A stretch of DNA of 64,000 nt from Thioalbus denitrificans (GTDB lineage: Bacteria > Pseudomonadota > Gammaproteobacteria > DSM-26407). Positions 1 to 64,000 of the stretch are shown here, piece by piece. The number at the start of each line of letters is the position of its first letter. Within the stretch, counting starts at the first letter, position 1. Both the position numbers and the translations under genes were made by a program. The notes beneath the pieces were generated by a model. The model worked only from the letters and a program-made list of their open reading frames with translations. It ran no database searches and had not been told where the DNA came from. The stretch lies in NCBI RefSeq assembly GCF_003337735.1, contig NZ_QPJY01000006.1, forward strand, positions 1 to 64,000, in the 5' to 3' direction.

Positions 1-12
1 TGCTCCTCTTTC

Positions 13-65
13 TTGGCGGTTAGAGGGGGCCATGATGCTACCGTGGCTTGTCCTCTCACCGCCAA
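13..65. repeat. short inverted repeat at left edge
   Basis: Two 14-bp arms (13-26 and 52-65) are inverted copies with one mismatch, sharing the core TTGGCGG...GAGG, around a 25-bp loop. This could be a transcription terminator for a gene lying left of the window or another member of the intergenic inverted-word repeats seen elsewhere here. There is no T-run after it. Confidence 0.5.
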
Positions 66-103
66 ACTGAGTTGCACTTACGAGTTGAATTCAGGGAGTA
101 TTA

Positions 104-284
104 ACCGCAGATTACGCTGATTTACGCGGATTTTCTCCGTGGCAAGGGAAGCGCACGTCGACAATCCCGCAATGGAGCGTGGGAACGCCATCCCGGATGG
201 CAGAAGACCCTCTCGCCGCGCAGCCAGATCCCCTTGGCCTGCAAAACCCGGGGAAAATCCATGTAAATCAGCATAATCTGCGGT
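104..284. repeat. inverted-pair repeat element A
   Basis: The arms at 104-138 and 250-284 are inverted copies, 35 bp each with four mismatches, built on the word CGCAGATTACGCTGATTTACG. They enclose about 110 bp of unrelated GC-rich DNA. The same word recurs in the element at 20827-21109. No gene is visible in 1-330; this element and the hairpin at 13-65 are all I can see there. Confidence 0.75.
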
Positions 285-330
285 CAGGATCTTTTTGCCT
301 TTCTGCTTGAATTCGTGGCCAGCACTTCCT

Positions 331-1215
331 TCAGGCCGGGGAGCGCGCCGGGGCCGGGGCGTCGAGGTTCCAGTCCGCCCAGATGGGGCGGCAGCCGGTG
401 GGCATTGGAGGCAGACGTCCGAGTTCGCTCCAGGCGCCGGGAGCGTGGAAGTCGGAGCCCGCCGATGCCAGGAGGCCGAACCGGCGCGCCAGCTCGGCCA
501 TGGTCCGGGTCTCCTCCGCGGACTGAACCCCGCTCACCACCTCCAGGCCGATGCCGCCGCATTCCAGGAAGGCCTGCAGCAGCTGCCGCAGCCGTCCCGG
601 CTTGAGCCGGTAGCGGGCCGGATGGGCAATCACCGCCTCGCCCCCGGAGGCCCGGATCCAGGCCACCGCCTCCTCCAGGCTCGCCCATTCGCTGGGCACA
701 TAGGCCGGCCTCCCCGGCCTGAGATAGCGGACGAAGGCATGCTGCATGTCCGTGGCATGACCGGCGGCCACGAGGTGACGGGCGAAGTGGGCCCGTCCGA
801 TCTGGCCCAAGCCGGCATGTTCGCGCGCACCGGCCAGCGCGCCCATGATGCCGCAGCGGTTCAGGCGGCGGTCCATCTCCTCGGCCCGCGCCAGGCGCTG
901 CTCCTGCAGCCGGGCCAGCCCCGCCCGCAGCTCCGGATGGTCGGGGTCCACCCGCAGCCCGACCACGTGCACCAGCCCCTTTTTCCAGGTGACCGAGATC
1001 TCGACCCCCGGCACCACCTGCAACGCCGTCCCCTGGGCGGCCAACCGGGCCTCCGCCACTCCGTCCACGCAGTCATGATCGGTCACCGCCAGTACCGTGA
1101 CCCCGGCCTCGCGGGCCCTGGCCGTCAACTCGGACGGGGTCAGCAGACCGTCCGATGCGGTGGTATGGGTGTGGAGGTCGTAGCAGGCCCTGCCCTTTAC
1201 CCACAAATCAGTCAT
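331..1215 (-). CDS. rnm: PHP-domain phosphoesterase, RNase AM (YciV/TrpH) type
   Basis: This 294-residue cytoplasmic protein belongs to the PHP metallo-phosphoesterase family. Members related to E. coli RNase AM hydrolyse 3',5'-nucleotide bisphosphates and trim short RNA 5' ends. The metal-binding signature is near the N-terminus: DLHTHTTASDG followed by TDHDCVDG, with further conserved His/Asp in the second half (VIAHPARY and GSDFH). Length fits the family. The ATG at 1215 follows a G-rich stretch suitable as a ribosome site, but residues 3-10 (DLWVKGRA) are encoded by one arm of a 23-bp inverted repeat, so the native start could be a little further in. It is divergent from yciB. The assignment to PHP is firm; the RNase AM role is inferred from family resemblance. 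Confidence 0.85.
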   Translation of the reverse strand: MTDLWVKGRACYDLHTHTTASDGLLTPSELTARAREAGVTVLAVTDHDCVDGVAEARLAAQGTALQVVPGVEISVTWKKGLVHVVGLRVDPDHPELRAGLARLQEQRLARAEEMDRRLNRCGIMGALAGAREHAGLGQIGRAHFARHLVAAGHATDMQHAFVRYLRPGRPAYVPSEWASLEEAVAWIRASGGEAVIAHPARYRLKPGRLRQLLQAFLECGGIGLEVVSGVQSAEETRTMAELARRFGLLASAGSDFHAPGAWSELGRLPPMPTGCRPIWADWNLDAPAPARSPA

Positions 1216-1362
1216 CAGAGCCCCCCGGAAGCGTCAGGACAAGGCGTGGTGCGCAGGGAAGGGTGGGTTCCCTTTCCAAGCGCCGCAGCGCAGGACTGGG
1301 GCTTCCGGGGGACTCCCTTCGGGCGACTCGCTGAGGGCCGATTTGTGGGTAAAGGGCAGGGC
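1187..1362. repeat. 23-bp perfect inverted repeat over the rnm 5' end
   Basis: Positions 1187-1209 and 1340-1362 are exact reverse complements, 130 bp apart. One arm lies inside the start of the phosphoesterase gene, the other in the gap before yciB. Perfect identity suggests a recent duplication-inversion, or a structure that matters in the divergent promoter region. Confidence 0.85.
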
Positions 1363-1500
1363 TAGCCATGAGGCGAACAGTATACATGGCCGGGGAACGG
1401 AGCTCGGCGAGCGTGGTCATACGCAGTTGTCCGGAAGCTTATCCTTCACTCACTCAGCTGAACCTTGCGCCGCAATAGGGGCGCCGGGTATCTTGGTGCG

Positions 1501-2058
1501 ATGCAACTACTATTCGATCTGTTTCCCGTCATCCTCTTCTTCGCCGCTTTCAAGCTGGCGGGCATCTACGTGGCCACCGGCGTGGCCATCGCCGCCTCGA
1601 TAGCCCAGGTGGCCTGGGTCTGGCTGCGTCGGCGCCGGGTGGAGGCGATGCACCTCATCACCCTGGGGCTGATCGTGGTGCTCGGCGGTGCCACCCTCCT
1701 GCTGCAGGACGAGATGTTCATCAAGTGGAAGCCCAGCGTGGTGAACTGGCTCTTCGCCGTGGTCTTCCTCGGCAGCCAGTTCGTGGGCGAGAAGCCGCTG
1801 GTGCGCCGCTTCATGGAGAGCAAGGTGGAGCTGCCCGCGTTCGTCTGGATCCGGCTCAACCTGAGCTGGGTGGCCTTCTTCACCCTGCTCGGGTTCGCCA
1901 ACCTGTTCGTGGTCTACCGCTTCGACACCGAAACCTGGGTGAACTTCAAGCTGTTCGGCATGATGGGCCTGACCGTGGCGTTCGTGCTCGCCCAGGCGCT
2001 CTATCTCGCCCGGTACATTCCGGAGGGTTCGGAGAACACCCCCGCGGGAGGCGCGTGA
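1501..2058 (+). CDS. yciB: YciB/septation protein A family inner membrane protein
   Basis: This 185-residue, very hydrophobic protein has about five membrane segments and matches the YciB (IspZ/septation protein A) family, which affects cell-envelope integrity and septation in enterobacteria. The N-terminal [14 protein letters not shown] aligns with the family start, so the ATG at 1501 is preferred over an upstream TTG at 1465, although its ribosome site is weak. The family features [15 protein letters not shown] and [10 protein letters not shown] are present. It leads a short run yciB-yciI-bolA with a 4-bp gap to yciI. Yci genes are neighbours in many gammaproteobacteria. Confidence 0.92.
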
Positions 2059-2062
2059 CATC

Positions 2063-2365
2063 ATGTACTACGCCATCCTGAGCGAGGACGCCCCCGGCAC
2101 GCTCGAACAGCGGCTGGCCGCCCGGCCGGCCCACCTGGAGCGGCTCAGGGCGCTGCAGGCCGACGGCCGGCTGCTGGTGGCCGGACCCCACCCTGCCATC
2201 GATGCGGAGGACCCCGGGCCGGCCGGCTTTACCGGGAGCCTCGTCATCGCCGAATTCCCGTCCCTGGAGGAGGCCCGGAGCTGGGCCGATGCCGATCCCT
2301 ACATCGAGGCGGGCGTCTATGCCCGGGTGACGGTCAAGCCCTTCCGCAAGGCGCTCCCCGCATGA
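2063..2365 (+). CDS. yciI: YciI-like protein
   Basis: A 100-residue ferredoxin-fold protein of the YCII family. The typical pattern is visible: RPAHLERL, then GRLLVAGP, and DPYIEAGV near the C-terminus with the conserved His and Asp that form the putative active site. The biochemical role is unsettled in the family; some members are dehydrochlorinase-like and others have no known substrate. It sits 4 bp after yciB and overlaps bolA by an ATGA junction, so it is probably co-translated with both. Confidence 0.9.
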
Positions 2366-2646
2366 GCGAAGACAGCCGCGTCGCATTCATCCGCCAGCGC
2401 CTGACCGAGGCCCTCAATCCGCTGCGGCTGGAGATCATCGACGAAAGCCACAAGCACGCCGGCCATCGCGGCAATGTCCAGGGCGGCGGCCACTACCAGG
2501 TCACCGTGGTTTCCGAGGCCTTCGCGGGCAAGCGCCTGCTCGCCCGCCACCAGATGATCTACGCCGCCCTGGGCGACGCCATGAAGGCGGAAATCCACGC
2601 CCTCGGCATCAACGCCCGGACGCCGGAAGAGGTGGAGGGCGGTTGA
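2362..2646 (+). CDS. bolA: BolA family protein
   Basis: A 94-residue BolA-fold protein. The class-defining pattern [14 protein letters not shown] and the DESHKHAGH region are present, including the His that coordinates an Fe-S cluster when BolA pairs with monothiol glutaredoxins. In the family these proteins act in iron-sulfur trafficking and, in E. coli, in cell shape and motility switching. The start overlaps the yciI stop (ATGA). No glutaredoxin gene is nearby. Confidence 0.93.
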
Positions 2647-2697
2647 TTCAGTCGCCGGTTGCCGGTGACACGCCCCAGCCCCAACATCTCATAAATC

Positions 2698-2838
2698 TCT
2701 CGCCAAGACGCGAAGAACGCCAGGAAAAACAACAGATTGACGGTCTCATACTGCGGCGGCCCTCGTGTGAGACGATGCCTGATGTTTAATTCACAAGCTA
2801 TTAATCATTTTAACCTTGGCGTCTTGGCGGGAAAAATT
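2698..2838. repeat. inverted-pair repeat element D
   Basis: The word CGCCAAGACGCGAAG at 2699-2715 returns in inverted form at 2814-2830 with one mismatch, and A-runs lie on the outside or inside of each arm. The loop is about 100 bp and holds a smaller GTCTCA/TGAGAC hairpin. The element separates bolA from the convergent dioxygenase gene. A related word, GTCGCCGGTTGCCGGT, lies just before it at 2651. Confidence 0.7.
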
Positions 2839-2842
2839 TGGG

Positions 2843-3637
2843 CTAGTCCCATTCGAACGCCGCCAGCGACAGGAAGCCGTGGCTGAAGCCGCGGTGCAGG
2901 ACACGTCCGGGCCGGCCCGGCGTCGCCGCGCCCAGGGGCACGAACAGGGGCAGCAGGTGGTCCGGCGTCGGGTGGTTGTGCTGCGCCTCGGGCGCCTGCC
3001 CGGCATAGTCCAGCAACGCCTCCGCATCCCCCGCCTCCACCCGCCCCGCAAGCCAGTCGTCGAACTGGCGCGCATAGCTCTTCACCGGCGCGTCTTCCGC
3101 CTGGCCGGCGAAATCCCTCAGATTGTGGGTGGCGCCGCCGCTGCCGAGGATCAGGACGCCTTCACTGCGCAGGGGCGCCAGCGCCCGCCCCAGTTCGAAA
3201 TGGTGCCGCGGCCCCAGGGGCATCTGCACCGAGAGTTGCACCACCGGCACCCGGGCCTCGGGGAACATGAACCGCAACGGCACCCAGGCGCCGTGGTCGA
3301 GGCCGCGGGTGGCGTCCGTCTCCACCTGGAATCCCGCGCCCCGCAACCGTCCGGCGATGGACTCTGCCAGTGCGGGCGCGCCCGGGGCCGGGTAGCGGAG
3401 GCGGTAGAGGGGCGCCGGGAAGCCATGGAAGTCGTGGATCGTCCCCGGCCGCTCCGCCGATCCCAGGGCCGGATGCGGTGTCAGCCAGTGGGCGGAGACG
3501 CACAGGATCGCCTCCAGGCCTGCCAGCCGCCCACCCAGCCCGGTCCAGAAGGACTGCGTCGGCCCCTGCTCCAGGGCGACGGTGGGGGCGCCATGGGAGA
3601 CAAACACGCAAGGCAGGGGCAGGCTGGAGACGGGCAT
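2843..3637 (-). CDS. LigB-type extradiol dioxygenase (4,5-DOPA dioxygenase-like)
   Basis: A 264-residue member of the class III (LigB) extradiol ring-cleavage dioxygenases, closest to the YgiD/4,5-DOPA dioxygenase group, which uses non-haem iron or zinc. Motifs seen: FVSHGAPT at the N-terminus, SAHW, HDFHGFP, and a C-terminal THNLRDF segment; the conserved His residues are metal ligands in the family. A strong AAGGAGA ribosome site lies 5 bp before the ATG. It is a single gene, convergent with bolA. The true substrate in this organism cannot be told from sequence. Confidence 0.85.
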   Translation of the reverse strand: MPVSSLPLPCVFVSHGAPTVALEQGPTQSFWTGLGGRLAGLEAILCVSAHWLTPHPALGSAERPGTIHDFHGFPAPLYRLRYPAPGAPALAESIAGRLRGAGFQVETDATRGLDHGAWVPLRFMFPEARVPVVQLSVQMPLGPRHHFELGRALAPLRSEGVLILGSGGATHNLRDFAGQAEDAPVKSYARQFDDWLAGRVEAGDAEALLDYAGQAPEAQHNHPTPDHLLPLFVPLGAATPGRPGRVLHRGFSHGFLSLAAFEWD

Positions 3638-4330
3638 GGGTCTTCTCCTTCACGGAAGAGGAACGGCTGCCCGGTTTGACCACCCGGAACGGATTTCGTT
3701 GTCCATATCCCGCGGCGGGTGAACTGCCGCTGGAACACCCTCGACTGCCGGCGCAGTCCCCAGGCAGCAACCTCCCCGCCCCCCGCTTGTCCCAGTCCAG
3801 CATTCCTGACGGCGCCTCGTCCGGCGCAGCGGATCGACCCTCCGCTACCGCCGCCCCGAGGCGCGCGCGGGCTTCGCCCCGGGCCTGGCCCGCGCAGACA
3901 TCCCCTCAGGGGACCTCTGCCCCCGTCTCGTGGAAAGGCTCCCCGCAGATTCCGCGCCGCTCCAGGCGGCATCGCTGCTGAAGACATGGCTGCGCTATGG
4001 ACTGCTCCGCGGCCTGACCCCCTTATACCCCTACTACTTCTGTAGTTACACCAACTGTCAAGAGAGAATTGTGAGATTCGTGTTCACAATTGGTCTATTT
4101 TTGTATTAAATATGGGTATCCCGTCACAAATTTACGAATATTCCTACTTGTAAATTCAGTACACACTCGCCAAACTTCATCCACCGAGCGAGGAAAATTT
4201 TGACTGAAATCAATTATTGATCCAGGTCAACAACTGCCTCGGTCCGGACCGTTCTGGATAGACCCGGCAGGTCGACAGTTACTTATCAGCCAGCTGCTTT
4301 TCCACGGCTCACGCACACAGGAGTCAGGCC
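3638..4330. other. 693-bp gap before the Tad locus
   Basis: The first 400 bp are GC-rich and contain only weak open frames; none has a ribosome site or family resemblance. From about 4040 the DNA turns sharply AT-rich up to the pilin gene, as expected of a regulatory region. It contains two inverted repeats: 4067-4091, and AATTTAC/GTAAATT at 4129-4156. Confidence 0.6.
4067..4111 (+). promoter_or_regulatory. candidate promoter with palindromic operator upstream of flp
   Basis: AATTGTGA (4067-4074) and TCACAATT (4084-4091) form a perfect 8-bp inverted repeat with a 9-bp spacer. The right arm overlaps a possible -35 box TTCACA (4083-4088), with a possible -10 TTAAAT at 4106-4111 (17-bp spacing). 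A repressor or activator site for the pilus operon is a reasonable inference. The spacer is too long for a CRP site. The distance to the flp ATG is about 220 bp. Confidence 0.35.
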
Positions 4331-4537
4331 ATGCACAAACTCATGAACAGGTTTCACGCAATCCAGGGCCGCATCGCATCCCGCATGCACGCCTTCGCCC
4401 GGGACGAGGAAGGCGCGACCATGATCGAGTACGCCCTCATCGCCGCCCTCATCTCCGTCGCCGCGATCACGGTGCTGAGTCCTCTCGGACAGAAGATCCT
4501 CGCCGTGTTCCAGGACGTTCTGGACGCGATGCCGTAA
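4331..4537 (+). CDS. flp: Flp-type IVb pilin
   Basis: A 68-residue type IVb pilin precursor, the structural subunit of the Tad pilus. The 28-residue leader ends in Gly28. The mature protein starts ATMIEYALIAAL, with the Glu at +5 and Tyr at +6 that typify Flp pilins, followed by one hydrophobic helix. The prepilin peptidase just downstream would cleave after Gly28. It is the first gene of the locus and likely the most strongly expressed. Confidence 0.96.
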   Translation: MHKLMNRFHAIQGRIASRMHAFARDEEGATMIEYALIAALISVAAITVLSPLGQKILAVFQDVLDAMP

Positions 4538-4617
4538 CAGTATCCGGGCGTGTTCGACCCGGGCAGGCCGCCACGTGCCGGCGGATTGGCGGCACGTGGC
4601 GGGGATGGCACAGGAAG

Positions 4618-5049
4618 ATGACGGGGCACGGAATCGTGCTGGCGGTGCTGACCGCCTGGGCCTTGCTGGCCGCCCTTCTCGATCTGCGCTATCGCCGACT
4701 GCCCAACCCCCTGACCCTCGGGGGGGCGGTGATCGCGCTGGGCTGGCTGGCGATCACCGGCGAAGCCCTGGCCGGCCCCCACTGGAGAGAGGCGGTGGTG
4801 TCGGGTGCAGTCGCTTTCGGCTTCACCCTGCCGGCATACCTCGGCGGCGCCATGGCGGCGGGTGATGTGAAGCTGTGCACCGCCATGGGCCTGATGGGGG
4901 GCTACACCGTCACCCTCTGGGCCTTTCTCCTCGGCGGGCTGGTGGCGGGCGTTCTGGCCATCGTGCTGCTGAGGGTCGGCCGGGATCGCCGGGTTCCCTA
5001 CGGCACGGCGATGGCCGTCGGCTTCATGGCCGCACTCTGGTTCAGGTAA
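4618..5049 (+). CDS. cpaA: Tad prepilin peptidase (CpaA/TadV)
   Basis: A 143-residue A24-family aspartic prepilin peptidase in the short form, without the N-terminal methylase domain. The two catalytic Asp are visible: Asp22 in LLDLRYRRLPN and Asp83 in AAGDVKL. There are about four membrane segments. It cleaves the Flp, TadE-like and TadG-like precursors in the inner membrane. It follows flp by 80 bp, the usual order in Tad loci. Confidence 0.93.
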   Translation: MTGHGIVLAVLTAWALLAALLDLRYRRLPNPLTLGGAVIALGWLAITGEALAGPHWREAVVSGAVAFGFTLPAYLGGAMAAGDVKLCTAMGLMGGYTVTLWAFLLGGLVAGVLAIVLLRVGRDRRVPYGTAMAVGFMAALWFR

Positions 5050-5123
5050 CCGGGAGCCGCGGAACCACACAACGAAGACAACACAGTGCGTTGAAGGGAA
5101 GTCGACGCCACAGGGGTAGGTAG

Positions 5124-5606
5124 ATGCACACAGCAATGCCCATGGCCTGGCAGCCTCGCAGCAGGCACAAGCGGTCCCGGAGCGGCGAACGGGGCGCGGC
5201 GCTCATCGAGTTCGCCTTCGCCTTCCCCCTGCTTTTCCTGCTGGTCTACAGCCTGCTGGCCTACGGGATCCTGTTCACCCTCCAGCAGAGCATGACCCTG
5301 GCCGCCGAGGAGGGCGCCCGGGCCGCCATCGCCGTGGACCCGGACTATCCCGATTACGCCCTGCAGGTCCAGACCCGGGCCCGCACGACCGCCATGAACC
5401 GCCTGGCCTGGCTGCCGGAAACCTACCGCGATGTGCTCTCCGCCAACATCGTGGTGGTGATCGACGCCGGCAACGTGGCCACGCTGCGGGTGCGCTACCC
5501 GGACTACGCCGGCAACCCGATCATACCCGCCATCACCCTGCCGGGGCTGGGCTCCGTACCACCCTACCCCGCGGACCTCAGGGCCGAGGCGAGCATACAG
5601 CTTTGA
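5124..5606 (+). CDS. TadE-like pseudopilin
   Basis: A 160-residue TadE-family pseudopilin. After a basic leader, the sequence RGAALIEFAFAFPLLF gives a prepilin-peptidase site (G before AALIEF, Glu at +5) and one membrane helix; the remainder is a periplasmic domain. TadE-like minor pilins are processed by the Tad prepilin peptidase and needed for pilus assembly. The start at 5124 has an AGGGGTAGG ribosome site. Only one short TadE-like gene is present; the second, longer pseudopilin is the TadG-like protein at 13766. Confidence 0.9.
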   Translation: MHTAMPMAWQPRSRHKRSRSGERGAALIEFAFAFPLLFLLVYSLLAYGILFTLQQSMTLAAEEGARAAIAVDPDYPDYALQVQTRARTTAMNRLAWLPETYRDVLSANIVVVIDAGNVATLRVRYPDYAGNPIIPAITLPGLGSVPPYPADLRAEASIQL

Positions 5607-5686
5607 AACGACCGGACCGGCGCCGATGCACCGCCGGTTCCCATGCGCAAGAGACAGACCCAAGAGACCTTTGACGGGGGGGTTCA

Positions 5687-6607
5687 ATGAGTGGAAACGT
5701 GATGAAGGTATCGGCCTGGTTCATGGTGGTGCTCGCCATCGTGCTGGGTATCTATGCCTACAAGCTGACCAAGGAGGCCGCCACCCCGGCCCCCGCCGAG
5801 CCCCAGACGATCGTCCAGACCGTTCCCGCACCCGAAGCCCCCTATCAGGCGGTGATCGCGGTCAAGCCCATCGTGCCCGAGCTGCCCATTCCCGCGGATG
5901 CCGTGAGCCTGAAGCCGGTCTGGGTCATGCCCGCGGGCGGATTCGAGCGCATCGATGCGCTGGCGGGGCGCATCCCCACCCAGCCCATCGACGTGGGCGA
6001 GCCCGTGCTGGAGAAGCATTTCCTGGTCGGCAGCGTCCTGTCCCAGAAGCTGGAGCCCGGCCAGCGGGCCGTGGCCCTGCAGATCAGCGAGGAGACCGGC
6101 GTGGGCGGCTATCCCCAGCCGGGCGACTTTGTCGACGTGCTGCTGTTCCTTCCCGACGACAAGGAGAACGAGAACAGCCAGGCGCGGCTCCTGCTGGAGC
6201 GGGTCAAGGTCCTGGCCATGGGAACCCAGGTCAGCGGCCCGCAGGGCCAGGGCAAACCGAACCAGAGCGCCCGCACCGCCGTGCTCAGCGTGCCGGAAGC
6301 GAAGGCGCTGGAGCTCATGCTCGGTGCCAGCGCGGGAGAAATCCGGCTGTCGCTCCACGCGGCGAAGGAAGCGGAGCAGCTGGCCATGGCGGCGCCTGTC
6401 GGGGAGGCCGCGGCGGAACCCAAGCCGCCGGCCGCCGGCGAGGGGAAGCCGGCGCCCGCCGCCGCCGAGCCCCAGGTCCTGACCCTGAAGGAGTTCGCCG
6501 AGGTCCCCAAGACCGCCACGCAGAAGCCGGCGAACCGGGTCGCGGCCACACCCCGGGTGGTCATCTACCGGGGCGGGCAGCGGGAAACGGTTCCCTGCTG
6601 CCGCTGA
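5687..6607 (+). CDS. cpaB: Flp pilus assembly protein CpaB/RcpC
   Basis: A 306-residue protein with one N-terminal membrane helix (about residues 6-25), then a SAF/beta-clip domain (roughly 45-120) and a RcpC/CpaB domain to about 220. The C-terminal 80 residues are Ala/Pro/Glu-rich and low in complexity. The CpaB family works in the periplasm with the outer membrane secretin of the Tad machine and may bind peptidoglycan. The ATG follows a GGGGGGG ribosome site. It lies 93 bp before the secretin gene. Confidence 0.93.
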   Translation: MSGNVMKVSAWFMVVLAIVLGIYAYKLTKEAATPAPAEPQTIVQTVPAPEAPYQAVIAVKPIVPELPIPADAVSLKPVWVMPAGGFERIDALAGRIPTQPIDVGEPVLEKHFLVGSVLSQKLEPGQRAVALQISEETGVGGYPQPGDFVDVLLFLPDDKENENSQARLLLERVKVLAMGTQVSGPQGQGKPNQSARTAVLSVPEAKALELMLGASAGEIRLSLHAAKEAEQLAMAAPVGEAAAEPKPPAAGEGKPAPAAAEPQVLTLKEFAEVPKTATQKPANRVAATPRVVIYRGGQRETVPCCR

Positions 6608-6700
6608 AGAAAACCGTACTGACGGCCCGGCGCCACACGGCCGGGCTCCGACTCCCTGCCGGGCGCGCAGGGAAGCCTGACAGTAAACGAAGGGGTTACC

Positions 6701-8017
6701 ATGGGTAGAACACTCGCTGCACTGGGTCTGGGAATCGCGCTGCTGGCCGTCGCCCTGCCCGCGGAGGCGGGACAGCCGGCCGCCGTCAAGGTGGAAGTGG
6801 GCCAGCAACGGCTGGTGACGCATCCGAAATCGATCCGCCAGGTCGCCATCGCCGACCCGCAGGTGGCCGATGTCCGCGTGCGCGGCTCCCGCGAAGTGGT
6901 GCTCATCGGCAGGCAGCCCGGCAACACGGAGCTGACGCTCTGGCCCCGGGACAACAGCCCCGCCAGCGGTTTCGCCGTGTGCGTGCCCGGCCCCCTCGCC
7001 GACGGCACCCTGCAGCACTGCCTCGACTCCTCGGCCATGGGTGAGAAGGTCCTGCTGAGCGGCGAGAGCGACAGCCTCCCCGCGCAGGACACCCGGCTGC
7101 AGCTGGTGGGCGACGGCGCCGTCGACGCCAGCCAGACCGCCTTCGACACCCAGGTCCAGACCAATATCCGGATCGTCGAGGTGAGCCGCAACACCCTGAA
7201 GCAGATGGGCTTCACCTTCGGCCGCAACAGCGAAAGCATCACCTTCGCGCTGGGGTCGCCCGGCACCTTCTCCGGCGTGGAGGGAGGGCCCGGCACCGGC
7301 GGCTACACCCTCAACAGCGACAGCGGTTTCCTGCCCATCGCCGAGGCCTTCAACCTCATCGCCGGACGCTCCAAGAGCGGGCTGCTGGCGACCCTGAGCA
7401 TGCTGGAGGGCAACGGCCTGGCCCACACCCTGGCCGAACCGAGCCTGGTGGCCATGAGCGGCCAGTCCGCCAGCTTCCTCGCCGGCGGCGAGTTCCCGGT
7501 CCCCGTCCGCGGCGACAACGAATCGGTGACGGTCGAGTACAAGGAGTTCGGCGTGCGCCTGACGCTCACCCCCTCGGTGCTCTCCGCCGACCGCATCGTA
7601 CTCAAGGTGGCCCCCGAGGTCAGCGAGCTCGACTTTACCGCCGGTGTCGAAAGCGGCGGCGTCTCGGTGCCCGCATTGCGGGTCCGCCGCTCCGACACCA
7701 TGGTGGAACTCGGCGACGGCGAGAGCTTCGCCATCAGCGGCCTCATCAGCTCCGGCATGATCTCGAACGTGGACAAGGTACCCGGCCTCGGCAATATCCC
7801 GGTGCTGGGCGCGTTCTTCAAGTCCACCCGTTTCGAGCGCCAGGACAAGGAGCTCATCATGGTGGTCACCCCGCATGTCGTCCGTCCCGTGGCCCGCAAC
7901 GCCGTGACCCCGCCCCTGCCGGGCGCCGCCTACCAGGACTACAACCCCGGCACCGGGGAACTGCTGTTCTTCGAAACCGGCCGCTTCGATCCCCGCGGCT
8001 ACGGCTTCAGCGAGTGA
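6701..8017 (+). CDS. cpaC: Tad outer membrane secretin CpaC/RcpA
   Basis: A 438-residue secretin with a signal peptide ending at about Ala23 (LPAEAGQ). The N-terminal pilus-secretin domain (VGQQRLVTHPKSIRQVAIADPQ split over residues 30-50) is followed by a short N1-like region and the C-terminal secretin pore domain, with the family signatures VPVR, EFGVRLTLTP, SGLIS and VPGLGNIPVLGAFF. It forms the outer membrane channel of the Tad pilus. Length is normal for Tad secretins. The start has an AAGGGG ribosome site. Confidence 0.96.
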   Translation: MGRTLAALGLGIALLAVALPAEAGQPAAVKVEVGQQRLVTHPKSIRQVAIADPQVADVRVRGSREVVLIGRQPGNTELTLWPRDNSPASGFAVCVPGPLADGTLQHCLDSSAMGEKVLLSGESDSLPAQDTRLQLVGDGAVDASQTAFDTQVQTNIRIVEVSRNTLKQMGFTFGRNSESITFALGSPGTFSGVEGGPGTGGYTLNSDSGFLPIAEAFNLIAGRSKSGLLATLSMLEGNGLAHTLAEPSLVAMSGQSASFLAGGEFPVPVRGDNESVTVEYKEFGVRLTLTPSVLSADRIVLKVAPEVSELDFTAGVESGGVSVPALRVRRSDTMVELGDGESFAISGLISSGMISNVDKVPGLGNIPVLGAFFKSTRFERQDKELIMVVTPHVVRPVARNAVTPPLPGAAYQDYNPGTGELLFFETGRFDPRGYGFSE

Positions 8018-8018
8018 G

Positions 8019-9230
8019 GTGGACCCAGTGAAGACACCTTACATCGCCATCACCAATCGTGAAGACATCGTCCGCTGGCTGCAGGCGACGCTCGGGCCCA
8101 ATGCCGAAATCGCGGTCGCGGACCCGGCTTCCCCCGAACGCATCCTGCAACTGGCGGACGCCACCGGGGCGAACGTGGTCTTCACCCTGTTCACCCCCGC
8201 CGAGGTCCTCACCAGCGCCCGGCTGGTGGAACGCCTGCTCGAGGCCAAGCCCTACCTGGCGGTGGTCGCCGTGGCCGAGGCCCAGGACGAGCGCCTGATG
8301 CTGGCGGCGATGCGTGCCGGGGCCCGCGACTACCTGACCTTCGGCAGTGAGCCCATCGAGGTCCAGGGGCTGGTGGGCCGGCTCCTGGAGCGGCTCCCGG
8401 CCAAGGGTGCCGGGAGTGCGGGCCGGCTCTTCTCCGTGCTCTGTGGACGACCCGGCGACGGCAGCGCGACCCTGGCGGTGCACCTGGCGCTCGCACTGCG
8501 CGAGCGCACCGACCCGGAACGCCGGATACTGCTGCTCGACCTGGGCGTCCCCGCCGCGGATACCCTGCTGTACCTGGACATGAAGCCGTCCTACACCTTC
8601 ACCGACGCCATCCGCAGCGTGCGCCGCTTCGACGAAACCCTGATCAAGTCCGCCTTCGCCCAGCACGGCAGCGGGCTGTCGGTCCTGCCCATGGCCGAGG
8701 ACTTCCTCGATCAGTCGGTAAGCGTGACCCTCAACGACGCCCTGGTCCTCATCGGCATCCTCAAGAACCATTTCGACGTCATCGTGGCCAACCTCGGCGG
8801 CATGCCCCACTCGGACTTTCTCTCCCAGATGGTGGATCGTTCCGAGCGGGCGGTATTGCTGGCCGAACAGTCCGTGGCGAGCATCAACGCCAACCGCCGG
8901 CTGATCGACTACCTGGTCGACCGGGGCGGCGAGCCGGGCAATCTCGACCTGGTCGTGGACCGGCACCTGGTGAAGCTGGAGCTCGGGGCCGAAAAGATCT
9001 CCGAGGTGCTGTCCGCGCCGCTGCTGGCCACCCTGCCCTCCCACGGCATGGAGAGGCTCGGGGCGATGAACGCCGGCTACAGCATCTTCGAGTACGCCCC
9101 CAACAGCCCCTATTCCCGTTCGGTGAAGAAGCTGGCCACCGACCTGTTCATCGGCGAGCGCATCAACCTGGCCAACCGCGGCGGCGGATTGCGCGGAAAA
9201 CTCTTCGGCGGCATCGGCAAACGGAGCTGA
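8019..9230 (+). CDS. cpaE: Tad localisation protein CpaE/TadZ
   Basis: A 403-residue protein with an atypical receiver-like N-terminal domain (about 1-125) and a MinD/ParA-like ATPase domain. TadZ/CpaE proteins mark the pole where the Tad pilus assembles. The P-loop region reads CGRPGDGSATLA, so the canonical Walker A lysines are absent, as in many CpaE proteins. The start is a GTG 1 bp after the secretin stop; a second in-frame GTG lies nine bases on. The gap to cpaF is 5 bp, implying co-translation. Confidence 0.92.
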   Translation: MDPVKTPYIAITNREDIVRWLQATLGPNAEIAVADPASPERILQLADATGANVVFTLFTPAEVLTSARLVERLLEAKPYLAVVAVAEAQDERLMLAAMRAGARDYLTFGSEPIEVQGLVGRLLERLPAKGAGSAGRLFSVLCGRPGDGSATLAVHLALALRERTDPERRILLLDLGVPAADTLLYLDMKPSYTFTDAIRSVRRFDETLIKSAFAQHGSGLSVLPMAEDFLDQSVSVTLNDALVLIGILKNHFDVIVANLGGMPHSDFLSQMVDRSERAVLLAEQSVASINANRRLIDYLVDRGGEPGNLDLVVDRHLVKLELGAEKISEVLSAPLLATLPSHGMERLGAMNAGYSIFEYAPNSPYSRSVKKLATDLFIGERINLANRGGGLRGKLFGGIGKRS

Positions 9231-9235
9231 GCACC

Positions 9236-10520
<1,285 letters not shown>

Positions 10521-10531
<11 letters not shown>

Positions 10532-11429
10532 GATGCTCCTGCTGATCATCGCCAGCCTCGCCGCGGCCGCCGGCGCCATCCTGCTGTTCAACTCGAGCCG
10601 GCAGGAGGACTACCGCGCCCGGATGCTGACCCGGCTCCCGCAACCGGCCCGGCACACGGATCTGCCCGAGCCGCGCAGCGGCGCCGAACAGCCCATCGAA
10701 CAGCTGCTCACCCACCTCCTGGGCCGTGCCGGCTACGCGCCGGCGCCGTGGCACGGCTGGGCGCTGCTGATCGGAATCGCGCTCTCCGCCATCCTCGGCC
10801 TGGAGCTGTTCGGCTTCGCGGGTACGGTCCTGCTCCCCCTCGGCATCGTCGCCCTGCTCTATCTCGCCCTGCTCACGGTGGGTGCCCGCAGGCGCCGGCG
10901 AATCACCGCGCAGCTGCCGATGTTTCTCGATCATGTCATCCGTTCCGTGCGGGCCGGCAACAGTATCGAGCAGGGTCTCGTCGCCGCGGTGGAGGAGAGT
11001 GACGGCCCCATCCGGGAAGTGTTCGAACGGGTGGTCCGGCAGGTGCAGCTGGGCGTGCACCTGGACGAGGCGGTCGACCAGGCGGCCATGACCTACCGGC
11101 TGCAGGAACTGGATCTCCTCCAGGCCGCCATCAGCGTGAATCTGCGCTATGGCGGCGCCATCCGCGAGATTCTCGAGTCCGTGATCACGGCCCTGCGCCA
11201 GCGGGAAACCGCGCAGAGGGAATTCCGTGCCATGACCGGCGAGACGAGGCTCAGCGCCTGGGTCCTGGCCGTGCTCCCCATATCGCTCGCCGTGTATATC
11301 GTGAGCATGAACCCCCAGTACTTCATGCTGATGTGGAATGAGGAGAACGGCCGCATCGTGATGCTGGCCGCCGGGGCCCTGCAGGGGCTCGGCGTCTTCA
11401 TCATCTGGCGGATGCTGCGCTCCATCTGA
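10521..11429 (+). CDS. tadB: Tad inner membrane platform protein TadB
   Basis: A protein of about 302 residues in the GspF/T2SF family with an N-terminal membrane segment, paired helices at about 75-115, the cytoplasmic T2SF domain (FLDHVIRSVRAGNSIEQGL) and two C-terminal segments. TadB pairs with TadC to form the platform contacted by the ATPase. The ATG at 10521 is chosen; a GTG at 10512 would add three residues. Both overlap the cpaF 3' end. Confidence 0.94.
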
Positions 11430-11480
11430 GCCCGGGAACGGGCCATCGCGCCCCAGAAGCCATAGCCATCGAGTCCAGTC

Positions 11481-12413
11481 ATGTCCAACCTACCCCTGAT
11501 TATCGGCATCAGCGTTACGCTCCTGGTGCTTGGCCTGACCTTCCTGATCGGCAACTGGGTTGCAAACCGCCGTCTCGCCCGCATCCATCGCCGCATCAAC
11601 GGCGCACTGGCCGCGGCTGACGGACCGTCCCTCGGGGCGGACGGCGGCCATCGATGGCTCACGGGCCAGGGCCTGATACAGCTCGAACGGCTCGCTCCCT
11701 CCTTCATGCGCGACGAGGAGGTTCCCGTGCTGCTCGCCCGCGCCGGCTGGCGGGGCTCCCAGGCCCGGGCGCTGTTCTTCGCCGTACAGCTGCTGATGCC
11801 CGTCGCGGGCATCCTGCTGACCCTGCTCCTCGTGCCCCATGAGTGGCTGGTCACCCTGGACAGGCGGATTGCCCTGTGGCTGCTTATGGCGTCCATCGCC
11901 GGCTACCTGCTGCCCAAGTTCCTGCTGCGCACACGCGCCCATGCCCGGCAGCGCCAGCTGGAAGCGGAGGTGCCCACCCTCGTCCACCTCCTGCGCACCC
12001 TGTTCGAAACCGGGCTGGGCCTCGAGCAGTCCCTGGTGGAGATCTGCGAGACGAATCCCCGGGTGCTGCCGGTGCTGGCCCGGGAAATCTACGGTGTCCT
12101 GCGCAATATCGGTGCCGGCATGGACCTGAACCAGGCTCTGAAGGAGATGGCCGACGACCTGCAGGTGGAGGATCTCTCCGACCTGGTGAAGATGCTGCGC
12201 CAGGTCAACCGCTACGGCGGCAGCATCCGCCAGCCGCTGCTCAACTACGCCGAACTGCTCGAGGATCGCCGCCGCACCGCGCTCCAGGAGCGCATCAGCA
12301 AGCTCTCGGCCAAGATGACCATCGTCATGGTGCTGTGCATGTTCCCGGCCCTGCTCATCTTCATCGCCGGCCCCGCCGCCTTCGGCATCCTGCGCGCCCT
12401 CGGGGGGCAATGA
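11481..12413 (+). CDS. tadC: Tad inner membrane platform protein TadC
   Basis: A 310-residue paralogue of TadB (T2SF family) with membrane segments near residues 5-25, 90-115, 125-150 and the C-terminus. The central T2SF domain contains LVHLLRTLFETGLGLEQSL and VNRYGGSI. It completes the inner membrane platform of the Tad pilus. It starts 51 bp after tadB and overlaps the possible tadD start (ATGA). Confidence 0.94.
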   Translation: MSNLPLIIGISVTLLVLGLTFLIGNWVANRRLARIHRRINGALAAADGPSLGADGGHRWLTGQGLIQLERLAPSFMRDEEVPVLLARAGWRGSQARALFFAVQLLMPVAGILLTLLLVPHEWLVTLDRRIALWLLMASIAGYLLPKFLLRTRAHARQRQLEAEVPTLVHLLRTLFETGLGLEQSLVEICETNPRVLPVLAREIYGVLRNIGAGMDLNQALKEMADDLQVEDLSDLVKMLRQVNRYGGSIRQPLLNYAELLEDRRRTALQERISKLSAKMTIVMVLCMFPALLIFIAGPAAFGILRALGGQ

Positions 12414-12415
12414 CC

Positions 12416-13399
12416 ATGAAACGCCGACTGCTCAGCGCCGCCCTGGTGCTGCTCCTGCTCTCCAGCCCCGGTTGCGCCCTGCGCAACGGCGCGACGGCCG
12501 GGAACGAGGCCAAGCCGGTGGCCAGCGGCAAGGCCCAGGCCACCGAGGAGGACAAGGAGCTGCACATCCGGCTGGTCCAGGAGATGCTCGACAAGAAGCT
12601 CTACCATGCCGCGCTCGCCCACCTCCAGGCGATGGAGAACCAGGGCAAGCTGACGCTCGATGCCCGCTACCTGCGCGCCGAGGCGTTGCGCCGCATCGGG
12701 CGCCTTACCGAATCCCGGGCCCTGTACCGGGGCCTGCTCGATTCCAGCATGGCGGGACTCGCCCATCACGGCCTGGGACTGATAGCGGCCGAAAACAACG
12801 ACGATCTCGAGGCGGCGGTCCTGCATTTCAGGACGGCCACGGAACTGCGGCCGGTGGATTCGCGCATCCGCAACGATCTCGGCTACGCCCTGCTGCTGCG
12901 GGGAGCCTTCGACGAGGCCGAATTCCAGCTCAACACCGCCATGGAGCTGGGTGGCGACGACAAGCGGACCCAGCGCAATCTGCTGCTCCTGCTGATGGCC
13001 CGTGGTGACATGGCCGCGGCGGAGCGCTTCGCCGCCCAGGCCGCAATCGACCCGGCGGAGACCGCAAGGCTGCGCGGGCGCGCCCAGCAGCTGCTTGCCC
13101 ACCTGCAACGGCAATCGGAATCCACTCCGCCTGCTCCCCCGCAGGCAGCGACTTCAATCAGGGCCCCGGAAGGGACACAGCCGCCACCGGCGGGTACGGA
13201 GCCCGCCGGCCAGCTGGTGGCGCCGGCCGGGGAAGCCGGCATTGCGCCCGGCACCGCCGCCTACGCCACCGATCCCGGCAATGCGGCCGCCGGACCGGAG
13301 AACGACACTGCTTCGTCCGGAGACAGCGGTCCCGCCGTCGCGGAACCGGCATCACCGCCGGCAGCAGCTTCACCCGCTTCCAACTCTCAAGGAGGTTGA
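12416..13399 (+). CDS. tadD: TadD-like TPR lipoprotein
   Basis: A protein of about 327 residues. The signal sequence ends in a lipobox-like LSSPGC, so it is probably a lipoprotein; TPR repeats cover about residues 40-220 (for example AEALRRIGRLTESRALYRG and LGYALLLRGAFDEAEFQL). The last 100 residues are Pro/Ala/Gly-rich and disordered. TadD lipoproteins are pilotins or assembly factors for the Tad secretin. The ATG at 12416 is used; 12410 is an alternative overlapping the tadC stop. Confidence 0.9.
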   Translation: MKRRLLSAALVLLLLSSPGCALRNGATAGNEAKPVASGKAQATEEDKELHIRLVQEMLDKKLYHAALAHLQAMENQGKLTLDARYLRAEALRRIGRLTESRALYRGLLDSSMAGLAHHGLGLIAAENNDDLEAAVLHFRTATELRPVDSRIRNDLGYALLLRGAFDEAEFQLNTAMELGGDDKRTQRNLLLLLMARGDMAAAERFAAQAAIDPAETARLRGRAQQLLAHLQRQSESTPPAPPQAATSIRAPEGTQPPPAGTEPAGQLVAPAGEAGIAPGTAAYATDPGNAAAGPENDTASSGDSGPAVAEPASPPAAASPASNSQGG

Positions 13400-13402
13400 C
13401 CC

Positions 13403-13720
13403 GTGCACATCCGTCTCCCACTGGCAGTCGCCATGCTGCTCACGCTTCCATCCGTTTCCGCCCTGGGCGGTGAATGCGAGCCCGCGCCGGTAAGCGCCTT
13501 TACCGCCGATCCCGGTCCCCTCGATCCTGCCCGGGTCGGCGAGAGCACCCGGGCCTGGCTGAACTTCCAGTGCAGCGGCCAGGCCGCCGGCACCGCCCAC
13601 CCGCAACCGGGCGCCGCGGCCACGCGCACCTATGCCCGCTACCTGAACAGCTTCGGGCATCCGATTCCCGAGTTCTACCAGCGGGAGGGATTCATCAAGG
13701 GCGGCGGCACCAGGCGCTGA
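13403..13720 (+). CDS. small secreted DUF3613-like protein of the Tad locus
   Basis: A 105-residue protein with a signal peptide (cleavage near Ala20-Leu21). It carries two conserved-looking blocks, GESTRAWLNFQCSG and YLNSFGHPIPEFYQREGF, which I associate from memory with the DUF3613 family found beside tadD in beta- and gammaproteobacterial Tad loci. Function unknown; it is predicted to be periplasmic. The GTG start has an excellent AAGGAGGT ribosome site 3 bp after the tadD stop, so it is translated with the locus. Confidence 0.75.
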   Translation: MHIRLPLAVAMLLTLPSVSALGGECEPAPVSAFTADPGPLDPARVGESTRAWLNFQCSGQAAGTAHPQPGAAATRTYARYLNSFGHPIPEFYQREGFIKGGGTRR

Positions 13721-13765
13721 GGCGGACCACGCCTCGTCCGGTCCCGGGAGCACGAGGGGTAAAGG

Positions 13766-15526
13766 GTGCACAAGGGTATGAGAGTCAATTCCAAGGCAAC
13801 CGGCGGACCTCCCGGCCGGCAGGTCGGCGCCGTCAGCATCATGGTGGCCGGCGCCCTGCTCGCTGTCGTCCTCTCCGTGGCCCTGGCCGTGGACGTGGGG
13901 CGAATTGCCTGGGAAAAGCGGCACCTGCAGCTGGTCGCCGATCTCTCGGCCCTGGAGGCCAGCCTCGCCGTGGGCAACTGCGCCACCCCGGCGGGATCCG
14001 CCCTCGGGATCGCCACCACCGCCGCCACCACCGCCGCCGCCCGCAACGACTATGACGGACAGCCCCTGCGTGTGCGGGTGGGGCGGGTGGACACCGATGC
14101 CGACGGGATCCGGCAGTTCTCCCCCGGGCCCGGCGTGGTGGAGGCGGTGGAGGTCGTCGCCGCCCGCGATGTGCCGCGCAGCCTTTTCCTGCCGGGGAAG
14201 ATCGCCGGCAACCATCGGCTCACCGCCACCGCGGTGGCCGGAACCCGCACCATCGGCACCCTGGAAGTGGGCTCCTTCCTGGCCCGCCTCGACACCACCA
14301 CCTCGCCGCTGCTGAATGCCATTCTGGGCGGTCTGCTGGGGACCTCCATCAACCTGGACGCCGTCTCCTACCGGGGTATCGCCGACGCCCACGTCACCCT
14401 GCTCGATCTGATCGACGCCGACGCCACGGTGGGGACCGTGGATGAGCTGCTCAACCTCAATCTGGGCATCCGCGACTTCGTCCTGCTGGCCGCCAACGCC
14501 CTGTCGCGCTACCCCGACCAGCGGACCGTCGCCGTGACGCTGCTGAACGTGGCCGACGCCCTGACCGTGGATGCGGACCTGGATCTGCGCCTCGGCGATG
14601 TCCTGCAGGTGGCGCTGCCCTCCACCGATGCCGCGCTGAACGCACAGGTGAATGTCTTCGACCTGCTCATGGTCGGCGCCCAGGTGGCCAACGCCGGTCA
14701 CGCGGTCGCGGTGAACACCAGCACGCCCGGGCTCAACGCCCTGGGCATCGCCGACCTGGGGCTGGATCTCTACATCATCGAGCCGCCGCAGATCGCCATC
14801 GGTCCCGCCGGACGGGATGAGAACGGCGAGTGGATCACCCGGGCCCGCTCCGCGCAGATCAACCTGCAGCTGCACCTCGGCCTGCTGGCCCTGCTGTTCC
14901 CGCCCGACGGTTTGCTCAGCCTCGACCTCTACGTGGGCGCGGCGGAGACCCGGGCCGGCTTCGAGCGCTTCGAATGCCGCGACGACACCACGCCCGCCGC
15001 GGTGGTGGGCGCCGTGCCACAGCTTGCCCGCATCGGCATCGGCGTTTTCGACGACATCGAGGATCTCAATCCGACCATCACGCCGAGCCCGGCCATCAAC
15101 CTCAACCTGCTCGGCCTGCCGCTGCTCACCATCACGGCCCTGGCCGAGCTGCCCCTGGGCAGTTCCTCCGCCAACCCGGAACAGCTGCTGTTCGAGGAGA
15201 TCCCCTCGACCCAGACCGTGTCGCCCTCCCTGGGCACCTCCGTGACCACCCTGCTCCAGGCGCTGGTCGACAACCTGGTGGTGGACTTCGATCGCAGCAC
15301 GCTGCTCGGCGCGCTGCTCGGCGCCATTCTGCAGCCGGTGCTCAACCTGCTCGGGCTCGGCAGCTCGCAGGGGCTCCTCGACCTGGTTGTCAATCTGCTC
15401 TCTCCGGTGATCATGGCGCTCGACCCGCTGCTCGACTTCCTGCTCAATCTGCTCGGCCTGCAGCTCGGGGGGGCGGATATCACCGTATCCGATATCAATG
15501 TCGGCCGCCCCGGCCTGCTGCGTTAA
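13766..15526 (+). CDS. tadG: TadG-like pilus assembly protein
   Basis: A 586-residue protein with a TadE/TadG-type N-terminus: a basic leader, RQVGAVSIMVAGALLAVVLS as a membrane helix, then the DVGRIAWEKRHLQLVADLSALEAS stretch that typifies TadG (given here as parts of residues 44-70). The large periplasmic part is acidic and Leu-rich, and the last 90 residues contain repeated LLG/NLLGL motifs with an amphipathic or hydrophobic look. It is probably a minor, surface-anchored component of the Tad machine. A GTG at 13766 is used; an ATG at 13778 is possible. Confidence 0.82.
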   Translation: MHKGMRVNSKATGGPPGRQVGAVSIMVAGALLAVVLSVALAVDVGRIAWEKRHLQLVADLSALEASLAVGNCATPAGSALGIATTAATTAAARNDYDGQPLRVRVGRVDTDADGIRQFSPGPGVVEAVEVVAARDVPRSLFLPGKIAGNHRLTATAVAGTRTIGTLEVGSFLARLDTTTSPLLNAILGGLLGTSINLDAVSYRGIADAHVTLLDLIDADATVGTVDELLNLNLGIRDFVLLAANALSRYPDQRTVAVTLLNVADALTVDADLDLRLGDVLQVALPSTDAALNAQVNVFDLLMVGAQVANAGHAVAVNTSTPGLNALGIADLGLDLYIIEPPQIAIGPAGRDENGEWITRARSAQINLQLHLGLLALLFPPDGLLSLDLYVGAAETRAGFERFECRDDTTPAAVVGAVPQLARIGIGVFDDIEDLNPTITPSPAINLNLLGLPLLTITALAELPLGSSSANPEQLLFEEIPSTQTVSPSLGTSVTTLLQALVDNLVVDFDRSTLLGALLGAILQPVLNLLGLGSSQGLLDLVVNLLSPVIMALDPLLDFLLNLLGLQLGGADITVSDINVGRPGLLR

Positions 15527-15625
15527 GTACGGCCACGCCATGGAAAGATTCCGGCGGCAGACAACAGGGCCCGGAGATCCCACCGTGCATGAGGGCCGGC
15601 CCCTCCGCCTGGAGGCGGTCCATCC

Positions 15626-18600
15626 ATGACGCGCCCCTGGAAGCTGCACACTCTCATCGGCTTCCTGATGATCCTCCTGCTGGGGGGAGTGGCCGTGGCG
15701 CTCGGACTCAGGCACCTGGAACAGCAGCACTGGGCGGTCCAGCCCACGCAAGCCGCCGACGGACTGCTTGCCGCCCTGGACACCGTCGCCGACCCTGCCC
15801 GGCGCGAGGAGATGCTGCGCGCCTGGCTCGCGGCGAATCCGGAGATTGGCTCCGCGCTCCTTCAGGAACGCGGCGGTGCGACCATTTCCATAAACGCCGG
15901 GAATCGCCCGCGGGGATCCGCGCCGGATTGGTTCCGCGGCGCCCTGGCGCTGGACTTGCCCGCGCTGGAGATCGGCGCCACCGGCGACGGTGGACCAGTG
16001 CTACGGCTGAACCCCGATACCGGCATGATTCATGAACGTATCTGGGTGCAGTGGCTGTCCGTCAGCGGGCTCCTTGCCGCATCCCTGCTCATGGCACTGC
16101 CCCTTCTGTTCCTGCTCCTGCGCCAATCCGCCGGCCAGCGGGTCACCCTTCAGCGCACGCTCTCCCGGCTCGACGGCGGCGGCGAAGCGGCGGCGAGGGA
16201 TTCCGCAACCCCTGCGCACCTGCAGGAGCGGCTGCAACGGCTGGAGACGGAACGCGACGAGCTCAAACGCACACTGCAGCGGGTGCAGGACGCCGTCTTC
16301 GCCGTGGATTCCGGCGGAAGCATCACCCTGTGGACACCGGCCGCGGAACTGCTGTTCGGCTACCCGGCCGGCGAGATTCTCGGCCAGCCCGTCGCGCGCC
16401 TGGTGCCCGCCTGGAAGCAGGAGGAGATAGGCGTGCAGCTGGAACAGGTCCGTGCCGGCGCCAGCCTGCACAACCTCTCCACCCAGCACCTGCATCGCAA
16501 CGGCTATGTCCTGGAAGTACTGTGCAGCATCACGCCCCTGCCGCGGGACGGTGGAGGATTCCTGTTCAGTGTCAGGGACGTCGGCGAACTGCGCGAACTG
16601 GAACGACCCATACGCCTGCGCTCCACCGCCATGCAGGCGTCGGGCTGTTGCCAGCTGATCCTGGAGGCCGGCGGTGAACACCGCATCGTGGAAGCCAACA
16701 CGAGCGCGATCCGGCTGCTGGGGAGTGACCGGGAGCGACTGGAGCTGACGCCGTTCCCGGATCTCTTCGAACGGTCCCTGAACGGGGAGCTTCTCGACCG
16801 GCTCTCCACCTGCCTCGAAACCGGGAGCCGCTGTGAACTGGCGCTGCTGCACCGCTCCGAGGCGGACACACCGCCCCGGCGGCTGCAGGTGGGCATCCAG
16901 CCACTACCCGGCCGCTCCCCGGCCAGCGGCCATCTGCTGGCCGAGCTCCACGATGACAGTGTGCTGATGAATGTCGAGGAGCGGCTGCGGTCACGGGAGG
17001 CGCAGCTCGGCAACCTCATAGGTCAGGCGCCGATTGGGCTCGCCATCACCGATCCCTCGGGCCGGGTGGAGTCGGTGAACCCCGCATTCTGTACCCTGCT
17101 CGGCCGGACCTGCGAGGAGATCGCCGGTCATGACCTGCAGGCGCTGATCGAAGAGGATACCCAGGCTCTGCTGCACGAGGCGGTGGAAAGCCGCGGCAAG
17201 AACCGCGAACTGCACCTGCGCGATTCCGCCCAGCGCCGGCTCACCGTGCTGGCCAGCCTGGCGCCCATGGAACAGGTGACGCCGGCGCCCGGATTCGTTC
17301 TCTACGTCATGGACATCACCGCGCGCAAGCGCGCCGAACAGAGCCTCTACAAGGAGATCGAGCGGGCCACGGTCACCCTGGAGGCGATTGCGGATGCGGT
17401 CATAACCACCAGCGACACCGGGGTCGTGGAGTACCTGAACCCGGTGGCGGAACAGCTCACCGGCTGGAACAGCCGCGAGGCGCAGGGCCTGGAACTGAGC
17501 GAGATCCTTCACCTGGTCAACGAGACGACCCGGGAGCCGGAGCAGGATCCGGTCCAGCGCTGCCTGCGCCTGGGACGGCGGATCGAGATCTCCGAGCATG
17601 CGCAGCTGCTGCGCAGCGACGGGCGCGAAATCGCCGTCCAGATCTCCGCCTCCCCCATCTACGACCGGGTCGGACGCATTGCCGGCAGTGTCCTGATCCT
17701 GCACGAGGTGACCGCCATGCGCCAGCAGGTCCGGCGCATGAGCTACGAGGCACGACATGATCCCCTGACCGGACTCTACAACCGCCGCGAATTCCAGGAA
17801 CGGCTCGGAGATGCGGTGGAAAGGGCACGGGAGGAGAAGAAGCCTTCCGTGCTCTGCTACCTGGATCTCGACAATTTCAAGACCGTCAACGACAGCGGCG
17901 GCCACGTCGCCGGGGACGAGCTGCTCAAACAGGTGGCGGCGCTCCTGCGCGGACAGATCCGTGACTCCGATGTGCTCGCGCGGCTCGGGGGCGACGAATT
18001 CGCGGTGCTGCTCCAGGGCTGCAGCCTGGAACGGGGCACCCAGGTGGCGGAGGGGCTCTGCTCCGCCATCAGGGAATTCCGCTTCGCCTGGAAGGACAAC
18101 CGGTTCGATATCGGCGTGAGCGTCGGCCTGGTGCCGCTGAACGACACCTGCGCCAGCGCGGAAGCGGCATTGAAATCGGCCGATGCGGCCTGCTACGAGG
18201 CCAAGGAGGCCGGGCGCAACACCGTGCGCGTCCATCGCCCCGACCCGGATGAACAGCACACCGAGGTTCGCAGTCTGCGGCGGGTCCTGCAGGCCGTGGA
18301 GCGGGACCGCCTGGTCCTGTTCCGGCAGTCCATCCACAGCCTGGTGCCCGGCGACTCGCGCACGATGGGCGAGATCCTGGTCCGGCTCGCCGACGATCAG
18401 GGCCGGCTGCTCAATCCACGCAGCTTCCTGCCCGCCGCGGTGCGCTACGAGCGCATGGTCGAGGTGGATCGCTGGGTCGTCGGCACGCTGTTCGCCCAGC
18501 TCGGGGAGCAGCGCCAGGAGGACACCGGAAACGCCCTGCTGTTCGTCAACCTCTCGGTGCAGAGCATTGCCGACGAACGCTTTCTCGGTTTCGTGGTGGA

Positions 18601-19057
18601 GCAGGCCGAACGCAACGGACTGCACCCCGAGCAAATCTGCCTGGAGCTCGACGAGAATGAACTGCTGTCCGGGTATACCCGGATTGTCCGTTTCATGCAG
18701 TCGCTGCGGGAAAAGGGCTTCCAGTTCGCGCTGGACGATTTCGGCAGCAGCCTGACGCCGTTCTCCTACCTGAAGGGACTGCCCGTCAGCTACCTGAAAT
18801 TCAGCCGCCAGGTGATTACCGACCTTGCGGCAAGCCCGGTGGACCAGTCCATTCTCCGCGCCATGACCGGCGTGGCCCGGCAGATGGGCATCCGGACCGT
18901 TGCCAAGCAACTGGAGGACGAATCGCTGGTGCCGCTGCTGACCGAACTCGGCGTGGATTACATCCAGGGCTATGCCGTTGCGGCTCCGGTCCCCCTGCGG
19001 GGCACCGGGACCACCGTCCCGGTTCCCAACGGGCTGGAATCCGGATCAGAATCCTGA
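15626..19057 (+). CDS. membrane PAS-GGDEF-EAL c-di-GMP signalling protein
   Basis: A 1143-residue protein: membrane helix at about 8-30, periplasmic sensor region, second helix at about 140-165, a coiled-coil linker, four PAS-like segments (about 215-335, 340-445, 455-570, 575-690), GGDEF domain (about 705-865) and EAL domain (about 885-1130). The GGDEF motif is intact at 788-792 and the inhibitory RxxD site is intact (RDSD, 779-782), so it should make c-di-GMP. The EAL domain keeps Glu916, Asp1037-Asp1038 and Lys1058, but the usual AExVE motif reads AKQLE (1093-1097), with Lys1094 replacing the Glu proposed as catalytic base. This suggests loss of phosphodiesterase activity. It lies 99 bp after tadG on the same strand, so it may tune pilus-based attachment. 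Confidence 0.93.
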   Translation: MTRPWKLHTLIGFLMILLLGGVAVALGLRHLEQQHWAVQPTQAADGLLAALDTVADPARREEMLRAWLAANPEIGSALLQERGGATISINAGNRPRGSAPDWFRGALALDLPALEIGATGDGGPVLRLNPDTGMIHERIWVQWLSVSGLLAASLLMALPLLFLLLRQSAGQRVTLQRTLSRLDGGGEAAARDSATPAHLQERLQRLETERDELKRTLQRVQDAVFAVDSGGSITLWTPAAELLFGYPAGEILGQPVARLVPAWKQEEIGVQLEQVRAGASLHNLSTQHLHRNGYVLEVLCSITPLPRDGGGFLFSVRDVGELRELERPIRLRSTAMQASGCCQLILEAGGEHRIVEANTSAIRLLGSDRERLELTPFPDLFERSLNGELLDRLSTCLETGSRCELALLHRSEADTPPRRLQVGIQPLPGRSPASGHLLAELHDDSVLMNVEERLRSREAQLGNLIGQAPIGLAITDPSGRVESVNPAFCTLLGRTCEEIAGHDLQALIEEDTQALLHEAVESRGKNRELHLRDSAQRRLTVLASLAPMEQVTPAPGFVLYVMDITARKRAEQSLYKEIERATVTLEAIADAVITTSDTGVVEYLNPVAEQLTGWNSREAQGLELSEILHLVNETTREPEQDPVQRCLRLGRRIEISEHAQLLRSDGREIAVQISASPIYDRVGRIAGSVLILHEVTAMRQQVRRMSYEARHDPLTGLYNRREFQERLGDAVERAREEKKPSVLCYLDLDNFKTVNDSGGHVAGDELLKQVAALLRGQIRDSDVLARLGGDEFAVLLQGCSLERGTQVAEGLCSAIREFRFAWKDNRFDIGVSVGLVPLNDTCASAEAALKSADAACYEAKEAGRNTVRVHRPDPDEQHTEVRSLRRVLQAVERDRLVLFRQSIHSLVPGDSRTMGEILVRLADDQGRLLNPRSFLPAAVRYERMVEVDRWVVGTLFAQLGEQRQEDTGNALLFVNLSVQSIADERFLGFVVEQAERNGLHPEQICLELDENELLSGYTRIVRFMQSLREKGFQFALDDFGSSLTPFSYLKGLPVSYLKFSRQVITDLAASPVDQSILRAMTGVARQMGIRTVAKQLEDESLVPLLTELGVDYIQGYAVAAPVPLRGTGTTVPVPNGLESGSES

Positions 19058-19831
19058 GCTTTGCCACCAGGCGGGCAGATCGGCAATCGAGTCCAGCACG
19101 GCCGTAGGCCGCACATCACCTTCCAGATCCTGGGGTCGGAACTTCCCCGTGCGCACCAGGAGCGTGCGCAAACCGGCCGCCTGTGCCCCCTCGATATCGC
19201 CGCGGATGTCATCACCCACCATCAGGCACATGTCCGCCTCGACCCCGAGGAGATCGAGCGCCGCCTGGAAAAACGGCCTCGCCGGCTTCCCGAACACCCG
19301 CGGCTGAAGAGCGCTGGCCATGGCCAGCGCAGCGACGAACGGTCCCGCATCGAGACGCAGCCCGTCGGTCGCCTGCCAGTAGCGGGTCATTCCCAGCGCG
19401 ATGAGCCTGGGCGGCGGATCCGCCATCAGGAGACGGAACGCCCGGTTCAGCAGGGGGTAACTCCACTCCTCGCCGAGATCGCCCACCACCACCGCGGCCG
19501 CTCCCGCTTCGGCATCCGCCGGCAGCTGTCGCAGCCCCGCGAACTCGGTGCGCGTCTGTTCGGTCACGAACAGCGCCACCGGTCCGTCCACGTTGGCGGC
19601 GAGCCAGCTGGCGGCCGCCACCGGCGGGGTCAGCAGGGCCCCCGGCTCGACCGGGATGCCCATCGAATCGAGCTTCTCCACCAGGACCGAGCGGGGACGG
19701 GAAGTGGTGTTGGTGAGGAAGAGGCGGGCAACGGCATGCCGCCGGAACCAGGCAACGGTCTCGACCGCGCCGGGGATGGCCCGGTCCTCCTGGTAGAGGA
19801 CACCGTCGAGGTCGAAGAGTACGGCTTTCAT
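19046..19831 (-). CDS. HAD-superfamily IIA hydrolase (NagD/HDHD2-like)
   Basis: A 261-residue phosphatase of HAD subfamily IIA, resembling the HDHD2/LHPP-type proteins. Catalytic motifs: FDLDGVLY (nucleophile Asp, residues 6-13), TNTTSRP, a Lys in FGKPARPFF, and GDDIRGDIEGAQAAG for Mg binding. The substrate is unknown; relatives act on small phosphorylated metabolites. The start is placed at the ATG 6 codons before the Asp motif, since upstream codons have no family resemblance. The 3' end overlaps the convergent GGDEF-EAL gene by 12 bp. Confidence 0.88.
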   Translation of the reverse strand: MKAVLFDLDGVLYQEDRAIPGAVETVAWFRRHAVARLFLTNTTSRPRSVLVEKLDSMGIPVEPGALLTPPVAAASWLAANVDGPVALFVTEQTRTEFAGLRQLPADAEAGAAAVVVGDLGEEWSYPLLNRAFRLLMADPPPRLIALGMTRYWQATDGLRLDAGPFVAALAMASALQPRVFGKPARPFFQAALDLLGVEADMCLMVGDDIRGDIEGAQAAGLRTLLVRTGKFRPQDLEGDVRPTAVLDSIADLPAWWQSSGF

Positions 19832-19933
19832 CCAGCAGCCACCTGAATCCCAGTGCCTGAGTGGGGACGGCCCCGTGGATACCGGTCTCCGCATGCCGTC
19901 CGCGGAAATTCCCGTGTTCCACGGAGGCCGGAC

Positions 19934-20054
19934 CTATTCAGCGTAGATCATGCGCCGGGTCATGCCACCATCGACGACGAAATTCTGCGATGCCCCGGCC
20001 GATGCCCTGGGCTGCGCCGGTGACGATGACCACCGGCACGTTGTCCGGGCTCAC
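19934..20054 (-). pseudogene. gutted short-chain dehydrogenase (SDR) remnant
   Basis: From the GTG at 20054 the frame reads into VPVVIVTGAAQGIGRGIA, a textbook Rossmann start of an SDR enzyme. At about 19985 the reading shifts to the +1 frame, which gives SQNFVVDGGMTRRMIYAE and a stop at 19934, a textbook SDR C-terminus. The roughly 220 residues between, including the catalytic Ser-Tyr-Lys region, are missing. The GTG overlaps the stop of the upstream hypothetical gene, so it was once the last gene of that operon. An internal deletion explains the remnant. Confidence 0.85.
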
Positions 20055-20491
20055 CCCCCCTCCTCCGCCATCGGCTCCACGTGCAGGTGGGATTCCGTCA
20101 ACTCACCCTCGGGCGTCAGCCAGGCATCGATTGATATCACCCGGCAGGAAGCCTCGGGGACCGGCAATGGCGGCGTCAGGCGGGCGGAGACGCGAATCAG
20201 CCGCAGGCGGCCGTCCATTCCATAGACGTAGGCCACCTGGGTGGCCTTGAGCCGGTCGATGGTCATGACCGTATCGAACAGGATGAGCTCGCCCCGCATC
20301 ACCATGCGCTCGAACAGCCGCGCCGCGGCGGCCACGGACAACTGCCGCGGAGGCACCAGATCCAGGGTCCCGGCCGGCGGAACCGCCACTGCGTCTCCCG
20401 ACCCAAACGGCGCAGCGGGGCCCATCGCGGCCGCGGCGCTGCCAGCCAGCAGCGACCACAGCAGGGTCAGGGCAAGACCACGGAGCGGCAC
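20051..20491 (-). CDS. uncharacterised secreted protein
   Basis: A 146-residue protein from the GTG at 20491, with a clear signal peptide (LRGLALTLLWSLLAGSAAAA). I do not recognise the family. The mature part has an alpha/beta look, with ARLFERMVMRGELILFDTVMTIDR and a C-terminal strand-rich segment. It begins 7 bp after the Lrp-domain gene and its TGA overlaps the GTG of the SDR remnant, so the three form one transcription unit. The sequence between the stop of the preceding gene and any earlier start codon has no signal peptide, which supports this start. Confidence 0.65.
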   Translation of the reverse strand: MPLRGLALTLLWSLLAGSAAAAMGPAAPFGSGDAVAVPPAGTLDLVPPRQLSVAAAARLFERMVMRGELILFDTVMTIDRLKATQVAYVYGMDGRLRLIRVSARLTPPLPVPEASCRVISIDAWLTPEGELTESHLHVEPMAEEGG

Positions 20492-20498
20492 GATACGC

Positions 20499-20774
20499 TC
20501 AGAGGCCGAGGGAGAACATCTGTTCGAGGTCGTGCCGGGAGTAGGCGCGGAAAGCCAGCATGGTCTCCGTCTCACGGATGCCCTCGATGCGGGCGATGTG
20601 CTCGGTCACCAGGTCGGCGAGAGCCTCGTTTTCATGCACCCGCACGATGGCCACCAGGTCGTAGGGACCGCTCACCGAGTAGGTTTCCGAGATCTCCGGC
20701 CGCTCCGCCAACTGCTCGGCGACCTCGTTGACCTTCCCGTGCTCCACCCGCAACATCACGATTGCCGTCAGCAT
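20499..20774 (-). CDS. stand-alone Lrp/AsnC ligand-binding domain protein
   Basis: A 91-residue protein equal to the RAM (Lrp/AsnC effector-binding) domain alone: MLTAIVMLRVEHG, then VSGPYDLVAIVRV and IEGIRETETMLAFRAYS. There is no helix-turn-helix, so it cannot bind DNA itself. Such proteins form dimeric or octameric alpha/beta barrels; some relatives bind amino acids. The start is the ATG at 20774. It is the first gene of the minus-strand unit that ends in the SDR remnant. Confidence 0.87.
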   Translation of the reverse strand: MLTAIVMLRVEHGKVNEVAEQLAERPEISETYSVSGPYDLVAIVRVHENEALADLVTEHIARIEGIRETETMLAFRAYSRHDLEQMFSLGL

Positions 20775-20826
20775 GTCTGGCACTCCTCTTGCGCACTGCT
20801 TCACTCTTGGCGACGCTTTCAGAACC

Positions 20827-21109
20827 CACCACGAAGGCACGAAGGACACGAAGAAGACAAAAAAGATCGATATCCGCAGATTACGCGGATTACGCAGATT
20901 GGTTGGTAAAAACCAGGATCACCGTCGGACAACCCGGACCGGGTTGTGCCAGTTCAGCACCTGCGCCGCCAATGACGGCTGGCGCATGGTCCCTTGACGC
21001 GAGCGGCCCGGTGGCACGGGCCAGCCGTGCAAATCCGTGAATCTGCGTAATCTGCGTAATCTGCGGATAATCAGAATCTTTTCTTCGTGTCCTCCGTGCC
21101 TTCGTGGTG
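20827..21109. repeat. inverted-pair repeat element B
   Basis: The arms at 20827-20900 and 21040-21109 are inverted copies of about 70 bp, mostly identical. Each arm is a composite of two words: CACGAAGGCACGAAGGACACG (outer) and tandem CGCAGATTACG (inner). They enclose 139 bp of unrelated GC-rich DNA. The inner word is the same as in the element at 104-284. It fills most of the 370-bp gap between sucD and the Lrp-domain gene. Confidence 0.85.
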
Positions 21110-21144
21110 AAGGTATTGTGTCATTCAAGGTTTTCAGGTTGTAC

Positions 21145-22017
21145 TTATCCGCCCAGCGCGGCGGCCACGGCCCGGCCCATTTCGGCCGGGGAGCGGACCG
21201 TGTGCACGCCCGCCGCCTCCAGCGCAGCGAACTTCTCCGCGGCGGTGCCCTTGCCGCCGGCGATGATGGCCCCGGCATGGCCCATGCGCTTGCCCTTGGG
21301 CGCCGTGACGCCGGCGATGTAGGAGACCACCGGCTTGGTGACATTGGCCTTGATGAAGGCCGCGGCCTCCTCCTCGGCGGTGCCGCCGATCTCGCCCACC
21401 ATGATGATGGCCTCGGTCTGCGGGTCATCCTGGAACAGCCGCAGGGCGTCCACGAAGTTGGTGCCGGGAATCGGGTCGCCGCCGATGCCGATGCAGGTGC
21501 TCTGCCCGAGGCCGGCGTCGGTGGTCTGCTTCACCGCCTCGTAGGTGAGCGTGCCGGAGCGGGACACGATACCCACCTTGCCCGGCTGGTGGATGTGGCC
21601 GGGCATGATGCCGATCTTGCACTCCCCGGGGGTGATGATGCCGGGGCAGTTGGGGCCGATGAGACGCGCCTCGTGCTGGTCCAGGTAGGCTTTCACCTGG
21701 AGCATGTCGAGGGTGGGAATGCCCTCGGTGATGCAGACGATGAGCTTGATGCCCGCCTCGGCCGCCTCGATGATGGAGTCCTTGCAGAACGGGGCCGGGA
21801 CGTAGATGACGCTGGCGTCGGCGCCGGTGCTCTCCACCGCGCCACGCACGGTGTCGAACACCGGCAGGCCGAGATGGGTGCTGCCGCCCTTGCCGGGGGT
21901 CACGCCGCCCACCATCCGGGTGCCGTAGGCGATGGCCTGCTCCGAGTGGAAGGTGCCCTGCTTGCCGGTGAATCCCTGGCAGATGACTTTCGTCTCCTTG
22001 TTGATCAGTACACTCAT
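21145..22017 (-). CDS. sucD: succinate-CoA ligase, alpha subunit
   Basis: A 290-residue alpha subunit of succinyl-CoA synthetase, which interconverts succinyl-CoA plus ADP/GDP and succinate plus ATP/GTP in the TCA cycle. The N-terminal CoA-binding Rossmann domain ([17 protein letters not shown]) is followed by the ligase domain with the phosphorylated His in [10 protein letters not shown]. The start overlaps the sucC stop by 4 bp, giving equal expression with the beta subunit. Confidence 0.98.
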
Positions 22018-23183
22018 GCCGCACCTCCCACCGCTGCAACGATCTTCTCGGCGGCGTCGGTAAGGCCGTTGGCCGCAATCAGGTTCAAACCGCTCTCCTC
22101 CAGTCTCGAAGCGCCGAGCTCGGCGTTGGTGCCCTCGAGGCGCACCACCACCGGCACCTTGACGCCCACCTGCTCCACCGCGCCGATGATGCCGTCGGCG
22201 ATGAGGTCACAGCGCACGATCCCGCCGAAGATGTTCACCAGCACCCCCTTCACCTTGGGGTCGGAGAGGATCAGCTTGAAGGCCTCGGTGACCCGTTCGG
22301 TGGTGGCGCCGCCGCCCACGTCGAGGAAGTTGGCGGGGCTGCCGCCGTGGAGCTGCACCAGGTCCATGGTCGCCATGGCCAGGCCCGCGCCGTTGACCAT
22401 GCAGCCGATGTCACCGTCCAGGGCCACGTAGTTGAGGTCGAACTTCTTGGCGTGGACCTCCTTCTCCTCCTCCTGGCTGATGTCGCGCATCTCCTGCAGC
22501 TTGGGCTGGCGGTAGAGGGCGTTGTCGTCGATGTTCACCTTGCCGTCGAGACACAGCAGGTTGCCCTCGGCGGTGACCACCAGCGGGTTGACCTCCACCA
22601 GGCTGAGATCGCACTCCACGAACAGCCGCACCAGCCCCCCGAGCAGCCGGGTGAACTGCTTGATCTGATCGCCTTCCAGCCCCAGGCCGAAGGCCAGCTC
22701 GCGGCACTGGTAGGGCAGCAGGCCGAGCATGGGGTCGACGGTGGTCCTGAGGATCTTCTCCGGCGTTTCCTCGGCCACCTTCTCGATCTCCATCCCCCCC
22801 TCGGTGGAGACCATGAGGGTTACGCGGCGGCTGGCGCGATCCACCACGGCGCCGACGTAGAGCTCGCGGGCGATATTGCTCACCTCTTCCAGCAGCACCG
22901 CGTTCACCGGCTGGCCGTTGGCGTCGGTCTGGTAGGTGACCAGCCGGGTGCCGAGCAGCGCTTTGGCCACCTCGGCGGCCTCCTCCGCGCTGCCGACCAG
23001 CTTCACGCCGCCGGCCTTGCCCCGGCCGCCGGCGTGCACCTGCGCCTTGACCACCCAGCGGTCGCCGGCCAGGTTGGCCAGCGCCGCGCGCACGTCCGCC
23101 GCGTCATGGACCACGGCACCGGCGGGTACCGGCATGCCGTAGCCGGCAAAGAGTTGTTTAGCCTGATATTCGTGTAGATTCAT
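22014..23183 (-). CDS. sucC: succinate-CoA ligase, beta subunit
   Basis: A 389-residue beta subunit. An ATP-grasp domain occupies about residues 1-235 ([12 protein letters not shown] start, [16 protein letters not shown] nucleotide site) and a CoA-ligase domain the rest ([17 protein letters not shown]). Length and start match the family exactly. It follows lpdA by 106 bp and overlaps sucD. Confidence 0.98.
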
Positions 23184-23289
23184 AACCTTTCCACTTGTTA
23201 TCTGGTGGCCCCGCGGGCCGGTGACCCGGGGTCATGGAGGCCGCTCCCCGGCCGTGCCGCTGCGAAAGCGCCCGGAGACGCCGCAGCCG

Positions 23290-24735
<1,446 letters not shown>

Positions 24736-24881
24736 TCATCTCCCCCTGCGCCCGCGCACCTGCACGGACGGATTCATGGTTTCCCTGCTGTCTCCGACCG
24801 CCGGACCGCCTTCTGCAGAGCTCCGGGATTCCGGTCCGTTCCTTCAGCCGGCAACCGCGCGGTGCGGAACAACCTGTGTAG

Positions 24882-25010
24882 GCCACAGAGTGCACGGAGG
24901 ACACGGGGCAATGGGGATCGGGGGCCGGCTGCGGCACACCCGTACCTACCCACGCGCCACGTTGAGGTTCCGGTGTTCCGATCCTCTGTATTCTCTGTGA
25001 CCCCTGTGGC
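24882..25010. repeat. inverted-pair repeat element C
   Basis: GGCCACAGAGTGCACGGAGG at 24881-24900, continuing to 24906, is answered by an imperfect inverted copy at 24983-25010 (CCTCTGTATTCTCTGTG core). About 75 bp of unrelated DNA lies between. It sits in the 290-bp gap that interrupts the sucB-lpdA pair. Confidence 0.6.
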
Positions 25011-25022
25011 GGCAGAACCCGA

Positions 25023-26279
25023 TCAAAGCTGCAGCAGCATCCGCGCCGGGTCCTCCAGGGCCTCCTTGATGGTGACCAGGAACTGGACCGCCTCACGCCC
25101 GTCGATGATGCGGTGATCGTAGGACAGGGCCAGGTACATCATTGGCCGGATGACAATCTCGCCGTCGACCACCACCGGGCGCTCCTGGGTCTTGTGCATC
25201 CCGAGAATCGCGCTCTGCGGCGGGTTGAGGATGGGCGTGGAGAGCATGGAGCCGAACACGCCGCCGTTGGAGAGGGTGAAGGTGCCGCCGGTGAGCTCCT
25301 CCATGGACAGCGCGCCCTTCTTGGCCTTGTCGCCGTAGGCGGCGATGGCATTCTCGATGTCAGCCAGGCTCATCTGGTCCACGTCGCGCAGGATCGGCAC
25401 CACGAGTCCCCGCGGCGAGGCCACGGCGATGCCCACGTCGTAATAGCCGTGGTAGACGATGTCGGTGCCGTCGATGGAGGCATTCACCTCGGGGAAACGC
25501 TTGAGGGCCTCGACACACGCCTTGACGAAAAAGGACATGAAGCCAAGGCGCACGCCGTGAGCCTTCTCGAAGCGGTCCTTGTAGCGGGCGCGCAGGTCCA
25601 TCACCCCTTTCAGATCCACCTCGTTGAAGGTGGTGAGGATGGCCGCGGTGTGCTGGGCCTCCACCAGCCGCTCGGCGATACGCTGGCGGATGCGGGTCAT
25701 GGGCACCCGGCGCTCGGCCCTGGCCCCCAGGGGCTCGGTTGCCGGCACCGGCGCTGCGGGCGGTGGCGGCGGCTCTGCCGCCGCGGGGGCCGGAGCAGTC
25801 GCCTCCGCCGCTTCGGCCTGGCGGTTTTCCAGGTAGGCGAGCACATCGCCCTTCGTCAGGCGGTCGCCGCTCACGGGGATGGCGGTGGCATCGAGGCCGT
25901 GCTCCTCCAGCAGGCGCCGCACCGCGGGCCCCACGCCGGTAGCGGCGGCGGATTCCGTTTCCGGCTCCCCCGCGGCAGTCCCGGCTGCGGCGCTTTCATC
26001 CGCGGCGGGGGCGGGAGCGCTTTCAACGGCTGGCGCCGCGACACCGGCCTCCAGGATGGCCAGCACCTCCTCGGCCACCACCTGGGCGCCATCGCGCTTG
26101 AGAATCTCCCTCAGCACGCCGTCCTGGGGCGCCGGCACCTCGAGCACCACCTTGTCGGTTTCGATATCCACCAGGTTTTCGTCGCGCCTGACCGCCTCAC
26201 CCGGCTGTTTGTGCCAGGTCACCACCGTCGCATCGGCAACGGACTCCGGCAACATGGGAACCTTGACTTCTATGGACAT
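25023..26279 (-). CDS. sucB: 2-oxoglutarate dehydrogenase E2, dihydrolipoyl succinyltransferase
   Basis: A 418-residue E2 core enzyme. One lipoyl domain with the modified Lys43 ([13 protein letters not shown]), an Ala/Pro-rich linker, an E3-binding domain ([17 protein letters not shown]), a second linker, and the acyltransferase domain ending in [13 protein letters not shown] with catalytic His389 and Asp393. It transfers succinyl groups to CoA. The start at 26279 is preferred because AAGGAAG lies just before it; an ATG five codons upstream is less well placed. Confidence 0.97.
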
Positions 26280-26315
26280 GGCAGCTTCCTTCAATCTGGA
26301 CTTCCGGGGTCGTTA

Positions 26316-29147
26316 TCAGCTGAGCGCCTGGTCTACCAGGGCCGCCTGTTGTTGTACGTGCAGCGAGAAGTAGCCGGTCGCCGGCGAGGCGGAGAAATCC
26401 CGGCCCGCGTAGGACAGGCTCTGCCCCGTCCGCAGGCACTCCTCGAGATGGTGCTTGCTGGAGAACCAGGCACCCTGGTTCTTCGGCTCCTCCTGGCACC
26501 AGACCACCTCCCTGGCCCGGGTGTAGCGTTTCAGCTCCACGCTGAGCTCCTCCACCGGGAAGGGATAGAGCTGTTCCACCCGCAGGATGACCACATCGTC
26601 GGCCTCGCGGGCCTGGCGCGCCTCGTAGAGGTCGAAGTAGACCTTGCCGCTGCACAGCACCACCTTGCGCACCCCGCTGGGCTTGATGGGCTCGACCTCC
26701 GGAATGACCGGCTGGAACCTGCCCTCGGAGATGTCCTCCAGGCTCGAGGTGGAGAGCTTGTGGCGCAGCAGGCTCTTCGGGGTCATCACCACCAGCGGCT
26801 TGCGGTAGGGCCGCAGCGCCTGGCGCCGGAGCATGTGGAACATCTGCGCCGGGGTGCTGGGTACGCAGACCTGGATGTTCTGCTCGGCGCACAGCTGCAG
26901 GTAGCGCTCCAGGCGTGCCGAGGAGTGCTCCGGGCCCTGGCCCTCGTAGCCGTGGGGAAGGAACATCACCAGCCCGCACAGGCGACCCCACTTCGACTCG
27001 CCGGAGCTGATGAACTGGTCGATGACCACCTGGGCGCCGTTGGCGAAATCACCGAACTGCGCCTCCCAGATGACCAGGGTATCCGGTTCGGCGGTGGCGT
27101 AGCCATACTCGAAGCCGAGCACCGCCTCCTCCGAGAGCAGGGAGTCGATGACGCGGAACTGGGGCTGCTCCTCGGCCAGGTGCTGCAGCGGGATGTAGTG
27201 GGCATCCTCCTTCTGGTTGTGCAGTACCGCGTGGCGGTGGAAGAAGGTGCCGCGGCCGCAGTCCTGGCCGGAGATGCGGATGGCGTAGTTCTCCCGCAGG
27301 AGCGCGGCGTAGGCCAGGGTTTCGGCAAAGCCCCAGTCCATGGCCAGGGCGCCGGCGCCCATCTTGCGGCGGTCGTCGATGATCTTGGCCACGCGCGGGT
27401 GCAGCTCCAGGCCCTCGGGCAGCTGGGTGAGCCGCTCGGTGAGCTCCTTGATGACCGGCTGCGGCAGGGAGGTGTCCACCGGGTGGCGCCAATCGGTGCC
27501 GTGGAAGCGGCTCCAGTCCACGGTGTGCTTGTTGCCCTTGCCGTTCTCGATCACGTCCCGGGCGGCGATGGCGCCCGATTCCAGTTTGTCGCGGTAGCTC
27601 TCGGCAACCGCGTCGACCTCCCCCTCCTTCAGCATCCCCTCCTTGGTCAGGCGTTCACCATGGAGCTGGCGCAGGGTGGGCAACTCGCGGATGCGCTGGT
27701 ACATCTGCGGCTGGGTCACCGCCGGCTCGTCGGCCTCGTTGTGGCCGTGGCGGCGGTAGCAGACCATGTCGATGACCACGTCCCGCTCGAATTCGTTGCG
27801 GTAGTCCAGCGCCAGCTGGGAGACGAACACCACCGCTTCGGGATCGTCGCCGTTCACGTGGAAGATGGGCGCCTGCACCATCTTGAACACATCGGTGCAG
27901 TAGAGGGTGGAGCGGGCGTCCAGGGGATTGCTGGTGGTGAATCCCACCTGGTTGTTGACCACGATGTGCACCGTGCCCCCGGTGGCGTAGCCGCGCGCCT
28001 GGGACATGTTCATGGTCTCCATCACCACGCCCTGGCCGGCGATGGCGGCATCGCCGTGGATCAGCACCGGCAGCACCCGCGCATTGGCGCCCGCGCCGCG
28101 CCGCTCCTGGCGCGCCCGCACCGATCCCTCCACCACCGGCGAGACGATCTCCAGGTGGGACGGGTTGAAGGCCAGCACCAGGTGCAGCGGCCCGCCCGGG
28201 GTGCGGATGTCGCTGGAGAACCCCTTGTGGTACTTGACGTCGCCGGAGCCCTGGAGATGATCGTGATCGTACTTGCCCTCGAATTCCTGGAACAGGTTGG
28301 TGGGCGACTTGCCGAGAATGTTGACGAGCACGTTCAGGCGGCCGCGGTGGGCCATGCCCACGATTACCTCCTCCACCCCGCTCTTGCCGGCCCGCTGCAC
28401 CATGTCGTCCAGCATGGGTATCAGCGCCTCGCCCCCTTCCAGGGAGAAGCGCTTCTGGCCCACGTACCTGGAGTGCAGGTAGCGCTCCAGGCCCTCGGCG
28501 GCGGTGATCCGCTCGAAGATGCGGCGCTTGGTCTCGGCCACGAAGTTGGGCTGGGAGCGGCGCATCTCCAGCCGCTCCTGGATCCAGCGCTTCTGCACCG
28601 TGTCGGTGATGTGCATGTACTCGGCGCCGATGGTGCCGCAGTAGGTGGCGCGCAGCGCGTGCAGGATCTCCTTGAGCGACGCCTTCTTCCGGCCGAACAG
28701 GAACGAGCCGGTGTTGAACTGCAGGTTCAGATCCGCGTCGGCGAGATTGTGGTACTCAAGGTCCAGGTCGGGGACGTGCGGGCGTTCATGGATCCCGAGC
28801 GGACTGAGGTTGGCGTACTGGTGGCCGCGGAAGCGGTAAGCGTTGATGAGCTGGAGCACGCGCACCTGCTTGCGCTCGTGCTCGGCCATCTGCTGCAGCA
28901 CCCGGGAATCAGGCGCCGCCCCGGCGTGCAGCGCGGCCTGCCGGAACTGGTCCCGGATGGGCGCGTGCGGAACATCGGCATGTGCGCCGCCGGCCAGCTT
29001 CAGCTCCTCGAAGTAGTCGCGCCACTCGGGGCTGACCGCCTCCGGGTCCTGCAGGTAGGTCTCGTAGACGGCTTCCAGGTACGCGGCACTGCCGCCCGAC
29101 AGGTGGGTGTTGCCGAGGAGTGCCTTGAGGTTCCCCATCGCAGTCAC
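26316..29147 (-). CDS. sucA: 2-oxoglutarate dehydrogenase E1
   Basis: A thiamine-dependent E1 of about 943 residues that decarboxylates 2-oxoglutarate and succinylates lipoyl-SucB. It begins with the short N-terminal E1 motif (GSAAYLEAVYETYLQDPEAV), then the TPP domain (GDAAIAGQGVVMETMNMS) and the transketolase-like C-terminal domains (CGRGTFFHRHAVLHNQ). The GTG at 29147 is chosen because GGAGGAG lies 6 bp before it; an ATG at 29138 is the alternative. It is 36 bp before sucB. Confidence 0.96.
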   Translation of the reverse strand: MTAMGNLKALLGNTHLSGGSAAYLEAVYETYLQDPEAVSPEWRDYFEELKLAGGAHADVPHAPIRDQFRQAALHAGAAPDSRVLQQMAEHERKQVRVLQLINAYRFRGHQYANLSPLGIHERPHVPDLDLEYHNLADADLNLQFNTGSFLFGRKKASLKEILHALRATYCGTIGAEYMHITDTVQKRWIQERLEMRRSQPNFVAETKRRIFERITAAEGLERYLHSRYVGQKRFSLEGGEALIPMLDDMVQRAGKSGVEEVIVGMAHRGRLNVLVNILGKSPTNLFQEFEGKYDHDHLQGSGDVKYHKGFSSDIRTPGGPLHLVLAFNPSHLEIVSPVVEGSVRARQERRGAGANARVLPVLIHGDAAIAGQGVVMETMNMSQARGYATGGTVHIVVNNQVGFTTSNPLDARSTLYCTDVFKMVQAPIFHVNGDDPEAVVFVSQLALDYRNEFERDVVIDMVCYRRHGHNEADEPAVTQPQMYQRIRELPTLRQLHGERLTKEGMLKEGEVDAVAESYRDKLESGAIAARDVIENGKGNKHTVDWSRFHGTDWRHPVDTSLPQPVIKELTERLTQLPEGLELHPRVAKIIDDRRKMGAGALAMDWGFAETLAYAALLRENYAIRISGQDCGRGTFFHRHAVLHNQKEDAHYIPLQHLAEEQPQFRVIDSLLSEEAVLGFEYGYATAEPDTLVIWEAQFGDFANGAQVVIDQFISSGESKWGRLCGLVMFLPHGYEGQGPEHSSARLERYLQLCAEQNIQVCVPSTPAQMFHMLRRQALRPYRKPLVVMTPKSLLRHKLSTSSLEDISEGRFQPVIPEVEPIKPSGVRKVVLCSGKVYFDLYEARQAREADDVVILRVEQLYPFPVEELSVELKRYTRAREVVWCQEEPKNQGAWFSSKHHLEECLRTGQSLSYAGRDFSASPATGYFSLHVQQQAALVDQALS

Positions 29148-29295
29148 GTATTTCTCCTCCACGAGAAGTCCGCTGCGCAGGAACATGCCGGCCATCTGGC
29201 GAGCCGGTCACATGCCTGCCGAGTCCGGGACGCCGTGAGCCGCCCCGGCCGTGCCTTGTATTTCCAGTGCGCAAGCGCGGCCGGGCCGCACCCGC

Positions 29296-29991
29296 TCAGG
29301 CGCTCTTGCGCAGCATGAGCGTCTTGATCTGGGCGATCGCCTGGGTCGGATTGAGCCCCTTGGGGCAGACCGCCACGCAGTTCATGATGCCGTGGCAGCG
29401 GAAGACGCTGTAGGCATCCTGCAGATCGGCCAGCCGTTCCTCGGTGGCCTGGTCGCGGCTGTCGACGATGAAGCGGTAGGCCTGCAGCAGCGCGGCCGGA
29501 CCCATGAACTTGTCCGGGTTCCACCAGAAGGAGGGGCAGGAGGTGGAGCAGCAGCCGCAGAGGATGCATTCGTACAGCCCGTCGAGCTTCTCGCGATCCG
29601 CCGGGGACTGCAGCCGTTCGGTGCGCGGCGCCGGCGTTTCGTTGATGAGGTAGGGACGGGCCTTCTCGTACTGCCTGTAGAACTGGCCCATGTCCACCAC
29701 CAGGTCGCGGATGACCGGCAGGCCGGGCAAGGGGCGCAGCACCACGGGCTCCTGCAGGGATGACATCGGCGTGATGCAGGCCAGCCCGTTCACCCCGTTG
29801 ATGCTCATGCCATCGGATCCGCAGACGCCTTCACGGCAGGAGCGGCGGAAGGTGAGGCTTTCATCCTCGGCCTTCAGCAGCATGAGGGCATCGAGCAGCA
29901 TCATGTCGCCGGCTTCCACGTCCAGGCGGTAGTCCTGCATCCTGGGCGCCTGGTCCTGCTCCGGGTCGTAACGGTAGATTGAAAAGCGCAT
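29296..29991 (-). CDS. sdhB: succinate dehydrogenase iron-sulfur subunit
   Basis: A 231-residue SdhB. The N-terminal [2Fe-2S] ligands are in SCREGVCGSDGMSING, and the C-terminal ferredoxin domain has CILCGCCSTSCPSFWW and CHGIMNCVAVCPKGLNP for the [4Fe-4S] and [3Fe-4S] clusters. It passes electrons from SdhA flavin to quinone. It follows sdhA by 69 bp. Confidence 0.97.
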   Translation of the reverse strand: MRFSIYRYDPEQDQAPRMQDYRLDVEAGDMMLLDALMLLKAEDESLTFRRSCREGVCGSDGMSINGVNGLACITPMSSLQEPVVLRPLPGLPVIRDLVVDMGQFYRQYEKARPYLINETPAPRTERLQSPADREKLDGLYECILCGCCSTSCPSFWWNPDKFMGPAALLQAYRFIVDSRDQATEERLADLQDAYSVFRCHGIMNCVAVCPKGLNPTQAIAQIKTLMLRKSA

Positions 29992-30060
29992 CGTCTTTAG
30001 TCGTCTTCGTGCAAGGCTTCTGAAACGCGCGGAGCGGACCGGCGCCCCGCCACCCGGTAC

Positions 30061-31824
30061 TCAGTAGGTTCGCTTCCTGGGCGGGAACGGCTCCACCGTC
30101 AGCGGTTTCATGTTCACCGAGCGGTAGCGCAGGGGCTGACCGGCGAAATAGACCGTGTGCCGGATCCAGTTCTCGTCGTCGCGCTCGGGAAAGTCCACCC
30201 GCGAGTGGGCGCCGCGGCTCTCCTTGCGCGCCTCCGCGGAGACGATGCTGGCATGGGCCACGGCCATCAGGTTCTCGAGCTCGAGCGCCTCCACCCGGGC
30301 GGTGTTGTAGGCTTTGCTCTTGTCGCGCAGGTGGGCATGCCGCAGGCGCTCCTGCAGCGCCTCGATCTTCCCGATGCCCTCCTGCATCACCTCCTCGGTG
30401 CGGAACACGCTGCAGTCGTTCTGCATGGTCCGGCGCATCTCGTTGCGGATGTCCTCCACCCGCTCGCCGCCGCTGCTCTGATTCCAGCGATCGAGCCGAT
30501 CGAGCGCCGGGTCGAGGGCGTCCTCGCCCAGCGGCCGCTCCACGTGCTCGGTGGCGAGCATGTGGGTCACGTGCTGGCCGGCGGCGCGGCCGAACACCAC
30601 CAGGTCGAGCAGGGAGTTGCCGCCGAGGCGGTTGGCGCCGTGGACGGAGACGCAGGCGCACTCGCCGACCGCGTAGAGCCCGTCCACCACCCGGTCGCCG
30701 CCGTCCGCATCCTGGCTGAGCACCTGGCCGTAGACGTTGGTGGGCACGCCGCCCATCATGTAGTGGGCGGTGGGCACCACCGGGATGGGCTTCTCGATGG
30801 GGTCCGCGTGGGCGAAGGTGATGGCCAGCTCGCGGATGCCGGGCAGGCGGCTCTTGATCACGTCGGCACCCAGGTGATCGAGCTTCAGCAGCACGTGATC
30901 GCCCTCGGGGCCGCAGCCGCGCCCCTCGCGGATCTCCACCGCCATGGCCCGGGCCACCACGTCGCGCGAGGCCAGGTCCTTGGCGTTGGGGGCGTAGCGC
31001 TCCATGAACCGTTCGCCATCCTTGTTCAGCAGGTAGCCGCCCTCCCCGCGCACGCCCTCGGTGACGAGCACGCCCGCGCCGGCGATGCCGGTGGGGTGGA
31101 ACTGCCACATCTCCATGTCCTGCACCGGCAGGCCGGCGCGCAGGGCCATGCCCAGACCGTCGCCGGTGTTGATGAGGGCATTGGTGGTGGAGGCGAAGAT
31201 GCGCCCCGCCCCGCCGGTGGCGAGCACCGTGGCCCGGCTCTTGATGAAGTGCAGGTCGCCCGTCTCGATCTCGATGGCCAGCACGCCGGCGATGGCGCCG
31301 TTGCGGTCCTTGATCAGGTCCACCGCCAGGAACTCGGTGAAGAAGGTGGTCCCGGCCATCAGGTTCCGCTGGTAGAGGGTATGCAGCAGGGCGTGGCCGG
31401 TGCGGTCGGCCGCCGCGCAGGTGCGGGTGGCCTGCTCGCCGCCGAAATTGCGTGACTGGCCGCCGAAGGGTCGCTGGTAGATCTTGCCGTTGTCCAGGCG
31501 CGAGAAGGGCAGCCCGTAGTGCTCCAGCTCATAGACCACGTCCGCCGCGTGGCGGCACATGTACTCGATGGCATCCTGGTCGCCCAGGTAGTCCGACCCC
31601 TTGACGGTATCGAACATGTGCCAGTGCCAGTTGTCCTCGGAGACATTCCCGAGCGCGGCGGTGATGCCGCCCTGGGCCGAGACGGTGTGGGAGCGGGTGG
31701 GAAAGACCTTCGAGACCACGGCCGGGCGCAGCCCCGCCTCGGCCATCTGCAGGCCCGCCCGCAGGCCGGCGCCGCCGGCGCCGATGATCACCGCATCGAA
31801 TTCGTGCTCAACAACCGCTGTCAT
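30061..31824 (-). CDS. sdhA: succinate dehydrogenase flavoprotein subunit
   Basis: A 587-residue SdhA. FAD-binding [13 protein letters not shown] at the N-terminus, covalent-flavin His46 in [10 protein letters not shown], and active-site [13 protein letters not shown] are all present, as is the C-terminal [10 protein letters not shown] motif. It oxidises succinate to fumarate on the cytoplasmic face. Its ATG shares a base with the sdhD stop. Confidence 0.98.
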
Positions 31825-32171
31825 CAGTTACCCCACAGAATCGCGACGGCCCAGGCGACGAAGACCACCAGCGCCAGGATGACAACCACCTGGAACAGCA
31901 GCCGGAGCCAGTAAGGATGGATGTAGTCGGTGGACACGCCCCACACGCCGACCCAGGCATGACCGGCCAGCGACAGGACCGACAACAGGGTGAACATGCG
32001 GAACCAACCCTGGGCGAAGAGCCCCTGCCAGTCCGCGAACTGCAGGTCCGGGTTGAGCAGCAGGAAGCCCAGGAGAAACAGGGTGTAGAGGGCGAGGATG
32101 ACCGCCGAGACGCGCTGCACCAGCCAGTCGCGCAGGCCGGTGCGGGCAAGGCCTGCCACATTGTCTACCAT
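31824..32171 (-). CDS. sdhD: succinate dehydrogenase membrane anchor SdhD
   Basis: A 115-residue protein with three membrane helices. The N-terminal [18 protein letters not shown] and the [14 protein letters not shown] segment, whose His and Asp-Tyr are family heme/quinone-site residues, mark it as SdhD. It overlaps sdhC by 7 bp and sdhA by one base, so the four genes form a tightly coupled operon. Confidence 0.95.
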
Positions 32172-32557
32172 AGCCAGACCCCCATCAGCAGCGTGGCGAC
32201 GGCGGCTACCGCAATCGCACTCCAGGCACCGCGGCGCCCCCCCTCGAGGGTGTCGCCGATATGCATGTCCATGAACAGGTGACGGATGCCCGCGGCCAGG
32301 TGATAGAGGAGGCCGGCCAGAACCGCCAGCAGCACCAGCTTCACGATGAAGCCGTCGAGGGTCGCCTTGAGCGCGTCGAACGCTTCCGCGGAGTCCAGGG
32401 ACCGCTCCAGCATCCAGAGCAGCAGGGGCGTGGCCACGAACAGGGCCATGCCGGATACGCGGTGCAGAATGGAGGCGACGGCCGGGACGGGGAAGCGGAT
32501 GCTCGTGAGATCGAGATTGACAGGACGCTTCTTGTTCACAGTTCGCAAAACCACCAT
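32165..32557 (-). CDS. sdhC: succinate dehydrogenase cytochrome b556 subunit SdhC
   Basis: A 130-residue protein with three membrane helices. The family signature RPVNLDLTSIRFPVPAVAS and ILHRVSG is at the N-terminus, and LYHLAAGIRHLFMD carries the heme-ligand His. It is the first gene of the sdhCDAB-sucAB-lpd-sucCD run and is divergent from gltA. A GTG six codons downstream is an alternative start. Confidence 0.95.
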   Translation of the reverse strand: MVVLRTVNKKRPVNLDLTSIRFPVPAVASILHRVSGMALFVATPLLLWMLERSLDSAEAFDALKATLDGFIVKLVLLAVLAGLLYHLAAGIRHLFMDMHIGDTLEGGRRGAWSAIAVAAVATLLMGVWLW

Positions 32558-33033
32558 TTTTTATGGCTTATGCCATTGTTTTAAATAAAAAAGGTGTGCA
32601 GTCAAAAAGTCAGGCACACCCCCGTCTTATGGAGACATAAGCGAATTATATGCACATCGCTTGTGCAAAATAAAGGCTTATGTGCGTTCGCAGCAAGCCC
32701 CCCTTGAACTCCCCGCTGGGCCCACTTGCCGATTAGTATTATTTATATTGTTTATCAGTTTGACAAATAGTTCCGCCTTTCTATAACTTACGGTTCCGGC
32801 CAAAACCACTATACTGATGCGTTTGCGAAGGCCGTCCGCCCCCGTCGGGACGCAACACCGTTTCATGACGCGGGTGAGCGCGCGCCGAGGGCTTCCCGGG
32901 ACCGGGACCGACCGATCGGCATCCTCCCCGAGGGCCGTGTCGAGGTAAAATCACCAGGTCGTGACAGCCGTGTCCCGTGCGACCCGGGCCCGCAGACGCC
33001 TAACGGCTGTTTCACTGTTGGAAGGAGGCACCG
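32558..33033. promoter_or_regulatory. divergent sdhC/gltA control region
   Basis: This 476-bp gap is strikingly AT-rich compared with its surroundings. It holds two small perfect inverted repeats, CTTATG/CATAAG (32626-32641) and TGCACA/TGTGCA (32651-32667), plus other copies of CTTATG. On the minus strand TTGACT sits about 45 bp before sdhC with a weak AT-rich -10. These are likely binding sites for a regulator shared by the two TCA units; which one is not evident. Confidence 0.55.
32760..32787 (+). promoter_or_regulatory. sigma-70 promoter for gltA
   Basis: TTGACA (32760-32765) and TATAAC (32782-32787) are separated by 16 bp, one mismatch in twelve from consensus. Transcription would start near 32794, leaving a leader of about 240 bases before gltA. 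A second TATACT lies at 32810-32815. Confidence 0.65.
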
Positions 33034-34329
<1,296 letters not shown>

Positions 34330-34338
34330 CAGGGCATG

Positions 34339-34370
34339 GCCGCCCGCCGGCGCTCCGGCCGGCGGGCGGC
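34339..34370 (+). terminator. hairpin after gltA
   Basis: Perfect 12-bp GC stem (34339-34350 with 34359-34370, GCCGCCCGCCGG arm) and 8-base loop, 10 bp after the gltA stop. No T-run follows, so termination efficiency is uncertain. Confidence 0.55.
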
Positions 34371-34414
34371 AGGCCTGCCAGTGGCGCGCTGAAAGTCCCC
34401 GCAGGCGCAGTACA

Positions 34415-34519
34415 CTAGCCGCCGGACTCGAAGGCCAGGACGACCATCAGGTTCTGCAGCGCCAGCAGCGTACCCCCGAGGGCCAGCACTTTGGTGAGAC
34501 GGCGCATCACTCTTTTCAC
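34415..34519 (-). CDS. 34-residue single-helix membrane peptide
   Basis: Starting at the GTG at 34519, a 34-codon frame encodes a basic N-terminus (KRVMRRLTK), one hydrophobic helix (VLALGGTLLALQNLMVVLAF) and a short ESGG tail. A near-perfect AAGGAGGTG ribosome site lies at 34522-34532, 3-5 bp before the GTG, and the preceding 40 bp are AT-rich, as for a promoter. I do not recognise a family. It lies between gltA and recJ, which converge on it. A tiny membrane protein is the best reading. Confidence 0.6.
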   Translation of the reverse strand: MKRVMRRLTKVLALGGTLLALQNLMVVLAFESGG

Positions 34520-34667
34520 GGCCACCTCCTTCCGGCTATTTCCGAGTATTTTTGTCAATTATAAAAATTGTAGTGCCGGCAAGGCCCTGGATCAAGGCGG
34601 AGCGGACGGAGAGCGTGGCGGAACGAAAGGCTGGAAGGGGTCTCCGGCGCCACCGGCGGGCCCGGGT

Positions 34668-36401
34668 TCAGAGGGGATGGAGCCGCTCGATCAGCAGCTG
34701 CAGGCTGCGCCGGCCCCGGTATTCGTTCACATCGAGCCGATAGACCACCAGCACCCGGGTCAGCGGGGATTCCAGCAGGTCGGCCTCCACGTTGAAGGCG
34801 ATGGCATCCAGAAGCCGCTCCACGCCGGGATGGCCGAGCTGCAGCTTCAGATGGCGATCGCCGCCCACGGGACGCTGTGACAGGACCTCGAACTCTCCAT
34901 GGAACAGGGGCTCCGGAAAGCCCTGACCCCAGGGCCCCCCCTCCCGTATCCGCTGCGCCAGGTCGAGGCTGAACTCGGAGTCCTCCAGGACGCCGTCACT
35001 GCGAATCCGGCCGCGCAGGTCCTCCAGGCTCACCAGGCGCGCCAGCTCCCGGTTGAACGCCGCATCGAAGGCTTCCAGGTCCGGGCGCAGCAAACTCAGG
35101 CCGGCCGCCATGGCATGGCCGCCGAACTTGATCAGCAGACCGGGGTGACGGGCGGCGATCGTATCCAGCAGGTCGCGGATGTGCACCCCGGGCACCGAGC
35201 GTGCGGAGCCGCGCAGTTCGTCGCCGTCACCCGCGGGGGCGAAGGCGATGACCGGCCGGTGCAGCCGCTCCTTGATCCGCGAGGCGACCAGGCCCACGAC
35301 GCCCTGGTGCCAATCCTCCCGGAACAGGATGACACCGAGACGGTCGGAGGCCTCCTCCCCCTCCATGGCCGCCACCGCCGCCAGCGCCTCCTCGCGCATC
35401 CGGGTCTCGATCTCGCGCCGCTCCCGGTTGAGGCGGTCGAGCTCGCCGGCCAGGCGGCGGGCTTCCCCCGGGGCGTCGGCCAGCAGGCACTCGATGCCAT
35501 GGGACATGTCGTCGAGCCGGCCGGCGGCGTTGAGCCGCGGACCCACCGTGAAGCCCAGGTCGGCCGCCACCAGGCGCCCCGGATCGCGCCCCGCCACCGC
35601 CAGCAGCGCCGTGATGCCGGCGCAGCAGCTCCCGCTGCGGATACGCGCCAGCCCCTGGGCCACGAGAACGCGGTTGTTGCGGTCCAGGGGCACCACGTCG
35701 GCCACGGTTCCCAGCGCCACCAGGTCGAGGAACCGCGCCAGGTTGGGCTCCGCGATGCCGCGCCGCTCGAACCAGCCGTGCCCGCGCAGGTGGGCGCGCA
35801 GCGCCAGCATGACATAGAAGATGACGCCGACACCGGCCAGGTTCTTGCTCGCGAAGCCGTCACCGGGCTGGTTCGGGTTCACGATGGCGTCGGCGGCCGG
35901 CAGCTCCGCGCCCGGAAGGTGGTGATCGGTGACCAGCACCCGGATGCCGCGTTCGCGGGCGGCCGCCACGCCGGCGATGCTGGAGATGCCGTTGTCGACG
36001 GTGATGATGAGATCGGGCCGGCGATCGGCCGCGACGGCCACGATTTCCGGGGTCAGGCCGTAGCCGTATTCGAACCGGTTGGGGACCAGGTAATCGACCG
36101 CGGCGGCGCCGAGGGCGCGCAGGGCGCGCAACGCCAGCGCCGTACTGGTGGCCCCGTCGGCATCGAAGTCACCCACCACCAGGATGCGCCAGCGCTTCTC
36201 CAGCGCCTGCTCCAGCAGGCCGACCGCCGCGCCCATCCCCGCGAGCGCCGTGGCCGGGAGCAGGCCCCCCAACCCATACTCCAGCTCGTCCACGGAGCCC
36301 ACGCCCCGGGCGGCGTAGACACGCGCCAGCACCGGGTGCAGCTGCCCGGCCCACGCCGGGAGCTCCCCCCCGACCTCCCGTGGGACGATCAGCGGCTTCA
36401 T
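34668..36401 (-). CDS. recJ: single-stranded-DNA-specific exonuclease RecJ
   Basis: A 577-residue DHH-family 5'-3' exonuclease of recombination and mismatch repair, the same length as E. coli RecJ. Motifs: VVGDFDADGATSTAL, VTDHHLPGAELP, a conserved NPNQPGD, and DHHA1 FGGHAMAAGL with an OB-fold C-terminus. The start at 36401 (MKPLIVPREV) overlaps the stop of the upstream gene (ATGA). Confidence 0.96.
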   Translation of the reverse strand: MKPLIVPREVGGELPAWAGQLHPVLARVYAARGVGSVDELEYGLGGLLPATALAGMGAAVGLLEQALEKRWRILVVGDFDADGATSTALALRALRALGAAAVDYLVPNRFEYGYGLTPEIVAVAADRRPDLIITVDNGISSIAGVAAARERGIRVLVTDHHLPGAELPAADAIVNPNQPGDGFASKNLAGVGVIFYVMLALRAHLRGHGWFERRGIAEPNLARFLDLVALGTVADVVPLDRNNRVLVAQGLARIRSGSCCAGITALLAVAGRDPGRLVAADLGFTVGPRLNAAGRLDDMSHGIECLLADAPGEARRLAGELDRLNRERREIETRMREEALAAVAAMEGEEASDRLGVILFREDWHQGVVGLVASRIKERLHRPVIAFAPAGDGDELRGSARSVPGVHIRDLLDTIAARHPGLLIKFGGHAMAAGLSLLRPDLEAFDAAFNRELARLVSLEDLRGRIRSDGVLEDSEFSLDLAQRIREGGPWGQGFPEPLFHGEFEVLSQRPVGGDRHLKLQLGHPGVERLLDAIAFNVEADLLESPLTRVLVVYRLDVNEYRGRRSLQLLIERLHPL

Positions 36402-37429
36402 CGCCACATCTCCAGCGCACGGGGGCGCCGCCACCAGCGCCACAGCAGACGGCGGGTCAGCTCCAGCCGCTGGCCAGCGCCCGGCAGCAGCCACAACCGT
36501 GACGGTCCGTCCGCCGACAGCGCGGCGACGATCGGTTCCAGCCAGTCCCGCAACAGTGCCTCGACCGCCGGCACCCAGGCCGATCGATCCCCGTACTGGG
36601 CCGCGTCCCCCACGCCGTCGAGAACCACGAGATGGCGACCGTCGCCCGTCTGCGCCAGCCATTCGGCGGCACTGCCGGGCGTGCCGGCCCAGGGGGTGCC
36701 GGTGAGGCGGGCCAGACCATGCAGCAGTGGCCCGCCGCCCCGGATTCCGTCCCAGCGGGAGGGACGCGACGGCGGCAGCGTCCCCCCGCCCCACAACCAG
36801 AGACTGTTGGGACCCGGGAGGCCGCGGGCCGTGCGGCCGGCGCTCACCGGGCTGGCGTGCAGCAGCATCTGCAGCTCGGTGGCCACCCGTTGCCAGCGGG
36901 CCCGGTCCGCTCCCTCCGGCTGGAAGTCGTGGATGGCGTGGCCGAGGGCCGCGGCGGGAGGATGGGTGCGCAGGTCGGCGGGTTCGGGCAACCGCAGGTA
37001 CCAGCGCCGGGGGTGGGGGGCGCGCAGGGCGCAGCCCTCCTCCCGCAGGTGGGCGTCGAGCTCCGCCGCCAGGCGCCGCGACTCGCCGGCGTCCAGTGCC
37101 AGGTGGCGGTTGCCCAGCAGGAAGACCTGGGCCTGATCGGCCTCGAGCTGGACCGGATCGGCGCGCAGCCAGTATGCCCCGCCGGGGTCCTCACCCTCGC
37201 CCAGCAGGCTCACCGGGGCCACCGGGGGAGCCTCCCCCGGCTCCACCCCGCAGAGCCGGAACAGCAGGCGATCCGGGTCCCGGTCGAGCGCCCGATGGCA
37301 GCGGCCACGGGCCAGCAGGCGGGCCAGCCGCCCGCTCCCCCGGAAGTCGCCGGCCAGCACCGGCAGCAGTCCGGGAACCACCAGGGTCAGCTCGAAAATC
37401 CGCTCGCTGCGGTGGGGTGAGGTCGCCAT
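36398..37429 (-). CDS. conserved protein upstream of recJ (COG4255-like)
   Basis: A 343-residue protein. Motifs WLRADPVQLEAD, RRWYLRLPEP, LQMLLHASPV and NSLWLWGGG match, from memory, the COG4255 group, sometimes labelled phosphoglycerate mutase-like. No catalytic function is established. There is no signal peptide or membrane helix. The start at 37429 (MATSPHRSERIFELTLVVPG) lies 4 bp after the ankyrin gene stop, and the end overlaps recJ. Co-occurrence with recJ is a recurrent arrangement. Confidence 0.75.
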   Translation of the reverse strand: MATSPHRSERIFELTLVVPGLLPVLAGDFRGSGRLARLLARGRCHRALDRDPDRLLFRLCGVEPGEAPPVAPVSLLGEGEDPGGAYWLRADPVQLEADQAQVFLLGNRHLALDAGESRRLAAELDAHLREEGCALRAPHPRRWYLRLPEPADLRTHPPAAALGHAIHDFQPEGADRARWQRVATELQMLLHASPVSAGRTARGLPGPNSLWLWGGGTLPPSRPSRWDGIRGGGPLLHGLARLTGTPWAGTPGSAAEWLAQTGDGRHLVVLDGVGDAAQYGDRSAWVPAVEALLRDWLEPIVAALSADGPSRLWLLPGAGQRLELTRRLLWRWWRRPRALEMWR

Positions 37430-37433
37430 GGAC

Positions 37434-38120
37434 TCAATGATCCGCCGCAGCGGGCCGGGCTGCCATGGCGGCACGGGCGAGCCGTTCCACCACCGCTCCG
37501 TGGCCCGCCTCCCGCGCAATCACCAGGGCCGTGCGGCCGCCGGCGTCGGTCTGCGTCGGTGGGACACCCGCCGCCAGCAACGCATCCACCACCCCGAGAT
37601 GCCCCTTGGCCGCCGCCCAGGTCAGCGCGGTGTTGCCGCCGCTGTCCCGCAGCGTGCCGTCGGCGCCGGAGCGCAACAGCAGCGCCGCGATCTCCCCCTC
37701 CCCCTCCTTGGCGGCCCAGATGAGCGCGGTCCAGCCCAGCGTGGATTCCTGGCGGTCCGGATCGGCGCCGGCGGCCAGCAACCGCTCGACCACCTCCCGG
37801 TGGCCGTTGCCGGCGGCCAGCATGAGCGCGGTGTAGTCGCCGCTGTCCCGGTCGTTGGCATCGGCGCCGGCGGCCAGCAGCCGTTCCACCACCTCCAGGT
37901 GGCCGCCGAGCGCGGCCCGCAGCAGGGCGGTCCAGCCACAGTGATCCCGGGCGCCGATGTCGGCGCCGCGATCGAGCCAGCGCTCGACCCCGTCCAGATC
38001 GCCGGATTCGGCGGCGATGATGAGCGGGGTGCGCCCCTTTTCGTCACGGGCATGGGGATCGCCGCAGGCCGCCACTGACAGCGCCAGTACCAGCAGGATC
38101 GCTGTCCATTGCAGTTTCAT
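37434..38120 (-). CDS. ankyrin-repeat lipoprotein
   Basis: A 228-residue protein. The signal peptide ends in a good lipobox (LSVAAC, Cys near residue 20), followed by about six ankyrin repeats, each with the G-TAL--AA-G and LL--GAD signatures, and a short tail. It is predicted to be a periplasm-facing lipoprotein and a protein-protein interaction scaffold. It lies between thrC and the recJ unit on the same strand. The partner is unknown. The ATG at 38120 is chosen because the signal peptide begins there. Confidence 0.88.
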   Translation of the reverse strand: MKLQWTAILLVLALSVAACGDPHARDEKGRTPLIIAAESGDLDGVERWLDRGADIGARDHCGWTALLRAALGGHLEVVERLLAAGADANDRDSGDYTALMLAAGNGHREVVERLLAAGADPDRQESTLGWTALIWAAKEGEGEIAALLLRSGADGTLRDSGGNTALTWAAAKGHLGVVDALLAAGVPPTQTDAGGRTALVIAREAGHGAVVERLARAAMAARPAAADH

Positions 38121-38195
38121 CAGGGACGACCCTTGGGGGGCGGGGGCGGGGGCGCCGGCCGGGTGACCCGGCAAAACCGCCCCGGCCCGATGGGC

Positions 38196-39272
38196 TCAGG
38201 CCATGTTGTCGAGGATGGCGCCCTTCACCGCGTCCAGGGTGGCATCGACGGTGAGCACCGGCTCGCTCTGCTTGATGGCGGTGTCCGGGTCCTTGAGGCC
38301 GTGACCGGTGAGGGTGCAGACCACGGTGCTCCCCTCGGGGATGCGGCCGTGGCGGATGTCGTTCAGGGCTCCGGCCACGGAGATGGCGGAGGCGGGTTCG
38401 CAGAACACCCCTTCCTTGCGCGCCAGGAGCTTCTGGGCGGCGAGGATATCCGCGTCGCTGAACTCGTCGAACCAGCCGCCGGACTCCTCCTTGGCGTTGA
38501 CGGCGAGGTCCCAGGACTGGGGGTTGCCGATGCGGATGGCGGTGGCGACGGTCTCCGGATTCTCCACCGGGTGGCCGCGCAGGAACGGCGCGGCGCCGCT
38601 GGCCTGGTAGCCGCACATGACGGGGCGGCGGTTGGTGAGGCCGTCGCGCCAGTACTCGCTGTAGCCCATCCAGTAGGCACTGATGTTGCCGGCGTTGCCC
38701 ACCGGCAGGCAGTGGTAGTCGGGGGCGCGCCCGAGGGCTTCCACGATCTCGAACGCCGCGGTCTTCTGGCCCTGCAGCCGGTAGGGATTGATGGAGTTGA
38801 CGATGGTCACCGGCGCCTCGCCCGCCACCTCCTTGACCAGCTGCATGCCCTCGTCGAAGTTGCCCTTGATCTGGATGACGGTGGCACCGTGCATCATGGC
38901 CTGGGCCAGCTTGCCCAGGGCGATCTTGCCGTCTGGAATCAGCACGAAGGCGGTGATCCCGGCCCGCGCCGCGTAGGCCGCGGCCGCCGCGGAGGTGTTG
39001 CCCGTGGAGGCGCAGATGATGGCCTTGGAGCCCTCCTCCACCGCCTTGGTGACCGCCATGGTCATGCCGCGGTCCTTGAAGGAGCCGGTCGGGTTCAGAC
39101 CCTCGAACTTGACGTAGATGTCCACCTCGCGTCCCAGTTCGCGGGGGATGTTGGCCAGCCGGATGAGAGGGGTGTTGCCCTCGCCCAGGCTGATGATGCG
39201 CGTGTCGTCCTTGATCGGCAGACGGTCGCGGTAGCGCTCGATGAGTCCGGTGTAGCGGGTACGGAACGGCAT
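38196..39272 (-). CDS. thrC: threonine synthase
   Basis: A 358-residue PLP enzyme that converts O-phosphohomoserine to threonine. The Schiff-base Lys66 is in [10 protein letters not shown]; the phosphate-binding loop is [13 protein letters not shown] and [14 protein letters not shown] marks the fold. It is the short form found in many bacteria. It follows hom by about 70 bp on the same strand, giving the usual hom-thrC order. Confidence 0.97.
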
Positions 39273-39340
39273 TTTCTCTCCCTCGTGCTTATCTGTTCGC
39301 CCGTGTGGACATCCTGCCGGCGGTCAACTGGATCAGGTGC

Positions 39341-40660
39341 TCAGCGGTGGCTGTCCAGGTGCTCCAGGCGGATGCGCACCACCTGGCCGCTGATGCACTC
39401 CAGGGCCTCGATGGCGTCGATGGCCCCGTTCATCTTCGCCTCGAGGGTGCGCTGGGTCAGGAAGATGAGCGGAACGTGGCTCTGTCCCTCGGAGGGCTCC
39501 TTCTGCAGCACCGCCTCGATGCTGATGCCCTGGTCGCCCAGTATACGGGTGATGTCCGCGAGCACGCCGGGGCTGTCCTCGGCCTGCAGGCGCAGGTAGT
39601 AGGCGGTCTGGACCTGCTCCATGGGCAGGATCGGCAGATCCGAGAGCGCATCGGCCTGGAACGCCAGGTGCGGGACCCGGTTGTTGGGATCGGTGGTCAG
39701 CACGCGCACCACGTCCACCAGGTCGGCCACCACCGCCGAGGCGGTGGCCTCGGCGCCGGCGCCGGCGCCGTAGTAGAGGGTCGGGCCGACGGCGTCGCCC
39801 TGCACCAGCACGGCGTTCATCACGCCGTCCACGTTGGCGATGAGGCGCCGCTCCGGGATCAGGGTCGGGTGCACGCGCAGCTCGATGCCCGACTCCACCC
39901 GGCGCGCCATCCCCAGGTGCTTGATGCGGTAACCCAGCTGTTCAGCATAGGTGACGTCGGTCGGGGTAATCCGGGTGATGCCCTCGGTGTAGGCGTGCTC
40001 GAACTGCAGGGGGATGCCGAAGGCTATCGAGGCGAGGATGGTGAGCTTGTGGGCGGCGTCGATGCCCTCCACATCGAAGGTGGGATCGGCCTCGGCATAG
40101 CCGAACCGCTGGGCCTCGGCCAGCACATCGGCGAACTCGCGCCCCTTGTCCCGCATCTCGGTGAGGATGAAGTTGCCGGTGCCGTTGATGATGCCCGCCA
40201 GCCACTCGATGCGGTTGCCCGCCAGCCCCTCGCGGATCGCCTTGATGATGGGAATCCCGCCCGCGACCGCCGCCTCGAACGCCACCACCACGCCCTGCCG
40301 GCTGGCCGCGGCGAAGATCTCGTTGCCGTACTTGGCGATCAGCGCCTTGTTGGCGGTCACCACGTGCTTGCCGTTGGCGATGGCGCGCAGCACCAGCTCC
40401 CGGGCCAGGTCGTAGCCGCCGATGAGTTCCACCACCACGTCGACCCCGGGATCGTCCACCACCTCGTTGGGGTCGGTCGTCAGGCGGATGCCGGTGGTAT
40501 CGCAGAGCCGCGGCTTGTCCAGGCTGCGCGCGGCGGCATGGGAAATCACGATTCCGCGACCGGCACGCCGGGTAATCTCCTCGGCATTGCGGCGCAGTAC
40601 GTTGACGGTGCCCCCGCCCACGGTTCCCAGGCCCAGCAGGCCCACTTTCACCGGTTTCAC
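39341..40660 (-). CDS. hom: homoserine dehydrogenase
   Basis: A 439-residue homoserine dehydrogenase of the aspartate pathway. NAD(P)-binding GLLGLGTVGGGTVN is at the N-terminus; the catalytic domain has AGGIPIIKAIREGLAGN and GTGNFILTEM; a C-terminal ACT domain (LRLQAEDSPGVLADITRIL) allows feedback control by threonine in the family. The start is the GTG at 40660, preceded by AGAGGAG; codons further upstream do not resemble the family. Confidence 0.97.
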   Translation of the reverse strand: MKPVKVGLLGLGTVGGGTVNVLRRNAEEITRRAGRGIVISHAAARSLDKPRLCDTTGIRLTTDPNEVVDDPGVDVVVELIGGYDLARELVLRAIANGKHVVTANKALIAKYGNEIFAAASRQGVVVAFEAAVAGGIPIIKAIREGLAGNRIEWLAGIINGTGNFILTEMRDKGREFADVLAEAQRFGYAEADPTFDVEGIDAAHKLTILASIAFGIPLQFEHAYTEGITRITPTDVTYAEQLGYRIKHLGMARRVESGIELRVHPTLIPERRLIANVDGVMNAVLVQGDAVGPTLYYGAGAGAEATASAVVADLVDVVRVLTTDPNNRVPHLAFQADALSDLPILPMEQVQTAYYLRLQAEDSPGVLADITRILGDQGISIEAVLQKEPSEGQSHVPLIFLTQRTLEAKMNGAIDAIEALECISGQVVRIRLEHLDSHR

Positions 40661-40741
40661 AAACCTCGCTCCTCTTCCTCTACGCGGACCATGAGCCGCG
40701 GACCATCCCGGCCCGGCGTCGCGCCGGGCGCCAATTCTCGG

Positions 40742-40794
40742 CGTCCGCGCATCCATGCCCCGGCGACGGCACGCCCGGGGCGGAGGCGCGGACG
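40742..40794 (-). terminator. hairpin after alaC
   Basis: CGTCCGCGC (40742-40750) and GCGCGGACG (40786-40794) are perfect inverted copies just after the alaC stop. A second small GC hairpin, CCCGGCG-TCG-CGCCGGG, lies upstream of hom. Both may limit read-through between alaC and hom. Confidence 0.35.
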
Positions 40795-40795
40795 A

Positions 40796-41983
40796 TCATC
40801 CCTTCTTGATCAGTTCCCGGATGCCGCGCACCGCCTGCCGGGTACGGTGCTCGTTCTCGATCAGGCTGAAGCGCACGTGATCGTCACCCCACTCGCCGAA
40901 GCCGATGCCGGGCGAGACCGCCACCTTGGCCTCCTTGAGCAGCAGCTTGGAGAACTCCAGCGATCCCATGGCCCGGAACTGTTCGGGAATCTGCGCCCAC
41001 ACGAACATGGTCGCCTTGGGCTTCTCCACCTGCCAGCCCGCCTGCTGCAGGCCGCGGCAGAGGGTGTCGCGGCGGCTCTGGTACATCCCGCGGATCTCGT
41101 CCACGCAGTCCTGCGGCCCCTCAAGGGCGGCGATGGCGGCCACCTGGATGGGCGTGAACATGCCGTAGTCCAGGTAGGATTTCATCCGCGCCAGGGCCGC
41201 TATCAGGGTCGGGTTGCCGCAGCAGAAGCCCACCCGCCAGCCGGGCATGTTGTAGGTCTTTGACAGCGAATAGAACTCCACGGCGATGTCCTTCGCGCCG
41301 GGCACCTGCAGGATCGAGGGCGCCTGGTAGCCGTCGAAGGTGATCTCCGCGTAGGCGATATCGTGGATGACCCAGATCTGGTGCTCGCGGGCGATGTCGA
41401 CCACCTTCTGGAAGAACTCCAGCTCCACGCACTGGGTGGTGGGATTGGCCGGGAAGCTGATGATGAGCATCTTCGGCTTCGGCCAGCACTCCCGGATCGC
41501 CTTCTCCAGCTCCTCGAAGAAATCCACTCCCGGCACCAGCGGCACGTGGCGGATGTCCGCCCCGGCGATCACGCAGCCGTAGGGATGGATGGGATAGGCC
41601 GGGCTCGGCACCAGTACCGCATCCCCGGGGCCCATGGTGGCCAGGGCCAGGTGTGCCAGCCCCTCCTTGGAGCCGATGGTGACGATGGCCTCGCGCTCCG
41701 GATCCAGCTCCACGTCGTACTTGGTCTTGTACCAGCGGGCGATGGCCCGGCGCAGGCGCGGGATGCCCCGTGACATGGAGTAGCGATGGGTGTCGCGCCG
41801 CTGCGCGGCCTCCACCAGCTTGTCGACGATGTGCTGGGGGGTGGGCTGATCGGGGTTGCCCATGCCGAAGTCGATGATATCCTCGCCCCGGGCTCGAGCC
41901 TGCGCCTTCAGTTCATTGACGATATTGAAGACGTATGGCGGAAGGCGCTTGATGCGAGGAAATTCGTCCATTGACAGGTTCAC
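40796..41983 (-). CDS. alaC: alanine transaminase AlaC
   Basis: A 395-residue class I aminotransferase closest to AlaC/YfdZ, which makes alanine from pyruvate and glutamate. PLP-binding Lys is in [16 protein letters not shown]; substrate-binding NPDQPTP and the C-terminal [14 protein letters not shown] arginine are present. The specificity is inferred from sequence resemblance to the AlaC family; a role in LL-diaminopimelate or valine transamination cannot be ruled out. It is upstream of hom on the same strand. Confidence 0.85.
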
Positions 41984-42260
41984 CCAGGCGAGGTCGTTGC
42001 GGTCAGGAAACGGGGATCCGGCCCAAAGAATTCATCAAATGCCACAGCAAAGCACAGCGACCCGCGGTCCGGACAGAGGCTCCGGCAGCGGAGTCCGGCG
42101 GATCATCGACACCGCAATCCGGCGACTCGGCCACTGTGATTCAGATGGCGGACAAATCAGGCTTGGGCGGGAACCGCCCGCACATTGCGAAACTGCTAAC
42201 ATTAATGACGAACCCGTAACCTGTCAATTCAGTCCTTGACCCGGAACAGACCGCAAGACC

Positions 42261-42632
42261 GTGAAACTGACCCAGCACATCGAGACCGAGGGCAATGTCA
42301 TCCGGGCCTACGCCGATGGCGAGGCGCGCATCAACGAGTCCGTCTACCGCGAGAGCCTGATCGTGACTCCGGATCGACTCATTACCGGGTGGCCGGCCGA
42401 TGAGGGAGCGCCGCTGGCCGCGGAGCACCTGGCTCCCCTGCTGGAACTGGGGGTGGATATCGTCGTCATCGGCACCGGGCGGCGGCTGCGCTTCCCGGCT
42501 CCCGAAGTCCTGGCGCTGCTCGGCAGCCACGGTATCGGCGCGGAGGTCATGGACACCGCCGCGGCCTGCCGCACCTTCGCGGTGCTCGCCTCCGAAGGGC
42601 GCCGCGTCGCCGCGGCCCTGGTGCTGGGCTGA
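42261..42632 (+). CDS. Mth938-type (DUF498) protein
   Basis: A 123-residue protein of the Mth938/DUF498 family, related to human NDUFAF3. The beta-rich N-terminus, GVDIVVIGTGRRLRFP and GAEVMDTAAACRTFAVLASEGR are the conserved blocks. Family members have no known enzymatic activity; the mitochondrial relative aids complex I assembly. It is divergent from alaC across a 277-bp gap. Confidence 0.88.
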   Translation: MKLTQHIETEGNVIRAYADGEARINESVYRESLIVTPDRLITGWPADEGAPLAAEHLAPLLELGVDIVVIGTGRRLRFPAPEVLALLGSHGIGAEVMDTAAACRTFAVLASEGRRVAAALVLG

Positions 42633-42920
42633 TGCCGGGCGGGAACGGACCCCCGCCGGGCACCGGCTCCCGTTCCCGCGGTTGATCCTGCCCGCTACGC
42701 CCCCATACTGATCACTCTCCGGTGTCCCGGCCAGCCGCGGAGAAGCGCGGCCTGGAGCGTTTTGCCCGCCCGGGGCATCCACCACGACCGGACAGGCGGT
42801 CCTTCCGCGCCGGGCCGGCAGCGGGAAAAGGCCGGCCGCCACCCGTTCCGCGACCTTCGGGACGGGGTTCCGGCCACGGGCGGCGCCGGACCGACGCACA
42901 CAGCTGATTGCGAGGAGCCC

Positions 42921-43781
42921 ATGAACACAATCCCCTCTATCGTCGATGCCACCCTGGATCACTTCAACGACCTGCTGGAAATCTCCAGGGAAGTACCGGT
43001 GGTGGTGGATTTCTGGGCCGAGTGGTGCGGCCCGTGCAAGTCGCTGATGCCCATCCTCACGAAGCTGGCCGAGGAGTACCAGGGCAAGTTCATCCTGGCC
43101 AAGGCGAACATCGACGCCGAGCAGGAACTGGCCATGCAGTTCGGCGTGCGCAGCGTCCCCACCGTGATCCTGTTCCGCCACGGCAAGCCCGTGGATCAGT
43201 TCATGGGCGCCCAGCCGGAATCGGAGGTCCGCCGCTTCATCGATCCCCACCTGTCACGGCCCGCCGACGCCCGCATCCAGGCCGCCCGCGAGTCCCTGGA
43301 GCGGCACGATGTGGCATCGGCCCTGGAGCAGGCGCGGGCCGCGCTGGCCGAGGATGAGGCCTACGTGCCCGCCCAGCTGGTGCTGATCGAAGCGCTGCTG
43401 ACGGCGGGAGAGGTGGTGGAGGCGGGCGCCCGCATCGACCAGCTGCCGGTGGACATGCTGGCCGACCCGGCGGTGGAACGGCTGCGCGCCCTGCGACTGT
43501 TCGCCGAGGCTGCCGCCGACGCCCCGGAACAGGCGGCGCTGGAGCAGGCCGTGGCCGCCGACGAGGGCGACCTCGAAGCGCGCTACCGGCTGGCCGCCCG
43601 CCTGGTCCAGGCGGGCGACTACGAGCCGGCCCTGGAGCACTACCTGGCCATTCTCCGGCGGAACCGCAACTACGGCGACGACGCGGCGCGCAAGGCGATG
43701 GTGGCCGTGTTCGACCTGCTCGGCGGCAGCGGCGGCCTGGTGACGCGCTACCGGGCGAAGATGGCGCAGGCGTTGTACTGA
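42921..43781 (+). CDS. thioredoxin-TPR protein (CnoX/YbbN-like)
   Basis: A 286-residue fusion: a thioredoxin domain (residues 5-110) and a TPR-like tail of four short repeats. Like CnoX/YbbN it may be a holdase or co-chaperone, but here the active site is an intact WCGPC (Cys36, Cys39) rather than the degenerate site of E. coli YbbN, so redox activity is expected. No signal peptide, so it is cytoplasmic. The ATG is preceded by CGAGGAG. It is convergent with dsbC. Confidence 0.9.
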   Translation: MNTIPSIVDATLDHFNDLLEISREVPVVVDFWAEWCGPCKSLMPILTKLAEEYQGKFILAKANIDAEQELAMQFGVRSVPTVILFRHGKPVDQFMGAQPESEVRRFIDPHLSRPADARIQAARESLERHDVASALEQARAALAEDEAYVPAQLVLIEALLTAGEVVEAGARIDQLPVDMLADPAVERLRALRLFAEAAADAPEQAALEQAVAADEGDLEARYRLAARLVQAGDYEPALEHYLAILRRNRNYGDDAARKAMVAVFDLLGGSGGLVTRYRAKMAQALY

Positions 43782-43786
43782 GCAGT

Positions 43787-43856
43787 TTCCGGTCGCCGGT
43801 TACCAGTCACCGGTCATTGCTGGAATCTCCTGGCGACTGGTAACCGGCGACCGGAA
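43787..43856. repeat. inverted-pair repeat element E
   Basis: Exact 22-bp inverted arms at 43787-43808 and 43835-43856 (core GGTCGCCGGTTACCAGTC) with a 26-bp loop fill the gap between two convergent genes. Outer GCAGTT/AACTGC half-sites also match. It could act as a bidirectional terminator. Confidence 0.85.
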
Positions 43857-43876
43857 GCCGGTAACTGCAACCCCCC

Positions 43877-44590
43877 TCAATCCAGCTGGTTCAGCAACTC
43901 GGCGGCGGGGACGTAGCCGGGGAAGGTGCGGCCGGTCTCGGTGATGATGGTGGGAGTGCCGCGCACGCCCAGGCGCATGCCCGTCTGCAGCTGGTCCATG
44001 ACGGGGTTGTCGCAGGTGCGGCTCTCCACCTCCGCCCCGGACTTGGCGGCCGTCATTGCCGCCGCGCGATCCTCGGCGCACCACACGGACACGGCCTTGT
44101 CATAACCCGGCGAGGGGATTCCCTGGCGCGGGAAGGCCAGGTAGCGCACCTTGACGCCCGCGGCGTTCAGCTGGGGCACCTCGCTGTGCAGCTTGCGGCA
44201 GTAGGGGCAGTCGGGATCGGTGAACACGGTCAGGGTGTGCTTCACATCGCCGGCCGGCGCGAACACCACCATGTCCTTCTCGTCCAGTGCCGAGATTGCC
44301 TCGGCGCGCATTTCGCCGCGGCGCTCCTCGGTGAGGTTGCGGCGCTCCTGGATATCCACGAGATTGCCCTGGATCAGGTAGCGGCCGTCGTCGCTCACGT
44401 AGATCACCTCGCCGTCCAGCACCACCTCGTTAAGGCCCGGAACGGGCGTGGCGGTGACGCTCTTGACGTTCTCGGCGCCGAACACCTGGGCCATGGCATC
44501 GGCCACGGATTCCTGCGCCCCCTCGGCTGCCAGCACTGTTCCGGTTCCGGCCAGGCACAGGGCCAGGGCACCCGCGTATCGATTCAGCAT
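43877..44590 (-). CDS. dsbC: periplasmic disulfide isomerase DsbC
   Basis: A 237-residue protein with a signal peptide (cleaved near Ala22), N-terminal dimerisation domain and C-terminal thioredoxin-like domain. The active site is CPYC (Cys128, Cys131) in FTDPDCPYCRKL; the cis-Pro loop is RGTPTII. It repairs wrong disulfides in the periplasm. It stands next to xerD, as in many gammaproteobacteria. Confidence 0.95.
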   Translation of the reverse strand: MLNRYAGALALCLAGTGTVLAAEGAQESVADAMAQVFGAENVKSVTATPVPGLNEVVLDGEVIYVSDDGRYLIQGNLVDIQERRNLTEERRGEMRAEAISALDEKDMVVFAPAGDVKHTLTVFTDPDCPYCRKLHSEVPQLNAAGVKVRYLAFPRQGIPSPGYDKAVSVWCAEDRAAAMTAAKSGAEVESRTCDNPVMDQLQTGMRLGVRGTPTIITETGRTFPGYVPAAELLNQLD

Positions 44591-44880
44591 CAGATTCGTT
44601 CCTCGCGTGAAAATATTGAGTTCCCGGCGGCGCCACCCGGCACCGGGGCCGTGTCTCGGTTAGAGGCTGTCCATGCACGACGGTTCCCGATCATACCGCG
44701 ATCGGGCTGTTGAAGGCCCCATCAGGGGCGCTTCATGTAATCGGACACCCTTGCCCCCGCGGCCGTCTTGTTCGCTCGGCGAGGCCAGCGGCTCCACATG
44801 GGCGGGCCCCGGAGGGGTCGGCGCCGGCCGGGGCTCCCGTCTTGGCCGGGCGCCGGTGTCCGGAGGTGCGTGGCCCCGTT

Positions 44881-45801
44881 TCAGCCCCGCGGATGATGGC
44901 GGGCATGGAGATCCTTCAGCCGTTCCCGGGCCACATGGGTGTAGATCTGGGTGGTGGAGAGATCGCTGTGGCCCAGCAGCAGCTGCACCACGCGCAGGTC
45001 CGCACCATGGTTGATGAGGTGGGTGGCGAAGGCGTGGCGCAGGGTATGGGGCGAGAGCGGCTTGGCGATGCCCGCGGACAGCGCATAGCGCTTGATCAGG
45101 TACCAGAAGGCCTGGCGGGTCATGGTCGCCCCGCGGCCGGTCGGAAACAGGGCCGAACCGGCTCGCCCACGCAGCAGCGACGGACGCGCCTCGCGCAGGT
45201 AGCGCTCGAGCCAGGCCAGCGCCTCCTCCCCCAGGGGCACCAGCCGCTCCTTGCCGCCCTTGCCGGTAATCCGCACCACGCCCTGGCGCAGGTTCACCTG
45301 CCCCAGCTGCAGCCCCACCAGCTCCGAGACCCGCAGCCCGCAGGCATAGAGCACCTCCAGCATGGTCCGGTCACGCAGGCCCAGCACCGTGTCCAGGGGC
45401 GGCGCCGCCAGCAGCGCCTCCACCTCCTCCTCGGTCAGCGTCTTCGGCAGCGGCCGGCCGGTGCGCGGCGCGTCGATGCGCAGGGTGGGGTCCTCGGGAA
45501 TGCGGCCCTCCCGGGCCAGGTAGCGGTAGAAGCGCCGCAGGCTGGAGAGCAGCCGGGCCGTGGACCGGGGCCGGGCGCCGCCGCTCATCCGCTCGGCCAG
45601 GAAAGCCATCAGATCGGCGCGGCCCGCGCCGGCCAGGCGACTGTCCCGGGCCGCCAGCCACAGCCCCAGCGCCCCCAGATCGGCCCGGTAGGCCGCCAGC
45701 GTGTTCGCGGACAGCCCCTGCTCCATCCACAGCGCATCCAGAAACGTTTCCAGCAGCCGGCGCTCATCCTCCGGCAGGCGGCGGTCAGCAGCGATGCTCA
45801 T
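44881..45801 (-). CDS. xerD: site-specific tyrosine recombinase XerD
   Basis: A 306-residue tyrosine recombinase. The N-terminal SAM-like domain is followed by the catalytic domain with Arg in YACGLRVSELV, HTLRHAFATHL, GHSDLSTTQIYTHVA and the nucleophile Tyr. It resolves chromosome dimers at dif with XerC. The start at 45801 overlaps the ogt stop by 17 bp. The family length fits. Confidence 0.95.
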   Translation of the reverse strand: MSIAADRRLPEDERRLLETFLDALWMEQGLSANTLAAYRADLGALGLWLAARDSRLAGAGRADLMAFLAERMSGGARPRSTARLLSSLRRFYRYLAREGRIPEDPTLRIDAPRTGRPLPKTLTEEEVEALLAAPPLDTVLGLRDRTMLEVLYACGLRVSELVGLQLGQVNLRQGVVRITGKGGKERLVPLGEEALAWLERYLREARPSLLRGRAGSALFPTGRGATMTRQAFWYLIKRYALSAGIAKPLSPHTLRHAFATHLINHGADLRVVQLLLGHSDLSTTQIYTHVARERLKDLHARHHPRG

Positions 45802-46282
45802 GACGCAGCAACCATTGCTTAACCTGCAGCGGACGGCCCGTGCGGGCACCGGCATACCCGCCCGGGCCGGCGGCCGCCACCACGCGGTGGCAGGGCACCA
45901 CGATGGGCAGCGGGTTGGCACGGCAGGCACCGGCCACGGCCCGCGCGCCGCTGCCCAGCGCCGCGGCGAGTTGACCGTAGCTACGGGTCTCGCCCGGCGG
46001 GATGGCGAGCAGAGCGCTACGGACCCGGGCCTGATAGGGGGTGGGTGCGGGGGCCAGCGGCGGCCGGAGCGGCTGGCGGGGATCGGCGAAGTACCGTGCC
46101 AGCATCCGGGCCACGGTCTTGGCCCCGGCGCTGCCGCCACGGGGAGTAGCCCGCTCCGGATCGAGAAACGCCACCGCGGCCAGCCGCCCTTCCTGCAGCC
46201 GGATTCCCAGCGGACCGAGCGGCGTTTCGATCACCGCGTCGAAAAGGGACGGATCGGTATGGCGGAAGCCGGACTGAATCAT
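45785..46282 (-). CDS. ogt: methylated-DNA--protein-cysteine methyltransferase
   Basis: A 165-residue O6-alkylguanine-DNA alkyltransferase. The active site is PCHRVV with acceptor Cys131; RSYGQLAAALG and the preceding helix-turn-helix form the DNA-binding domain. It repairs O6-alkylguanine by self-alkylation. The ATG at 46282 (MIQSGFRHTDPSL) is preferred since codons upstream do not look like the family. Confidence 0.9.
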   Translation of the reverse strand: MIQSGFRHTDPSLFDAVIETPLGPLGIRLQEGRLAAVAFLDPERATPRGGSAGAKTVARMLARYFADPRQPLRPPLAPAPTPYQARVRSALLAIPPGETRSYGQLAAALGSGARAVAGACRANPLPIVVPCHRVVAAAGPGGYAGARTGRPLQVKQWLLRHEHRC

Positions 46283-46376
46283 GGCGCTACCCGGGTCGGC
46301 GGATCTCCTGTCTCCGGGAGTCTGCCCGATTATCATGCCCTTGGCGAGGCGGAGGGCCGGCGACCGGCGCCGATGC

Positions 46377-46477
46377 GGGTCGCCGCCGCGCGGCGGCGAC
46401 CCCAACGCAGAGCGGGCGCCCGGCAACGGGCGCCCGCTCTGCGTTGCCTGACTAACCGTCCCGGAAGGACGGTTAGT
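46377..46477 (-). terminator. three tandem perfect hairpins after rplS
   Basis: Three consecutive perfect inverted repeats: 46377-46402 (13-bp arms, GGGTCGCCGCCGC), 46404-46445 (18-bp arms, 6-base loop) and 46451-46477 (11-bp arms, ACTAACCGTCC). They lie between the rplS stop and ogt. The first two can form long GC stems. They likely end the rpsP-rplS transcript and may stabilise its 3' end. Confidence 0.8.
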
Positions 46478-46484
46478 GCGCGGC

Positions 46485-46829
<345 letters not shown>

Positions 46830-46935
46830 GGCTTGCTCCTGATAACTTGCTTTCGGCTGCCTGCGACGGCCCCGCCCTGTATGTGAATCCCGGCGGCCGC
46901 GTCCCGCTGAACAGGCACCGACTCACCCGTATCCG

Positions 46936-46987
46936 GGAGCCGCTGGCCAATCCGGCTGCCCTTGCAACCGGATTGGCCAGCGGCTCC
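46936..46987 (-). repeat. 20-bp perfect hairpin between trmD and rplS
   Basis: Arms 46936-46955 and 46968-46987 are exact reverse complements (GGAGCCGCTGGCCAATCCGG) with a 12-base loop. It begins 8 bp after the trmD stop. No T-run follows on the minus strand. It may lower or protect the downstream rplS message, or attenuate transcription. Confidence 0.85.
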
Positions 46988-46995
46988 TCCACCCT

Positions 46996-47796
46996 TTACC
47001 GTTCCTCGTCCCGCCCTTCGTGCTCGCGCCGGTACTCCTCCAGCAGGGCGCGCTGTTGCGCATCCAGCTCCAGCCGCGCCAGCAGATCCGGACGCCGTTC
47101 CCAGGTCCGTCCCAGGGACTGCTTGAGCCGCCAGCGCTCGATGGCCGCGTGGTTGCCCGACAGCAGCACCTCCGGCACCCGGCGTCCATCCAGCTCCTCC
47201 GGACGCGTGTAGTGCGGGCAGTCCAGCAGCCCGGCGGCGAAGGAGTCCTGCTGCGCGGAATCCTGGTGCCCCAGCGCCCCGGGCAGAAGACGGGTGATCG
47301 CATCCAGCATCACCATCGCCCCCAGCTCGCCGCCGCTCAGCACGTAGTCGCCGACGGACCACTCCTCGTCCACCTCGGACTCGATCAGCCGCTCGTCGAC
47401 ACCCTCGTAGCGGCCGGCGACGAGAACCAGCCGTCCGCGCCCGGCGAGCTCTTCCACGCCGCGCTGGTCCAGCAGCCGTCCCTGGGGCGAGAGGTAGACC
47501 ACCCTGGCCCCGGCCCCCGCCGCCGAACGCGCCGCGGCGATGGCCGAGCGCAGCGGCTCCACCATCATCACCATGCCCGGCCCGCCGCCGTAGGGACGAT
47601 CGTCCACCGTCCGGTGACGGTCGCGGGTGAAGTCCCGCGGATTGCTGAACATCAGCTCCAGCAACCCCCGCTTCACCGCCCGGCCGGTAATGCCGTGGGC
47701 GGTTATGGCGTCGAACATCTCCGGGAACAGGGTCACCACCCCGGCCCGGAAGGCCGGCTCCGGAACTGCGTCCCCTTGCGCGCGCTTCGTTTCCAC
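46996..47796 (-). CDS. trmD: tRNA (guanine-N1)-methyltransferase TrmD
   Basis: A SPOUT methyltransferase of about 266 residues that methylates G37 of tRNAs. Signatures: [31 protein letters not shown] and the knot [15 protein letters not shown]. The start is uncertain: a GTG at 47796, 11 bp after the rimM stop, gives an N-terminal extension of about 18 residues over the usual family start; internal GTGs at the VVTLFP segment are alternatives. Confidence 0.93.
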
Positions 47797-47807
47797 GGCG
47801 GCCCGGT

Positions 47808-48320
47808 TCAGAACTCCGGGTCCCAGTCCACGCGCAGGGTCCCCTGCTCCAGGTCCACCTCGCGGACCACGTCGCCCGGCAGATAGGGAATGAGGCGCTC
47901 GCGCTCTCCCCGCACCACCAGCACATCGTTGGCGCCGGTCTCGATGAGGTGGTCGACCACGCCGAGCGCCCGGCCTTCGAGTGTCTCCACCCGCAACCCC
48001 TCGAGCTCGCCCCAGTAGTACTCGCCCTGGGGCAGGAGCGGCAGCTCTTCGCGCCGGATCGCGATGTCCGCGTCGATCAGCGCGCGGGCCGCTTCCCGGT
48101 CCTCGCAACCTTCCAGCCGGACGACCAGGGCCTTGCCGTGCACCTTGCCCTCCAGCACCCGCACCGGCCGCCAGCCGCCGGTCAGGCGCAATTGCCAGAC
48201 CGGATACTCGAGCAGGTTTTCCCGCGGGTCGCTGTTGGACCAGACCTTGACCCAGCCGCGTATTCCGAACACGCCGGAGACGCGGCCCATCACCAACAGA
48301 TCAGTCGCGTCCCCGCCCAT
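47808..48320 (-). CDS. rimM: 16S rRNA processing protein RimM
   Basis: A protein of about 170 residues that helps mature the 30S head. It has the RimM beta-barrel ([18 protein letters not shown]) and the PRC-barrel ([13 protein letters not shown]). The ATG at 48320 is used; a GTG at 48359 right after the rpsP stop would extend the protein by 13 residues. Confidence 0.93.
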
Positions 48321-48360
48321 TGCACTGTCGCGGCGGCCGCAAGCGGCCACCGCCCGCACC

Positions 48361-48603
48361 TCAGGCGCTGGCCTGCTTCAGCAGGCTGTTCACCCGGTCG
48401 GAGGGCTTGGCGCCCTGGGCGATCCAGTAGCTGACGCGCTCCTGGTTCACCTCGAGCCGCTGCTCGCCACCGGCGGCGATGGGGTTGAAAAAGCCGAGGC
48501 GCTCGATGAAGCGGCCATCACGGCGGTTACGGCTGTCCGTCACCACGATCTGGTAGAACGGACGCTTCTTGGCGCCCGACCGGGCGAGACGAATGGTCAC
48601 CAT
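48361..48603 (-). CDS. rpsP: ribosomal protein bS16
   Basis: An 80-residue 30S protein. [20 protein letters not shown], then [13 protein letters not shown], is the family signature. It opens the rpsP-rimM-trmD-rplS operon. The start codon lies inside a 14-bp perfect palindrome (48602-48615), and the nearest good ribosome site (AGAGGAT) is unusually far (about 13 bp), so the palindrome may fold to bring it close. Confidence 0.97.
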
Positions 48604-48615
48604 ACGAATTCGTAT
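48602..48615 (-). promoter_or_regulatory. palindrome over the rpsP start
   Basis: ATACGAATTCGTAT is a 14-bp perfect palindrome that overlaps the rpsP ATG. It could be a translation-control hairpin or an operator. Confidence 0.4.
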
Positions 48616-48666
48616 CCTCTTGCTGCCTGAAGGGCGGCCACACGACCGTCCCGGGAAAAGCCGGTT

Positions 48667-48695
48667 ATTTTACTGGACTTACAACAAATTGGAAG
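48667..48695 (-). promoter_or_regulatory. weak candidate promoter for rpsP
   Basis: On the minus strand TAAAAT (48667-48672) lies 17 bp after CTTCCA (48690-48695). The -10 is good and the -35 is poor. It is the only AT-rich stretch in the gap to ffh. Confidence 0.3.
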
Positions 48696-48779
48696 AGATA
48701 TGTGCGCAGCGGCGCGGGCGGCCCCTTCGCGCACCGGGAAAGCGAACGCAAACTCCCGCCGGATCAGTCGCTTGCCGCT

Positions 48780-50153
48780 TCAGAAGCGCATGGGCGGAAC
48801 CCCGCCGGGGGGCAGCATGCCCTTCATCCCGCGCATCATCTTCTTCATCCCTCCCTTGCGGGAGAGCTTTTTCATCATCTTCTGCATCTGGGTGAACTGC
48901 TTCAGGAGGCGGTTGACGTCCTGGACCTGGGTTCCGGAGCCGCTGGCGATCCGGCGCTTGCGGGAGCCGTTGATGATGCCCGGGTGACGCCGCTCCTGGG
49001 CGGTCATGGAACCGATGATCGCCTCCAGCCGGCGCATGTCCTTGTCATTGACCTGGTTCTTCACCTTGTCCGGCAGGTCGGCCACCCCGGGCAGCTTGTC
49101 GAGCAGGCCGGCCACGCCGCCCATGCTCTGCATCTGCTGCAGCTGGGCGCGGAAATCGTCCAGGTCGAAATCCTTGCCCTTCTGCACCTTGCGCGCCAGC
49201 TTCTCCGCCTGCTGGCGGTCCACCTTGTGCTCGGCCTCCTCGATGAGGGAGAGGATGTCCCCCATCCCGAGGATGCGCGAGGCGACGCGGTCCGGGTGGA
49301 AAGGCTCCAGGGCATCGGTCTTCTCCCCGACGCCCAGGAACTTGATGGGCTTGCCGGTCAGGCCGCGGATGGAGAGCGCGGCGCCGCCACGGGCGTCGCC
49401 GTCGGCCTTGGTGAGGATGACACCGGTGAGGGGCAGCGCCTCGTTGAACACCCGCGCGGTGTTGGCCGCGTCCTGGCCGGTCATGCTGTCCACCACGAAC
49501 AGCGTCTCCACCGGCTCCACGGCCCCATGCAGACGCTGGACCTCGTCCATCATCTCCGCGTCCACGTGGAGCCGGCCCGCGGTGTCGACGATGACCACGT
49601 CGATGAAGCGGGTGCGCGCCTGCGCGAGGGCCCCCCGGGCGATCGCCACCGGGTCCTGGTCGGCGCTGCTGGGGAAGAACTCCACCCCCACCTCGGCGGC
49701 CAGGGTGCGCAACTGCTCAATGGCCGCCGGACGGTAGATGTCGGCACTGGTGACGAGCACCGACTTCTTGCGCCGCTCCTTCAGCCAGCGGGCGAGCTTC
49801 GCCACGCTGGTGGTCTTGCCCGAGCCCTGCAGGCCGGCCATGAGGATGACCGCCGGCGGGCGGGCGCTGAGGTCGAGCTCGTCGTTGTACTCGCCCATGA
49901 CCCGCACCAGCTCGTCGCGCACCACCCGCACCAGGGCCTGGCCCGGGGTGAGGCTCTGCATGACATCCTGGCCCACCGAGCGCTCGCGCACCCGGTCGAT
50001 GAAGTCGCGCACCACCGGGAGGGCCACGTCGGCCTCCAGCAGCGCCATGCGCACCTCGCGCAGGGCATCCTTGATGTTGTCCTCGGTCAGGCGTCCCTGG
50101 CCGCGGAGGTTTTTCAGGGTGCGGCCGAGCCGTTCGGTCAGGTTTTCGAACAT
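48780..50153 (-). CDS. ffh: signal recognition particle protein Ffh
   Basis: A 457-residue SRP54 GTPase. N domain, G domain with GLQGSGKTTSVAKLA, DTAGRLHVD and TKADGDARGG, and the Met-rich M domain (GSGTQVQDVNRLLKQFTQMQKMMKKL, cited in parts) that binds 4.5S RNA and signal sequences. It delivers membrane proteins to the translocon. It lies upstream of, and on the same strand as, rpsP, with a 176-bp gap. Confidence 0.97.
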   Translation of the reverse strand: MFENLTERLGRTLKNLRGQGRLTEDNIKDALREVRMALLEADVALPVVRDFIDRVRERSVGQDVMQSLTPGQALVRVVRDELVRVMGEYNDELDLSARPPAVILMAGLQGSGKTTSVAKLARWLKERRKKSVLVTSADIYRPAAIEQLRTLAAEVGVEFFPSSADQDPVAIARGALAQARTRFIDVVIVDTAGRLHVDAEMMDEVQRLHGAVEPVETLFVVDSMTGQDAANTARVFNEALPLTGVILTKADGDARGGAALSIRGLTGKPIKFLGVGEKTDALEPFHPDRVASRILGMGDILSLIEEAEHKVDRQQAEKLARKVQKGKDFDLDDFRAQLQQMQSMGGVAGLLDKLPGVADLPDKVKNQVNDKDMRRLEAIIGSMTAQERRHPGIINGSRKRRIASGSGTQVQDVNRLLKQFTQMQKMMKKLSRKGGMKKMMRGMKGMLPPGGVPPMRF

Positions 50154-50336
50154 GGGTCGTCAGGATTCTCGCAGGGAGTTGGCCTAAGAGATGGGATTAT
50201 ACCCGAGTCTGCCCCTGCAGGTCAGGGCCGGCATCGCCCATCCCGGCACTCACGGAACAGGGAGCAGGGGACACCGGGGTCCCCGTTCGGCTCCCAGCCG
50301 CCTTTATCCTTTGTCCATTGTCCATTGACCCTTCAC

Positions 50337-50480
50337 GCACTCCCGCACTCCCGCACTCCCGCACTCCCGCACTCCCGCACTCACGCACTCACGCACTCAC
50401 GCACTCACGCACTCACGCACTCACGCATTCACGCATTCACGCATTCACGCATTCACGCATTCACACATTCACACATTCAC
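50337..50480. repeat. 8-bp tandem array with a unit gradient
   Basis: Eighteen contiguous 8-bp units, without spacers: five GCACTCCC, six GCACTCAC, five GCATTCAC, two ACATTCAC. Each block differs from its neighbour by one base. It occupies the middle of the 401-bp gap between ffh and the CcsA-like gene; nothing else recognisable lies in the gap. Confidence 0.95.
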
Positions 50481-50554
50481 CATCCCGCCCAAGCCTTCTC
50501 TGGAGGATGGAGATATGCGATCATCGCCGCAGTCGTGCACTGACAGCAGGAAGC

Positions 50555-51355
50555 ATGAATACAGCGCTCATCAGCACCGCCAGCATTGTCCTCTACCTTA
50601 CCTCCGGCACGCTGCTGGCATGGCGGCTCATGCGCAGGCCGGATCTGCCCAAGCTGCCCGTCCTCGCCCCCGGCCTGCTGGCCGCGGTGCTGCACGGACT
50701 CCTGCTCTACCACTGGATCCACGTGGGGATGGACCGCGACCTGAGCTTCTTCAATGTCGCCTCCCTGCTGGCCTGGATCATGACCATCCTGGTGCTGCTC
50801 GGCTCCCTGCGCATGCCGATGGAGAATGTCGGGATCGCCATCCTCCCGCTCGCGGCCGTCACCATCATCACCGCCCTGCTGTTTCCGATGCACCACATCG
50901 TGCACGACATCCGCAGCCCGGACCTGCTCAGCCACATCCTGATTTCGATCCTTGCCTACAGCCTGCTGACCATCGCGGCGCTGCAGGCGCTGCTGCTGGC
51001 ACTGCAGCACCGGCATCTGCGCAACCGCCAGCCGGGCGGTTTCGTGCGCGCGCTGCCGCCGCTGCAGACCATGGAGACTCTGCTGTTCCAGATGATCTGG
51101 GCCGGCTTCATCCTGCTGGGCCTGTCCCTGGTCACCGGGGTGCTCTATATCGACGACATCTTCGCCCAGCACCTGGTCCACAAGACGGTGCTGTCCATCA
51201 TCGCCTGGCTGGTGTTCGCCGTGCTGCTGTGGGGGCGTTACCGCTTCGGCTGGCGTGGCCGCACCGCGGTGCGCTGGACCCTGTGGGGCTTCGGCTTCCT
51301 GGCCCTGGCCTACTTCGGCAGCAAGCTGGTGCTGGAGCTGATCCTGCAGCGCTGA
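50555..51355 (+). CDS. CcsA/YpjD-like cytochrome c assembly family protein
   Basis: A 266-residue integral membrane protein with about eight helices, of the CcsA/HemX-type family, often found beside ffh and the CNNM gene in gammaproteobacteria (E. coli YpjD/CorE position). Some His residues near helix ends could bind heme. The ATG has an AGGAAG ribosome site. A role in heme or magnesium handling is inferred only from family and context. Confidence 0.82.
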   Translation: MNTALISTASIVLYLTSGTLLAWRLMRRPDLPKLPVLAPGLLAAVLHGLLLYHWIHVGMDRDLSFFNVASLLAWIMTILVLLGSLRMPMENVGIAILPLAAVTIITALLFPMHHIVHDIRSPDLLSHILISILAYSLLTIAALQALLLALQHRHLRNRQPGGFVRALPPLQTMETLLFQMIWAGFILLGLSLVTGVLYIDDIFAQHLVHKTVLSIIAWLVFAVLLWGRYRFGWRGRTAVRWTLWGFGFLALAYFGSKLVLELILQR

Positions 51356-51391
51356 GCGTTCGGGACACCAACGACTCCGAGGTCAATCACC

Positions 51392-52654
51392 TTGAGCGAT
51401 GCCCCCCTGAGCGTCCTGTTCGGCGCCCTGCTGGTACTCATCCTCCTGTCCGCCTTCTTTTCCGGCTCCGAGACGGGAATGATGTCGCTGAACCGCTATC
51501 GTCTGCGCCACCTGGCGGAGAAGAAGCTGCGTGGCGCCCAGCGCGCCCAGCGCCTGCTGGAGCGGCCCGACCGGCTCATCGGCCTCATCCTCATCGGCAA
51601 CAACTTCGTCAACATCCTCGCCTCCTCCATCGCCACGGTCATCGCCCTACGCCTGTTCGGCGAGGCGGGCATCGCCATCGCCGCCGGCCTGCTGACCCTG
51701 GTGATCCTGATCTTCGCCGAGGTGGCCCCCAAGACCGTCGCCGCCCTGCACCCCGAGCGGGTGGCCTTCCCCGCCAGCGCCGTGCTGATGGTGCTCCAGC
51801 GGCTGCTCTACCCCCTGGTCTGGGCGGTCAACATGCTGGCCAACGGCGTTCTGCGGGTGATCGGCGTCTCCGCCGAACAGGCGCCCAGCCACAGCCTCAG
51901 CAGCGAGGAGCTGCGCACGGTGGTCAACGAGGCCGGCGCCCTCATCCCCCGGCGCCACCAGGAGATGCTGCTCAACATCCTCGACCTGGAGAAGGTGACG
52001 GTGGAGGACATCATGGTGCCCCGCAACGAGGTGGTGGGCATCGATCTGGAGGATGAGTGGGAGGAGATCCTGGAGCAACTGATCCACTGCCAGCACACCC
52101 GGCTGCCCGTCTACCGCGACAGCATCGACGACGTGGTGGGCGTACTCCATGCCCGCAACGTGCTGTCGCTGCTCGGCACCAGCGTCTTCGACAAGGAGCG
52201 ACTCATCGGGCTGGTGCGCGAGCCCTACTACGTCCCCGAGGGCACGGCGCTGCACCGGCAGCTGCTCAACTTCCAGCGCAGCCGCCGCCGCATCGGCCTG
52301 GTGGTGGATGAATACGGCGACATCCAGGGCCTGGTGACCCTGGAAGACATCCTCGAGGAGATCATCGGCGAGTTCACCACCGACGTCTCGGCGCTGAGCC
52401 GCGACATCCACCCCCAGGATGACGGCAGCCTGCTGGTGGACGCCGGGGTGACCATCCGCGAGCTGAACCGGCTGGAGGGGCTGGACCTGCCCACCGACGG
52501 CCCCAAGACCCTCAACGGCCTGGTGCTGGAGTACCTGGAGAACATCCCGGAGGCCGGGACCAGCCTCAAGCTGGCGGGCTACCCCATCGAGATCGTCCAG
52601 ACCACCGGCAACGCCGTGAAGACCGTGCGCATCCTGCCGCGGCTGGATGATTAG
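51392..52654 (+). CDS. CNNM/CorB-family transporter with CBS domains
   Basis: A 420-residue protein: N-terminal CNNM transmembrane domain (four helices, SAFFSGSETGMMSLNRYRL), a CBS pair (about residues 190-320, VEDIMVPRNEVVGI and LVTLEDILEEIIGEF) and a C-terminal CorC/HlyC domain. CorB-type proteins export or sense Mg or Co ions. The start is a TTG with a GAGG ribosome site. It is 36 bp after the CcsA-like gene. Confidence 0.9.
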   Translation: MSDAPLSVLFGALLVLILLSAFFSGSETGMMSLNRYRLRHLAEKKLRGAQRAQRLLERPDRLIGLILIGNNFVNILASSIATVIALRLFGEAGIAIAAGLLTLVILIFAEVAPKTVAALHPERVAFPASAVLMVLQRLLYPLVWAVNMLANGVLRVIGVSAEQAPSHSLSSEELRTVVNEAGALIPRRHQEMLLNILDLEKVTVEDIMVPRNEVVGIDLEDEWEEILEQLIHCQHTRLPVYRDSIDDVVGVLHARNVLSLLGTSVFDKERLIGLVREPYYVPEGTALHRQLLNFQRSRRRIGLVVDEYGDIQGLVTLEDILEEIIGEFTTDVSALSRDIHPQDDGSLLVDAGVTIRELNRLEGLDLPTDGPKTLNGLVLEYLENIPEAGTSLKLAGYPIEIVQTTGNAVKTVRILPRLDD

Positions 52655-52683
52655 CCGCAGAGGACCCGCTGGAGGGAGAATAC

Positions 52684-53556
52684 ATGGCCGACCTGGACCG
52701 ACTCATCGACCGCGCCGAGGAACTGCTGGCGCGACTCGAACAGCTGCTTCCCGCCGGCGCGCCGGACACGGACTGGAGCGCCACCGCCTACCGCTGGCGC
52801 CGCCGGGGCGGACATGGCCACCTGCAGCCGGTGCTGCAGCCCCATCCCATCCGGCTCGAGGACCTGCGCGACATCGAACCCCAGAAGGAGGCGCTGGAGC
52901 GCAATATCCGCCAGTTCGTCGCCGGCCTGCCGGCCAACAACGTGCTGCTGTGGGGCTCCCGCGGCACCGGCAAGTCCTCCCTCATCAAGGCCCTGCTCCA
53001 TGCCTACGCCGGGCGCGGCCTGCGCCTGGTGGAGGTGGACAAGCCCCACCTGGAGGATCTGCCGGAGATCGCCGAGCTGCTGCGCGGGCGGCCCGAACGG
53101 TTCCTGATTTTCTCCGACGACCTCTCCTTCGAGGCCGACGACGCCAGCTACAAGGCGCTGAAGAGCCTGCTCGACGGCTCGGTGGCCGCTCCGCCCGAAA
53201 ATCTCCTCATCTGCGCCACTTCCAACCGCCGCCATCTGCTGCCCGAGTACATGCACGAGAACCTCGAGGCCCGGGTGGTGGAGACCGAGATTCACCACGG
53301 CGAGGCGGTGGAGGAGAAGATCTCCCTCTCCGAGCGCTTCGGACTGTGGCTCTCCTTCTACCCCTTCAACCAGGACCAGTACCTGGACATCGTCTTCCAC
53401 TGGCTCGACGTCTACCGGGTGGACTGCGCGGAGCCGGAGCCCATCCGCCGCGCCGCCCTGCAGTGGGCCCTGGCCCGCGGCTCCCGCAGCGGCCGCTCCG
53501 CCCGCCAGTTCGCCCAGGACTGGGCCGGACGCAACCGGCTGGAACAGGACGACTGA
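52684..53556 (+). CDS. DUF815 ATP-binding protein
   Basis: A 290-residue AAA-like ATPase of the DUF815 family. Walker A is LLWGSRGTGKSSLIKALL and Walker B is FLIFSDDLSFE; ATSNRRHLLPEYM and the C-terminal Arg-rich GSRSGRSARQFAQDW are conserved family blocks. Function unknown. It lies 29 bp after the CNNM gene and is probably co-transcribed. Confidence 0.9.
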   Translation: MADLDRLIDRAEELLARLEQLLPAGAPDTDWSATAYRWRRRGGHGHLQPVLQPHPIRLEDLRDIEPQKEALERNIRQFVAGLPANNVLLWGSRGTGKSSLIKALLHAYAGRGLRLVEVDKPHLEDLPEIAELLRGRPERFLIFSDDLSFEADDASYKALKSLLDGSVAAPPENLLICATSNRRHLLPEYMHENLEARVVETEIHHGEAVEEKISLSERFGLWLSFYPFNQDQYLDIVFHWLDVYRVDCAEPEPIRRAALQWALARGSRSGRSARQFAQDWAGRNRLEQDD

Positions 53557-53570
53557 GGCCGCACCAGGAA

Positions 53571-53596
53571 CCGCTCCGGCGCCCCCGCCGGAGCGG
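53571..53596 (+). terminator. hairpin after DUF815 gene
   Basis: Perfect 11-bp stem CCGCTCCGGCG/CGCCGGAGCGG with a 4-base loop, 15 bp after the DUF815 stop. It separates this operon from the hydrogenase promoter region. Confidence 0.6.
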
Positions 53597-53726
53597 ACAG
53601 ATGAAAACCCCCTTGTTACACCTGCAAACCCGCTTACCACCCCTCGCGTCCCACAATCACCCTCGCCCATAACTATCCGGCTGTTTTACCGGAACTTTCT
53701 CCGCCAGGTCACCCAGCTGAACGCTC

Positions 53727-53742
53727 TGGTATGGCCCTTGCA
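53727..53742 (+). promoter_or_regulatory. sigma-54 promoter of the hydrogenase operon
   Basis: TGGTATGGCCCTTGCA fits the -24/-12 consensus TGGYRYRNNNNTTGCW at every fixed position. Transcription would start near 53754, about 60 bp before the small-subunit gene. TCCGG/CCGGA (53676-53693) is a possible upstream activator half-site pair. The sigma-54 activator gene at 60250 is the natural partner. Confidence 0.85.
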
Positions 53743-53816
53743 ATAACCATCCTGATCATCGGTGATTAGCCGTCGCGGCCTGTACCGCCGCCGCGACCAA
53801 CGCGCGGAGCATGACA

Positions 53817-54947
53817 ATGGATGGTGAACTGAACAGTGGTATCGGGGGGGTCAGCCGCCGGGAATTTATCCAGTTCTGTACCGGGGTGGCGGCCACGCTG
53901 GGCCTCTCGCCCGCCCTGGGCGTGCGCATCGCCGAGGCGGCCACCGCCCCCGGGCGGCCGCCGGTCGTCTGGCTGTCGGCCCAGGAGTGCACCGGCTGTA
54001 CCGAATCGCTGCTGCGCTCCACCCATCCCACCCTCGAACACCTGATTCTTGAAGCCATCTCGCTGGATTACAACGAAACCCTGCAGGCCGCGGCGGGCCA
54101 CCAGGCGGAGGCGGCGCGGCACGCTTCCATGGAGGCCAACCGCGGCAACTACGTGCTGGTGGTGGACGGCTCCATCCCCACCAAGGACGGCGGCATCTAC
54201 TGCAAGGTGGCCAACCGCACCATGCAGGAGCACGTCATGGAGGCCGCGGCCGGCGCGGCGGCCATCATCGCCATCGGCTCCTGCGCCTCCTGGGGCGGCA
54301 TCCCCTCCAGCGGACCCAACCCCACCGGCGCGGTCGGGGTGCAGAAAATCCTCACTGACAAGACGGTGCTCAATATCCCCGGCTGCCCGCCGAACCCCTA
54401 CAACTTCCTCGCCTCGGTGCTGCATTTCATCACCTTCGGGAAGCTGCCGGAGCTGGATCACAAGAACCGGCCGAAATTCGCCTACAGCCGCCTCATCCAC
54501 GAGAACTGCGAACGCCGACCCCATTTCGACGCCGGCCGCTTCGCCCTGGAGTTCGGGGACGAGGGCCACCGCCAGGGCTGGTGCCTGTACAAGATCGGCT
54601 GCAAGGGTCCCGAGACCTACGCCAACTGCCCCACCATCCTGTTCGGCGACGTGGGCCCCGGCGCCTGGCCGGTGGGCACCGGTCATCCCTGCTTCGGCTG
54701 CACCGAGGAGGGCGTCGGGTTCACCAAGCCCATCCATGCCCTGGCCGAGCTGAAGACGGTCTCTCCGCCCACCGCCTTCGCCCGCATCGCCGAGGACAAG
54801 GGCCGGGGGATCACCCCGGGAGCCGCCGCGCTGGCCGCGGGGCTCGGCGGGGCGGCCATCGGCGCCGGGGCCGTTTTCGCCAGCCGCCTGGGCAAGGCCG
54901 AGCAGGCCGAGAACGGCGAACACGCCGAGTCCGGCAAGCCGGATTGA
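53817..54947 (+). CDS. hybO: [NiFe] hydrogenase small subunit, HybO-like
   Basis: A 376-residue small subunit carrying the three Fe-S clusters that lead electrons from the Ni-Fe site. The twin-arginine signal is SRREFIQFC. Proximal cluster ligands are in ECTGCTES, GSCASWGG and NIPGCPPNP; medial/distal ligands in LIHENCER, WCLYKIGCKGPETYANC and HPCFGCTEE. A C-terminal membrane helix (about residues 340-365) anchors it. ATG 53817 is preferred to 53811 for its spacing from GGAG. Confidence 0.94.
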   Translation: MDGELNSGIGGVSRREFIQFCTGVAATLGLSPALGVRIAEAATAPGRPPVVWLSAQECTGCTESLLRSTHPTLEHLILEAISLDYNETLQAAAGHQAEAARHASMEANRGNYVLVVDGSIPTKDGGIYCKVANRTMQEHVMEAAAGAAAIIAIGSCASWGGIPSSGPNPTGAVGVQKILTDKTVLNIPGCPPNPYNFLASVLHFITFGKLPELDHKNRPKFAYSRLIHENCERRPHFDAGRFALEFGDEGHRQGWCLYKIGCKGPETYANCPTILFGDVGPGAWPVGTGHPCFGCTEEGVGFTKPIHALAELKTVSPPTAFARIAEDKGRGITPGAAALAAGLGGAAIGAGAVFASRLGKAEQAENGEHAESGKPD

Positions 54948-54960
54948 CGGGGGTGCGGCC

Positions 54961-56001
54961 ATGAAACGACGCGATTTTCTCAAGGCGACAGCTGCCCTGG
55001 CGGCGGCTGCCCCCGCCGCGGGCCAGGCCGCGCTGATGCGCGAGCCGAAACCGATGCCGCCGCAGGCCATCGGCATGCTCTACGACTCCACCCTGTGCAT
55101 CGGCTGCAAGGCCTGCATGAGCGCCTGCAAGGAGGCCAACGACCTCCCGCCGGAGCGGCTGCCCGAGGGCGGCGAGTGGAACACGGGCACCTGGGACACC
55201 CCGCTGGACCTCTCGCCCACCACCTACAACATCATCAAGGCCTACGTGAACGGCACCCGGGCCGAGAAGGACCGGGTCGAGGACGGCTATGCCTTCGTCA
55301 AGCGCCACTGCCTGCACTGCGTGGATCCCTCCTGCGTGTCCGCCTGCCCGGTTTCGGCGATGCACAAGGATCCCCTCACCGGGCTGGTGAGTCATGATCC
55401 GAGCCTCTGCATCGGCTGCCGCTACTGCGTCTACTCCTGCCCCTTCGGCGTACCGCGCTACAACTACGACGATCCCTTCGGACAGATCGGCAAGTGCCAG
55501 CTCTGCAGCCACCTGCTGGCCGAGGGCGGCATCCCGGCCTGCTGCGACGTCTGTCCCACCGGCGCCTCCCTGTTCGGCCCCGTGGAGCAGCTCAAGGCGG
55601 AGGCGCAGCGCCGGCTGGCCGCGGCGCCGGGAACCGAGCTGGAGTTCCCGCGCGGGGAGATCGGCTCCGATCGACCCACCCACGTGGCCGCCACGGGCAA
55701 CTATCAGCAGCATCTCTACGGCGACCGGGAACTGGGCGGGACCCAGGTGATGTACCTCGCGGGAGTTCCCTTCGACAAGCTGGGACTGCCCACCGACGTG
55801 CCCGACGTCGGCTACCCGACCCTCTCCGAGGGCCTTCAGCACACCCTCTACAAGGGGATGGCCGGACCGGCCCTCCTGCTTGGCGGCCTCGTCTTCCTGG
55901 CGCGGCGCAACATCAAGCGGAACCAGGCCGACGACCCCCTGTTCACCGATGAGGGCATGGAGCCGGACGCCGCCGCGAAGAAGGAGGAGAAGGACTCATG
56001 A
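54961..56001 (+). CDS. hybA: HybA-like Fe-S protein of the hydrogenase
   Basis: A 346-residue protein with a Tat signal (KRRDFLKAT), four [4Fe-4S] cysteine motifs (CIGCKACMSAC, CLHCVDPSCVSAC, CIGCRYCVYSC, CQLC plus CCDVCPTG) and a C-terminal membrane helix (about 299-316). In Hyb-type hydrogenase it passes electrons from the small subunit to HybB. It begins 13 bp after hybO and overlaps hybB by 4 bp. Confidence 0.93.
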   Translation: MKRRDFLKATAALAAAAPAAGQAALMREPKPMPPQAIGMLYDSTLCIGCKACMSACKEANDLPPERLPEGGEWNTGTWDTPLDLSPTTYNIIKAYVNGTRAEKDRVEDGYAFVKRHCLHCVDPSCVSACPVSAMHKDPLTGLVSHDPSLCIGCRYCVYSCPFGVPRYNYDDPFGQIGKCQLCSHLLAEGGIPACCDVCPTGASLFGPVEQLKAEAQRRLAAAPGTELEFPRGEIGSDRPTHVAATGNYQQHLYGDRELGGTQVMYLAGVPFDKLGLPTDVPDVGYPTLSEGLQHTLYKGMAGPALLLGGLVFLARRNIKRNQADDPLFTDEGMEPDAAAKKEEKDS

Positions 56002-57137
56002 GCGCCCATGCACACGCACCCGTCGGCGGCCGCCTGGTCACGGTCCCGTTCCTGGTCCTGGCCTTCCTCGCGGCGATTGCCCTGGCGCTCCTGGCCGGCC
56101 GCTTCGTCTATGGACTGGGCGCGGTCACCAACCTGAACGACGGCTATCCCTGGGGTATCTGGGTGATCATCGACATCGTCATCGGCACCGCCTTCGGTTG
56201 TGCCGGCTACGCGGTGTCGCTCATCGTCTACATCCTCAACCGCGGCGAGTACCATCCCATCGTCCGCTCGGCGGTCATGGCGAGCCTGTTCGGCTATACG
56301 CTTGCCGGTATCGCGGTGATGTTCGACCTGGGCCGCTACTGGAACTTCTACAACCTGTTCCTGCCCTGGTACGCCCAGCCCAATTCGGTGATGTGGGAGA
56401 TCGCGCTGTGCGTGGCCGGCTACATCACCGTGCTCTGGATCGAGTTCGCGCCCACGTTCCTGGAGCGCTTCGGCCTCCACAACGCCCGCGAAAAGCTGAG
56501 CCGGGTACTGTTCATCATCATCGCCCTGGGCGTGCTGCTGCCCACCATGCACCAGTCGTCCCTCGGCAGCGCCATCGTCATTCTCGGCCACAAGGTCTCC
56601 CCCCTGTGGCAGACCCAGTTCCTGCCCCTGCTCTATCTCAGCTCGGCCATTCTCATGGGCCTGGCGCTGGTGCCCTTCGAGTCGGTGCTCGCGGCGCTCG
56701 GCCTGCGCCGCCAGCTGGAGACCGGCCTCATGGGACGGCTCAACCGGGTCATCCTGGTGGTGGGCGCCATCTTCCTGGCGGTGCGCTTCGGCGACCTGCT
56801 GTTCCGGGGCGCCCTCGGCCATGCCCTCGCCGGCGATCTCCGGGCCAACATGTTCCTGCTGGAATCGGCGCTGTTCATCGGCGGCCTGGCCCTGCTGGCC
56901 CGCCAGCAGGCCCAGCGCAGCGCCCGGGCGCAGTTCATCGCGGCGGTAACCCTGCTCACGGCCGGCATCCTGTTCCGCATCAACTCCTACCTGGTGGGCT
57001 ACGAACCGGTGAACGGCACCTGGCACTACTTCCCGTCGGTGCCGGAGATGCTCGTGACCGTGGGCGTCTTTTCCATCGAGATCCTGCTCTACCTGGTATT
57101 CGTGAAGAAGCTTCCCGTGCTGGCCAAACACGCGTGA
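55998..57137 (+). CDS. hybB: HybB/NrfD-type membrane subunit
   Basis: A 379-residue protein of the NrfD/PsrC family with about nine to ten membrane helices. HybB-type proteins hand electrons to quinone and may couple the reaction to proton movement. It lacks heme-ligand patterns, as expected. ATG overlaps the hybA stop. Confidence 0.92.
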   Translation: MSAHAHAPVGGRLVTVPFLVLAFLAAIALALLAGRFVYGLGAVTNLNDGYPWGIWVIIDIVIGTAFGCAGYAVSLIVYILNRGEYHPIVRSAVMASLFGYTLAGIAVMFDLGRYWNFYNLFLPWYAQPNSVMWEIALCVAGYITVLWIEFAPTFLERFGLHNAREKLSRVLFIIIALGVLLPTMHQSSLGSAIVILGHKVSPLWQTQFLPLLYLSSAILMGLALVPFESVLAALGLRRQLETGLMGRLNRVILVVGAIFLAVRFGDLLFRGALGHALAGDLRANMFLLESALFIGGLALLARQQAQRSARAQFIAAVTLLTAGILFRINSYLVGYEPVNGTWHYFPSVPEMLVTVGVFSIEILLYLVFVKKLPVLAKHA

Positions 57138-57165
57138 TGGCAGCCGACTGAACATTGGGGGAACC

Positions 57166-58865
<1,700 letters not shown>

Positions 58866-58869
<4 letters not shown>

Positions 58870-59393
58870 CCGGCATCCCGGACCGCAATCCGGCACCGCG
58901 AATCCTGGTGCTGGGACTGGGCAACATCCTGCTCAGTGACGAGGGGGTGGGCGCACGGCTGGCCGCGCGCCTGGCCCGGGATTTCAGCTTCGACGGCAAC
59001 GTGGAGGTGATCGACGGCGGCACGTCGGGCATGGAGCTGCTGGAGCCCATCGCCGAGTGTGATGTGCTCATCGTGGTGGACGCGGTCAAGACCGGGAAGG
59101 CCCCGGGCACCCTGGTGAGGTTGACGGGGAACGCGGTGCCCGCCTTCTTCATGAACAAGGTTTCGCCCCACCAGGTAGCCCTGTCCGACGTGCTCGCCTC
59201 GCTGCGCCTGACCGGGGAGTATCCCGGGGAGGTCATCATCCACGGGATCGAGCCCGAATCCCTGGCCACCGGCCTCGAACTCACCCACACCGTGGGCGCG
59301 CGCCGCGACGAGCTGCTCGCCAACGTGCTGGAGGACCTCGAGCGCCTGGGCCACCGGCCCCGCCGGTTCACGCCGCACAGCTCGGCGGCGTGA
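58866..59393 (+). CDS. hybD: hydrogenase maturation protease HybD-like
   Basis: A 175-residue endopeptidase that trims the large-subunit C-terminus. Ni-sensing family residues appear in LGLGNILLSDEGVGARL, VIDGGTSGMELL and the His of THTVGARRDELL. The GTG at 58866 overlaps the hybC stop (GTGA), so it is translationally coupled to its substrate. Confidence 0.94.
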
Positions 59394-59486
59394 ACCGCCT
59401 ACAGCGCCAGGCGGCCCGGCGTTGAACCGACAGGCCCCGCCGGGCGCGACGCGGCAGGCACCGGGGCGGTAGAATCGGGGGGCGCC

Positions 59487-60026
59487 ATGACGGCGCCCCC
59501 CTTCGTTTCCGTGGCCATGAACCAGAACGCACCCTTTGCCAATCCGGAACAGCTGAGCATGGAGCTGGAGGCGCGCTTCCGGCTCATCGGAGAGACGCGC
59601 ATGCGCGATCTGCCCATCTACCGGCCGGACCTGGCCGTGGAAACCATCGGCTTCCGGGCCTTCGGACCCTGGTGGGCAGGGGTGCTCGTCACCCCCTGGT
59701 TCATGAACCTGGTCCTGTTCCCCCGCCTTCCCGGGGCCCCCGCGCTGCCACCCGAGGGTAGCGATCTCCAGATCGATCTGGCCGGCCGCAGCGAACGCTT
59801 CCTCAGCTCGCGGGACGAAGAGCTCGGTGCGTACCTCGCCCTGTCGCTGGCCTCTCCCATGTCCGGCTTCCCCGATCAGGAGGCCGCCCGGGCGAGCGCC
59901 CGCACCGCCGTGGCCGCCCTGCTCGAAACCCACGCCGGGGCGCCGGGACAGGCAGCGGCGCAATCAGCGGATCCCCGCCCCGCCACCGACCGGCGCGGAT
60001 TTTTCAGGAAACTGCTCGGCGGGTAG
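59487..60026 (+). CDS. hybE: hydrogenase assembly chaperone HybE-like
   Basis: A 179-residue protein of the HybE/HupJ family. RDLPIYRPDLAVETIGFR, WWAGVLVTPWFMNLVLFPR and SPMSGFPDQEAAR are the conserved blocks. HybE is a chaperone that checks the small-subunit Tat precursor in other bacteria. The tail RRGFFRKLLGG resembles a degenerate Tat-like or rubredoxin-linker end. ATG 59487 is used; 59517 is an alternative. Confidence 0.87.
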   Translation: MTAPPFVSVAMNQNAPFANPEQLSMELEARFRLIGETRMRDLPIYRPDLAVETIGFRAFGPWWAGVLVTPWFMNLVLFPRLPGAPALPPEGSDLQIDLAGRSERFLSSRDEELGAYLALSLASPMSGFPDQEAARASARTAVAALLETHAGAPGQAAAQSADPRPATDRRGFFRKLLGG

Positions 60027-60249
60027 CCCGGCCGCGGCGCGGGGCTGGATCCATCCGGCCGGGAGGAGGGTCCGGCACAAGCGTGCGGATGAGTCCGCAC
60101 CTGTGCTGCCGGTTGACCCCTGCCAACTCCTTTGACGCAGGTCATGGCGGCCATTTCCGGCCATAGGCATTCTCTGTCCGTGCCATAAAATCCACATATG
60201 GCTCTTGGCGTGCGCCAACCCCGTCCGCGTCCAGGAGAGATCAGTACCG

Positions 60250-61704
<1,455 letters not shown>

Positions 61705-61737
61705 GCCCGCGCACCGGGCACCTCAGGAGGGGTTTGA

Positions 61738-63084
61738 ATGAGCTCCGACCAGGACAGGCGTGAGGCAGTGCTGGCGGCACTGTTCGATCCCGACGCCCCG
61801 CCCGTGGATACCGGCTGGCTGCGCGAGATATTCCGGGTGGAGGGGGTCCAGGCGGAGCTCATCGAGCGCGAGATCGAGCTTGAGCGCCAGAATCACAGCC
61901 TGCGCGAGGCGCAGCAATTTATCGAGAGCGTACTTGCCTCCATCTCCGAGGTCCTGGTCGTCTGCGCTCCCGACGGCCGGGTACAACAGGTCAACCACGC
62001 CTTCACCCGCCTCACGGGACGCACCGGCGCCGAGGTCATCGGGCTGAGCATGACGGAACTCCTGGACCCCGGATCACGCCACCTGACGACCCACTGGCCG
62101 GCGCTGCCCGAGCGCCCCTCGGCCTGTGAGAGAGAGGTGCGCCTGCTCGACCACACCGGCCGCGCCAGTGAGCCGGTGGTCCTCAACTGTGCCCTGCGCC
62201 GCGATCCCCGCGGCGACGCGGTGGGACTGGTGCTGGTCGGGCGCCCGGTGGGCGAGCTGCGCCGCGCCTACCGGCGACTGAACCGTGCCCACCACGAACT
62301 GCAGCAGGCCCAGCAGCGCATCCTGCAATCGGAGAAGATGGCCTCCCTCGGCCGGCTGGTGGCGGGCGTGGCCCACGAGCTGAACAACCCGGTGAGCTTC
62401 GTCTACGGCAACGCCCATATCCTGCGCCGCTACACCCACGCCCTGGGGGATTATCTGGGACTCGTCCACCGCGGCGTGGACCCACAGGTACTGGATCGCC
62501 AGCGCCGGGCCCTGGACATCGATGACATCCTGGATGACCTTCCCTCGCTGGTGGACGGCATGGTGGAGGGAGCCGCGCGGATTGGCGAGATCATCCGCAG
62601 CCTGCGCCATCTCTCACTGCGCGGCGGACAGGAGCCGGAGCCGGTGAACCTGGCCGCGATCGCCACCACCGCCGCGCACTGGGTGGTGAAGGGACTGCAA
62701 CAGCGGCCGGAGGTGGAGCTGGAGCTGCCCGAGCGGCTGGTGGTGTTCGGCAATGCCGGCCAGCTGCACCAGGTGCTGGTCAACCTGGTGCAGAACGCAG
62801 TGGATGCGACCGCGGGGCATCCCCGTCCCGTGATCCGGATCGACGCCACCAGCGGATCAGGCCACGCCTGGCTGCGGGTCCGCGACAATGGCCCGGGCCT
62901 GGCCGAGCGCGACCTGCCCCACATCTTCGAGCCCTTCTACACCACCAAGGACCCGGGACAGGGCACCGGGCTCGGGCTCTGGATCTGCTACGAAATCGTG
63001 GAACACCACGGCGGCACGCTGGAGGCGACGAACGGCCCCGACGGCGGGGCGCTGTTCACCCTCACCCTGCCGCTGTCGGGGTGA
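61738..63084 (+). CDS. hupT: HupT/HoxJ-type sensor histidine kinase
   Basis: A 448-residue cytoplasmic kinase: PAS domain (about residues 60-175), HisKA with His213 in VAHELNNPVSF, and HATPase_c with NLVQNAVDAT, DNGPGLAERD, PFYTTKDPGQ and GTGLGLWI. No membrane helix is seen. In related systems it is controlled by an H2-sensing hydrogenase (HupUV/HoxBC) that is not in this window. AGGAGGGG precedes the ATG; the gap to hupR is 33 bp. Confidence 0.9.
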   Translation: MSSDQDRREAVLAALFDPDAPPVDTGWLREIFRVEGVQAELIEREIELERQNHSLREAQQFIESVLASISEVLVVCAPDGRVQQVNHAFTRLTGRTGAEVIGLSMTELLDPGSRHLTTHWPALPERPSACEREVRLLDHTGRASEPVVLNCALRRDPRGDAVGLVLVGRPVGELRRAYRRLNRAHHELQQAQQRILQSEKMASLGRLVAGVAHELNNPVSFVYGNAHILRRYTHALGDYLGLVHRGVDPQVLDRQRRALDIDDILDDLPSLVDGMVEGAARIGEIIRSLRHLSLRGGQEPEPVNLAAIATTAAHWVVKGLQQRPEVELELPERLVVFGNAGQLHQVLVNLVQNAVDATAGHPRPVIRIDATSGSGHAWLRVRDNGPGLAERDLPHIFEPFYTTKDPGQGTGLGLWICYEIVEHHGGTLEATNGPDGGALFTLTLPLSG

Positions 63085-63091
63085 CGGGGAC

Positions 63092-63371
63092 AAGGGATAA
63101 GGGATAAGGGATAAGGGATAAGGATGGTAGGTGCGGATTCATCCGCACATCCGCACATCCGCACATCCGCACATCCGTGTTCCGTGTTCCGTGTTCCGTG
63201 TTCCGTGTTCCGTGTTCCGTGTTCCGTGTTCCGTGTTCCGCCAAGAGCGTCCCCGGAAATCCAGAATCCGCGCAACCCCTTCGCCCTTCACGCACTAACG
63301 CACTAACGCACTAACGCATTCACGCACTAACGCATTCACGCATTCACGCATTCACGCATTCACGCATTCAA
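63092..63371. repeat. four adjacent tandem-repeat tracts
   Basis: The 369-bp gap before purL has four tracts. AAGGGAT x4 (63092-63119), CATCCGCA x about 4.8 (63140-63177), GTGTTCC x9 (63177-63239) and an 8-bp array (63292-63371) of ten units, mainly GCACTAAC and GCATTCAC. The last shares the unit GCATTCAC with the array at 50337-50480. No gene is visible in the gap. Confidence 0.95.
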
Positions 63372-63453
63372 CCACGCGGACCTTCGCCATCCCCCGGCGT
63401 CGCCGCGTACGGGCCCGAGACCCATGGCGTTCATCCCCGAGCCGCCGCCCGGC

Positions 63454-64000
63454 TCAGTCGACCCAGACCCTGGCATTGCGGAACATGCGCAGCCAGGGGC
63501 CGTCCTCGCCCCAGTCGTCCGGATGCCAGGAGTTGGTGACGCTGCGGAATACCCGCTCCGGGTGGGGCATCATGATGGTGAAACGGCCGTCGGCGGTGGT
63601 CATGCCGGTAACGCCCTCGGGGGAGCCGTTGGGGTTGGCGGGATAGCGCTCCGTCGCCCGGCCCCGGTTGTCCACGTAGCGCAGCGCCACCAGCCCCGAT
63701 TCCCGGGCCTGCGCCAGGTCGGCGGCGGCGCGGAACTCGGCCCGGCCCTCGCCGTGGGCCACGGCGATGGGGAGTCGTGAACCGGCCATGCCCGCCAGGA
63801 ACAGGGAGGGGGAATCGATCACCTCCACGAGGCTGGTGCGCGCCTCGAACTGCTCGGAGGCGTTGCGCACGAAGTGGGGCCAGAGCTCCGTGCCGGGTAT
63901 CAGCTCGTGCAGGTTGGAGAGCATCTGGCAGCCGTTGCACACCCCCAGCGCGAAGGTGTCCGTACGCTGGAAGAAGGCGGCGAATACCTCCCGGGCCCGC
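63454..64000 (-). CDS. purL: phosphoribosylformylglycinamidine synthase, C-terminal part
   Basis: The 182 visible residues are the glutaminase (class I amidotransferase) end of PurL, which makes formylglycinamidine in purine synthesis. The nucleophile Cys lies in LGVCNGCQM, and PHPERVFR holds the catalytic His-Glu. The reading frame runs off the right edge of the window; the rest of the gene (FGAM synthetase domains) is outside. The stop is at 63454-63456. Confidence 0.95.

Follow-up and report, generated by a model that had tools for sequence, protein, structure and literature searches.

The window, i.e. the whole stretch of 64,000 nucleotides analysed here, corresponds to contig C6:1-64000 of the 4.14-Mb genome of Thioalbus denitrificans and contains a composite inverted repeat located, according to our reading of the ORFs, between an AsnC/Lrp-like regulator gene and sucD. 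A first reading of the sequence only had described this repeat as two words in mirror order around non-repetitive DNA, and a repeat search of the window recovered this structure, with arms at 20827-20900 and 21040-21109 and a core of 139 nt. Each arm was shown to encompass an outer (B) and an inner (A) word, the inner arms being 30 nt each and 139 nt apart, and the outer arms 29 nt each and 225 nt apart (Table 1). The inner 17-mer (allowing up to two mismatches) was found six times in the window, as compared with 0.03 expected occurrences, and the outer 16-mer four times, as compared with 0.42.

Table 1. Features of the composite repeat and of a second element within the window
Feature	Positions	Strand	Evidence or remark
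Left outer arm (B word) CACCACGAAGGCACGAAGGACACGAAGAA, three CACGAAG iterons	20827-20855	+	97% complementary to 21081-21109
Purine-rich spacer, outer-to-inner arm	20856-20870	+	Other copies have similar A/G-rich spacers, differing in length
Left inner arm (A word) TATCCGCAGATTACGCGGATTACGCAGATT, three CGCAGATTA iterons	20871-20900	+	97% complementary to 21040-21069
Core, 139 nt	20901-21039		Single copy genome-wide
Right inner arm (A word)	21040-21069	-	Repeat search
Spacer, inner-to-outer right arm	21070-21080		Sequence
Right outer arm (B word)	21081-21109	-	Repeat search
Second element, inner-word (A) arms only, 123-nt core	103-285		Inner-word matches at 106 (+) and 266 (-)

The RNA fold of the focal element reaches z = -15 relative to shuffled sequences, a value that is due to its arms. 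A search against Rfam returned no family at the gathering score; a single sub-threshold match (21299-21368) lies outside the element. Two open frames on the forward strand (20241-20909 and 21037-22431) run across the arms, and their translations contain the spurious repetitive peptides RRHEGHE and LRNLRNLR. Frames running through such arms represent an annotation hazard, as they yield spurious repetitive proteins (HEGHE..., LRNLRNLR...).

Dispersal and iteron composition of the repeat

Genome-wide counts were obtained from searches and from extracted stretches. The 12-mer CGCAGATTACGC of the inner word (at most one mismatch) occurs 348 times in the genome, as compared with four occurrences of its reversed control, and the arms match at least 160 genomic places, predominantly as inverted pairs, with about 40 pairs measuring ~260-290 bp from end to end. 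At least 40 copies of the composite were identified, always in mirror order (outer+, inner+, core, inner-, outer-), and these coexist with elements bearing only the inner or only the outer word. Among the longer stretches we counted 20 complete B+A+A-B- composites, nine A-only pairs, two B-only pairs and a few single words. All pairs in the stretches read were oriented + then - (B+ A+ A- B-, A+ A- or B+ B-), and the reverse order was never observed; the words therefore do not occur mostly singly and in random orientation, which is the pattern that the sequence-only reading had named as contradicting it.

The left half of the composite (outer word, spacer and inner word) was found 63 times in this genome and 27 times in that of its sister species, with no matches to the reversed controls, and was absent from 54 other members of the class. 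The only named matches elsewhere were in the gammaproteobacterial MAG STE_91, which is apparently the sister genome, and in Kouleothrix aurantiaca (Chloroflexota), where the same nested layout encloses a very short core. No homologues of the whole element were found on plasmids. The copies are intergenic, none of 40 composites being located inside a long open frame. Target-site duplications, for which the initial reading had proposed a search, were not found, as the flank pairs consistently exceeded shuffled pairs at no offset or length (n = 40), nor was a clean empty site of a composite found. In the sister genome, the focal site is occupied by unrelated sequence of about the same length.

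The two words had been considered unrelated, yet both proved to be variants of a single 9-bp iteron class, with CACGAAGGA and CGCAGATTA each matching C-R-C-R-R-A-K-N-N. In the focal element, the iterons of the inner arms follow a 9-9 spacing, while the same units in the outer arms are spaced 8-9. The number of iterons differs between orthologous arms (CACGAAGGA copies, sister genome), and the arms within one element are partly matched (arm covariation, p 2e-4). No paper was found for the word sequences in a literature search that covered sources other than subscription journals and preprints.

A separate repeat of 272 bp with near-perfect terminal inverted repeats (ACTAGTGTACTGCGTCACTCTTGGAGG) was observed at L133:13500-13771 (G000 C1:732499-732770). 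It is present in at least 12 copies (84-99%) in the sister genome and is apparently absent at the orthologous site G001:C279:4496-4602.

GxxExxY genes between cognate arms

In this genome, GxxExxY is represented by three full-length genes and two fragments, and the gene-bearing elements match TIGR04256/PF13366 PDDEXK_3 at E-values of 8e-43 and 3e-39. One full-length gene (C1:721731-722078; L030) is bracketed by the outer (B) word (29-nt arms, 100%), another (C2:734509-734850; L032) by arms of a variant of the inner (A) word, and the third by arms of a third word. As in the other members of this proposed family, the inverted arms of the focal element each consist of about three 9-bp CRCRRAKNN iterons, and its arm words (for A, as a variant) bracket GxxExxY genes in the same genome.

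This association extends to other genomes. The best inverted repeat around a GxxExxY gene scored at least 15 in 24 of 29 loci, as compared with none of 114 control intervals of the same length taken from the same loci; same-locus intervals were used because different genomes share arm words, which renders a mixed-locus control uninformative. Of 299 genomes in the phylum, 52 contained the generic three-iteron pattern and 11 its reversed form. The pattern was borne by 34 of the 57 genomes with GxxExxY, versus 18 of the 242 without (Fisher p 6e-17, uncorrected for shared ancestry); the reversed-pattern control of this co-occurrence gave p 0.04. Furthermore, the arm word was shown to track the GxxExxY subfamily (Mantel r 0.57, none of 5000 permutations being as high, uncorrected for ancestry), a match that could also arise if gene and arms were passed on together, in the absence of any recognition.

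Arms were present at three of seven plasmid-borne GxxExxY loci (Bacteroides, Bernardetia and Gemmatirosa), and no GxxExxY gene was confirmed in viral contigs. On the Gemmatirosa plasmid, each flank of the gene (L189:1300-1400 and 1880-1975) holds a short but complete palindromic element with CGCAGAGG iterons and a tiny core. The GxxExxY gene of a Sphingomonas plasmid (L190) lies between fabD and fabG without detectable arms and is perhaps a domesticated or arm-less copy. No description of repeats flanking GxxExxY genes was retrieved from the same literature, in which two papers used the term GxxExxY, each a single time.

The alignment of GxxExxY proteins contains invariant residues D67, E77-x-K79 and Q91-xxx-Y95, which we take to be the motif set of RecB, lambda exonuclease and Cas4. 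A sequence search retrieved no solved relative. The AlphaFold model (pLDDT 94) was found by Foldseek to be nearest to LHK-Exo, Cas4 SSO0001 and lambda exonuclease, albeit weakly (best E 0.005); as all E-values are at or above this figure, the predicted model is only suggestive of a lambda-type exonuclease/Cas4-like PD-(D/E)XK fold.

Exchange and inversion of cores, and nesting of elements

Cores measure about 118 ± 15 nt across copies. Among 41 cores, 15 were assigned to one loose family and eight to three small groups, the remaining 18, with the focal core among them, being unlinked, so that the kinship of cores raised in the first reading applies to part of the set and not to the focal copy. 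Homology scores between the cores of A-only elements and those of composites were marginal (best 43, versus a shuffled maximum of 35). A shared structured core was rejected, the RNA structure signal of the cores being only weak (mean z -0.9, versus -0.35 in flanks).

For comparison with the sister species, 18 shared loci were picked for a recognisable composite in the sister genome. The core was the same at 14 of these, inverted at two (L066 and L074) and different at two (L053 and L140). At L140, it represents a near-identical inverted copy of an element located 4 kb away (294/323 aligned positions over the whole stretch, including flanks); the sister species carries another core at this locus, and the element 4 kb away is itself unchanged between the species (348/350). 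At the same-core loci, cores differ at 2.7% of sites, as compared with 2.9% in adjacent and 4.8% in more distant flanks, and eight of these 14 cores are identical between species. Since core divergence is close to that of the adjacent flanks, cores differ between loci by exchange or age, and not by fast point mutation. The earlier suggestion of a cruciform with a protected core is therefore retained in part: the arms could, from their sequence, form a cruciform, but the core was exchanged or inverted at four of the 18 shared loci.

Nesting was observed at L034 (about 1330-1830), where an A-word element encloses a broken GxxExxY element that has arms of its own, composed of the CGCCAAG word; the same GxxExxY element occurs without A arms at L033 (about 1500-1900). 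Given this nested element and the existence of A-only and B-only elements, the mirror order of the two words requires only nesting followed by spread of the composite, and we conclude that this order follows from one inverted-pair element lying inside another. The initial view that mirror order is hard to explain by slippage alone is thus upheld, with nesting accounting for the order and both orientation counts and reversed controls opposing slippage.

Origin of the repeat and comparison with known systems

The repeats constitute a dispersed family of nested inverted-iteron elements with cognate arms at GxxExxY genes and with core inversion and exchange between arms. The suspected non-autonomous element has accordingly gained substance: conserved arms recur in at least 40 copies scattered over intergenic DNA, some copies at different loci have their cores in common, and elsewhere in the genome such arms enclose a nuclease gene. 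We favour, at a probability of about 0.55, the reading that the repeat is a non-autonomous element and belongs to a GxxExxY-associated family operating in the manner of REPIN/RAYT, with a nuclease replacing the transposase. The focal feature would then be a B-word (CACGAAGG) inverted-iteron element carrying an A-word inverted-iteron element, together forming a composite of ~280 bp that is now dispersed, and it would belong to a wider family whose gene-bearing members hold one small PD-(D/E)XK nuclease gene (GxxExxY) between like arms. The cognate nuclease may recognise its own iterons, either as duplex or as the hairpin/cruciform of the inverted pair, and may cut at the recognised iterons. Repair of the break from another element would copy or invert the core, and gene-less copies would be mobilised in trans, in the manner proposed for REPINs and RAYT transposases.

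Several observations run counter to this reading, i.e. the lack of target-site duplications and of a clean empty site, and the presence of arms in the 18 of 242 genomes without GxxExxY. In addition, IVS four-helix genes possess analogous arms and do not encode nucleases, so that such arms need not require one. Core inversion and exchange could represent ordinary homologous recombination between repeats. Such recombination, combined with a lost transposase, remains the main rival: the repeats would have spread in the past and now be inert, with RecA-dependent recombination acting between long similar arms and GxxExxY genes as passengers. This account is consistent with the missing duplications and empty sites, with the 14 of 18 shared loci that are unchanged between species, and with core substitutions resembling those of nearby intergenic DNA; it is nonetheless judged rather unlikely, as it leaves unaccounted for both the cognate arms of GxxExxY genes in many genomes and phyla and the tracking of protein subfamily by arm word.

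A long hairpin acting on transcripts (as a bidirectional terminator or RNase III site) and kept by selection would fit the very stable fold, the intergenic location and the partly matched arms within an element, but the lack of an Rfam family, the weakly structured and exchangeable cores and the absence of the composite pattern from 54 class relatives render it improbable. REPINs moved by a RAYT (Y1, REP-associated tyrosine transposase) share the layout of intergenic inverted pairs in many copies, and the genome does contain seven Y1_Tnp genes. These RAYT loci, however, have their own inverted repeats (GGGGTC.../GGGGACA...), a three-iteron match occurs at only one of the seven, unpaired and ~0.9 kb from the gene, and the arms consist of three 9-bp iterons, not of a 20-40 bp REP hairpin; with none of the seven loci bracketed by A or B words, RAYT-mediated mobilisation was rejected as very improbable. 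The chance assembly of simple tandem words by slippage has a practically negligible probability: the variable iteron number of orthologous arms would agree with it, but it was rejected because the stretches read contain at least 20 complete composites in mirror order and not a single pair in reverse order, and because the reversed-pattern controls are near zero.

The GxxExxY-associated reading proposes an identity for a widespread and unexplained intergenic repeat, and a context for the GxxExxY family. If it is right, small nuclease-only elements are able to spread, nest and swap contents in bacterial genomes without a transposase. Annotators should read GxxExxY or four-helix genes flanked by inverted repeats as element genes. 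In a broader and more tentative form, which we hold with less than even confidence, GxxExxY proteins and their 9-bp iteron arms would make up an undescribed class of minimal mobile or homing systems spanning several phyla. Gene-less inverted-repeat elements would then spread, nest and swap their cores under the action of a PD-(D/E)XK nuclease, and not of a transposase, and the four-helix IVS genes, whose arms are built of 7-bp words, would constitute a parallel class.

Among known systems, REPIN/RAYT (PMC3116915) likewise consists of intergenic, non-autonomous inverted pairs in many copies, with several independent sets per genome, a corresponding protein gene placed between repeats of the same kind, and co-divergence of protein and repeat. 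Here, by contrast, the protein is PD-(D/E)XK nuclease-like instead of a Y1 transposase, the arms are three tandem 9-bp iterons, the cores of ~118 nt are exchangeable, and elements nest. Bacterial MITEs (PMC10969869) are similarly short, gene-less, intergenically dispersed and bordered by terminal inverted repeats, and the focal element does possess terminal inverted repeats without a gene. The focal family differs in that no parent insertion sequence was found, target-site duplications are missing (n = 40), an IS-derived interior common to the copies is lacking (the focal core is unique), and a second inverted pair is nested subterminally.

The 23S rRNA intervening sequences with an S23/four-helix ORF (PMC4990558) resemble the gene-bearing members in that a small ORF is placed between complementary termini, that of Coxiella having a 28-bp terminal stem (PMC4990558). 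Among PF05635 four-helix (23S IVS protein) genes of the phylum (L194-L218, L037 and L038), inverted tandem-word arms were observed in 12 of 22 loci, versus none of 88 controls, with words mostly of a 7-bp type, e.g. (TAGGCAG)n or (GTGATGG)n. Such arms thus differ from the 9-bp iterons described here, the IVS ORF encodes a four-helix bundle, and an IVS of the classical type resides in the 23S rRNA, from which RNase III excises it (PMC4990558).
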